Shown one piece after another: positions 1-40,660 of a DNA stretch of 40,660 nt. Under the pieces are notes generated by a model. The model was given only the letters and a program-made list of their open reading frames with translations. It was not told the DNA's origin and did no database searches. The DNA comes from Methanocalculus taiwanensis (lineage in GTDB: Archaea; Halobacteriota; Methanomicrobia; Methanomicrobiales; Methanocorpusculaceae), in contig NZ_VOTZ01000023.1 in NCBI RefSeq assembly GCF_024372745.1, forward strand, positions 1 to 40,660, read 5' to 3'. Within the stretch, counting starts at the first letter, position 1, and each line of letters opens with the position of its first letter. Made by a program: the position numbers and the translations under genes.

Positions 1-112
1 CTATTTTTTCAATATTCTTGAGGAAATCAGGGGATGCATCATCTGTGCGGTAATACCGGTCTGCCAGACGGACAGACAGGTTTTCATCGGAGTAACCCTT
101 TGCTTTTGCCAT
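1..112 (-). CDS. 5' end of a probable heterodisulfide reductase subunit C (HdrC-like), cut by window edge
   Basis: An open frame starts with ATG at 112 and runs off the left edge after 37 codons. It lies 9 bases downstream of the polyferredoxin stop and is preceded by a GTGAGGT Shine-Dalgarno overlapping that stop region, so it is very probably translated from the same mRNA. The visible N-terminus is hydrophilic and ends in a segment resembling the stretch just before the first cysteine motif of HdrC proteins (PDFLKNIEK). No cysteine is visible yet, so the HdrC call rests on a weak N-terminal resemblance and on its place behind a polyferredoxin. It could be another subunit of an electron-transfer complex. 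The existence of the gene is much surer than its name. Confidence 0.5.
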   Translation of the reverse strand, partial: MAKAKGYSDENLSVRLADRYYRTDDASPDFLKNIEKI

Positions 113-121
113 AATGAAACC

Positions 122-1219
122 TCACGCTTCCCGTACCTTTGAGGCCTTTGGAGCCAGGAGTTTCTCTTTAATCTTTGCAAAGAGATCGGTCTCTTTGCCT
201 TTGACCCGGATGCCGGTCCTCTTCAGGACAATAATATCCTCGCCGGGGCAGGCGTTCACGCAGGCGCCACAGAGCATGCAGAAATCAGAATTAATGGCGA
301 TTTTGCCATTATCCTGCATATGAATCGCATTGCAGGGGCAGACTTCGACACAGATGTCGCATCCGGCCGGGCACTTCTCCACAGCCGCACTGATGTCACC
401 TTCGAATATCTTCTCGACAGTGATCGCCTCTTCAGGACAGTTCTTTGAACACCATGTGCAGGTACAGCAGTCTTCTGAGATGATGGTAACCTTGCCGGGC
501 AGTTTCTTGGATTCAACCGTCCTCACAACGGTGATAGCCTCTTCAGGGCAGGCCTCGACACAGACCTGGCACGCATCACAGAGATCTTCATCCCATACCA
601 CTTTCCCCTCAATTACTCCGGTTTCAGGGCTGAAGGGCTTGTGTTTCACAACGATTGCAGGACATACAGCCCCACAAATGCCACAGAGATTGCATTTCTC
701 GTCATCAACCGTAAACTCGGTCTTGGCGGTGAGCGCACTCTGGCGTAATACTCCCTGGTCATCTGCTCCTTCAAATAATGGAACGTCGCGGTCGATTGCA
801 TCGCGTGGACAGACTTCCTCACAGATAGTACATCGGACACACTTCTCGTCATCGATCGTTGTGACCATATCGTACTGTGGGAACCCTTCCTTCTCAAGAA
901 TCGGGAGTTTCTCTTCTTCGTCAATCTTCAGGTTCAGCGCATTGAACGGGCACATGATGACGCAGACGCCACAGTACGAGCATTTCTCAGCGTCGATGCT
1001 CACTTTGGCATCGTCGATGACTGCTCCTTTACCATAGCCTCCAAGCCTACCAAGGGTAATTGCCTCTTCTGGGCATGCCTCGATGCATATGCCGCATCCC
1101 GTGCAGGTCTCGCTCTTCAGGGTAAGTCTGTTTGTTGCCTGAAGGAGCTTCTGCTCCATCACAACATTCAGTCCATCCTGTGTCCTCGAGAATTTTGGAA
1201 ACAAATTGCTCATAGCCAT
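122..1219 (-). CDS. Polyferredoxin with eight [4Fe-4S] motifs, FwdF/FmdF type
   Basis: A 365-residue cytosolic electron-transfer protein made of repeated ferredoxin modules. Seven motifs are of the CxxCxxCxxxCP type (CTGCGICIEACP first, CMLCGACVNACP last) and one, the seventh, is altered to CPAGCDICVEVCP with an extra residue in the first spacing. Eight clusters and about 350 residues fit the FwdF subunit of tungsten formylmethanofuran dehydrogenase, which links it to the heterodisulfide reductase; MvhB-like polyferredoxins are the alternative. The context fits C1 reduction: ftr is divergent upstream and an HdrC-like gene follows 9 bases downstream. The start at 1219 has a GAGAGG sequence about 7 bases upstream; a second ATG two codons later is possible. 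A TATA-like TTTATAT at 1465-1459 would give a leader of about 215 bases. Confidence 0.88.
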   Translation of the reverse strand: MAMSNLFPKFSRTQDGLNVVMEQKLLQATNRLTLKSETCTGCGICIEACPEEAITLGRLGGYGKGAVIDDAKVSIDAEKCSYCGVCVIMCPFNALNLKIDEEEKLPILEKEGFPQYDMVTTIDDEKCVRCTICEEVCPRDAIDRDVPLFEGADDQGVLRQSALTAKTEFTVDDEKCNLCGICGAVCPAIVVKHKPFSPETGVIEGKVVWDEDLCDACQVCVEACPEEAITVVRTVESKKLPGKVTIISEDCCTCTWCSKNCPEEAITVEKIFEGDISAAVEKCPAGCDICVEVCPCNAIHMQDNGKIAINSDFCMLCGACVNACPGEDIIVLKRTGIRVKGKETDLFAKIKEKLLAPKASKVREA

Positions 1220-1394
1220 TGATGTATCCCTCTCGTCCTCTCCGTTGTTCTGTGGGCAGTGGCGCAGGAGCCCGTCATGACGTTGAGTTACATTCTCTCA
1301 TTGTCAGAATGGAGGGTTCTCTCAGCCATGATCCAACCATCTCCCCGTAGCTTCAATGCGCACAATGTCCCATGTAATCTGACCAGCAATATCC

Positions 1395-1418
1395 AGAGCA
1401 ACACCGTGGTGTCGCTCT
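1395..1418. repeat. 24-base dyad symmetry (candidate operator or leader hairpin)
   Basis: Left arm AGAGC-A-ACACC and right arm GGTGT-C-GCTCT are complementary apart from one A/C mismatch, around a two-base centre (GT). As DNA this is a good operator shape for a dimeric regulator. As RNA the tight two-base centre would need one or two pairs to open. It lies about 30-40 bases downstream of the minus-strand TATA-like box at 1465-1459, so it would sit at or just after the start of the polyferredoxin transcript. Confidence 0.5.
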
Positions 1419-1454
1419 ACATTGCAAATGCGATGGTTTATTTACCGGCCTGTT

Positions 1455-1470
1455 ATCGATATAAATCGAT
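1455..1470. promoter_or_regulatory. Paired ATCGAT palindromes around a TATA-like box
   Basis: ATCGAT, four bases ATAA, then ATCGAT again. On the minus strand the centre reads TTTATAT, close to the archaeal TATA consensus, and is placed to serve the polyferredoxin operon. The flanking palindromes overlap the box, which would let a bound protein block TBP. The element is short, so chance occurrence is possible. Confidence 0.35.
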
Positions 1471-1681
1471 TGTCGAAAACTATGTAAAATAATCTAGATA
1501 AACCTTCTTAATTAATTCTGATATGGTGAAAAACGCAGAATGAAGCAGAAAGCCACGGTATTCACAGCAGGATACGTTCAGGTCAAAGGGAATGCCGGTA
1601 TGGGGAAGCTGGCAGCATGAAATGCAAAAAGAAATCTTCTTTTATCCATCTCCCTCACATACACATATAGAAGGTGTTTCT

Positions 1682-2563
1682 ATGGAATACAACGGTGTCA
1701 TCATCGACAATACCTACGCAGAGGGATTCCCCACCTGGGTATCCCGTGTTATCGTAACAGCAGTCACAAAGGAATGGGCCTACAAGGCAGCCGTTGAAGC
1801 AACCGGTTTTGCCACATCAACGATCGGTTGCCCGGCTGAGGCAGGCATCGAGCGGTTCGTTCCTGCCGATGAAACTCCCGATGGACGGCCAGGGTATGCT
1901 ATCCTTATCTGTGTTGGCAAGAAGAAGCTCAAAGAGCAGCTCGTCGAGCGGATCGCAGAGTGTATCCTCACCGCACCAACAACTGCCGCCTTCAACGGGC
2001 TTGTTGCTGAAGAGAAGCTTCCGGTAAAGCTCCACTTCTTTGGGGATGGATTTGAGTCCAAAATCACCGTTGATGGCCGCGAATGCTGGTCCATTCCAAT
2101 TATGGGCGGCGATTTCATCATCGAAGAAGAGTACGGGGCAGTCAAGGGTGTTGCAGGTGGAAACTTCCTGATCATGGGAGAGAACCAGATGAGCGCACTC
2201 GTTGCAGCAGAAGCAGCAGTCGATGCTATCGCAGATGTCCCGGGTGTCATCACTCCATTCCCGGGCGGTGTTGTTTCCAGCGGCTCAAAAGTCGGAAGCA
2301 ACAAATACAAGTTTATGGGAGCATCCACAAACGAGGCATTCTGTCCGACAATCCGTGAGAAGGTTGAAGGCACCAGTGTGCCAGCCGGAATCGGCGCAAT
2401 CTATGAGATAGTCATTGATGGAGTTGACGAAACCTCGGTGAAAGCGGCAATGGCAGCTGGTGTAAAAGCCGCCTGTAAAGTGCCTGGTGTTAAACAGATT
2501 ACAGCTGGAAACTACGGTGGTTCTCTTGGGCCATTCAAGTTCCAGCTCCACGAACTCTTCTAA
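1682..2563 (+). CDS. ftr: Formylmethanofuran:tetrahydromethanopterin formyltransferase
   Basis: Ftr moves the formyl group from formylmethanofuran to tetrahydromethanopterin, the second step of CO2 reduction to methane, in the cytosol. The 293-residue product matches the family length (about 297). The N-terminus ([13 protein letters not shown]), the central segment ending in [20 protein letters not shown] and the C-terminal [12 protein letters not shown] stretch are characteristic of Ftr. The start at 1682 is chosen because it gives the usual N-terminus and has an AAGGTG sequence 7 bases upstream; a frame extension to 1592 adds residues foreign to the family. It is followed at once by a T-run terminator, so it appears monocistronic. 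The divergent polyferredoxin acts in the same part of the pathway. Confidence 0.97.
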
Positions 2564-2577
2564 TCTTTTTTTTCTTC
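2563..2577 (+). terminator. T-run terminator after ftr
   Basis: A run of eight T within a pyrimidine-rich stretch directly follows the ftr stop codon, with no stem required, which is the usual archaeal intrinsic terminator form. Confidence 0.7.
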
Positions 2578-2606
2578 AGCCTGCGATCGATCACCTTATA
2601 TTCTGT

Positions 2607-2644
2607 TGCAGCCGATTATTTTGTTAACGAAAATTTCGGCTGCA
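2607..2644. repeat. 38-base interrupted palindrome upstream of the mmp11-aks operon
   Basis: Outer arms TGCAGCCGA (2607-2615) and TCGGCTGCA (2636-2644) are perfect inverted repeats of nine bases. Inside them ATTTT and AAAAT also pair, and the centre is the palindrome GTTAAC at 2623-2628. Only small offsets break the symmetry. It lies beyond the ftr terminator and ends about 14 bases before a TATA-like box at 2659-2669, a position suited to an activator or repressor site. As RNA it would form a long hairpin, so a 3' processing or termination role for ftr is the alternative. Confidence 0.55.
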
Positions 2645-2648
2645 TGGT

Positions 2649-2816
2649 ATGACCGGGCTTATAATATATCCAGCAGATATCGGGGCTCCTGACTCTGGAA
2701 TTGATCGTAGCTCTATGATATCAGATGGCTGGATGATCCGTGTCAGCATTGCATATACTCATGTGGGCATTATGCCGCCTGAAATAATTTCAGATAATAA
2801 TGGCAGGTTGATATGA
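2649..2816 (+). CDS. Possible 55-residue small protein or leader peptide, coupled to mmp11
   Basis: An unbroken ATG-initiated frame of 55 codons ends with a TGA that overlaps the mmp11 ATG (ATGA at 2813-2816), the same arrangement used by most genes of the following operon. In-frame ATGs also lie at 2715 and 2733. No Shine-Dalgarno is visible before any of these, and a TATA-like box lies inside the 5' part of the frame; if that box is used, only the versions from 2715 or 2733 could be translated. I do not recognise the protein. The overlap may be chance, so this is a weak call. Confidence 0.28.
   Translation: MTGLIIYPADIGAPDSGIDRSSMISDGWMIRVSIAYTHVGIMPPEIISDNNGRLI
2657..2671 (+). promoter_or_regulatory. 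TATA-like promoter for the mmp11-aks operon
   Basis: TTATAATATAT at 2659-2669 is the best TATA-like element between ftr and mmp11. A start about 25 bases downstream would leave a leader of about 120 bases that contains two short perfect palindromes: GGCATTATGCC at 2766-2776 and TGAAATAATTTCA at 2780-2792. Confidence 0.45.
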
Positions 2817-3703
2817 AGCATACTCATGATCCCTATTCGATCATCTATCCTGAAATCCTCGCGATAGCTTCAGACGATGGTTCAGCTGTTGAGCTTATCG
2901 AGCGATTTGAATGTATCGGAGGTGCAATGTGGGTGAAGCGACATTATGGGCAGAGCCCCCTTGTGCAGCAGGTGAGGACAGTTGGCCAGACAACCCGATA
3001 TCTCCTTTCTCCCGGAGCAATCGATCTCGAACTGGTCGGATCGCGGTTCCCGGCAGGTATTGCCCGTGTTGCTGTATCTAAGGATGAAATCGGTATTACC
3101 TATCTTGGTATGGGCGGCGGTGGCGTCGGGGCTTCCATCTGCCGGGCACACGCTGCAGGTGTGATCCGATCAGAATCTGATCCATGTGGCGGTGGAAAGG
3201 TGGCTGGCTCCCGGATCGTTGTTCCTCGGCTGCAACGTCTGATCATCGGCGTGGATGATACCGATACGCCGGAAGCCGGTGCCACGTGGACACTATGCCA
3301 TAATATTGCCAGGTCTATTGAAGACGATAAGACACGCTATCTCTCCCATACAATCGTCCAGCTCTATCCTGTTGCCTTCAGGACAAAGAATTGTGTTGCG
3401 GTGGCATGCGAGTTTGCAACAGCCGATCCGGCAGGATGCATCGATCGCTTCGAGGAATTATTGCGTGAACATACCCTCTCGGATGAGACCGGCATGGCTG
3501 CATACACCGGATTTGATCCCTCCCCTCTTGAACAGTATGCATGGATGGTGAAGCGGGGTGAGATCACAAGATCGGAACTGGACTCCCTCCTCCCGATGCT
3601 TGATGTCCGGCTTTCCGGAAGAGGATTAATCGGTGCTGTTGCAGCAATCCCGTTTGTGACCAGATACGAGGAGGCTTTGGAATTATGCGATGGCACGAAC
3701 TGA
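2813..3703 (+). CDS. Methanogenesis marker protein 11
   Basis: A 296-residue cytosolic protein that I recognise as methanogenesis marker protein 11, found in methanogens and of unproven function. The N-terminus has the family signature (ECIGGAMWVKRHY, residues 33-45). Residues 97-109 are glycine-rich. Residues 146-159 read GVDDTDTPEAGATW, resembling the GIDDTDS motif at the start of the kinase-like domain of TiaS, the agmatidine-forming tRNA enzyme. That suggests ATP binding and possibly phosphoryl transfer, which is inference. It is the first clear gene of an eight-gene overlapping operon that encodes the coenzyme B chain-extension enzymes. The start at 2813 has a weak AGGTTGAT upstream, and the gene overlaps the next by 19 bases. 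Confidence 0.88.
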   Translation: MKHTHDPYSIIYPEILAIASDDGSAVELIERFECIGGAMWVKRHYGQSPLVQQVRTVGQTTRYLLSPGAIDLELVGSRFPAGIARVAVSKDEIGITYLGMGGGGVGASICRAHAAGVIRSESDPCGGGKVAGSRIVVPRLQRLIIGVDDTDTPEAGATWTLCHNIARSIEDDKTRYLSHTIVQLYPVAFRTKNCVAVACEFATADPAGCIDRFEELLREHTLSDETGMAAYTGFDPSPLEQYAWMVKRGEITRSELDSLLPMLDVRLSGRGLIGAVAAIPFVTRYEEALELCDGTN

Positions 3704-4656
3704 AGGCGGAACTTCTCGCCATCGGTTCATGCAGGCTCACCGGAGCGGATGCATCCGGTTATATCGAATCTTCAGCCGCAGGTCCCGGAGCCGGGGGCGA
3801 GGGTTCGGTCTTTTTTTCTATGGATGGTAAAAGGATCCGGTTGTCAATCTCCCCAGACTCTCCTGTTGAAATAAGGCACGATGGCGATGGGCATGTGCAT
3901 CTTAGTTTCGGAAAAATAGACGCAACAGGCATCCTTGAGCAGCCTGCACTTCACTGTCCACGACAGGCATATATCACCGTTTCAGGCAACTGCATCTTCT
4001 CCTGTAAGTACTGTCCGGTACCGCTCAACAAAGGGCGGGTAAAAACTCCTGACGAGATTGTGGGGATGATCGAATCCGTCATCAACCGGATTGATTCGAT
4101 ATCGATTACGAGTGGGGTTATTGGTTCCATCGAAGATGATGAGAAGCGGGTTATAAATGTTCTGGAACGGATTAAAGGACTGGACATTCCGGTGGGCGTC
4201 TCCATCTATCCGGGTCCGGAAACCCCCGATCGCCTTTATTCCGAAGGTGTCAGCGAGGTGAAATTCAATCTTGAAACGGCAACTTCCGCACTCTTTGAAG
4301 AGATGTGCCCCGGATTATCATGGGATGCAATTATAATGTCACTTGATCGTTCAGTTGCACTCTTCGGACGGGGCAATGTATTCTCAAATGTGATCCTCGG
4401 GCTTGGCGAGACCGACGAGGAGATGGAAGCCTGTATTCGTCTCCTGACAGGGCGTGGCGTTATTCCGGTGATCCGTCCGCTCACCCCGGCAGCAGCAGTT
4501 GCATCATACAAAAGGCCTTCTCCGGAACGCCTGCTCAGAATCGCAGCTATCCACTGGGATGCCCTGAAGAATGCTGGCCTTGACACAGGAGAAGCCAGGA
4601 CGATGTGTACGTATTGCACAGGCTGTGATATCGTTCCCGGGAGGGATTGTGAATGA
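3685..4656 (+). CDS. Radical SAM protein, biotin-synthase-related, in the aks operon
   Basis: A 323-residue radical S-adenosylmethionine enzyme. The cluster-binding motif CxxxCxxC is C103-C107-C110 (CIFSCKYC), preceded by about 90 residues that are not part of the core fold. Further along, the ITSGVIGS and FNLETATS segments and GLGETDEE match core strands. A second set of cysteines at the C-terminus (C308, C311, C314, C322) could hold an auxiliary cluster. It resembles the biotin-synthase-related radical SAM group; its substrate is unknown. It starts inside mmp11 after a GAGGAGG site and its stop overlaps the next ATG, so it is translated together with coenzyme B genes. A role in carbon-sulfur bond formation or in another missing step is inference only. 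Confidence 0.85.
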   Translation: MRWHELKAELLAIGSCRLTGADASGYIESSAAGPGAGGEGSVFFSMDGKRIRLSISPDSPVEIRHDGDGHVHLSFGKIDATGILEQPALHCPRQAYITVSGNCIFSCKYCPVPLNKGRVKTPDEIVGMIESVINRIDSISITSGVIGSIEDDEKRVINVLERIKGLDIPVGVSIYPGPETPDRLYSEGVSEVKFNLETATSALFEEMCPGLSWDAIIMSLDRSVALFGRGNVFSNVILGLGETDEEMEACIRLLTGRGVIPVIRPLTPAAAVASYKRPSPERLLRIAAIHWDALKNAGLDTGEARTMCTYCTGCDIVPGRDCE

Positions 4657-5924
4657 AAGGATATGAAGCAGTAGCAGAGGCCCTGAAACAATGTGTTGAG
4701 ACCATATACACTGTACCGGGCTATCCGGTGACGGAGATTGGTGCTCTTGTCTCCGCCAAGGTGGTAACGAACGAAAAGACCGCCCTTGAATATGCTCTTG
4801 GAGATTCTCTATCCGGACGGCGGTCGTGTGTTATCGTGAAAAATGTCGGGATGAATGCCCTCTGCGATCCCCTCATCAATGCGACGACGCAGGGTCTTAT
4901 CTCCGGTGTGGTGATCATTGCCGGTGATGATCCTGAAGCCCACTTCTCGCAAAATGCACAGGACTCCCGGTATTTCGGCGAGCTTGCACAATGCCCGGTA
5001 ATAGAGCCTGATAACGAAACCCTCTTCGCAGCTGTTGCCTCTGCTTTTGAAGCCTCAGAACGTTTTTCACGGGTTGCTATTCTTCGCGTTACCCCGGCAC
5101 TCCTGAATGATGAGGTTACCTATGTAGAAGTGGTCCAGATGATACGGCATGGCAGGCTTGCCGATCCCGATCTCACAATAGCCGGACGGGTGGCGCGGGC
5201 TGATAAAGGAACCGCAGGACTTTTTGCATGGGCAGAACGATCCCCTCTCAACCGGATCAGGGGAGGAGAGATCGGTGTCGGAGCAGTTGGGGGTGAGTCT
5301 CAGATCGCCATCGCCTATCCCCCCCCATCGTTCCCATCAGGGTCAAGGATCATCGAGATCGGCAGGCCCTTTCTAAGGGAACACCAACAGCTGCTCCCTC
5401 CCAAAGCCGGTAAATCATCAGAGCGTTTCGCAGATCGGGGTTTCTTCCGGACGTTCTGTTCTGGCTGCCCCTTCAAGCCGCTTTTCTCGCTTTTAAAAGA
5501 GCGAAAGATGAAGGTTATCCCGGATATTGGCTGCTCTCTGCTCCTGATGAACCCTCCCTACTCAATCGGTATCGCAGGTTACTGCCTCGGTTCATCGATT
5601 GCCATTGCCGCACAGAGCACAGGGGTTGCTGTGATCGGTGATGGAGCCTTACTTCATTCAGGAATAAACAGCCTGATCGACTCCAAAGAGAAGGAGCTCC
5701 CTCTTCTGGTACTTGTCCTTGCCAACAGGCGGATGGCGATGACCGGGGGACAGGATGTCCCTGATATCAAACCCTATCTATCATGGGCGGATCCTGTTGA
5801 GATCGCAGCAGAGGATACGGAAGCCCTATCAGAAGTCCTGTCTCTTCCCGAATCTGATATAAAGGTGATTATTGTCCGTGGAGTATGCCCGGAGGAAGCT
5901 GAATATGAAAAAGTGGAATGTTGA
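4653..5924 (+). CDS. Thiamine-diphosphate enzyme, short IorA-like; candidate 2-oxosuberate decarboxylase
   Basis: A 423-residue protein resembling the alpha subunit of indolepyruvate ferredoxin oxidoreductase, without that subunit's C-terminal ferredoxin domain and without an IorB partner nearby. Visible features are VPGYPVTEIG at 21-30, a catalytic-type glutamate (E47) in NEKTALEYALG, FCSGCPFKPLF at 268-278, DIGCSLL at 291-297, and the TPP/Mg signature from GDG at 329-331 to N358. The missing ferredoxin module argues for a non-oxidative decarboxylase or a ferredoxin-independent reaction. It sits between the radical SAM gene (4-base overlap) and aksA (20-base overlap). Coenzyme B synthesis requires decarboxylation of 2-oxosuberate to 7-oxoheptanoate, which to my knowledge has no assigned enzyme. 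This assignment is inference; a sulfopyruvate or aryl-pyruvate substrate is an alternative. Confidence 0.82.
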   Translation: MKGYEAVAEALKQCVETIYTVPGYPVTEIGALVSAKVVTNEKTALEYALGDSLSGRRSCVIVKNVGMNALCDPLINATTQGLISGVVIIAGDDPEAHFSQNAQDSRYFGELAQCPVIEPDNETLFAAVASAFEASERFSRVAILRVTPALLNDEVTYVEVVQMIRHGRLADPDLTIAGRVARADKGTAGLFAWAERSPLNRIRGGEIGVGAVGGESQIAIAYPPPSFPSGSRIIEIGRPFLREHQQLLPPKAGKSSERFADRGFFRTFCSGCPFKPLFSLLKERKMKVIPDIGCSLLLMNPPYSIGIAGYCLGSSIAIAAQSTGVAVIGDGALLHSGINSLIDSKEKELPLLVLVLANRRMAMTGGQDVPDIKPYLSWADPVEIAAEDTEALSEVLSLPESDIKVIIVRGVCPEEAEYEKVEC

Positions 5925-7035
5925 GATATGTGATGTAACCCTCCGGGATGGTGAACAAACTCCGGGCGTATCGTTCTCTCATGAAGAAAAGTGCAGTATC
6001 GCTGATATCCTTGATGAAATTGGTGTCGATGTCATCGAAGCCGGATTTCCAATTGTATCCCATAACGAGGCGGGATGCGTCCGGGATCTCTCTCATATGG
6101 GACTTGACGCACGGATATGCTGTCTGTCACGGGCACTGAAAACCGATCTTGACTGCGCAATCGGGTGCGATGTCGATATGGTCAGTATCTTCATTGCAAC
6201 CTCGGATCTGCATATGCGGATCAAATACAAAAAACCGCGTGAAGAGGTTCTTGAAAAGGCGCTTTCGATGGTTGAGTATGCACATGATCACGGCATCCAG
6301 GTGCGTTTTGCCGCAGAAGATGCCTCAAGGACAAATATCGCATTCCTCCGCGAAATGTACCTGAGGGGAGCTGAGTGCGGTGCGGATTATGTCTCCTATG
6401 CAGATACTGTCGGCTGCCTCACCCCTCTTGAAATGGCAGGCATAATAGATGCTCTTCGAATTGATCTCCCAATCCCCCTCTGTATTCACTGCCATGATGA
6501 TATGGGGTGTGCTGTAGCAAATACAATCACTGCCGCTGAACGGGGAGCCTATCAGCTTCATACCACGGTAAACGGCATCGGTGAGCGGGCAGGGAACGCC
6601 TCGCTTGAGGAGGTGGCATGTGCACTCAGGTTCAAGGGAGGCGTTGATCGCTATGATCTCTCTCACCTCCTGAAACTCAGTAAAGTGGTTTCAGAAGCCT
6701 CCGGGATACCTGTCCCGAAGATCAAATCAATCGTAGGCGAGCATGCATTTGCCCATGAATCCGGAATTCACATTGCCGCTCTGATCGAAGATTCATCAAC
6801 GTACGAGTATATCCATCCCAATCTGGTTGGCGGGGAGCGTCATTACCTTCTCGGTAAGCATACCGGTAAAAAAGCGATTGCACATATTTTACAGTCAATG
6901 GGGCATGATCTGGGGGAAGAACAGATAATCTGGATTCTTGATCAGGTGAAAGCGAGGGGCGAGCACAAATGTTGTATCACCCATGATATCCTCCTTCAGC
7001 TGATTCATCAGGCTGAACTGGAGGTTATCGCATGA
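5905..7035 (+). CDS. aksA: Homocitrate synthase family protein AksA
   Basis: The enzyme condenses acetyl-CoA with 2-oxoglutarate and then with the longer 2-oxo acids, giving (homo)n-citrates on the way to 2-oxosuberate, the carbon chain of coenzyme B. The 376-residue product has the DmpG/LeuA-type aldolase core: DVTLRDGEQ near residue 10, IHCHDDMG for metal binding, and TVNGIGERAGN. It lacks a long C-terminal regulatory domain, as expected for AksA rather than feedback-controlled isopropylmalate synthase. The start at 5905 has GGAGG 9 bases upstream and gives the family N-terminus, overlapping the preceding gene by 20 bases. Isopropylmalate or citramalate synthase are alternatives by sequence, but aksD, aksE and aksF immediately downstream favour AksA. 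Confidence 0.88.
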   Translation: MKKWNVEICDVTLRDGEQTPGVSFSHEEKCSIADILDEIGVDVIEAGFPIVSHNEAGCVRDLSHMGLDARICCLSRALKTDLDCAIGCDVDMVSIFIATSDLHMRIKYKKPREEVLEKALSMVEYAHDHGIQVRFAAEDASRTNIAFLREMYLRGAECGADYVSYADTVGCLTPLEMAGIIDALRIDLPIPLCIHCHDDMGCAVANTITAAERGAYQLHTTVNGIGERAGNASLEEVACALRFKGGVDRYDLSHLLKLSKVVSEASGIPVPKIKSIVGEHAFAHESGIHIAALIEDSSTYEYIHPNLVGGERHYLLGKHTGKKAIAHILQSMGHDLGEEQIIWILDQVKARGEHKCCITHDILLQLIHQAELEVIA

Positions 7036-8249
7036 GTCAGACGCTCACTGAAAGGATTCTTGGTGGAAGTGCCGGAGAGTACATTGATCGGCGGGTGGAT
7101 CGTGCGTATGTACATGATGGTACCGGTGTCCTCACCGTTGAGGCATTCCATTCGATGGGTGTACAGAGGGGGATGAATCCAGAGAAGATCTCTGTTCTCT
7201 TTGATCACATCTGCCCTGCAAATAACGGGTTGACCGCTGATCTTCAGCGTGAACTCAGGCAGTATGCCCGTTCAGGAGGAATGATATTCTCAGACTGCGG
7301 AGGAGGCATATGCCACCAGATCATGAGCGAGGGGTGTATCCTCCCCGGAGAGGTGGTGGTGGGAGCAGACTCCCACTCCTGTACGGGAGGAGCATTTGGA
7401 GCATTTGCAACCGGTGTCGGTGCAACCGACATGGCAGCCATCTGGGCCTCGGGCGAGACCTGGTTCCGTGTGCCTGAAACGATCGGCATAAAGCTTGAGG
7501 GAAGGCTTTCCGGCGCCGCAGAGGCAAAAGATCTCGCCCTCTCTGTTGTCTCGCGTCTTGGAATGGAAGGGGCGACTTACTGTGCCCTCGAGTATAGCGG
7601 AGAGGGTGCAGGGACGCTTGATATGGAGGATCGCCTCTGTATCTGCAACATGGGAGTTGAGACCGGGGCGAAGAACGCGATCTTTTATGCTGACCAAATC
7701 TGCCGGGAATACCTTGGCAGCTATGGTCATGATATAGCTCTCCAGATTCAGGATGACTGTAGTTATCTCCGTGAAATTACAATCGATCTTGATGATATAG
7801 TCCCTGTTATTGCCTCGCCGCACAGGGTCGATTCCGGCCGGCCGGTCGCAGATCTCGCGGGAACCGGGGTGGACCAGGTGCTTCTTGGGACCTGCACAAA
7901 CGGACGCTACAACGATCTGCAAAGGTTCGCCGGTATTGTCAGGGGAAAGCAGGTGAAGATCCGGACAATTGTTGTTCCTGCATCACGTGATGTACTTCTC
8001 CGTGCCACGCGGGATGGTATCCTTGCCGATCTCATCGCCGCTGGTTGCACAGTGGTTTCGCCGGGATGCGGCCCCTGCCTTGGCATGCACAACGGCGTCC
8101 TCGGCGAGGGGGAGGTCTGTCTCTCCACCGCGAACCGGAACTTTAAAAACCGGATGGGAGTTGGCGGATCGATTTACCTTGCATCTCCAGGAACTGCTGC
8201 TGCAACCGCACTTGCCGGGTATATCTCTGAGCCGGAGGTGTGGGAATGA
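7032..8249 (+). CDS. aksD: Homoaconitase large subunit AksD
   Basis: Large subunit of the [4Fe-4S] hydro-lyase that isomerises homocitrate and its longer homologues by way of the cis-unsaturated acids. The 405 residues match the short LeuC/AksD family. Cluster ligands are visible as C288 (GTCTNG) and C346/C349 (GCGPCLG), and GADSHSCTGGAFGAFATGVG at 111-130 is a family signature. It overlaps aksA by ATGA and aksE by ATGA, so the two subunits are translationally coupled. Sequence alone cannot separate it cleanly from the isopropylmalate isomerase large subunit. The operon and the recognition loop in the small subunit point to homoaconitase. Confidence 0.88.
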   Translation: MSQTLTERILGGSAGEYIDRRVDRAYVHDGTGVLTVEAFHSMGVQRGMNPEKISVLFDHICPANNGLTADLQRELRQYARSGGMIFSDCGGGICHQIMSEGCILPGEVVVGADSHSCTGGAFGAFATGVGATDMAAIWASGETWFRVPETIGIKLEGRLSGAAEAKDLALSVVSRLGMEGATYCALEYSGEGAGTLDMEDRLCICNMGVETGAKNAIFYADQICREYLGSYGHDIALQIQDDCSYLREITIDLDDIVPVIASPHRVDSGRPVADLAGTGVDQVLLGTCTNGRYNDLQRFAGIVRGKQVKIRTIVVPASRDVLLRATRDGILADLIAAGCTVVSPGCGPCLGMHNGVLGEGEVCLSTANRNFKNRMGVGGSIYLASPGTAAATALAGYISEPEVWE

Positions 8250-8713
8250 TTACGGGACATGCAGTCTGCCTTGGACCTGATATCGATACTGATCTCATCA
8301 TCGCCGGGAGATATCTCAGGACAAAGGATCGGTCAGTTTGGGGAGCACATGTCTTTGAAGATCTCGATCCCTCACTTGCAGGCAGGTTATCCGGTGCAGT
8401 CATTGTTGCGGGCAGGAACTTCGGGTGCGGTTCATCACGTGAACAGGCGCCGGTTGCGCTCAGGGAGGCTGGAGTTGTTGCTGTCATCTCCCCCCTCTTT
8501 GCCCGTATATTCTTCAGGAATGCGATCAATGTCGGCCTGCCGGTACTTGAGGCAGATCTCACCTGCCGAAATGGCGATCAGATCGCAATCAATCTCGATT
8601 GTGGGACACTATCGTCTGCCGGAACCATCCATCCTTTCACCCCGCTCTCGCCCCGTATGCGTGAAATCCTGAGCGCTGGTGGACTTGTCCAGTACTGGAG
8701 GGAGAAAGCATGA
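8246..8713 (+). CDS. aksE: Homoaconitase small subunit AksE
   Basis: The 155-residue small subunit completes the active site with AksD. It carries GPDIDTD at 10-16 and the conserved FGCGSSREQAP segment. The specificity loop reads YLRT at residues 23-26. From memory of work on the Methanocaldococcus subunit, YLRT marks homoaconitase, whereas isopropylmalate isomerases carry a hydrophobic pair in place of RT. This is the best single-residue evidence that the cluster serves coenzyme B rather than leucine synthesis. The ATG at 8246 is preferred over a GTG two codons earlier because of GGAGGTG 5 bases upstream and the ATGA overlap with aksD. Confidence 0.88.
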   Translation: MITGHAVCLGPDIDTDLIIAGRYLRTKDRSVWGAHVFEDLDPSLAGRLSGAVIVAGRNFGCGSSREQAPVALREAGVVAVISPLFARIFFRNAINVGLPVLEADLTCRNGDQIAINLDCGTLSSAGTIHPFTPLSPRMREILSAGGLVQYWREKA

Positions 8714-9510
8714 TATTCCCGCCGGAATGTAAAGTGGTGGGGCATGCGTTTGGAAAACCTGTTGGTGACAAAGTATACTTCCTTTCAGAATATCTTGTTA
8801 AAAGAGTTGAAGACGGGTTTGAACTCATAAAAGTGACTCCTGATCCGAACGGCACCGGAATGATGCGTACTATTCTCCATGAAGAGGTATTAGCAACCGC
8901 TGACGAAACGGTGATGTATTCAGAACGGGTGAACCAGCATAACCGTGCGGGAATGGTCAGGCGTGCCCTTTCAACGGGAAAACGCTGCACCATCTTCGGG
9001 GCAATCGACGAACACATGAACTTCGTTCTTGACCCTGATATAACAACATTCGAGACTGTGCATGTCTATGATATCAGGCCCCCGAGGGCAAACCTCTCGG
9101 TGACGATTGAGAGCCTTGAGGAAGAGGGGCTTCTTGGTGAACTGAACTGTGTCTTTGATCACCATGTCAGGGATATCTCCAGAATTGAAGCAGATGTCTT
9201 TCCCTGCCGGGCAGGTGGCTTTGAAAAGACCCTTGATATGGATCATATGGATGGCGGGGAGCGGGTGGCAGGCTGCCTGACCGGCCGTCAGCTCTACCTG
9301 GAGTGCTATGGCAACAACTTCACTCCAATCGAGATCTGTCCGCTCTCCTCTGTAGCTGCGGAACCATTTATTGCTCGCTGTTGCAGGAAGGAACGGAGCG
9401 GTATTGGCATATACAATGGCTATTTTGGCGCGGTTGTTCACTGGGGTGCATCCCCGAAGATGGTTCTTGATGCGGTATATGAGATGATGGACCAGTGGAG
9501 GAACAGATGA
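8710..9510 (+). CDS. Conserved hypothetical protein between aksE and aksF
   Basis: A 266-residue soluble protein with no signal peptide or membrane segment that I do not recognise beyond a sense of seeing it in methanogen genomes as a domain of unknown function. Possible ligand residues are clustered: CVFDHHVRD near 156-164, GGFEKTLDMDHMDGGER near 178-194, ECYGNNFTPIEICP near 208-221 and RCCRKERSGIGIYNGYFGAVVHWG near 232-255 (histidines, acids and cysteine pairs). It overlaps aksE and aksF by ATGA on both sides, so it is produced with the homoaconitase and homoisocitrate dehydrogenase. That placement makes it a candidate for an unassigned coenzyme B step. No function is claimed. Confidence 0.85.
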   Translation: MIFPPECKVVGHAFGKPVGDKVYFLSEYLVKRVEDGFELIKVTPDPNGTGMMRTILHEEVLATADETVMYSERVNQHNRAGMVRRALSTGKRCTIFGAIDEHMNFVLDPDITTFETVHVYDIRPPRANLSVTIESLEEEGLLGELNCVFDHHVRDISRIEADVFPCRAGGFEKTLDMDHMDGGERVAGCLTGRQLYLECYGNNFTPIEICPLSSVAAEPFIARCCRKERSGIGIYNGYFGAVVHWGASPKMVLDAVYEMMDQWRNR

Positions 9511-10469
9511 CACGGGTAGCCGTTCTCTCCGGAGATGGAATAGGGCAGGAAGTGATCCCGGTTGCATGGGATATCATCGGTTCGCTCCACCCGGAATTTG
9601 ATTCTTTTGAGGTGGAGGTTGGGTACGCCAGATGGAAGAAGAGCGGTGTCGCCTGCACCGATGACGATATCACTGCATTGAAAGAGGCTGATGCTATTCT
9701 CTTTGGTGCCATCACCACGCCGCCGGATCCCTGTTACCGGTCGGTAATCCTCGGAATTCGGCAAAGACTTGATCTTTATGCAAACCTCCGACCAGTGAAA
9801 GGGAATGGGTTTGATATCATGATTGTGAGGGAGAACTCTGAAGGCCTGTACTCAGGTATCGAATGGCAGGAGAAGGATCGCGCCTGCACTGTCCGTGTCG
9901 TCTCGGTTGAAGGGAGCAGGCGGATTGCACGGGCAGCTATCCGCCTCGCAGAGGAGCGCGGCTGCCACCTGACGATCGGGAACAAGGCGAATGTGATCAA
10001 ATCCGATGTACTCTTCCGTGATATCTGCTGTCATGAAGCAGCAGAAGCTGGTGTTTCCTTTGAGGCATGTTATATCGATTCGCTTGCCCTTGATCTTCTT
10101 CTTCATCCGGCCAGCTACGGGGTTATCGTGACCACAAACATCTTCGGGGATATCCTCTCGGATGTCGCCGGGTATCTGGTAGGTGGACTGGGCATGCTCC
10201 CCTCTGCAAATATCGGGGATCGATATGCCCTCTTTGAGCCGGTGCATGGATCGGCACCGGATATTGCCGGGCAGGGAATAGCAAACCCTGTGGCTGCAAT
10301 CAGGAGCGGGGCAATGCTCCTTGAATATCTTGGCCACAAAGATGATGCTATACGTATCGAAGCAGCTATCCAGACTGTTATCAAACGCGGAATAAAAACG
10401 CCGGATCTTGGTGGAATGGCGACCACACAATCGTTTGGGGAAGCAGTAAAGGCAGAGCTTGGGATCTGA
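9507..10469 (+). CDS. aksF: Homoisocitrate dehydrogenase AksF
   Basis: NAD-dependent beta-decarboxylating dehydrogenase that turns homoisocitrate and its longer homologues into the next 2-oxo acid in the chain extension. The 320 residues show the family core: SGDGIGQEVIP at the N-terminus, the IVRENSEGLYSGIE segment, GNKANVIKSD, the DSLALDLLLHP metal-binding region, TNIFGDILSD and FEPVHGSAPDIAGQ. The ATG at 9507 is preferred to one at 9495 because GGAGG lies before it and it makes an ATGA overlap with the preceding gene. By sequence it could be isopropylmalate dehydrogenase; the operon supports AksF. It is the last tightly overlapping gene; endonuclease IV follows after 60 bases. Confidence 0.88.
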   Translation: MTRVAVLSGDGIGQEVIPVAWDIIGSLHPEFDSFEVEVGYARWKKSGVACTDDDITALKEADAILFGAITTPPDPCYRSVILGIRQRLDLYANLRPVKGNGFDIMIVRENSEGLYSGIEWQEKDRACTVRVVSVEGSRRIARAAIRLAEERGCHLTIGNKANVIKSDVLFRDICCHEAAEAGVSFEACYIDSLALDLLLHPASYGVIVTTNIFGDILSDVAGYLVGGLGMLPSANIGDRYALFEPVHGSAPDIAGQGIANPVAAIRSGAMLLEYLGHKDDAIRIEAAIQTVIKRGIKTPDLGGMATTQSFGEAVKAELGI

Positions 10470-10529
10470 TCTCTTCGTGCGTCTCTCTTCCCAAAACCTT
10501 TCTTTCCAGGCAGGCTGTACTGTAATACT

Positions 10530-11372
10530 ATGGTAACAATCGGCGTTCATGTCTCGATCGCAGGTTCGATTGATCGGGCTGTATCCCGCGCAGTTGAGCG
10601 GGGGTGCGACACCTTTCAGATCTTCTCACGCAATCCGCGTGGCTGGAGCTATAAGCCTCTGGCTGAAGAATCTGCCATAACCTTCATTCGGGAATTAAAG
10701 GTCTCTGGTATTGGTCCTGCTGTTGTGCATATGCCGTATCTCCCGAATTTCGCATCAGAAAAAGAAGGGGTCTACTCCCGTTCGGTTGAGAGCCTCATCG
10801 TGGAATTATCGCGGTGCTATGCTCTTTCGGTGCCGTTTCTGGTCACGCACCTCGGGCACCATGGATCCTCAGGCAAGCAGAGTGGCAGGAGGCGGGTGGC
10901 TGACGCGATCAACTCCGCACTCGAAGATGCACCTGCTGGTGTCTTCCTTGTCCTTGAAAATACTGCCGGGGAGAAGAATTCGGTCGGAAGCGATCTTGCG
11001 GATATCGGGGATATCATTGGGAAAATTCATGAACAGAAGAGGATTAAGGTCTGCTTTGATACCTGCCATGCTTTTGCAGCAGGCTATGATCTCAGGACTC
11101 CTGAGGTTGTGGGAGAGACATTCGATATGTTTGATGCTGATATCGGACTTGATCGCCTCTCGGTCATTCATCTCAATGATACCAAAGGAACGCTTGGATC
11201 CGGCCTTGACCGGCACGAGCATATCGGGCTTGGGCAGATCGGGGAGGAGGGGATCCGATCCGTTCTCCGCCATCCCCGCCTCCGTAATCTTCCCTTCATC
11301 ATGGAGACGCCGGAGGATGATACCCGGGATGACATCGGCAATATTGCCAGAGCCCGGGAACTGGCTGCTTAA
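10530..11372 (+). CDS. nfo: Endonuclease IV (AP endonuclease)
   Basis: A 280-residue TIM-barrel enzyme that cuts DNA 5' to abasic sites in base excision repair. Metal-ligand segments are present in order: GVHVSIAGS at the start, HMPYLPN, THLGHHGS, LENTAGEKNSVGSD, CFDTCHAFAAGYD, HLNDTKGTLGSGLDRHEHIGLG and METPEDD at the end. The start is the standard one for the family; no strong Shine-Dalgarno is visible. It lies 60 bases after aksF with a T-rich stretch between, so it may have its own promoter or be read through. It ends against the convergent surface-protein gene with a 4-base overlap of the two coding ends. Confidence 0.95.
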   Translation: MVTIGVHVSIAGSIDRAVSRAVERGCDTFQIFSRNPRGWSYKPLAEESAITFIRELKVSGIGPAVVHMPYLPNFASEKEGVYSRSVESLIVELSRCYALSVPFLVTHLGHHGSSGKQSGRRRVADAINSALEDAPAGVFLVLENTAGEKNSVGSDLADIGDIIGKIHEQKRIKVCFDTCHAFAAGYDLRTPEVVGETFDMFDADIGLDRLSVIHLNDTKGTLGSGLDRHEHIGLGQIGEEGIRSVLRHPRLRNLPFIMETPEDDTRDDIGNIARARELAA

Positions 11373-12625
11373 TCTCTCTTTCTTTTGTGGATAAGGGTGG
11401 CTGCTGCGACAGTTCCAAAAGCAGCTGCTATGATGATGCCAAAGCCCGGTGACTGGATTGGTTGTTGCTCAACAGGCTCTGCATATGGATCGAAGGTAAG
11501 GAACCATCCTTCAACCTCTCCTGTATGTCGGGACCATCCCCCAACTGCTACCCTGTTGTCGGTAAGGACTTTCACAGCGGTAAATCTTCCCTCTGCATCA
11601 AGCAGGCGTTTTGAATCGATGGTTGTGCCATCTGTTCCAATTAATGCTATCAGCGGGTTGCCCGGTCCGGTTACTCCGGCAACTATGTAGTGCTCACCAT
11701 ATGGTGCAACCCCATATGCTGCATACCCCTGAAGTTTTTCTTCCCAGATGAGCTCACCATCCTGTGAAACACCAAGTGCCCATGCTTCACCTTCGGAATA
11801 GCCATAGGGATGAGTTCCACCTACGATTAGATATCCGTCATTCATTGCGGACATTGCAAAGAGTGAGCGCTCATCAAATGTTTTTCTCCATGTGACTTCT
11901 CCTGATGAATCGATCTTTGTCATGTGTCCGTATCTGACATAGGGCGTCTCAATTGGATTTCCGGTGTTGCCGATTATAAGGTACCCTCCATCATCTGTCT
12001 TTCGAATATCATGAATTGATACTCCCTCATAGAGTATTGAATTCATGAATTCACCATCAAAGGTGTAATGTTCCAGAAAACCGCTGATGCCTTCCGGATC
12101 ATCCACCGGTGCCCATTTCCACCCTGCAAGGAGGATATCATCATTCTGAACAATGATTGCTGCGGGTGCATTTCCAGCACTCTCTTCACACCAGATGATA
12201 TTTCCTAACTGATCGGTCAGAATAAGGTATCCGGTGCCGGTAATTGCAGCAGTCGGGCTCTCCGGGTGTACCCAATCGTTAACAGAAGCAACCAGGATTC
12301 TTCCGTCATCGAGCTCATTTATTGCAACGATTCTTTTGCCCTTATACATCTGTGACCATATTTCTTCTCCATATGGATCAGTCTTCATCAGAAACGCATG
12401 TCTATCTGTATCCGGACTGTATGCATGGCCCCCGATAAGGAATCCTCCATTATATGCCTCTTCAATCACAAAGATATCCGTATATTGTGCCAGAGAGTAC
12501 GTCACATTCATCTGTTCATCTGAAAAGATCGTAACGGCTGTCACCGCTCCGGATAATCCAGTGATACAGACTATAAGAAGAAGTATCCATGCAGTTTTTT
12601 TTGAAATCACTGATATTGGATTCAT
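11369..12625 (-). CDS. Secreted PGF-CTERM beta-propeller-like surface protein
   Basis: A 418-residue exported protein. A signal sequence or N-terminal anchor covers about residues 10-32. The body consists of repeated blocks with the pattern DGGYLIIGNT / NDGYLIVGGTHP / DGRILVASV, each followed by a segment on comparison with a 'standing order' of W and G residues, as in bacterial-type WD/PQQ-like propellers. The C-terminus carries a PGF motif at 393-395, a hydrophobic stretch and the basic tail HKRKRD, the signal used by archaeosortase A for lipid anchoring. The protein is therefore likely attached outside the membrane. Its ligand is unknown. It is divergent from endA and ends convergently against nfo. 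Confidence 0.8.
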   Translation of the reverse strand: MNPISVISKKTAWILLLIVCITGLSGAVTAVTIFSDEQMNVTYSLAQYTDIFVIEEAYNGGFLIGGHAYSPDTDRHAFLMKTDPYGEEIWSQMYKGKRIVAINELDDGRILVASVNDWVHPESPTAAITGTGYLILTDQLGNIIWCEESAGNAPAAIIVQNDDILLAGWKWAPVDDPEGISGFLEHYTFDGEFMNSILYEGVSIHDIRKTDDGGYLIIGNTGNPIETPYVRYGHMTKIDSSGEVTWRKTFDERSLFAMSAMNDGYLIVGGTHPYGYSEGEAWALGVSQDGELIWEEKLQGYAAYGVAPYGEHYIVAGVTGPGNPLIALIGTDGTTIDSKRLLDAEGRFTAVKVLTDNRVAVGGWSRHTGEVEGWFLTFDPYAEPVEQQPIQSPGFGIIIAAAFGTVAAATLIHKRKRD

Positions 12626-12724
12626 GCTATCACTTTTATGCAGTGTAAGTATTTACAAAATACATAGAAAGCATTTCTTGATCTGAAGTGTGTTTATCTT
12701 GGATCAACGCAAATACCAGAGGCA

Positions 12725-13738
12725 GTGAAGGCGATATTAGACGGAAGCACTATCCGGATCGGACCCGAAGGACTGTCTCTCTATGAGCAGGGAGGATATG
12801 GGCGGCCAGGCGAACGCGGGCTCAACCTCTCCTGTGAAGAAGCATTATATCTTATCCAGAGAGGTAAGCTTGAGGTTGAAGGCTTTGATTTCGAATCGCT
12901 CCTGATGCATTCAGTCAATCAGCCGGAGAACGGGGGGACGTTCCTCAGATCGTATATTGTATACCGTGATATCCGTGAACGCGGCTATGCAGTTCAGCGG
13001 GGTCCCCACGACTTCCGGGTCTTCAGGCGAGGCCAGAAACCAGGGAAGGGAACGACCCAGTATCTGATCCGTGTCCTCTCTGAACGTGATCCTGTTGCCT
13101 TCCCGATCCTTATCCGTGAGGTGGCAACAGCCGAGCATATGAGGAAGAACTTCGTTTATGCAGTTGTTGATGATGAAGAGGAGCTGACATATTATGATAT
13201 CAGATTTCACCGCCCAAAGGCGAGGGAGAGTATATCCCTGGAAACAGGCATATCCGCGGTTCCAATGGGTTTCTCGGCAATGGTTGCGGGTGAAGGAGCA
13301 ATTCTTCTCGAATCGCTCTGGTTTGGAACGCGCCTCGATCAGAACCGCCTGATACTCTCTCCACCCGAAGTGCTCTATCTCCTCGATCAGGGTCTCCTCT
13401 CTTTCAGCGGAAGTTTAATCGATCGCAACGGGTATTATGCATCTGCACTCTCCGCAGATAATGAACTGAATGAAAAACTCTCTGTTTATTCTGCACTCAG
13501 AAGGCTCGGTTTCACTCCCCGGACCGGCTACAAGTTTGGCCATCATTTCAGGGTTTATACCGAGAGTAACAGCCATTCTGCAATGCTTGTCCACGCGATC
13601 ACAGAAGGAGCGGAGATTCCGATTTCCACTATATCCAGGTCGGTCAGGATGGCGCATAGCGTGAAAAAGAAGATGTTGTTTGCCTGTGTACAGAATGAAG
13701 AGATCGTGTATATCGAATTTGCACGGATAAAATTGTGA
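12725..13738 (+). CDS. endA: tRNA-splicing endonuclease, homodimeric two-repeat type
   Basis: Excises introns from archaeal pre-tRNA by recognising the bulge-helix-bulge. The 337-residue length and internal duplication fit the alpha2 type in which each subunit holds two EndA repeats. The C-terminal repeat has the catalytic triad: Y269 in GYKFGHHFRVY, H284 in SHSAMLVH and a lysine at 314-316 in SVKKKMLFA. The N-terminal repeat (GYAVQRGPHDFRVFRRG) has lost the triad and is structural. The start is GTG with AGAGG just upstream, and TTTATCT at 12693-12699 could be the promoter, giving a very short leader. It is 10 bases upstream of trpS, suggesting co-transcription with the tRNA-synthetase genes. 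Confidence 0.92.
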   Translation: MKAILDGSTIRIGPEGLSLYEQGGYGRPGERGLNLSCEEALYLIQRGKLEVEGFDFESLLMHSVNQPENGGTFLRSYIVYRDIRERGYAVQRGPHDFRVFRRGQKPGKGTTQYLIRVLSERDPVAFPILIREVATAEHMRKNFVYAVVDDEEELTYYDIRFHRPKARESISLETGISAVPMGFSAMVAGEGAILLESLWFGTRLDQNRLILSPPEVLYLLDQGLLSFSGSLIDRNGYYASALSADNELNEKLSVYSALRRLGFTPRTGYKFGHHFRVYTESNSHSAMLVHAITEGAEIPISTISRSVRMAHSVKKKMLFACVQNEEIVYIEFARIKL

Positions 13739-13748
13739 GAGAACCCTT

Positions 13749-14999
13749 ATGGAATCCGGAATTAATCCATGGTCAAGCAGCCAGAGCATCGATATTGATC
13801 GCCTCTTTACAGAATTCGGGATAGAGGCTGTTGATGAGGAGATAAAACCGCTGACAACACAACCGCCATTTTTCCGGAGGAAGATAGTTGTCGGCCATCG
13901 CGATTATGGTCCAATCGTCGGGGCGATCAATTCAGGTTCCCCGTTTAATGTGATGACCGGGTTCATGCCATCGGGCCACCCCCATCTCGGTCACCTGATG
14001 GTGATGCGCGAAGTCGTATGGCATGTCGAGCAGGGAGGGGCCGGATATGTCGCTGTCGCAGATCGTGAGGCGCATGCCGTCCGTGGACTCTCCTGGGATG
14101 CCTGCAAACGATTTGGCAGGGAATATCTAGAATGCCTCTATGCACTGGGCTTTTCCGGAATAACATACTACCAGAGCGAAAACGAAAAACTGAAGGATCT
14201 TGCATTTGAGGCTGCAATTAAGATCAACTTCTCCGATCTCCAGGCGATCTATGGGTTTTCGCAGGAGACTGCTCTTGCTCATGCAGACTCAGTTGCCACG
14301 CAGGTTGCCGATATCCTTTATCCACAACTGATGGGGGGCCCTGCGCCAACGGTTGTCCCGGTCGGAATCGATCAGGATCCTCATATCCGGCTGACCCGTG
14401 ATATTGCTCATAAGATGCGGTGGTTTACGGTGCTTGATCAGGGAGATATCATCAGTGTGAGGTCAAAAAATGCCCCTGCCCATGTGATGGATGCAATTGT
14501 TGCGGCATTTCCTGGATCGAAACGGTATGAGGGGCATGTGGATATCCATGGTGCAGACTGTCTCTTTGTATCAGAAAAAGTACGTGCAATCGAGGTTGCG
14601 GAGGGAGGTTATGGTTTTATCTCCCCGTCATCAACCTATCATTCCTTCATGCAGGGGCTGCAGGGGGGGAAGATGTCAAGCAGTGTTCCGGATTCACTTT
14701 TCTGGTTCGATGAAGCCGAATCGGATGTGAAAAGAAAGGTGATGGGAGCCCTTACCGGAGGAAGAATGACAAAAGAGGAGCAGGTCAGGCTTGGAGGCGA
14801 ACCTGACTGCTGCCCGGTCTATCTCTTAAATCTCTTCCATATGGTCACAGATGATGAAGAACTCCTTCAGATCCGCACACAGTGCCTTTCCGGCACGCTG
14901 CTCTGCGGAACCTGTAAAAAAGCGACATTTGAGCGGGTAAAAGAATTCCTCTCGGATTTCAAGGAGAGGAGGGATGCAGTATCCCATAAGGTGGTGTAA
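13749..14999 (+). CDS. trpS: Tryptophan-tRNA ligase
   Basis: Class I aminoacyl-tRNA synthetase that charges tRNA-Trp. The 416-residue protein has the HIGH-type signature SGHPHLGH at 75-82 and the KMSKS-type loop KMSSS at 308-312. The N-terminal extension with FRRKIVVGHRDY and the TGFMPSGHPHLGH context are typical of archaeal/eukaryotic TrpRS rather than bacterial enzymes. It starts 10 bases after endA, whose stop region supplies a GTGAGAG-like binding site, and ends 4 bases before pheS. This suggests an endA-trpS-pheS-pheT transcript. Confidence 0.96.
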   Translation: MESGINPWSSSQSIDIDRLFTEFGIEAVDEEIKPLTTQPPFFRRKIVVGHRDYGPIVGAINSGSPFNVMTGFMPSGHPHLGHLMVMREVVWHVEQGGAGYVAVADREAHAVRGLSWDACKRFGREYLECLYALGFSGITYYQSENEKLKDLAFEAAIKINFSDLQAIYGFSQETALAHADSVATQVADILYPQLMGGPAPTVVPVGIDQDPHIRLTRDIAHKMRWFTVLDQGDIISVRSKNAPAHVMDAIVAAFPGSKRYEGHVDIHGADCLFVSEKVRAIEVAEGGYGFISPSSTYHSFMQGLQGGKMSSSVPDSLFWFDEAESDVKRKVMGALTGGRMTKEEQVRLGGEPDCCPVYLLNLFHMVTDDEELLQIRTQCLSGTLLCGTCKKATFERVKEFLSDFKERRDAVSHKVV

Positions 15000-15003
15000 T
15001 AGA

Positions 15004-16440
15004 ATGGAACTGACCGCAAATGAAAAACGTCTCCTGGCTGAGCTTGGGAAGCATGGATCGGCAGATGCATCTATCCTTGCAGATGAGCTTTCTACCGATG
15101 CCGCTGCTGTTGTGCAGTGGGCACACCTTGCCGCAGGTAGAGGGCTTGTCCAGGTCAACCGCGAGGTGAAGGAAGAATATCAGCTCACTGAAGAGGGAGA
15201 GGCCTATGCCAGAGACGGTCTTCCAGAACGGCAGGTGGTCGAGAGTATTGATGGAGAAATCCCGATGGGGGAACTCTCCCGGCACCCTCTTGCAAAGGTC
15301 GCAATTGGCTGGATGCGGAAGAACAACTGGATTGTCATCGACCATGGTATTGCACGAAAAGCTGCTGCTATTCCCGAGAGTCCCGATGAGATAGCCCTCG
15401 AAAAGATCGCCGCTGGCAGTATGGATCTCGATGATTGTGGCGAACTGAAATCCCGTGGTCTTGTCACCGTTCATGAGCAGGTCCGTTGGATCATTGAGAT
15501 CACACCTGCTGGCAGGAATCTTCTAAATGCAGGAATCGATCTCCGTTCAGAAGCAGGCACCCTCACGCGTGAGCAGATTCTATCAGGTTCCTGGCGAAAT
15601 GAAGTGCTCCGCCGCTATAGCCTTGCTACCCCTCCGAGAAGAATATATCCCGGCAAACCGCATCCATATCGCCTGATTCTGGATGAGGTGCGAACCCTCC
15701 TCTTAGAAATGGGATTCTCGGAGTTTTCAGGGAATATCGTCCAGAGCGTCTTCTGGAATTTTGATGCCCTCTTCCAGCCGCAGGATCACCCGGCGCGGGA
15801 GATGCAGGATACCTTCTATCTCGAACATACCTCAGAACTCCCTGATGGGTGGGAGAAGGTACGGGATATGCACGAACATGGGGGCGAAACCTCCTCAACC
15901 GGCTGGGGGGGTGCCTGGGATAAGACGAAGGCTGAAGGTTCCGTCCTCAGGACACATTCGACCGCCCTGTCAATCCAGTATCTCGCTACACACCCGGAAC
16001 CGCCACTCAAGGCTTTCTCTCTCTCAAGAGTGTATAGGCGTGAATCGATTGATCCAACCCATCTTGCTGAATTCGAGCAGCTTGAAGGAATCGTGATGGA
16101 TGAGGGTGTCACCTTCAGCCATCTTCTTGGTTTCCTAAAGGAGTTCTATCACCGGATGGGATTCTCTGATGTCAGGTTCCGGCCTGCGTATTTCCCGTAT
16201 ACCGAACCCTCAGTCGAGCCTGAGGTCTGGGTGGATGGCCTTGGATGGGTGGAGCTTGGCGGTGCAGGTGTCTTCCGTGAGGAGGTGACTTCACCTTTTG
16301 GCATTTCGTACCCGGTTCTGGCATGGGGACTTGGAATCTCGCGTGTGGCTATGCTCAGGCTCGGCTTAAAGGATCTGCGGCAGCTCTATAAGAGCGATAT
16401 CGATTGGATCCGCAACACTCCGTCATACCGGAGGATCTAG
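15004..16440 (+). CDS. pheS: Phenylalanine-tRNA ligase alpha subunit
   Basis: Catalytic subunit of the heterotetrameric PheRS. The 478-residue archaeal-type protein has an N-terminal winged-helix region (about 1-190) and a class II catalytic domain containing [14 protein letters not shown] (motif 2 region), [11 protein letters not shown], the [15 protein letters not shown] segment and GWGLGISR-like motif 3 ([14 protein letters not shown]). The start at 15004 has AAGGTGGTG upstream and gives the standard [12 protein letters not shown]-terminus; an upstream in-frame ATG at 14974 lies inside trpS. The pheT ATG follows 2 bases after the stop. Confidence 0.96.
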
Positions 16441-16442
16441 GA

Positions 16443-18059
16443 ATGGCGATTATTACATTAAATTATGAATATCTCGAACGCCTCACGAAAACTGACAGGA
16501 ATACGATTCTGAAATCCCTCCCGATGATCGGATCTGATATCGAACGGGTTGAGGAAGACCATGCAGATGTCGAGTTCTTCCCTGACAGAACCGATCTTTA
16601 CTCGGTTGAGGGGGTAGCACGGGCGATGCGGGGCTTCCTTGGGATTGAGACCGGACTGCCTCATTATCATGTGGCTGAATCCGGCATTTCTTTCTCAGTA
16701 GATCCGGGCCTTGCCGGGATTCGCCCAGTGCTTGGGTCAGCAGTGATCAGGAACCTCCGTTTCGATGATGCCTCAATTGAATCGGTGATGGCACTCCAGG
16801 AGGCGCTCCACTGGGCTATTGGCCGCGGGAGATCCAAGGTCGCGATCGGGGTGCATGATCTCTCCACGGTGAAACCTCCATTCAGGTACATCGCATCTCC
16901 AAGGGATCGACAGTTTGTACCACTTGATTATACCGAATCGATGACAATGGATCAGATCCTCGATGAACACCCAAAAGGAAGGGCATATGCAGGTATTGTC
17001 GAGCAATTCGACCGATTCCCATTAATCGTCGATGCAGATGACCAGGTTCTCTCGTTCCCCCCGATCATCAATGGGGAGCTGACCCGGGTTACATCCGATA
17101 CAACCGATATCCTCCTCGATGTCACAGGAACAGATGAACGGGCTGTCCAGAACACCGTTGCGATCATCTGTACAGCTTTTGCAGAGGCCGGTGGGACAAT
17201 TGAATCGGTTGTAATTGACGGGCAGAAGACCCCCTCGCTTGAACCGGTTGAACGGATCATTGACTCAGATGAATGTGCACGCCTGCTTGGTCTTCCCCTT
17301 ACACCCGAATTAATCGTTCCACTTCTTGAAAGGATGCGGTTTGGGGCTGAACCGCTTGAAGGATCGAAGGTCAGGGTAACCATACCCTGCTACCGGGCCG
17401 ATATCATGCATGACTGGGATATCTTTGAGGATGTTGCCATTGCATATGGTTTTGATCGGTTCCCGGCAACCCTTCCCCCGACATTCACGATAGGATCTGA
17501 AGATCCCGCCTGCCGCTTCATCCGTATTGTTTCAGGTGTTGCAATCGGTCTTGGATATACAGAAGTAATGCCATTTACCCTGACCAATGAACGGGTCAGT
17601 TATGACCAGATGCAGAGGCCGGAATCAGAATCTGCACTGAAGGTGCTTCACCCGATCTCAATTGAGAATACCATTATCAGAACCGATCTTCTCCCGATGC
17701 TGCTTGAGATCCTGCAGCTGAATAAACACCGCGAGCTGCCACAGCGGATCTTTACGGCAGGGGATGTAAATGATGGAACACTCACATATCAGAAGATGGC
17801 AATAGCTGCAATCCACCCGTCAGCGGACTTCTCGGAGATCTATGCAACAGTGGATGTATTTCTGAGAGAATTGGGTGCGGAAACTCTCACCATCGCCCCC
17901 TCGGATGACCCTGCATTTCTCCCTGGCAGACAGGGTGCAGTCATGAATGGATCGGAAAAAATAGGCTGTTTCGGGGAGCTTCACCCCGATGCGATCGTCG
18001 CTTTTGATCTCGAACATCCTGTGATTGGGTTTGAGATCGATATGAGACCATTTCTTTAA
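16443..18059 (+). CDS. pheT: Phenylalanine-tRNA ligase beta subunit
   Basis: Tetramer partner of PheS with editing (B3/B4), B5 and catalytic-like domains. The 538 residues fit the short archaeal form, which lacks the C-terminal anticodon-binding extension of bacterial PheT. Recognisable segments are [26 protein letters not shown]-type N-terminus, the FPPIINGE segment, the B5 domain region near [16 protein letters not shown], and [28 protein letters not shown]. The start at 16443 follows GGAGG and lies 2 bases after pheS. It ends 5 bases from the convergent hisF stop. Confidence 0.95.
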
Positions 18060-18064
18060 AAGGG

Positions 18065-18871
18065 TCAGAGCCGCACCGGGACACCCCGTGTGGCAAGATA
18101 CTCTTTTACATCCCTGATGGTCAATTCCCCAAAGTGAAAGACGGATGCAGCAAGGCAGGCATCAGCTTTTCCTGTAACGAATCCCTCATAGAAGTGCTCA
18201 AGCGTCCCCACCCCTCCGGATGCAACAACCGGGATGTTTGTGGCAGAGGCGACTGCTTCTGTGATCGGGATATCAAAACCTTCTTTTGTGCCGTCCGTCT
18301 CCATTGACGTGAGCAGGATCTCGCCCGCACCCCGCTCTTCTGCCTCCTTTGCCCACAGGATCGCATCAATACCTGTTGGTCTGCTCCCCCCATGCGTTAC
18401 GACCTCATACCAGCATGAAGATCCATCGGGGAGGGAGATCTCTGTAGTTCCATCCTGAGGTATGTAATTTCGTCTTACATCCATTGCAAGGACGATACAT
18501 TGGGTTCCAAATGCAGCCGCACCCTCGGAGATGATTTTGGGGTTTTGTACAGCAGCTGTATTCATCGATACTTTATCTGCACCGGCACGGAGAATGGCGG
18601 TGATATCGGCTGTTGTGTTGATCCCGCCGCCGACTGTCAGTGGCAGGAAGAGTTGATCGGCGGCACGGGATATGAGCTCGACGATCGTCTTTCTTTTCTC
18701 TTTTGATGCGGTAATATCAAGAAAGACAACCTCGTCTGCCCCCTGCTCGTTATACCGTGCTGCCAGCTCCACCGGGTCACCTGCATCCCGGAGATCCTCA
18801 AAATGTGTGCCTTTCACTACCCTGCCATCTTTCAGGTCAAGGCATGGAATGATCCTGCGTGTCAATGCCAT
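18065..18871 (-). CDS. hisF: Imidazole glycerol phosphate synthase cyclase subunit
   Basis: TIM-barrel cyclase that, with HisH, makes imidazole glycerol phosphate and AICAR in histidine synthesis. The 268-residue product has the two catalytic aspartates, D12 (IPCLDLKDG) and D131 (VLAMDVRRN), and phosphate loops VGGGI and VVASGGVG. The start at 18871 matches the family N-terminus; an upstream ATG at 18892 would add seven residues and cannot be excluded because neither has a good Shine-Dalgarno. No other his gene is in the window, so hisF is unlinked here. It shares a short promoter region with the divergent ahcY. Confidence 0.96.
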
Positions 18872-18917
18872 TACAAGAATGATATGTCGCATCCTGTTAT
18901 CAAGCTCTGTTTTCTTT

Positions 18918-18935
18918 CGGGGTTATTAAGAGATC
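18918..18935. promoter_or_regulatory. Shared AT box between hisF and ahcY
   Basis: TTATTAA at 18923-18929 reads as a TATA-like element on both strands and is the only AT-rich block in the 98-base gap. Transcription starts about 25 bases either side would place short leaders on both genes, so one box may serve both directions. Confidence 0.35.
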
Positions 18936-18969
18936 ATGCGTTCAACTGATACAGACAGGGTTTTAGAGT

Positions 18970-20193
18970 ATGCATACTGGTGAAGCAAAGATCCGCTGGG
19001 CGGAACAATATATGCCGGTTCTCAGGGAGATCCGGGAGAGGTTCGTGAAAGAGCAGCCGCTTGCCGGGATCGTAATCGGTATGGCACTCCATGTCGAGGC
19101 AAAGACCGCTGTCCTCGTAAGGACGCTTGTTGCCGGTGGTGCTGAGGTGCATATCACCGGCTGCAATCCGTTGTCGACGCAGGATGATGTTGTCGATGCG
19201 CTCAAGGCATCAGGTGTCCACTGCTATGCAAAGCGTGCTTGCACTCTTGAGGAGTATTATTCCGCAATTGACCAGGTACTGGATGCAAAGCCATCTATTA
19301 CGATAGATGACGGAATGGATCTCATCCACCGTCTCCACACAGGCAGGCGGGATATACTTCCACTTGTGCTTGGCGGGTGCGAGGAGACGACGACCGGTAT
19401 CCACCGTCTGAAGGCGATGGCAAAAGAGAAGAAACTCCTCTTCCCGGTGGTTGCTGTCAACGACACTCCGATGAAGCATTTCTTCGACAATGTCCATGGC
19501 ACCGGAGAGAGTGCGCTTACTGCGATCATGGCAACGACAAACTGCCTGATCGCAGGCAAACAAGTCGTTGTTGCGGGGTACGGGTACTGCGGCAGGGGTC
19601 TCGCCACCAAGGCACGGGCACTTGGTGCACGGGTGATCGTCACAGAGATCGATCCACGCCGTGCTCTCCAGGCACACTTTGATGGATTCGAGCTGATGAC
19701 GATGCGTGAGGCTGCACCGATTGGAGAGCTCTTTGTCACGACAACCGGCAATCTCAGCGTCCTCACAGCAGATGACTTTGCATTGATGAAGGATGGAGCA
19801 ATTCTCTGCAATGCAGGGCACTTCAATGTCGAGATCGATATTGGATGGCTTGAGACAAATGCTGATTCTATCGGAAGGCGTGACGGAATCGATTCCTATT
19901 CATTTGGCGACCGGACACTCCATGTCCTGGCAGAAGGACGTCTTGTCAACCTGGCCGTGCCAAAAGGGATGGGTCATCCGATTGAGGTGATGGATCTCTC
20001 CTTTGCAGTTCAGGCGTTATCAACCGAGTATATGGCAAAACAGGGGCGGAATCTAACCCCTGGCGTCCACGAGGTGCCAACCGCAATCGACGAGCAGATC
20101 GCCAGGATCAAACTCGCAGCACTCGGATGCTCAATCGATACGCTCACCGAAGAACAGGCGGAATATATGTCCTCCTGGAATGTCGGAACATAA
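18970..20193 (+). CDS. ahcY: Adenosylhomocysteinase family protein
   Basis: NAD-dependent hydrolase that removes S-adenosylhomocysteine, or in some methanogens S-inosylhomocysteine after deamination, keeping methylation going. The 407-residue form lacks the insertion found in many bacterial enzymes, as usual in archaea. The N-terminus (MPVLREIRE, MALHVEAKTAVLVRTL), the NAD-binding GYGYCGRG at 203-210 and the late AVPKGMGHPIEVMDLSFA stretch define the family. Which substrate is used cannot be told from the sequence. The gene stands alone between divergent hisF and convergent ogg. Confidence 0.95.
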   Translation: MHTGEAKIRWAEQYMPVLREIRERFVKEQPLAGIVIGMALHVEAKTAVLVRTLVAGGAEVHITGCNPLSTQDDVVDALKASGVHCYAKRACTLEEYYSAIDQVLDAKPSITIDDGMDLIHRLHTGRRDILPLVLGGCEETTTGIHRLKAMAKEKKLLFPVVAVNDTPMKHFFDNVHGTGESALTAIMATTNCLIAGKQVVVAGYGYCGRGLATKARALGARVIVTEIDPRRALQAHFDGFELMTMREAAPIGELFVTTTGNLSVLTADDFALMKDGAILCNAGHFNVEIDIGWLETNADSIGRRDGIDSYSFGDRTLHVLAEGRLVNLAVPKGMGHPIEVMDLSFAVQALSTEYMAKQGRNLTPGVHEVPTAIDEQIARIKLAALGCSIDTLTEEQAEYMSSWNVGT

Positions 20194-20199
20194 TTTCAC

Positions 20200-21051
20200 T
20201 CACTTTTTTCTTATCTCCTGAATCATCTCTCGCGCGGCGAAGAGATATTCCTGGGCATAGCCAGCATTTGGTCCGAATATTTTGCGGGCAGAATCTGCAA
20301 TACTGTCATATGAATATCGTTTCCCCTCGTCAAGGTAGTGCGTACGCATGATCCGGTCAATCCAGACATCGACGGGTACTGCTTCCAAATGGTGAAAGGC
20401 AAAGAGGAGTATGCAATCGGCAACTTTCTTGCCTACACCGGGAAGCCTGATCAGTTCGGCGCGCGCCTCTCTGTAGGGGAGGGTCGCGATCTTCTCTTCC
20501 CACGTAGAATCGGCAGATAGCACTGTTGCAGTACCACAGAGATATTTATCCCGGTACCCGACGCGGCAACTCCGGATATCGCAGAGGGGAGATGCTGCGA
20601 GTATCTCCGGGGAGGGAAAGGTGTATCTCCCTTCACGAATCTCCTCTCCAAATCTCTCGCAGAGAAGTTTAATCCGGGTTTGTATTCCGGGAATGTTTGC
20701 AAATGTTGCGACTATATAGGAGGCAGTACATTCCCATGCCGGCTGCCGCACGATCCGAAGCCCATATGCCTCTAAAACTGCCTGCTGAAGGATCGGATCA
20801 TCCGGAAAGCCTGTTAGTATTCCTTTTAGATCCAGATCCAGATCGAAATATCTGATAATCTCCCCTTCTGTCACTCCGAAAAAGTGAAGTTGATTGCCGT
20901 CCTGCCTGATCCTAACCGCCTTATTGTTAAGAACCCCGCACCACCATGCTCCCAGCTTCTCCCACCGGAAGACCTGCCCGCAGGATAGGGTTTTATCAAG
21001 ATTGAAAGGGACCGCGTTTCCTTCCAGAACGAGGCTCATATATTCCGCCAC
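20200..21051 (-). CDS. ogg: 8-oxoguanine DNA glycosylase, OGG1 type
   Basis: Base excision repair glycosylase/lyase that removes 8-oxoguanine. The 283-residue protein has an N-terminal OGG domain (LDKTLSCGQVFRW) and a helix-hairpin-helix motif LPGVGKKVADC at 203-213 with the catalytic lysine K209, followed by the catalytic aspartate D228 in VPVDVW. The GTG start at 21051 has GGTGA 9 bases upstream, overlapping the stop of the preceding gene; an ATG four codons later is an alternative. It lies 5 bases after the methylase/HEPN gene on the same strand, so the two are probably co-transcribed. Confidence 0.93.
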   Translation of the reverse strand: MAEYMSLVLEGNAVPFNLDKTLSCGQVFRWEKLGAWWCGVLNNKAVRIRQDGNQLHFFGVTEGEIIRYFDLDLDLKGILTGFPDDPILQQAVLEAYGLRIVRQPAWECTASYIVATFANIPGIQTRIKLLCERFGEEIREGRYTFPSPEILAASPLCDIRSCRVGYRDKYLCGTATVLSADSTWEEKIATLPYREARAELIRLPGVGKKVADCILLFAFHHLEAVPVDVWIDRIMRTHYLDEGKRYSYDSIADSARKIFGPNAGYAQEYLFAAREMIQEIRKK

Positions 21052-21056
21052 GCTCT

Positions 21057-23156
21057 TTATTCACCCGTGATTAGTCCGAGATTGTTCATCATCTTATACA
21101 CATCTTCGTTCTCGTCTTCGAACCCGGATTCGGCTTCGTAGTGGTAGGATACCCACCGGACCTTCTTCCCGTCAATCCGGTTATAGAAGTACCAGGCAGG
21201 TTCACCAGTTGCCTGATGGAAAACCAGGAGAAATAAGGGCAGGAGTTTCAATGGTTCTGGACTGTCACGTGAATAGAGATACAGCGATCCGGTATCCAGA
21301 GGTATGAGTGAATTGATCGTCAACCCGAGAAAACGTGGTCTTGTGCCGGTGATGGACTTAACCTGGGAGAAAAAGATACCATCATGGTATTCCGCAGCGC
21401 TGGGTTGAATCACCATTACGTCATTGAAGGTGTCCCTGATCCTCTCTCTGAACCGGGTGAGCAATCTCTCAAGAACAACAAGCTGTTCTTCCCGCTCTCT
21501 CTCTCCGGCGATGCCTCCATGACCTTTCCAGTCGTTTCTGAGATCGGCGATCTCGTCAAAGAGGGCAAAGAGCCTCTTACTTGTTATATTATCAATAAAT
21601 TCACGACCCGGATATCCAAATTGCCGCTTCATCTCATCGTGCCTGCTTCCTGATGAGAACCTCTTTCGAATATGGCGGCCTGCCCTTCTGCAGATGATTA
21701 TCCAGCTCCGGAATGTGGCATTTTTATAAATATCACGGAATTCCGGATCCTCATCGAGGAGGTCAATCCCTTCTCTCATAATGGCCGGCTCTAATGCAGA
21801 AAGGAGAATGCCCGCAATAAATTCAGCAGCCGCCTCAAAGAAATGGAAGAGGTGGGATACTTTTCTTGCAGGGCTTCTTTCGGCAAGATATGCCCAGAGG
21901 ATGGAAGCCAGCGGATAAGGCAGGGTCTCGATCCACTCTTCGATTCTCTCTCCCTCTCTCAATGTTTCGATCTGGCTCCAGGTGGATCGTGAAGACAATG
22001 GATGCATCCAGAGTTCTTTCTGAAGCAATTTGAGCCTTCCTTGTTCAGATTCAATCAATGTGTTAATTGCGATCACCTCTGCCTGAATCTGAGGGGCGGG
22101 AAGATAGATCTCTGTCCTGGCAAGCGTATCTGAGAAATGATCAATTGTACCTGATCGCTTCCCCACAAGTTCCCGGATTGCTCTGCCCAGCTCTGTCTGT
22201 AAAAAACCAATAAGGTACTCCGGTTCAACCGTTCCGGGTCTGAGGAGGATGCATGCAGCATCGGTTGATAGATCTGACAGATCCTCGCTTGAGATCACTG
22301 GTGGTGCATCCGGTGAGAATGGGAGATAGATTCTCCTGCCTGCATCATGTAATGTTCCGCAGGCGCCGGTGATGATCGATCTGGTAATTCCGGAGAAAGG
22401 AATGCGGGGAGCTCCATGCTCTTCTGCCAGCTGTCTTACTCTCTCTTCAAGATGTATCTCATCAAGTGTTCTAAACTCTGACGACCGGATAAAAACGCCC
22501 AGTTCCGCTTTTTTCCCATTCTTCTGCTGTTTTAGATTCTGAAGGAGGATCGCATGACGCGAAGTGTCATTTAAGAGTTCTCCCACCATCATCAAACCAG
22601 CTCTTCCTTTCTTAATGATGATAAACAGCTGTTCTTCTTCTGTTCCATAGCTAGTAAGATCTCGTGGCATGGTGAGTGCTGCTTCGCAAGAGAGTCCGGA
22701 TTCCAGGAAAAATCCCTCTTTTATGGCTTTTTTGAAGAGATCCCGTGGAATGATCGAGATGAGGGCGCCATTTTCAGAAAGATGGAGCGCAGATAAAATC
22801 AGGAGGTGATAGGTACCTGATTCAGATACCTGTTGCGTATCCCTCTCTTCTGCCGCTTTCCTCCGGGATTCTCTGGGTGGCATTGAGGGGGGAAAGAGGA
22901 GGATCAGATCGAATGTCCTTTTGCATCGGGAGAGGATCGTTGCCGAATCGCCTTGTATTATCCGGATGCCTTCGTGAGTCACTCTTTTATAGTCACCCAG
23001 AATAGCTGCAGCGTATTTTGCACCAGTCTCATGACTGATTGCAGCAAGGGTATCTGTCCCATCTCCACCAAGGCTGAGGATTGATTGGTATCCTTTATCT
23101 GAAGCATACAGGACGATGAAGGATCTAATCCACTCGGGATATGCCATTGATATCAT
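21057..23156 (-). CDS. Degenerate N6-methylase / specificity-like protein with C-terminal HEPN-type motif
   Basis: A 699-residue protein of unknown function. The N-terminal 190 residues look like a SAM-methyltransferase fold (LSLGGDGTDTLA, then FDLILLFPPSMPP where N6-methylases have NPPY), so the catalytic Asn is replaced and activity is doubtful. Residues about 225-380 resemble the end of a type I specificity/target-recognition domain (CILLRPGTVEPEYLIGFLQT, ARTEIYLPAPQIQAEVI, then a helix). The C-terminal half is helical and contains RNDWKGH (R540 to H546), matching the Rx4-6H motif of HEPN nucleases. The ATG at 23156 is chosen over a TTG two codons earlier; GAGGTGA lies 10 bases upstream. 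No restriction gene or partner is nearby; ogg follows by 5 bases. Confidence 0.75.
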   Translation of the reverse strand: MISMAYPEWIRSFIVLYASDKGYQSILSLGGDGTDTLAAISHETGAKYAAAILGDYKRVTHEGIRIIQGDSATILSRCKRTFDLILLFPPSMPPRESRRKAAEERDTQQVSESGTYHLLILSALHLSENGALISIIPRDLFKKAIKEGFFLESGLSCEAALTMPRDLTSYGTEEEQLFIIIKKGRAGLMMVGELLNDTSRHAILLQNLKQQKNGKKAELGVFIRSSEFRTLDEIHLEERVRQLAEEHGAPRIPFSGITRSIITGACGTLHDAGRRIYLPFSPDAPPVISSEDLSDLSTDAACILLRPGTVEPEYLIGFLQTELGRAIRELVGKRSGTIDHFSDTLARTEIYLPAPQIQAEVIAINTLIESEQGRLKLLQKELWMHPLSSRSTWSQIETLREGERIEEWIETLPYPLASILWAYLAERSPARKVSHLFHFFEAAAEFIAGILLSALEPAIMREGIDLLDEDPEFRDIYKNATFRSWIIICRRAGRHIRKRFSSGSRHDEMKRQFGYPGREFIDNITSKRLFALFDEIADLRNDWKGHGGIAGEREREEQLVVLERLLTRFRERIRDTFNDVMVIQPSAAEYHDGIFFSQVKSITGTRPRFLGLTINSLIPLDTGSLYLYSRDSPEPLKLLPLFLLVFHQATGEPAWYFYNRIDGKKVRWVSYHYEAESGFEDENEDVYKMMNNLGLITGE

Positions 23157-23227
23157 ATTCAATCTCTCACCTCATCAAACTCTGGCAGACGAGAATACTT
23201 ATCTGCTGATACCTCTCAAAAGGCAGT

Positions 23228-23833
23228 ATGAGTCGCATGGTTATCATAGCAATCCTTTCTCTCCTTTTTCTCTGCGCATCTGCCGGATGCACGGGGATAC
23301 TCCCGGGACAGAATAATGCAGGCACTTTACCTGATCAGACACAGTACCAACCAACATATGAGCCCGCGGGGGAAACACCAGCAGTAGTACAACCACAGGC
23401 ATATGCCCAGACCTCCTCCCAGTCATCCGGTGGAGTCAACTCGATCTCCCGGATGGTAATATGGGCTGAACCAATGGATATGGGTGCTTTTCATGATCTT
23501 GATGGCCTGATAATCAAGTACTGCTTCTATGATACCAATAACCGCCCGGTCAGTTTTGACGGGACCTTCATCTCAATGCAGATAAGCATTCATACCCCTG
23601 ACACAAACCGTCAGAAACTGAAGATCAATCCAAGACAGATATACCGGGGTTCGACTACCATCACCCGTTCGCTGCCCGATGAAGAGTATCCGCTCCGTGG
23701 AATATGGATTCCCTATACTGAGCTGACACTCGATGCCCAGGATCGTGGAATCGGCCGTGTCCACGTAAAAGCAACCCTGCCGACAGGGGTTGTGCTTGAG
23801 GCTGAGGAGCGGTATATCTGGCCGGTTACATGA
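23228..23833 (+). CDS. Secreted lipoprotein, hypothetical
   Basis: A 201-residue exported protein. Residues 4-20 are a hydrophobic signal and C21 follows SAG, forming a lipobox, so the protein is probably lipid-modified outside the membrane. A Gln/Pro/Ser-rich linker covers about 25-70. The remaining 130 residues look like a beta-sandwich (IWAEPMDMGAFHDLDGLIIKYCFYD, then alternating strands to RYIWPVT). I recognise no family. The start at 23228 has AAAGGC upstream. It is divergent from the methylase/HEPN gene, with a 71-base gap, and convergent with the small membrane-protein gene. Confidence 0.8.
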   Translation: MSRMVIIAILSLLFLCASAGCTGILPGQNNAGTLPDQTQYQPTYEPAGETPAVVQPQAYAQTSSQSSGGVNSISRMVIWAEPMDMGAFHDLDGLIIKYCFYDTNNRPVSFDGTFISMQISIHTPDTNRQKLKINPRQIYRGSTTITRSLPDEEYPLRGIWIPYTELTLDAQDRGIGRVHVKATLPTGVVLEAEERYIWPVT

Positions 23834-23851
23834 AACCGGAATCTCTTCCTC

Positions 23852-24043
23852 TCATTCTTTCATTATAAAGAAGCCGATTACGGCGAGGAATAAACCGATC
23901 AGGACGGCGATGATCCCAAGCGATCCTTTCAGCACCACGATCACCTCGGGGATGTACAGGTACATCCCATATCCGCCGAGAAGAATGAGGACGATCCCGG
24001 CTATAAGGCTTCCAAGCCCTGCTTTATCAACCATATGTATCAT
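23852..24043 (-). CDS. Small two-helix membrane protein, probably leaderless
   Basis: A 63-residue protein made almost entirely of two hydrophobic helices (about 10-30 and 38-58) with a short polar N-terminus, function unknown. The ATG at 24043 lies 20-27 bases from a perfect TTTATATA (24070-24063) and has no Shine-Dalgarno, so translation probably begins at or very near the 5' end of the mRNA. An ATG three codons later is an alternative. The family is not recognised. Confidence 0.65.
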   Translation of the reverse strand: MIHMVDKAGLGSLIAGIVLILLGGYGMYLYIPEVIVVLKGSLGIIAVLIGLFLAVIGFFIMKE

Positions 24044-24059
24044 ATTTTCGTTCTTTTTG

Positions 24060-24073
24060 TGATATATAAAAGT
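24060..24073 (-). promoter_or_regulatory. TATA box of the small membrane protein gene
   Basis: TTTATATA on the minus strand at 24070-24063, about 24 bases before the ATG at 24043, the spacing expected for an archaeal promoter of a leaderless transcript. Confidence 0.6.
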
Positions 24074-24159
24074 TATACACATATCCTCCATGTGCCATGT
24101 CAACATCTGACAAAGACTAATGCGTCATACCGCAAACAAGAATCCATACAGGGATAGCA

Positions 24160-25449
24160 ATGTTCTGGAATAAAGAGATGGAAACCCTTCGTGGAAGAGA
24201 CCTCGAAGAACTCCAGTTAAAACGGTTGAAATGGACGATTTCCCAGGCTGAAAAAGTCCCTTTCTTTAAAGACAAGCTCCGCGCGGAAGGCCTGTCGGCA
24301 GATGATATTCGTAACCTTGATGATATCAGGAAGCTCCCTTTTACTTATAAGACAGATCTTCGTGAAGGCTATCCTTTTGGTTTTTTTGCTGTGCCAAAAC
24401 GTGATATTGTCAGGATTCATACGACATCGGGAACAACCGGCAAACCGACTGTCGTCGGGTATACCCGCCATGATCTTGCAGCATGGGCAGATCTGATTGC
24501 ACGGAACCTGACGATGGTGGGCTTAACTCCTGAAGATACCTTCCAGAATGCAGTGAACTATGGTCTCTTTACCGGCGGGCTTGGGTTCCATTATGGCGCC
24601 GAACTGATGGGAATGATGGTGATTCCAAGCGCAACCGGAAACACCAAGCGCCAGATTGAGATGATCAATGATTTCAAAGTCACCTCAATCCACTGCACAC
24701 CCGGATATGCTCTTCATATTACAGAAGTGGTCGAGCAGATGGGAACTTCCCTTCCCTCGCTTCGGATCGGGGTCTTTGGCGCCGAGGCATGGTCTGAGAC
24801 CATGCGGCAGGAGCTTGAGTCACGCCTCTCGATCAATGCCTATGACAGTTATGGGATGAGCGAAATGTTTGGACCCGGTGTGGCCTTCGAGTGCCCGGAA
24901 CAGAATGGCCTTCATATCTGGGAGGACTGTTTCCTCTCTGAGATCATCGATCCAAAGACCGGGGAGACGCTTGGGCCGGGTGAGAAGGGCGAGCTTGTCA
25001 TAACATCTCTCTCGAAAGAGGCGATGCCGCTTCTCCGGTACAGGACAGGTGATATCACCATGATCCTTGAGGATGACTGCCCCTGCGGACGAGGGCGGCG
25101 TATCGCACGTATTATGGGGAGGAGCGATGATATGCTGGTAATACGCGGAATCAACGTTTTCCCCTCCCAGATAGAGCATGTGCTCCTAGGAATCCCCGAG
25201 GTGGGTGATCAGTATATGGTATATGTTGACCGGAAAAACCATCTTGATGAGATGACAATCGATGTTGAGATGAACCGCCAGGCGTTCTCGGGTGAGCTGG
25301 ATGGTCTCGTCGGTCTCCAGGTGATGATCTCCCGGAAGCTGCATGACGCACTCTCTCTCAGGACCACTGTCAGGCTTGTGGAACCGGGGTCGCTTCCACG
25401 GTTTGAAGGAAAAGCCAAACGCGTTATTGACCGGAGAGGTGATCTCTGA
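24160..25449 (+). CDS. paaK: Phenylacetate-CoA ligase family protein (first paralogue)
   Basis: AMP-forming acyl-CoA ligase that activates phenylacetate or a related aryl acid in the cytosol. The 429-residue protein shows the nucleotide-binding TTSGTTGKPT at 88-97, YGLFTGGLGFHYGAE, YDSYGMSE, YRTGD and the Cys-containing CPCGRG, ending with LPRFEGKAKRVIDRR. In archaea such ligases are often linked to indolepyruvate oxidoreductase genes and may recover aryl acids for aromatic amino acid synthesis. Here the next two genes overlap it in one operon (a second ligase, then an ACT protein) and no oxidoreductase is present. The exact substrate cannot be read from the sequence. Confidence 0.92.
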   Translation: MFWNKEMETLRGRDLEELQLKRLKWTISQAEKVPFFKDKLRAEGLSADDIRNLDDIRKLPFTYKTDLREGYPFGFFAVPKRDIVRIHTTSGTTGKPTVVGYTRHDLAAWADLIARNLTMVGLTPEDTFQNAVNYGLFTGGLGFHYGAELMGMMVIPSATGNTKRQIEMINDFKVTSIHCTPGYALHITEVVEQMGTSLPSLRIGVFGAEAWSETMRQELESRLSINAYDSYGMSEMFGPGVAFECPEQNGLHIWEDCFLSEIIDPKTGETLGPGEKGELVITSLSKEAMPLLRYRTGDITMILEDDCPCGRGRRIARIMGRSDDMLVIRGINVFPSQIEHVLLGIPEVGDQYMVYVDRKNHLDEMTIDVEMNRQAFSGELDGLVGLQVMISRKLHDALSLRTTVRLVEPGSLPRFEGKAKRVIDRRGDL

Positions 25450-26750
25450 TGGGGTACTGGGATCCGCGCATCGAGGAGATGCCGAAAGCAGAGCTTGAGA
25501 AGATCCAGTACCGGCTCTTAAAGACGCTTGTCTACCGGTTGTACAGCTTCTCGGATTTCTACCATGCCCGTATGAAGGAGGCAAAGGTTCATCCCGATGA
25601 TATCAAAACACTCGCGGATATCCGGCTCCTCCCCTTCATGTACAAGAGTGATCTCCGGGACAACTATCCCGACAAGCTCTTCTGTGCTCCACAAAGTGAT
25701 CTCGTCCGCTATCACGTCTCATCGGGCACAACCGGCAAGCCGACGGTTGTCGGATATACCCAGAAAGATCTCGACCTCTGGACGACCTCCCTTGCACGTG
25801 GACTCACCTCCTGCGGAATCGGGAAAGGGGATGTGATCCAGGTTTCTTATGGCTATGGCCTCTTCACTGGCGGGCTTGGCCTCCACTATGGTGCGGAGCG
25901 GATCGGGGCAACGGTTCTTCCGACCAGTGTCGGGAACACCGAACGGCAGATCGAGCTGATGCAGGATTTAAAGGCGACCGCCATCGCCTGCACGCCATCC
26001 TATCTGATCCATATCGGCGAGGCGGCCGAGCGGATGGGGGTTTCTATACAGAAGGATACACTGCTCAGGTCGGCTATAATCGGTGCAGAACCATGGTCCG
26101 AGACGATGCGGACCCGGATCTACGAGACGATGGGTGTACGCGCCTATGATATCTATGGCACAAGCGAGATATCGGGCCCGATGTTCTCTGAATGTTCTGA
26201 ACAAAAGGGAATTCATATCTGGGGCGATATTGCAATCCCTGAGATCATCGATCCAAAGACAGGAGAGCCGCTGCCACCCGGCGAACATGGAGAGCTTGTC
26301 ATGACCGTCCTCCAGAAAGAGGCGCTCCCGATGATCCGGTACCGGATTGGGGATCTGACACAGATACTGGATGAGCCCTGCCCCTGCGGCAGGACACATC
26401 CCCGCATCCAGCGGATCTCCGGGCGGGTTGATGATATGCTGATCATCCGTGGCATTAATGTCTTCCCCTCAGCCGTTGAGCATGCGATCTTAGGGATACC
26501 GGAGCTATCAGGCCATTTCATGATCGAGGTTGACCGGAAGGGATCGCTTGACGATATGCTCGTCCGTGTCGAGATGGCACCGGAGGCATTATCTGATAAG
26601 ATCAACGATCTCATCAATATCAAACGGAAAGTGGAGCATACCTTGAAAAACGCCCTGAATGTGGCGGTGCAGGTTGATCTCTCGGAGCCGGGCTCGCTAC
26701 CCCGGTTTGAGGGGAAAGCAAAGCGGGTTATTGACAGGAGGGTATTCTGA
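25449..26750 (+). CDS. paaK: Phenylacetate-CoA ligase family protein (second paralogue)
   Basis: A 433-residue paralogue of the upstream ligase with the same landmarks: SSGTTGKPT at 91-99, YGYGLFTGGLGLHYGAE, YDIYGTSE, YRIGD and LPRFEGKAKRVIDRR. The two proteins share the overall layout but differ through the acid-binding region, suggesting different aryl acids or a heteromeric role rather than a recent duplicate. The ATG shares a base with the preceding TGA (TGATG at 25447-25451), and its own stop overlaps the ATG of the ACT gene in the same way, so all three are coupled in translation. Confidence 0.92.
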   Translation: MGYWDPRIEEMPKAELEKIQYRLLKTLVYRLYSFSDFYHARMKEAKVHPDDIKTLADIRLLPFMYKSDLRDNYPDKLFCAPQSDLVRYHVSSGTTGKPTVVGYTQKDLDLWTTSLARGLTSCGIGKGDVIQVSYGYGLFTGGLGLHYGAERIGATVLPTSVGNTERQIELMQDLKATAIACTPSYLIHIGEAAERMGVSIQKDTLLRSAIIGAEPWSETMRTRIYETMGVRAYDIYGTSEISGPMFSECSEQKGIHIWGDIAIPEIIDPKTGEPLPPGEHGELVMTVLQKEALPMIRYRIGDLTQILDEPCPCGRTHPRIQRISGRVDDMLIIRGINVFPSAVEHAILGIPELSGHFMIEVDRKGSLDDMLVRVEMAPEALSDKINDLINIKRKVEHTLKNALNVAVQVDLSEPGSLPRFEGKAKRVIDRRVF

Positions 26751-27181
26751 TGCAGGGAGAGTTTATCATCAAACAGATCTCCGTCTTTTCGGAGAATAAG
26801 CCCGGGCGGCTTGCGGCAATTGCCGAGGCGCTTGAGAAGAGTAATGTGAACATCTTTGCCTTTTCAATTGCAGAGGCAAACAGCTTCGGCGTTGTGAGGG
26901 CACTCGTTGATAAGCCCGATGATGCCCGATCTGTCCTTGAAAAACTCGGTTTTGCCGTCCAGTTCACTGATGTGATTGCGGTCAGGATGAAGGATGAGCC
27001 GGGCGGCCTCCACGAGGTTGCACAGATCCTCGGTGATGCCGGAATCAATATCGAGTATGCATATGCGTATTCCGGAAGGGAGGCTGCTGTTCTGATCCTG
27101 CGGGTGAGCCAGGCCGGTGAAGCAATCCTGAAGATTCAGGCTGCGGGCGGCTCTCTCCTGAGAGAGAGCGATCTCGGATAG
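26750..27181 (+). CDS. Double ACT-domain amino-acid-binding protein
   Basis: A 143-residue cytosolic protein with two ACT domains, about 5-70 (ISVFSENKPGRLAAIAEALEKSNVNI) and 75-140 (VIAVRMKDEPGGLHEVAQILGDAGINIEY). Such stand-alone proteins bind amino acids and regulate enzymes; this type is commonly next to phenylacetate-CoA ligases. Sharing TGATG with the second ligase, it is probably a sensor of an aromatic amino acid for the pathway, which is inference from position. The gene ends 5 bases before the convergent PII-like gene. Confidence 0.88.
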   Translation: MQGEFIIKQISVFSENKPGRLAAIAEALEKSNVNIFAFSIAEANSFGVVRALVDKPDDARSVLEKLGFAVQFTDVIAVRMKDEPGGLHEVAQILGDAGINIEYAYAYSGREAAVLILRVSQAGEAILKIQAAGGSLLRESDLG

Positions 27182-27186
27182 CCCAT

Positions 27187-27525
27187 TTACTCTTCTTCTT
27201 TTGTGAACATATGGACGCGGCCTGCGACTTTATTGAGACTGATAACAAAAGCAATTCCATTGCCGGGTTTATCAAGCTCTGCTGCCACTACAATCGCATT
27301 AAGGATAGCATCTGTCTGCTCGGGGTTGACAATGGTCAGGATAATTTCCTTCTCGGGTTCGATCCTGATTCCAAGCAGTGTCTGCATCTCATGAATGCCG
27401 GTACCCCTGCCCGGTATAATTGTTCCTCCTGATGCCCCTGCAGTTCGGGATGCCTCGATCACCTGTTGTGACCAGCCTTTTTTAACAATTGTTACAATGA
27501 GTTCTCTACAACCTTCACAGATCAT
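27187..27525 (-). CDS. PII-like signalling protein
   Basis: A 112-residue member of the PII superfamily, trimeric small-molecule sensors. The ELIVTIVKKGWSQQVIEASRTAGASGGTIIPGRG start and the late hydrophobic strands fit the fold. The T-loop region reads GRGTGIHEMQTLLGI and lacks the tyrosine and the GRQKG pattern of classical GlnB/GlnK, so it is unlikely to be an ammonium-transporter regulator. It overlaps the DUF1538 gene upstream by 4 bases (ATGA), making three genes for a sensor and two membrane proteins. A role in controlling that transporter-like pair is inferred from the operon. Confidence 0.85.
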   Translation of the reverse strand: MICEGCRELIVTIVKKGWSQQVIEASRTAGASGGTIIPGRGTGIHEMQTLLGIRIEPEKEIILTIVNPEQTDAILNAIVVAAELDKPGNGIAFVISLNKVAGRVHMFTKEEE

Positions 27526-28256
27526 GATGATTTCACCTTTTTAATTCGAAAATATATCCCAAGTATAAGTATGGAGAGGATCGGGGCAAGCGCGATTAAC
27601 GCGATTAGCCCAAATCCATCAATTACCGGATCTCGTCCTTCAATTCCGGCGGCGACGCCGACAGCAAGCGCCATTAAGAAGGTGACTGCCATCGGCCCTG
27701 TTGCTACACCGCCAGAGTCAAAGGCGATCGCAACAAAATCCCTGTCAGACAGCCAGAGGAGAATGATGGCGATAATGTACCCGACGATGATGAGGGGGAG
27801 AAATGAAAACCCTATGACAATCCGCGCCATGCCAAGTGCAACAGCTCCTCCTACACCAATCGAGAGGGTGTAGAGGATAAGGGTCCCCTTGATGAACCCG
27901 CTCGATGAATGTTCAACCTGATCGCTCAGGATACGGACTGCCGGTTCAGCATACGTTGCCAGCATTCCAAGAAAGAACCCAAACGGGATGAGGATCCATG
28001 CCTTCCCGTTCATGCTGAAGAATGATCCAATCGCATTTCCCGCCGGGATGAATGCGATATGAACGCCCTGGAGAAAGAGGATCATCCCAATGAGGGTGAA
28101 GAGGATCCCTTTGAAGAGGTTGATCACATGCCCCAAAGGAAGTTTCAGGTATGTTACCTGAAAGAGGATGAAGAAGAGGGAAAGGGGTATGAGTGCGACA
28201 ATTGCATCCTGGATGACAGCCGCTATACCATTAAATATGACAAGTTCTGCCATCAT
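27522..28256 (-). CDS. DUF1538 membrane protein, second of a split pair
   Basis: A 244-residue integral membrane protein with about six or seven hydrophobic segments and the family marks FFSMNGKAW, EPAVRILSDQVE and FDSGGVATGPM. In many organisms two such halves are fused into one DUF1538 protein of about 500 residues; here they are separate genes. The paired inverted-looking repeats and glycine-rich helices suggest a transporter, but the substrate is unknown. Its ATG overlaps the stop of the first half, and its stop overlaps the PII-like ATG, so the set is translationally coupled. Confidence 0.87.
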   Translation of the reverse strand: MMAELVIFNGIAAVIQDAIVALIPLSLFFILFQVTYLKLPLGHVINLFKGILFTLIGMILFLQGVHIAFIPAGNAIGSFFSMNGKAWILIPFGFFLGMLATYAEPAVRILSDQVEHSSSGFIKGTLILYTLSIGVGGAVALGMARIVIGFSFLPLIIVGYIIAIILLWLSDRDFVAIAFDSGGVATGPMAVTFLMALAVGVAAGIEGRDPVIDGFGLIALIALAPILSILILGIYFRIKKVKSS

Positions 28257-28945
28257 ACGAAGATCCCAAAGAGCATGATGCCGATAATCGGCCCGATTGA
28301 CGCAAGACCGATCAAACCGAATCCATCTGTCAGTGCGGATCTGCCGGCAAGAACCGAGCTCAGTCCTATGCCGAGGGCGAGGATAAATGGTACCGTCAAT
28401 GGACCTGTTGTCACTCCTCCGGCATCATAGGCGATCTGTAAATAGTCTGCCGGGGTCATAATCGCAAGAAGGATCACAATCAGGTACCCTCCTGTGAAAA
28501 GCCAGGTGATCGGCACCCCGACGACGATTCGGAGCATTGCAAGTGCGACGAAGATCCCAACACCGACTGCAATTGATATGATCATCGGATCGCGTGGGAT
28601 ACCGCCGTTTGAGACCATCTCAACCATATTTGTCAGCACCCGGACATCCGGCTCTGCGACAGTAGCAAGGAACCCGAATAAAAAGGCAACAAAGATCACA
28701 AGGTAGATCGATCCATGTTTTGGGAGATCTGAACCGATCGCCTCACCCATCGGCAACAGGCCGTTATTCACCCCAATCAGAAAAAGGGTGATCCCGGCGG
28801 TGAGCATCAGAACTCCCAGGCTGTAGTTTACAAGATCTGTCAGAAGTGAACCGGTAAGGAAGATGAGAATGATCAGCACGATCAGGGCAATTGGTGCTAC
28901 TGCCTGTATCACCTCTTTCAGTGTATCCCGTACATCACCCAGCAT
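28253..28945 (-). CDS. DUF1538 membrane protein, first of a split pair
   Basis: A 230-residue membrane protein homologous to the following gene: IGVNNGLLPMGEAIG, EPDVRVLTNMVE and YDAGGVTTGPL occur at the same relative places as in its partner. About six membrane segments are visible. It is the promoter-proximal gene of the DUF1538-DUF1538-PII operon, with a strong GGAGGTG 7 bases before the ATG and a TATA-like sequence at 29037-29032. The two halves likely form a pseudo-symmetric transporter. Function remains unproven. Confidence 0.87.
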   Translation of the reverse strand: MLGDVRDTLKEVIQAVAPIALIVLIILIFLTGSLLTDLVNYSLGVLMLTAGITLFLIGVNNGLLPMGEAIGSDLPKHGSIYLVIFVAFLFGFLATVAEPDVRVLTNMVEMVSNGGIPRDPMIISIAVGVGIFVALAMLRIVVGVPITWLFTGGYLIVILLAIMTPADYLQIAYDAGGVTTGPLTVPFILALGIGLSSVLAGRSALTDGFGLIGLASIGPIIGIMLFGIFV

Positions 28946-29025
28946 TCATGCACCTCCTGGCTCTCTTATTCCCTATATCTGGAAACGAATCGTCTAATGG
29001 CTCTTAAAAAGACTGTATCCGGGTA

Positions 29026-29044
29026 TGGATGTATATATGCTTTG
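29026..29044 (-). promoter_or_regulatory. Candidate promoter of the DUF1538-PII operon
   Basis: GCATATATAC on the minus strand at 29040-29031. A start about 25 bases on leaves a leader of about 60 bases before the strong GGAGGTG site. A second AT-rich block (CTTTTTAAG) lies nearer the gene. Confidence 0.4.
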
Positions 29045-29090
29045 AATTCGTAAAAAGCAGGTGGTTGTTGATGATGAAGAGGATAGATAC

Positions 29091-30377
29091 CTATCGCTTC
29101 TCCCACCTGAGCAGATCCATCACAACCGAGAGGGTCGATCCCCTGCGTATCTCTTCACGTATCCTCTCCTCAGTTTTAAACACCTCAAGGGCACGGCGGC
29201 TGATCTCATAGGCATGCTCCTTTGGGATGACAACGACTCCGCTTGCATCCCCTATAACCCAGTCCCCCGGCCGCACCCTCTGGCCGCAGCACTGTATCTC
29301 AGGATTGATCTCCCCAAACCCTTTTGGTTCCCCGGCATTTGGGGCTGCTGCTGTTGCATAGAGGGGAATTGTCATTTCGAGGATGTCGTCAAGGTCGCGT
29401 ACCGCCCCGTCAATGATAACGCCGGCAACACCCTTGTTCTGGCAGGAGAGCGTTGCCAGTTCGCCCCAGGGAGCAACGGTTCTGTCGCGGCTGTTGTTGA
29501 TCACGATCACATCTCCCGGATGTGCGTGGTCAATCGCTTCGACGGGTTTTGCCCAGTCCCCGGCAAAGGTCTGTACAGTCACCGCCTTCCCGACCATCTT
29601 CCCCTCTCCCGCATACCGTGTGAGCCCGCTCATTGCACCTTTCCTGTGCATTGCATCAGACACATTTGATGAGGAGACGATGGTCAGCATCCGCCGGATC
29701 TCCTCATTTTGATTGACTTTGTGGAAGGTGGCCTTTACGGGCGAATCGATTGCGGATCGGATCTCCCGTGTTGATCCGGATACATCGGCGGACCTGATGA
29801 TTGCACCACCTATGATGACAATTGCCGCTCCATGTGCAACCGCCTGTGCCGCCCGCGCCGCATCCAGCCCGCCTGCAGCGGCAATAGGTATTGAGACTGC
29901 GCCGGTGAGCCGTTCGAGGAGTTCGAGAGAGTCCTTCCCGATCATCTGCTGGTCGATTCCTACATGGGCATTGATGATATGGATTCCCATCTCCTCAAGC
30001 TCACGGGCGCGGGCTACGGGATCTACGACATTCATCATATCGCCCATCAGGCGCACACCATAGAGATCTGCTGCCCTCACCGCTTCCCTGATGACGGAGT
30101 CGTCAGATTCGGCCAGAATACAAACGACGCTTGCGCCAGCTTTTGCCGCCATCTCAACTTCAAGCGCCCCGGTATCGCTGATCTTCATATCCGCAACGAT
30201 GGGGGTGTCTTGATGGCGTTTCCGTATCTCCCTGACAGCTTCCATCCCTTCGCTCTTGATGAGAGGGGTGCCGATCTCGATCCAGTCGGCTCCTCCGGCA
30301 ATTGTTTCGTCCGCAATCGCATAGGCGCGGCTGAGGTCGAGGATATCAAGTGCAACCTGAAGAACCGGGGGTTTCAT
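29091..30377 (-). CDS. Bifunctional hexulose-6-phosphate synthase / RraA-like fusion
   Basis: A 428-residue fusion. Residues 1 to about 210 are hexulose-6-phosphate synthase (LQVALDILD, VADMKISDTGALE, INAHVGIDQQM, AAGGLDAARA), which in archaea without the oxidative pentose phosphate pathway works in reverse to make ribulose 5-phosphate. Residues about 218-428 are an RraA/aldolase-like domain (SSSNVSDAMHRKG, GDVIVINNS, VIIDGAVRD). The fusion is common in methanogens; the RraA half has no settled role and may act as an aldolase or decarboxylase. There is no hexulose isomerase beside it. No clear Shine-Dalgarno precedes the ATG; the gene stands alone after the nitroreductase terminator. Confidence 0.93.
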   Translation of the reverse strand: MKPPVLQVALDILDLSRAYAIADETIAGGADWIEIGTPLIKSEGMEAVREIRKRHQDTPIVADMKISDTGALEVEMAAKAGASVVCILAESDDSVIREAVRAADLYGVRLMGDMMNVVDPVARARELEEMGIHIINAHVGIDQQMIGKDSLELLERLTGAVSIPIAAAGGLDAARAAQAVAHGAAIVIIGGAIIRSADVSGSTREIRSAIDSPVKATFHKVNQNEEIRRMLTIVSSSNVSDAMHRKGAMSGLTRYAGEGKMVGKAVTVQTFAGDWAKPVEAIDHAHPGDVIVINNSRDRTVAPWGELATLSCQNKGVAGVIIDGAVRDLDDILEMTIPLYATAAAPNAGEPKGFGEINPEIQCCGQRVRPGDWVIGDASGVVVIPKEHAYEISRRALEVFKTEERIREEIRRGSTLSVVMDLLRWEKR

Positions 30378-30416
30378 ACACTACATTTGTGGTCTTCATC
30401 CTGCTTAAAAGCTGTT

Positions 30417-30432
30417 TAAAAAAGAGAGAGGG
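30417..30432 (-). terminator. T-run terminator after the nitroreductase gene
   Basis: On the minus strand CTCTCTTTTTTAAA lies directly downstream of the nitroreductase stop, the expected shape of an archaeal T-run terminator. Confidence 0.55.
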
Positions 30433-30442
30433 GTGGATCAGA

Positions 30443-30976
30443 TCACTCGGATCCAAAGCGTTCTGTGAATGTAATATCGGAGAGATTCTTCTTCTTTGCA
30501 AGGACGAACCCTTCTGTCTTTGCTTCACCCGCAGCAATCAGCGAGATAAGCTTATATTTATCAGGAACGCCGAGGAGCTTTCTGATCGGCTCTGCGTACT
30601 CTTTTCCTTCCCCCGCAACCCAGCAGGATCCGATACCATACCCTGTTAATGCGATGAGGATATTTTCGGTGGCAGCACAGCAGTCCTCGACCACAAACTG
30701 CTGATCACGCTCGCCGAAGACGGCAAAGCAGACCGGTGCCTCGGCGATGAACTTCCCGCTGGTGGTGAGGTTAGCAATCTCTTCCCTGAGTGTCTTGTCC
30801 TTGATTGTTCCAAAGATCCATGGCTGGATATTCTTTGCTGAGGGGGCACTTTTTGCACAGTCAAGGACTTTGAGGATGATCTCGTCCGGAATAGGGGTGT
30901 CCTTGAAGTGCCTGATGCTGTGTCGTGCCTGAATGATAGTGACGCCAAAATTGGCGATGTTTTTGTTCTGAATCAT
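30443..30976 (-). CDS. Nitroreductase family flavoprotein
   Basis: A 177-residue FMN-dependent NAD(P)H oxidoreductase fold. The N-terminal RHSIRHFKDTPIP (FMN-phosphate arginines), SAPSAKNIQPWIFG and the glycine-rich GIGSCWVAGEG segment are typical. Length fits the short nitroreductase type. The physiological substrate is not predictable; family members reduce nitro compounds, quinones or flavins, and in anaerobes often use ferredoxin. It sits 26 bases after the DUF3821 gene on the same strand. Confidence 0.9.
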   Translation of the reverse strand: MIQNKNIANFGVTIIQARHSIRHFKDTPIPDEIILKVLDCAKSAPSAKNIQPWIFGTIKDKTLREEIANLTTSGKFIAEAPVCFAVFGERDQQFVVEDCCAATENILIALTGYGIGSCWVAGEGKEYAEPIRKLLGVPDKYKLISLIAAGEAKTEGFVLAKKKNLSDITFTERFGSE

Positions 30977-31002
30977 AGTAGATCAGAGTGCTTTTCAAAG
31001 GG

Positions 31003-31980
31003 TTATTTGTTACGCAACCGGAGGTGGGTGATCACTGCCAATGCTCCAAGAGATGTAGCAAACGCCAGTGGTGCCGGAGTTGGTTCCGGAGTGGGCAGTT
31101 TAGTTGGCTCGGGGGTACTGATTGGTGTTGGCTCGGGGGTTTTCGTTGTTTCAACGGTTGGTGGTGTCACGGGCGAATCTGTTCTCGGGATTACCGTTAC
31201 TGGTGGTGATGTGGGTGTGGGTGTAGTTGTCCGGGAAAGTGCAATTGTCCCGCTCTTTGGTGTGACGGTCCTGCCGCTAATCTCATAATTATCCTTCATG
31301 CGGTTTGCGTTACAAAAGGCGTAAAAATCATATTCTCCACGTGAATATCCTGCATCTGGATACCAGATCGATCCAGTCATGTAGGGGTTGGTATCAACTG
31401 CAAAAAAGAGAGGTGTTGCAACCCCGGCACGATTTGTCAGGGAAGAATATTCTATACCATCCTGTTGGTTTACACGAACCTCTATCGGTGCTCCGGATAC
31501 CCCTGGGCGTAATGCCATCGCATGCAGGTTCGTCTCTATACGGAACTGGAGTTCAAAATCCATCGGCACCCAGAGCCCGGTTCTGTCTATCTGCCCATAT
31601 CCAACATCATAAATCCTGATAGAAAGGTTTGGGTCAGCAACCATGATTGCCGGATTTCCGGTTCTCATGGAATACCAGGTTCCGGTTTTTCCCTGGAATG
31701 TCTGGGGTGCTACATAGAATGAACTGGCATCACTTACCTGAATGGTTGCTGTCGGGTTACCTGTGGCAGGTATTCCCCCGGCTGTAAACCATCCAAGGGT
31801 ATCGCCATCATTCACACCACATGCAGTGATGTTGAGGGCTTCTTCACCAATAAATACCGTGCCACCTGCAGGGATGTCTGTTATGGCGGCCATTGCCGGG
31901 TTGATTTGGAGAAATGCAAGGAAGCAGATGCCCCATATTATTGCCCAATAACGTATTATCTCTCTATTTCCCATAATCAT
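31003..31980 (-). CDS. DUF3821-type secreted surface protein
   Basis: A 325-residue exported protein. A signal sequence covers about residues 8-30 and ends near AMAAI. The body is beta-rich (GGTVFIGEEALNITACG, WFTAGGIP, GQIDRTGLWVPMDFELQFRIETNL) and matches the DUF3821 domain common in Methanomicrobiales and thought to be a cell-surface module. A linker of Thr/Pro/Glu repeats (about 248-300) is followed by a hydrophobic stretch and the basic tail LRLRNK, apparently a wall- or membrane-anchor signal. The ATG at 31980 is preferred over a TTG one codon earlier; neither has a clear Shine-Dalgarno. Confidence 0.82.
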   Translation of the reverse strand: MIMGNREIIRYWAIIWGICFLAFLQINPAMAAITDIPAGGTVFIGEEALNITACGVNDGDTLGWFTAGGIPATGNPTATIQVSDASSFYVAPQTFQGKTGTWYSMRTGNPAIMVADPNLSIRIYDVGYGQIDRTGLWVPMDFELQFRIETNLHAMALRPGVSGAPIEVRVNQQDGIEYSSLTNRAGVATPLFFAVDTNPYMTGSIWYPDAGYSRGEYDFYAFCNANRMKDNYEISGRTVTPKSGTIALSRTTTPTPTSPPVTVIPRTDSPVTPPTVETTKTPEPTPISTPEPTKLPTPEPTPAPLAFATSLGALAVITHLRLRNK

Positions 31981-32030
31981 CAATAGAATGGTTCTTCCTC
32001 ATGAGTGTTTCCCTGACAGCCGGCATCCTC

Positions 32031-33236
32031 TTAGAATAATGTCTGGATACTGTTCCATATATTTGAGAGCCCGTCGCTGATCAGCACCGTCGGATCAATC
32101 CCAAGGAGGGGGAATATGAAGATGAAATAGAGAAACGTCCCGAGTGTGCTGCCGAGATTGGCAAGTGCTGCAACCAGCACTACCCTGAAGAGGGGGATTC
32201 TGCTCATCTCTGAGATACTCTCAGCTTTGCTGATCTCCTTAATGTCAGATACTTTCGGTTTTCTGATCTTTGCCTCTGCAATCGCAGCAAACCATCCTGC
32301 CGCGAGAAGGGGATTGAGCGACGTTATCCATGCAAGCGAAAACGCAACCCCGGCGGAGATGGGGTGTCCACGGGCGAGGAGTGTGCCGAGTGCGGCGAGT
32401 GTCCCATTAATGACGATCCACCAGAGGAATGCAGTGATAAGTACCTCGTACCCGACACCTGAGAAGAGAATCGCAGCAATGAGCGAGAGAAAAAGAACCA
32501 GCACAACAATGCCAACAATCTTTCCCCATGGTGGACGTTTAATTTCTGAGATTAGTTCCTGTCGTGGAGGGAGGGTCTCTGGATCTCTCAGGTGTCTGGT
32601 TACGCCCCCGACATGTCCCGCTCCGATTACTGCGAGGACTTTTTCTTCCCCACGAAGGAGAGGGATGAGGCTATGTGCGAGATAGGCATCACGTTCATCA
32701 ATGAGTGCCTTCGCTCCGTTTGGAGAGAATTTTCTGAACTCTTCAAGCGCCAGGGTGACAATATCCTGTTCGGTCAATGAATCAATATCCAGCTCTTCCC
32801 CGGAAACGCCTGTAACCGAAACAGCGAGCGCGTATATCATCCTGAACTTTTCCCGAAGAGTCATCCCGCTCCAGAATCGGGAAAGTGTTATCCTGATATC
32901 ACGATCGATCAGCGCGATCCGGATACCTCGCTCCTCGGCGAGATTGATCGCTTCTTTCATCTCGGCACCCGGTTCTATACCGACATTCATCCCGATCTTC
33001 CGCTGGACATAGGCGAGCATCCACTGGACGAGCATCTGGGTCATATTCCCCGATGAGATGATTTCAGAGATTCCGGGTCCCTCTGTCTCACTCTCCTGTT
33101 GTTTCAGTGCGGAATAGCGGGGGGGATCAAGCTCCACCGCAATAATATCCGGCTCAAACTCAGCGATGGCTGTTCTTACCTCATCGATACTCTTCTGCGA
33201 AACATGCGCAGTTCCTACAATCCTGAGTTCACCCAT
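32031..33236 (-). CDS. TraB/PrgY family membrane protein
   Basis: A 401-residue protein with a cytosolic TraB domain (GTAHVSQKSIDEVRTAI at the start, VAVELDPPRYSAL, ERGIRIALIDRDI, AVIGAGHVGGV) and five or so C-terminal membrane segments (about 245-400). The domain belongs to a superfamily that includes peptide-pheromone shutdown protein PrgY and TIKI metallopeptidase-like proteins, so it may be a membrane-bound peptidase. The GTAH motif supports a metal site. The start at 33236 is chosen because GTGGAG lies 6 bases upstream and the product begins at the conserved GELRIVGTAHVS; longer forms to 33320 lie inside the preceding gene. Overlaps the YkgJ-type gene by 8 bases. Confidence 0.9.
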   Translation of the reverse strand: MGELRIVGTAHVSQKSIDEVRTAIAEFEPDIIAVELDPPRYSALKQQESETEGPGISEIISSGNMTQMLVQWMLAYVQRKIGMNVGIEPGAEMKEAINLAEERGIRIALIDRDIRITLSRFWSGMTLREKFRMIYALAVSVTGVSGEELDIDSLTEQDIVTLALEEFRKFSPNGAKALIDERDAYLAHSLIPLLRGEEKVLAVIGAGHVGGVTRHLRDPETLPPRQELISEIKRPPWGKIVGIVVLVLFLSLIAAILFSGVGYEVLITAFLWWIVINGTLAALGTLLARGHPISAGVAFSLAWITSLNPLLAAGWFAAIAEAKIRKPKVSDIKEISKAESISEMSRIPLFRVVLVAALANLGSTLGTFLYFIFIFPLLGIDPTVLISDGLSNIWNSIQTLF

Positions 33237-33771
33237 GAATGCTCCACATTCCTCTGCTGTCGAAGACGACTTTTGCTCCTTCTGGAATTGTATGTGAAGA
33301 GAAGATCCTCCCGACCGCACTCTCCTCCTCCTCTTCTGCCTTCTGCCTCTTCAGGAGATCAGAAGCGATTTCGTCTGCCTCTTCCGGTGTCATCGCCTCT
33401 CCGGTTCCGGGACATTCAGATACGGTTAATGTATCGCCGTCAAGGGCAAATGGATACGTCCGGCAGATCCAGGGGCGGGATGAATAGATCGCGCAGCGCC
33501 CCCCCTCTTCCTGGAAGATACAGTTTCCGTTCCCATTTTTCAGACACCATTCAAAGGTAAACGTTGCCCCATTTTCGGCTTCTATAAATTCCGGATAGGG
33601 TATAACGATCTCATCACGTGTTCGTTTCGTTGCCGATAGCATCTGATCGATCTCCGGTGGTGAAACGATTACCCTGCTCGTTGCCTCATCACCCCGGCAG
33701 CAGATCCCACACTCCCTGCACTGGAACCCGATTTTCCGGATCTGGCTGCTGAGATCTCTTATTCTTTGCAT
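33229..33771 (-). CDS. YkgJ-family cysteine-cluster protein
   Basis: A 180-residue cytosolic protein with a cysteine motif near the N-terminus, FQCRECGICC, and later CLKNGNGNCIFQ, GRCAIYSSRPWICRTYPF and SECPGTG. These cysteines are the hallmark of the YkgJ family, which probably binds a zinc ion or iron-sulfur cluster; no reaction is established. A longer form from 33834 overlaps guaA by 75 bases and is less likely; the ATG at 33771 overlaps guaA by 13 bases, as expected in this tight minus-strand cluster. Neither start has a strong Shine-Dalgarno. Confidence 0.85.
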   Translation of the reverse strand: MQRIRDLSSQIRKIGFQCRECGICCRGDEATSRVIVSPPEIDQMLSATKRTRDEIVIPYPEFIEAENGATFTFEWCLKNGNGNCIFQEEGGRCAIYSSRPWICRTYPFALDGDTLTVSECPGTGEAMTPEEADEIASDLLKRQKAEEEEESAVGRIFSSHTIPEGAKVVFDSRGMWSIHG

Positions 33772-34313
33772 ATTTCGTTGAAATTCTGATAGATCAGAGA
33801 TCCATTCTCTGAATGGCTCACTTCCGGATGCCATTGGAGACCAAAGATCCTCTTTTCATGGCATGCCATCGCCTCGATTTCACAAATTGTGGATGTGGCG
33901 AGGATCGTAAACCCGTCCGGCGCCCGCTTTACTTCATCGGCATGGGATGCCCAGACATGGATGGTGTCTGGATAACCGTCAAGTATCCCTCCATGGTTTC
34001 GAATGGTCACATCGACACCACCATATCCACCGCTTTTTCCAGATCCGATCTCGCCCCCGAGTGAGTGCGCGATCAGCTGGTGGCCAAGGCATATGCCGAG
34101 CACCGGAATGCCGAGGTCAAGGTATTCGGCACAGCGGCCAATTCGATCGATACTTGGCCCACCACCGAGGATGATCCCTCGGCACCTCCCTTCTATTTCA
34201 GACGGGATGGTGGTGTTTGGGATCATCATCACAGGAATGTCGAGATCGCGGAGCATCCGATGGATGAGATGGTTGAACTGCCCATAATTATTGACGACAA
34301 AGAGGGGTAGCAT
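33759..34313 (-). CDS. guaAA: GMP synthase glutaminase subunit (subunit A)
   Basis: Class I glutamine amidotransferase that delivers ammonia to the separate ATP-pyrophosphatase subunit to turn XMP into GMP. The 184-residue length fits the archaeal split enzyme. The catalytic triad is visible as C75 in GICLGHQ and H162/E164 in QWHPEV. The ATP-pyrophosphatase partner is not in this window. It starts with AGGAT close upstream and overlaps the YkgJ-type gene downstream. Confidence 0.94.
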   Translation of the reverse strand: MLPLFVVNNYGQFNHLIHRMLRDLDIPVMMIPNTTIPSEIEGRCRGIILGGGPSIDRIGRCAEYLDLGIPVLGICLGHQLIAHSLGGEIGSGKSGGYGGVDVTIRNHGGILDGYPDTIHVWASHADEVKRAPDGFTILATSTICEIEAMACHEKRIFGLQWHPEVSHSENGSLIYQNFNEICKE

Positions 34314-34350
34314 ATCCTGCTTATTATTGGCGCTTGCCCCTCTTATCTCT

Positions 34351-35379
34351 TCAGGAGTATGCTGTTATAGTCCGGAGGATCTCAGCTCTGATCTCGGATG
34401 GACTGTGGTCCATAGCCGCCGCCAGGTACATCGCACCTCCGGCTCCCATTCCTTCCTTGACCTCCCCGATGCAATATCTCGCAAGGCCGGTATGACCGAG
34501 TTCCCCAAATTCCGGATCGACATATATCGGGGCAACACCAATTGCTTCAGCTATTTCGGCAAAATTTGCTGATGGATCGTTACGGACATAAATTGTGGTA
34601 ACCACACGGGGAACCCGCAGGTTCAGCCCTCTGGCAACAGCAGCAACTGCCAGCATCTGTGTTCCTCCGGCAAGAACCACATCGCCGGAGAATCCTTTGA
34701 GCATACCGCAGGCGACAGGGATCATCGGATCTCCGGTCGCCGAGACGATATCAAGCGGTTCTGTTTTCCCTTCGTCTTTTAGCCTCCTGTTCATCGCATC
34801 AGCGATATCTTCTTTCTGTGAATGTGGGTTTGTTACCATGCTGCTTGAGACGCGGGCTGGATACCCAAGAGCGCGGAGAACACAGAGTGCTGTTGTTGTT
34901 CCGCCGGGAACACACTCTCCAATTACAAGCATGTCAGAGAGTGTTGAGAGGGATGTTCCGAGATAATACCCCTTATGAAAAAGAGCGTCTGCATGAGGTA
35001 CGGCATCACCGTATCTTGGATCTCCCCCGGCTGAACCATAAAGATCATAGGTGGGTACCGTTGGTGAATGTTCAAGCCCTGCATTAATGAAGAAAGGTAC
35101 GAGGTTGCAGAGCTGCATCATCGCGCGGGTGATGGTTGCTGGTGTCGGGCAGCCTGTCGGGGTGTCCGGGCGGATTGGCATGCTGGTGATCCTTCCATTT
35201 ACGATCAGCTCGGCATCCAGGATTGGGGTGTATATGGTCTTGTCCGGCGAAGGACCTGCGCCAGAGATTCCTGGAACTTTTGATAGTGCAGTATTTGCAA
35301 GTATCGGGGCAAATACCGGTCTTTGTGGCGAATATCTGATTTCATCTGATAGAAATGCCATATACATTAAGTATGGCAT
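34351..35379 (-). CDS. cobT: Nicotinate-nucleotide-dimethylbenzimidazole phosphoribosyltransferase, archaeal type
   Basis: Activates the lower-ligand base of cobamides by forming alpha-ribazole phosphate from nicotinate mononucleotide. The 342-residue protein is of the archaeal CobT type (MPIRPDTPTGCPTPATITRA, GGTTTALCVLRALG, VLAGGTQMLAVAAVARG, GLARYCIGEVKEGMGAGGAMYLA). In-frame ATGs at 35379, 35367 and 35361 are all possible; none has a Shine-Dalgarno and the mRNA may be leaderless. It is divergent from cobZ-cobS with a gap of only about 12-40 bases, and all three act in the nucleotide-loop branch of cobamide assembly. Confidence 0.93.
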   Translation of the reverse strand: MPYLMYMAFLSDEIRYSPQRPVFAPILANTALSKVPGISGAGPSPDKTIYTPILDAELIVNGRITSMPIRPDTPTGCPTPATITRAMMQLCNLVPFFINAGLEHSPTVPTYDLYGSAGGDPRYGDAVPHADALFHKGYYLGTSLSTLSDMLVIGECVPGGTTTALCVLRALGYPARVSSSMVTNPHSQKEDIADAMNRRLKDEGKTEPLDIVSATGDPMIPVACGMLKGFSGDVVLAGGTQMLAVAAVARGLNLRVPRVVTTIYVRNDPSANFAEIAEAIGVAPIYVDPEFGELGHTGLARYCIGEVKEGMGAGGAMYLAAAMDHSPSEIRAEILRTITAYS

Positions 35380-35405
35380 ACTTCAAAGATAATGATCGTT
35401 ATGTT
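35360..35405. promoter_or_regulatory. Very compact divergent promoter, cobT / cobZ-cobS
   Basis: The start codons of cobT (35379 or 35361) and cobZ (35392 or 35401) are separated by at most about 40 bases. TATA-like AT stretches overlap the coding starts on each side (TTAAGTAT around 35368 for cobZ, ATTATCTTT around 35387 for cobT), so both mRNAs must be nearly leaderless and expression of the two arms is likely linked. Confidence 0.4.
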
Positions 35406-35835
35406 TGAGATCGAAGAACGCCTCGCCTGTGCAGGCGTTGAGATGGATGCAATACTGGATGCAGGCATGGAGCTGTATGTCTCCCATGGCCTTTCCGCAG
35501 AAGAAGGGCGCTTCCGGCTTGAGAAGAATGTCAGGCGCGCTTTGAACGATCCGAATGTCTCTGCGCTTCTCCTTTCAGCAATCCTGCTGGAAGATGAGCT
35601 ATATATGAAACGAAAAGATTCTGAGATTGCAGATGATCCGGTCTTCCTTCTGGCTGATGAGATAATCGGGATGGCGATTGCCGAGGTTATCGCAGGAACA
35701 TATGCACGATTTGAATTTACCAGGTATGATCAGAAGAAGCCAGGTATCCTCTCGACTCTTGGTCCCTTTCTCGATGATGCCATTGCGGGTTTAATCGCCG
35801 GATGCACCTCAAAACTCTATAGTGATAGTCAATGA
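35392..35835 (+). CDS. cobZ: Alpha-ribazole phosphatase CobZ (PgpA-like)
   Basis: A 147-residue phosphatidylglycerophosphatase A-like protein. The archaeal member CobZ was shown in Methanosarcina to hydrolyse alpha-ribazole phosphate in cobamide synthesis. The sequence is soluble and helical with VSHGLSAEEGRFRLEKNVRRALNDPNVSALLLS and ADDPVFLLADEIIGMAIAEVIAGTYARFEFTRYDQKKPGIL. The start at 35392 and an ATG at 35401 are both possible. Overlapping cobS by ATGA and divergent from cobT, its context supports the CobZ call over lipid phosphatase. Confidence 0.9.
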   Translation: MIVMFEIEERLACAGVEMDAILDAGMELYVSHGLSAEEGRFRLEKNVRRALNDPNVSALLLSAILLEDELYMKRKDSEIADDPVFLLADEIIGMAIAEVIAGTYARFEFTRYDQKKPGILSTLGPFLDDAIAGLIAGCTSKLYSDSQ

Positions 35836-36560
35836 GCCTGTTTGAGGGGATACGAGCACTGCTCCAATTCACTACAATATTTCCTATCGGGAGATCGGCA
35901 GATTTCGATGCATTTGCAGAGCGGTCTTACCTCTATCCGCTTGCCGGGTACCTGATAGGGGGGCTCGCTGCGCTCCCTCTTCTATTCATTCCTCATCCGA
36001 TTGCAGCCGCCGCGATTGCCCTTGGGCTCCTGCTTCTGTTTTCGGGCTGTAATCATTTCGATGGACTTCTTGATCTCGGCGATGGCCTGATGGCGCATGG
36101 GAGCAGAGAGGTGAGGATTCGTGCGCTGACCGACAGACAGGTGGGAGCGGGTGGTGTTGCTCTTGGTCTTATGATCACGCTCATTTCCTTTGGCGCGCTT
36201 TCTTCACTTCCTTTTATTCCTATGGCGGTACTAGTGGCGGAAGTGTCTGCCAAGGCATCAATGGCATCTCTGACCGCCCTTGGCCGCCCATTCCGCGAAG
36301 GGATCCACAGCTACCTCTTCTGGCGTGGGCGACCATGGTTTGTGCTTCCGGCGTGGGCGCTGACCCTCCCGCTCTTCCTGCTCCCGATTCAGCAATTGGC
36401 GATTTTCGCAGCCCTCTTTGGAGCATCAGTAACGACGCTGGTTCTGCTTTTTGGGGGTGAGCGGTTGTTTGGGGGTATTAATGGTGATATCGTCGGAGCT
36501 GCAAATGAGATAGTCAGGGCTGTGGTTTTTCTCTCACTGCTGATAGTCACTGGTTATTGA
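35832..36560 (+). CDS. cobS: Adenosylcobinamide-GDP ribazoletransferase (cobalamin synthase)
   Basis: Integral membrane enzyme that joins adenosylcobinamide-GDP with alpha-ribazole in the last step of cobamide assembly. The 242-residue protein has several membrane helices and the metal-binding signature HFDGLLDLGDG at residues 75-85, followed by the conserved RIRALTDRQVGAGGVA segment and FGGINGDIVGAANEI near the C-terminus. Its ATG overlaps the cobZ stop (ATGA). It ends 10 bases before the convergent small cysteine-rich gene. Confidence 0.95.
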   Translation: MSLFEGIRALLQFTTIFPIGRSADFDAFAERSYLYPLAGYLIGGLAALPLLFIPHPIAAAAIALGLLLLFSGCNHFDGLLDLGDGLMAHGSREVRIRALTDRQVGAGGVALGLMITLISFGALSSLPFIPMAVLVAEVSAKASMASLTALGRPFREGIHSYLFWRGRPWFVLPAWALTLPLFLLPIQQLAIFAALFGASVTTLVLLFGGERLFGGINGDIVGAANEIVRAVVFLSLLIVTGY

Positions 36561-36570
36561 GATCTGTTTG

Positions 36571-36876
36571 TTAGCGTGCCCAGAGGGGATGAAAACCCTC
36601 TCCCTTTTCATCTGCACATTCAATTGCATCAGCTGAGGGTTTTGCAACAATCGTGTTGAACATCGTCTGGGCTGTCAGGAGTTCAAATTCATTTGATGAT
36701 CCGCGCCGTTGCTTCTGAAACTCCTGTGCATAGGGATTTGGCACAAGTCTCTTTGCATCCCGGATACCGGCACAGTGGATGCAATGAACACAGCGTGTAT
36801 GGATTGGAACTTCTCCTGTCGCGCACTCAACAGTGATGCGGTCGTTTTTGCCTCGAATGAACGGTAATGTCTTCAT
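36571..36876 (-). CDS. Small cysteine-containing protein, hypothetical
   Basis: A 101-residue soluble protein with CVHCIHC at residues 29-35 inside a basic, positively charged context, and single cysteines at about 18 and 86. A CxxCxxC group can hold an iron-sulfur cluster or zinc. I do not recognise the family. The ATG at 36876 has no clear Shine-Dalgarno. It is divergent from tuf and shares with it the 159-base region that contains a TTGGG...CCCAA palindrome. Confidence 0.6.
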
Positions 36877-36920
36877 CAGGTGAGGATAGGTGTGGATAGT
36901 TCATCATTGTATCGCTTCTT

Positions 36921-36936
36921 TTGGGAATTAACCCAA
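36921..36936. repeat. TTGGG...CCCAA palindrome upstream of tuf promoter
   Basis: TTGGGAATTAACCCAA, two five-base arms around a six-base centre. It lies about 15 bases before the TATA box of tuf and on the tuf side of the small cysteine gene, a fit position for a regulator of either gene. Confidence 0.4.
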
Positions 36937-36940
36937 ATTA

Positions 36941-36960
36941 AGAGAAATATTTTATATAGT
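36941..36960 (+). promoter_or_regulatory. tuf promoter (BRE and TATA box)
   Basis: A purine-rich BRE-like GAGAAAT is followed by TTTATATA at 36951-36958, an essentially perfect archaeal TATA box. A start near 36980 leaves a leader of about 55 bases with GGAGG before the ATG. It is the strongest promoter in the window, as expected for elongation factor 1A. Confidence 0.75.
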
Positions 36961-37035
36961 TCTCATTCCAATCTAGTATACTCGCATTGGACTGAATGTA
37001 CGCATGATTGTCCTTATCTGAGTGGAGGATTGAGA

Positions 37036-38313
37036 ATGGCAGCAGAAAAGCCACACATGAATTTAGCCGTTATCGGCCATATCGACCACGGGAAGTCAAC
37101 CACTGTCGGTCGCCTTCTCTTTGAGACCGGCAGTGTGCCCCAGCATGTTATTGACGGATACAAGAAGGAAGCAGAGTCAAAGGGCAAGGGCTCCTTTGAG
37201 TTTGCATGGGTTATGGACAACCTCAAAGAGGAGCGAGAGCGTGGTATTACCATTGATATCGCCCATAAGAGATTCGACACAGCAAAGTTCTACTTTACCG
37301 TTGTCGACTGTCCAGGTCACCGTGACTTCGTCAAGAACATGATCACCGGTGCATCACAGGCAGACGCCGCAGTACTTGTGGTTGCAGCGCCTGATGGCCC
37401 GATGGAGCAGACAAAGGAGCACGTCTTCCTTGCACGGACACTCGGTATCAACCAGCTGATCATCGCTGTCAATAAGATGGATGCAGTAAAGTACGATCAG
37501 AGCCGGTTCGATGAAGTAAAAAAGCAGCTCTCCGACCTGATCAAGATGGTTGGATTCAAGCCTGATGAGACTATTTTCATCCCGATGAGCTCATTCACCG
37601 GTGTGAACGTATCCAAGAAGTCTCCGGAGACTCCATGGTACACCGGCCCGACGCTTCTTGAAGCACTTGACACCCTGAAAGAACCCGAAAAGCCAACCGA
37701 CAAGCCTCTCCGGCTTCCAATCCAGGATGTCTATACTATCTCCGGTATCGGAACTGTCCCTGTCGGCCGTATTGAGACCGGTATCCTGAAGAAGGGAATG
37801 AAAGTCTCATTCATGCCCGCAAACAAGGAAGGAGAGGTAAAGTCCATCGAGATGCATCACGAAGAGCACCCCCAGGCTCTCCCAGGTGACAATGTCGGCT
37901 TTAACGTCCGTGGTATCGCGAAGAATGATATCCGCCGTGGTGATGTATGTGGCCCGGTTGATGTACCGCCGACGGTTGCAGAGGAATTCACTGCACAGGT
38001 TGTTGTTCTTCAGCACCCAAGCGTCCTCTCAGTTGGATACACTCCGGTATTCCACTGCCACACAGCACAGGTTGCATGCACGTTCCTTGAGCTTCAGAAG
38101 AAGCTTGACCCGAGAAGCGGTCAGGTTAAAGAGGAGAACCCGGCATTCCTTAAAGCGGGCGATGCTGCAATCGTAAAGATCGTCCCCACACGCCCACTCG
38201 TTATCGAGAAGGCAAAAGAGCTTCCGCAGCTCGGCCGTTTCGCGGTCCGTGATATGGGATCCACCATTGCTGCTGGTATTGTCCTCGACATCAAAGCAAA
38301 GCAGATGAGATAA
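37036..38313 (+). CDS. tuf: Translation elongation factor EF-1A
   Basis: GTPase that brings aminoacyl-tRNA to the ribosome. The 425-residue archaeal protein has G1 GHIDHGKST at 14-22, G3 DCPGH at 91-95 and G4 NKMD at 146-149. The start at 37036 has GGAGG about 7 bases upstream and gives the family N-terminus; an upstream frame extension to 36880 runs through the promoter. It is followed after 27 bases by rps10, the usual archaeal pair, but S12, S7 and EF-2 genes are not upstream, so the str operon is split here. Confidence 0.98.
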
Positions 38314-38332
38314 TTTTCTCATCTTTTACGGT
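38314..38332 (+). terminator. Weak T-rich stretch between tuf and rps10
   Basis: TTTTCTCATCTTTTA follows the tuf stop. It may stop part of the transcripts, so that tuf is made in excess over S10, with the remainder reading into rps10. Confidence 0.3.
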
Positions 38333-38340
38333 GACTCCCT

Positions 38341-38649
38341 ATGCAAAAAGCCAGAATACGCCTTACCGGGACTGACTATAACAAACTTGAATCAGTCTGT
38401 TCCCGGATCCGTGAGATCGCCGAACGAACCGGTGTGAATCTTGCAGGTCCGATATCGCTTCCAACAAAGCGGCTCGTCGTTCCTATCAGGAAAAGCCCTG
38501 ATGGTGAAGGAACAGCAACCTGGGATCGCTGGCAGATGCGTGTTCACAAACGCCTCATCGATATCGATGCAGACGAGCGTGCACTCCGCCAGCTTATGCG
38601 AATTCAGGTACCCAAGGACATCGGCATCGAAATCGTCCTTGAGGGCTGA
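38341..38649 (+). CDS. rps10: 30S ribosomal protein S10
   Basis: A 102-residue small-subunit protein with the universal core [45 protein letters not shown] and [13 protein letters not shown]-like segment, ending in the conserved [14 protein letters not shown]. Length is normal for archaea. It follows tuf in the standard archaeal order and is followed after 18 bases by the Agl23-type membrane protein. Confidence 0.98.
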
Positions 38650-38667
38650 TCATCGTGAGATAGCGGC

Positions 38668-40293
38668 ATGAAAGCCGCATCGGATACCTTATTTTACAAA
38701 TGGCTCCTGAAACCGGAGTCGTTATTCATTTACATTCTTCTGGCTACTGTTGTTCTGCGATTTGCCTTTTTAGACTTAAAGCTCTTTCATCATGATGAAG
38801 CGGTGCATGCATGGTTTGCGTACCAGCTGCTGACAAAAGGCACCTATATCTATAATCCCGTCTTTCATGGCCCGTTCCTCTTCTATGCAACAGCTGGTCT
38901 CTTCTCGATCTTTGGAGATTCTGATCTTGTCGGGAGGCTTCTCCCGGCATTCCTTGGCACCCTGCTTGTTGCCCTCGTTTATCCGCTCTATAGAATGGGA
39001 TATCTTGATAAAAATCAGATGCTTGTTGCGGCATTATTTCTGGCCCTCTCTCCGAGCATGGTCTATTTCTCAAGGTTTCTTAGAAATGACATCTTCATTG
39101 TGTTCTTCTCTCTTCTGCTTCTGGTTGCCGCTCTCGCGTACTTCAACTCCGGCAGGCTAAGGTTTGCCCTTCTTGCAGGTCTTGCGGCGGCTCTGGGGAT
39201 GTCTGCCAAGGAGAATATGCCGATTGTGCTTGTGATCTTTGGCACCTACCTCATCTATTGCCTCTGGACACGGCGTCTTTCTCTCCCTCCCACGTGGAAG
39301 CGCGATATTCTTCTTGCATCCGTTCTTGCAGGGGGTGTCATTGCACTCTTCTACTCCTCATTTGGAGTCCATCCTGAGATTGTACTCAAAGCTGGCCAGA
39401 TGGCAATCTCACACTGGACTGAGATGCATGGGATACAGCGGCTCGGCGGACCGTGGTTCTTCTACCTGATACTTTTTGTCCTCTATGAGGTGCCGATTAT
39501 CCTGCTTGCAGGAATGGGTCTTTGCGGTTTCATAGCAGCAAATACATCGTCCCTGAAACAGCGTTTGAATAATGTGGAAATTCAGGATGATATACCGGTA
39601 TCTTCATCACCATCCTCTATGAGGGATTGGCTTTTTTCCCGGTATCGACGTCCTGAACCCGGCATTGTCTATGATCCGAAGACAGAATTCATCAGGTTCT
39701 CTATCTGGTGGATGTTTGCATCTCTTACAATCTATGCGTATATTGGTGAGAAAGTACCCTGGCTCATCCTTCACCAGCTGCTCCCGATGATCTTTGTTGC
39801 AACCTTCAGGCTTGATCGCCTCAAGATGGTTATCGTCGTAGTTGGTACACTCATCCTCCTTGGGATGACCATGCATGTGGCGTTTACTCCGGCTGATATT
39901 GCAGAGCCGATTGTGCAGGTGCAGAACTCTGAAGATCTCCGGTTGGTAATGAAGTGGATTGATGCATCAGATCGGATTGGTATTGCGACTGACACCATAT
40001 GGCCGCTCAACTGGTATTATCGTGGAGATGATCGCTGGTCAAAGATCACCTACTATGGCGGAAAGTCGAATGAAGGGGCCCTCCTTGCCGGCAACTTTGA
40101 TCTGATCATAACTCATGATATGGATAGTTATGAAGAACTCCGTGGTTTCAATAAAACAACTCTGAAACATAGCTACTGGGTTACCTATTACGAGGTACAG
40201 GGAAAGATCCTTTGGTATTACGTAACCCGTCAGACGGAGGTAGGGAGTAAAAAATATGATGTGTTCAGATCCAACACGCCTGTTATAAATTAA
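38668..40293 (+). CDS. Agl23-type polytopic membrane glycosyltransferase-like protein (TIGR03663 family)
   Basis: A 541-residue GT-C fold protein with roughly ten hydrophobic helices, HHDEAVHAWF at 41-50 (the acidic pair typical of the first extracellular loop of dolichyl-phosphate sugar transferases) and the long hydrophilic C-terminal segment. It matches the archaeal family that includes Agl23, often beside flippase-like genes in protein N-glycosylation. No sugar can be predicted. It begins 18 bases after rps10, with no visible terminator between, so it may be read from the tuf promoter. Confidence 0.85.
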   Translation: MKAASDTLFYKWLLKPESLFIYILLATVVLRFAFLDLKLFHHDEAVHAWFAYQLLTKGTYIYNPVFHGPFLFYATAGLFSIFGDSDLVGRLLPAFLGTLLVALVYPLYRMGYLDKNQMLVAALFLALSPSMVYFSRFLRNDIFIVFFSLLLLVAALAYFNSGRLRFALLAGLAAALGMSAKENMPIVLVIFGTYLIYCLWTRRLSLPPTWKRDILLASVLAGGVIALFYSSFGVHPEIVLKAGQMAISHWTEMHGIQRLGGPWFFYLILFVLYEVPIILLAGMGLCGFIAANTSSLKQRLNNVEIQDDIPVSSSPSSMRDWLFSRYRRPEPGIVYDPKTEFIRFSIWWMFASLTIYAYIGEKVPWLILHQLLPMIFVATFRLDRLKMVIVVVGTLILLGMTMHVAFTPADIAEPIVQVQNSEDLRLVMKWIDASDRIGIATDTIWPLNWYYRGDDRWSKITYYGGKSNEGALLAGNFDLIITHDMDSYEELRGFNKTTLKHSYWVTYYEVQGKILWYYVTRQTEVGSKKYDVFRSNTPVIN

Positions 40294-40328
40294 AATGACG
40301 ACATATGTCAGAGGCTCTTGAAATCTGT

Positions 40329-40660
40329 TCAACTAACATGATTAACTTCCTCCTTTTTATGCTCTTGCTCTTCAATGAGATGGATGTACTCTTGAACCAA
40401 TCGCTCGCTCATTTCCAGTGTTCGAGCAATTTCTACCTGTTTCATCTTCCCATACAACATCCTCACCTTCTTAAATGACTTGATATATCGGTCACAGGCC
40501 TCCTCAGTATGCTGAGTCATCCGTGCAATATCTGGTGTTGGAATGTTCTGGAGGAACTTCTCGATAATCACTTTCTTATGCGTGAGCGATGGACCGATAT
40601 CATGGATTGTCCCACGATAGGGCAGGATAACCCCATGTTCAGCCTGATATTCCCGGATAT
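40329..40660 (-). CDS. C-terminal part of a DUF1670-like protein, cut by window edge
   Basis: The frame is open from the window edge to a TGA at 40329, giving 110 visible residues (the GTG at 40571 is internal). The segments PYRGTIHDIGPSLTHK, IPTPDIARMTQHTEEACDRYIKSF and VEIARTLEMSERLVQEYIHL look like a helix-turn-helix-containing C-terminus and resemble DUF1670 proteins that occur in many copies in methanogens. From memory these are of unknown function and may be linked to mobile elements; the rest of the gene lies outside the window, so its integrity cannot be judged. It is convergent with the Agl23-type gene, 35 bases apart. Confidence 0.55.
   Translation of the reverse strand, partial: IREYQAEHGVILPYRGTIHDIGPSLTHKKVIIEKFLQNIPTPDIARMTQHTEEACDRYIKSFKKVRMLYGKMKQVEIARTLEMSERLVQEYIHLIEEQEHKKEEVNHVS

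What the first reader, a model, noticed from the sequence alone, without database searches (positions are those of the whole stretch)
21057..23156. Degenerate N6-methylase plus specificity-like domain fused to a HEPN-type motif
NPPY is replaced by FPPS, a type I specificity-like end follows, and the C-terminal half carries RNDWKGH, the Rx4-6H signature of HEPN RNases. A dead DNA-recognition module tethered to a nuclease or toxin would be an unusual single-gene defence protein. No partner gene is nearby.
Basis: partly seen in the sequence, partly recalled or inferred. Interest (0 to 1): 0.6.

Follow-up and report, generated by a model that had tools for sequence, protein, structure and literature searches.

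The report
Dead DNA methylase fused to RNase
This methanogen gene joins a broken DNA-methylating module and a DNA-recognition module to a probable RNA-cutting toxin domain, and its relatives in bacteria sit inside type I restriction operons, which suggests an undescribed kind of alarm protein that reads DNA and attacks RNA.

Summary
Window 21057-23156 (-) encodes a 699-residue protein: degenerate N6-methylase (FPPS for NPPY), HsdS-like target-recognition domain, helical domain with RNDWKGH, beta C-terminal domain. R540, N541, H546 and acidic E441 are invariant in all 35 members of the aligned set, archaea to Prochlorococcus; the canonical methylase motif IV survives in 1 of 29. The HEPN assignment is well supported by motif, acidic residue and predicted topology, but not by fold search or profile significance. 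'No partner gene nearby' is misleading: 16 of 30 loci outside the window's clade have hsdM, hsdS or hsdR within 8 kb (12 have all three; order M-S-X-R), the same C-terminal module is fused to a true HsdR and to an HsdM, and one archaeal copy follows an hsdM::hsdS deletion scar. In Methanocalculus and relatives the gene is solitary, just upstream of the 8-oxoguanine glycosylase gene, under purifying selection (dN/dS about 0.1 in HEPN, 0.38 in the dead methylase). Best reading: a type I-derived DNA reader that releases a HEPN RNase, working like PrrC but with the sensor built in. Trigger and RNase activity are untested. No Pfam model covers the module; a 2013 survey stated that R-M-linked HEPN domains do not fuse to methylases.

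The parts
21057..23156 (-). The gene: 699-residue dead-methylase / recognition / HEPN fusion (ATG start; an in-frame TTG lies at 23162)
   Evidence: conserved in 7 of 8 genomes of the genus
22587..23156 (-). Degenerate N6-adenine methylase-like domain, residues 1-190 (Rossmann-type beta/alpha order in the model)
   Evidence: Profile-PDB matches to HsdM; Foldseek to 7eew, M.TaqI, CamA; fastest-evolving part, dN/dS 0.38 between sister species
22884..22895 (-). FPPS (residues 88-91) in place of catalytic motif IV [DNS]PP[YFW]; motif I also lost (LSLGGDG)
   Evidence: Motif table over 29 members
21957..22586 (-). HsdS-like target-recognition domain plus spacer helix, residues 191-400
   Evidence: Family profile matches HsdS chains of PDB and PADLOC Specificity_I; 90% identical between sister species
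21432..21935 (-). HEPN-like helical domain, residues 408-575
21834..21836 (-). E441, invariant acidic residue in the long helix (FFEA)
   Evidence: 35 of 35
21519..21539 (-). RNDWKGH, Rx4-6H motif with a polar second residue (R540, N541, H546)
   Evidence: 35 of 35; spacing x4 or x5 across members
21060..21431 (-). C-terminal beta domain, residues 576-699, always found with the HEPN-like domain
   Evidence: no Pfam match
20200..21051 (-). 8-oxoguanine DNA glycosylase gene, 5 bases downstream of the stop codon, probably co-transcribed; same pairing in divergent families of the order
   Evidence: Pfam OGG_N; neighbour order in L015, L017, L018, L019, L021

Best explanation
A type I restriction-derived sensor-effector. 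An HsdM-like domain that lost its catalytic motifs and an HsdS-like recognition domain form a DNA reader in one chain. It is tethered to a HEPN endoribonuclease with its own beta domain. In bacteria it belongs to type I R-M operons and probably docks on, or competes with, the HsdM2S core. Shown here: domain make-up, loss of methylase motifs, invariance of the HEPN residues, purifying selection, linkage and fusion to type I genes, relic scar. Inferred: RNase activity, the trigger, the outcome.
For: Architecture. HEPN residues E441, R540, N541, H546 invariant in 35 of 35, x4/x5 spacing variation, helix-end and loop placement, matching the definition in PMC3710099. Methylase motif IV canonical in 1 of 29, and that one (L049) has lost motif I; a fully canonical copy exists only in L206. 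Operon context: hsdM/hsdS/hsdR neighbours in 16 of 30 loci, all three in 12, order M-S-X-R in L032, L034, L045 (Pfam check); M-S-R-X on a Gordonia plasmid. Fusions: HsdR in L048, HsdM in L042. Scar: the L063/L208 ORF is the hsdM start joined to the hsdS end directly before the gene. Selection per domain. The own genome has two HsdR genes elsewhere.
Against: No RNase activity, phage phenotype or expression is known. Foldseek gave no significant HEPN match for the module. Profile comparison with Swt1-type HEPN gave only P = 0.01, motif in register. The archaeal clade is chromosomal, beside housekeeping genes, with no R-M genes within 8 kb. Recognition domains of real restriction systems diversify fast, whereas this one is 90% conserved between sister species. 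About half of the loci lack R-M neighbours, some because contigs are short.
Confidence: 0.6

Rival explanations
1. In the archaeal clade the protein has been domesticated into a housekeeping or DNA-damage role coupled to the base-excision glycosylase ogg, with HEPN as a damage-triggered RNase or RNA binder rather than anti-viral defence.
For: The gene lies directly upstream of ogg in two families of the order at about 33% protein identity; monophyletic clade, support 99/98; conserved recognition domain and low dN/dS; no defence neighbours in the window.
Against: ogg is present in 58 of 61 relatives, nearly all without this gene, and in the sister genus ogg sits next to the paaK-like ligase without it, so ogg does not need it; relatives outside the clade are linked to R-M.
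Confidence: 0.17
2. A regulator of type I restriction: the dead M-S module acts as a decoy or alternative specificity subunit that restrains HsdM/HsdR, and the HEPN domain is a non-catalytic RNA-binding or dimerising part.
For: Operon position between hsdS and hsdR in several loci; fusion to HsdR and HsdM.
Against: Full conservation of E/R/N/H is what PMC3710099 associates with active, not binding-only, HEPN domains; solitary and DISARM-linked copies exist.
Confidence: 0.1
3. The helical domain is not HEPN; RNxWKGH is a structural motif in an unrelated helical fold, and the protein does something else, for instance act as a scaffold.
For: No significant PDB or BFVD fold hit and no Pfam HEPN hit above threshold.
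Against: Motif position, x4/x5 length variation, polar residue after R, invariant upstream acid and helix layout all fit; accepted HEPN families also fail to match each other in the same profile test.
Confidence: 0.1
4. The N-terminal domain still methylates, with a non-canonical motif.
For: Some relatives keep motif I, and L206 keeps both motif I and NPPF.
Against: The window copy has lost both motifs and this is its least constrained domain.
Confidence: 0.03

Closest known systems
PrrC / EcoprrI (and RloC)
   Same: HEPN RNase kept with a type I R-M operon (PrrC), thought to be held inactive until the R-M system or DNA is disturbed (PMC3710099)
   Different: PrrC/RloC sense through an ABC/SMC-like NTPase; this family has no NTPase and instead carries a dead HsdM plus HsdS-like reader in the same chain; direct sequence comparison of the HEPN parts was not run
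HEPN-DUF499 ATPases (Swt1-type HEPN; type-1 BREX-related / Hma systems, PMC12839542)
   Same: HEPN fused to a component of an R-M-like system; the best, still weak, profile match of the HEPN part (P = 0.01)
   Different: Fused to an AAA+ ATPase, with a separate active methylase; here the fusion partner is the methylase/specificity unit itself
Type I HsdM and HsdS
   Same: N-terminal fold and recognition domain
   Different: Catalytic motifs lost, M and S merged with a single recognition domain, extra HEPN + beta module
MADS MAD2 / MAD5
   Same: PADLOC and NCBIfam models match the methylase part (MAD2, profile 268-460 of 492) and S-like part (MAD5)
   Different: MAD2 matches end before the HEPN module and lie far below the curated cut-off; no MADS gene set was recognised beside it
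HEPN-M proteins 'occasionally fused to nucleic acid methylase domains' (Table 1 of PMC3710099)
   Same: HEPN plus methylase in one chain
   Different: That table entry concerns DUF86/HepT-type HEPN; the same paper states that R-M-associated HEPN domains do not fuse to methylases

Membership tests
HEPN superfamily (RNase-active) | Rx4-6H with a polar residue after R | tested here: met
   R540-N541-x4-H546; invariant in 35 of 35
[quoted passage not shown]
   Model: helix 527-544, loop 545-551, helix 552-573; definition
HEPN superfamily (RNase-active) | Conserved acidic residue in an upstream helix | tested here: met
   E441, 35 of 35; an Ex3[KR] pattern is not conserved
HEPN superfamily (RNase-active) | Four-helix HEPN fold by structure or profile similarity | tested here: inconclusive
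   Foldseek no hit; HH comparison P = 0.01 to Swt1-HEPN, but the test has little power between accepted HEPN families
HEPN superfamily (RNase-active) | Metal-independent RNase activity | not testable with these tools
   Needs assay
N6-adenine DNA methyltransferase (HsdM) | Homology to N6_Mtase / HsdM | tested here: met
N6-adenine DNA methyltransferase (HsdM) | Motif IV [DNS]PP[YFW] and motif I | tested here: not met
   FPPS and LSLGGDG in the window; motif IV met in 1 of 29
Type I R-M accessory gene | Encoded with hsdM/hsdS/hsdR | tested here: met
   For the family: 16 of 30 loci outside the window's clade. Not met for the window copy itself
PrrC/RloC | N-terminal ABC-type NTPase | tested here: not met
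   No such domain
MADS | MAD2 over its full length with mad gene neighbours | tested here: not met
   Only the methylase part matches
Known PADLOC defence system | Match of the window protein | tested here: not met
   0 families

The most novel reading that the evidence does not exclude
A new effector arm of type I restriction: decommissioned M-S units that read the methylation state of specific DNA sites and, on meeting unmodified target, fire a HEPN RNase instead of cutting DNA, so that self/non-self discrimination by DNA methylation triggers RNA-level immunity.
Probability: 0.35. Interest if true: 0.85.

Novelty: new variant of a known kind. Interest (0 to 1): 0.62.

Why it matters
HEPN RNases beside restriction systems are known, and the standard survey says they fuse to nucleases, helicases and ATPases but not to methylases. 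Here is a widespread family in which they do fuse to a methylase/specificity unit, and in which that unit is almost always catalytically dead. This would explain the rule (no HEPN on a working modification enzyme) and gives a compact, testable design: a DNA reader wired to an RNase. It also offers the PrrC question (how does a restriction complex restrain a toxin?) in a single polypeptide, and shows a route by which a restriction accessory gene becomes a fixed solitary gene in methanogens.

Tried and rejected
Pfam, NCBIfam and PADLOC on the window protein alone: nothing useful (NCBIfam Rlm_2499C5 at 18 bits against a cut-off of 650 is noise). First genome-contig scan with the single sequence found nothing; the alignment scan succeeded. 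MADS membership rejected: MAD2 matches cover the methylase only. ogg as an obligate partner rejected: ogg is nearly universal without the gene. A virus-borne origin is not supported: one partial relative in IMG/VR, none in annotated phages. Plasmids: four records. Searching bacterial phyla with the genome search was not possible from a locus handle. Bias to note: most loci were retrieved through the peptide LPFP[LI]ASI, so conservation of that stretch is partly by selection; the RN..H conservation is not, since bacterial members do not match the second pattern AD[LE]RN[DLA]WK and members found by profile or tblastn also keep R and H.

Full report
What is there. The window is contig 23 of a 2.34-Mb, 99.9% complete genome of a Methanocalculus relative: tree neighbours are Methanocalculus sp. 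UBA9912, Methanocorpusculaceae UBA456 and M. chunghsingensis. It is single copy. Neighbours are housekeeping genes: 8-oxoguanine DNA glycosylase immediately downstream, S-adenosylhomocysteinase, hisF, pheT on one side, two phenylacetate-CoA ligase-like genes on the other (hisF, pheT and the ligases named by reading the sequence).

Domains. Alone, the protein matches nothing in Pfam or PADLOC. With relatives the make-up is clear. A 29-member profile matches HsdM structures over the first third and HsdS structures around the spacer helix of the recognition domain; 14 of 29 members match Pfam N6_Mtase and 4 match Methylase_S. Foldseek with the full AlphaFold2 model (pLDDT 84.8) finds type I MTase 7eew, M.TaqI and CamA. 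The last 300 residues form a confident separate module (pLDDT 91.9, pTM 0.92): helices, with R540 at the end of helix 527-544, H546 in the loop 545-551, and a last helix 552-573, followed by a beta domain.

The methylase is dead. Motif IV reads FPPS in the window and mostly other non-canonical forms in the family (LP, or PP preceded by F, T, C, I, A or E); a canonical [DNS]PP[YFW] occurs only in L049 (NPPW), whose motif I is broken. One further archaeal copy, L206, keeps both motif I (DPACGSGNF) and NPPF, so the ancestor was probably an active enzyme. Between sister species of the genus the methylase part evolves at dN/dS 0.38, against 0.14 for the recognition domain, 0.10 for HEPN and 0.16 for the beta domain. 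The gene is thus functional, and the constraint is on recognition and HEPN, not on catalysis of methylation.

The HEPN domain. R540, N541, H546 and E441 are identical in 35 of 35 members at 24-69% identity to the window. The spacing varies between x4 and x5 (RNDHAH, RNDTSH, RNNKAH against RNDWKGH), which is the known variation of Rx4-6H, and the residue after R is polar. PMC3710099 gives these features, an upstream acidic residue, and the helix-3-end location as the definition. Fold search did not confirm it: no significant PDB or BFVD match for the module, and no Pfam HEPN family above threshold (HEPN_Swt1 at E = 0.18 in one member). A profile-profile comparison with Swt1-type HEPN put the two RN..H motifs in register with P = 0.01, against 0.27 for a reversed control; accepted HEPN families did no better against each other (P 0.014 to 0.6), so this test is weak. 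I put the HEPN assignment at about 0.85 and catalytic activity at about 0.75.

The family and its company. Using an alignment of Methanomicrobiales members, 38 loci were found in named genomes: Bacillota, Chloroflexota, Planctomycetota, Verrucomicrobiota, Bacteroidota, Acidobacteriota, Pseudomonadota, Spirochaetota, Cyanobacteriota and others. Of 30 loci outside the window's clade, 16 carry hsdM, hsdS or hsdR within about 8 kb and 12 carry all three (phmmer with queries of which most were Pfam-confirmed). In L032 and L045 the order is M, S, X, R with X within a few bases of the next gene (L045 has one short ORF between S and X); in L034 M, S, X, R with other genes between. A Gordonia plasmid has annotated M-S-R followed by the gene (split in two), and a SIR2 gene nearby. 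The HEPN + beta module is also the C-terminus of a complete HsdR (L048) and of an HsdM (L042). Other company: L038 has an N-terminal domain matching phosphorothioated-DNA-binding restriction enzymes and lies beside DISARM drmA and drmB; G309's copy is near an Mrr-like gene and a Cas1-like gene (read by eye). A chance 16-kb window would contain type I genes only rarely (a genome of 2-5 Mb has a few), so the association is strong, although I did not run a formal null.

History. Nine Methanomicrobiales sequences form one supported clade (99/98) among R-M-linked lineages. None of their loci has R-M genes within reach. Those with enough flank that I read show the gene followed by ogg and then ahcY, whereas in the sister genus the ligase lies next to ogg without it. 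A second archaeal lineage (G119) arrived independently: its gene is preceded by a 124-codon ORF whose residues 1-25 are the start of HsdM (56% identity) and residues 28-107 the end of HsdS (46%), that is, an internal deletion of hsdM-hsdS. So a type I accessory gene outlived its restriction genes at least once, and probably also in the window's clade. The own genome still has two HsdR genes elsewhere.

How it probably works. Established knowledge: PrrC, a HEPN RNase in a type I operon, is held silent by the R-M complex and released when the complex is inhibited or unmodified DNA rises (PMC3710099). I infer that target or complex state controls the HEPN RNase. In the solitary archaeal form the recognition domain is conserved rather than diversified, which suggests a fixed ligand (a constant DNA site, or a host protein such as HsdM), not an arms race over specificity.

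Novelty. [quoted passage not shown] This family is an exception in architecture and, because the methylase is dead, fits the rule's functional logic. Paper searches over the open-access library found no description of it; subscription papers and preprints are not covered. I therefore call it a new variant of a known kind (R-M-linked HEPN effectors).

Noticed in passing
L048:4677-8897 (Candidatus Sericytochromatia): A full-length type I HsdR with the same HEPN + beta module as its C-terminus; hsdS and a DUF262-like gene precede it.
   Followed up: partly
L042:6486-8882 (Methanobrevibacter): HsdM (HsdM_N + N6_Mtase) fused to the module; its motif IV reads NFSSL, so also dead; a DUF262-like gene precedes it.
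   Followed up: partly
L206:674-2584 (G459, archaeon): The only copy found with intact methylase motif I and NPPF together with a HEPN-type RNETIGH; the frame breaks near the C-terminus.
   Followed up: partly
L038:7269-10136: Family member with an N-terminal domain matching phosphorothioated-DNA-binding restriction enzymes, beside DISARM drmB and drmA.
   Followed up: partly
L208:8896-9267 (G119): Relic ORF joining the start of hsdM to the end of hsdS, directly upstream of the gene: scar of a lost type I operon.
   Followed up: yes
L014 1-2013 (-) (G058): A weakly similar HEPN-like domain (RNDVMGHG) fused to a STAND/NACHT-type NTPase in a long protein.
   Followed up: no
L050, L052 (Prochlorococcus): Members of about 1000 residues with an extra N-terminal domain (resembles DUF3427-type by eye; no Pfam hit).
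   Followed up: no
G000:C1:100448-111723: In the window's own genome a type I HsdR and a large protein with a Swt1-type HEPN lie about 10 kb apart, probably a separate R-M/BREX-related island.
   Followed up: no
L026 and L205: A YgjP-like metalloprotease gene (named by eye) near the family member in a Bacillota and in an archaeal locus.
   Followed up: no
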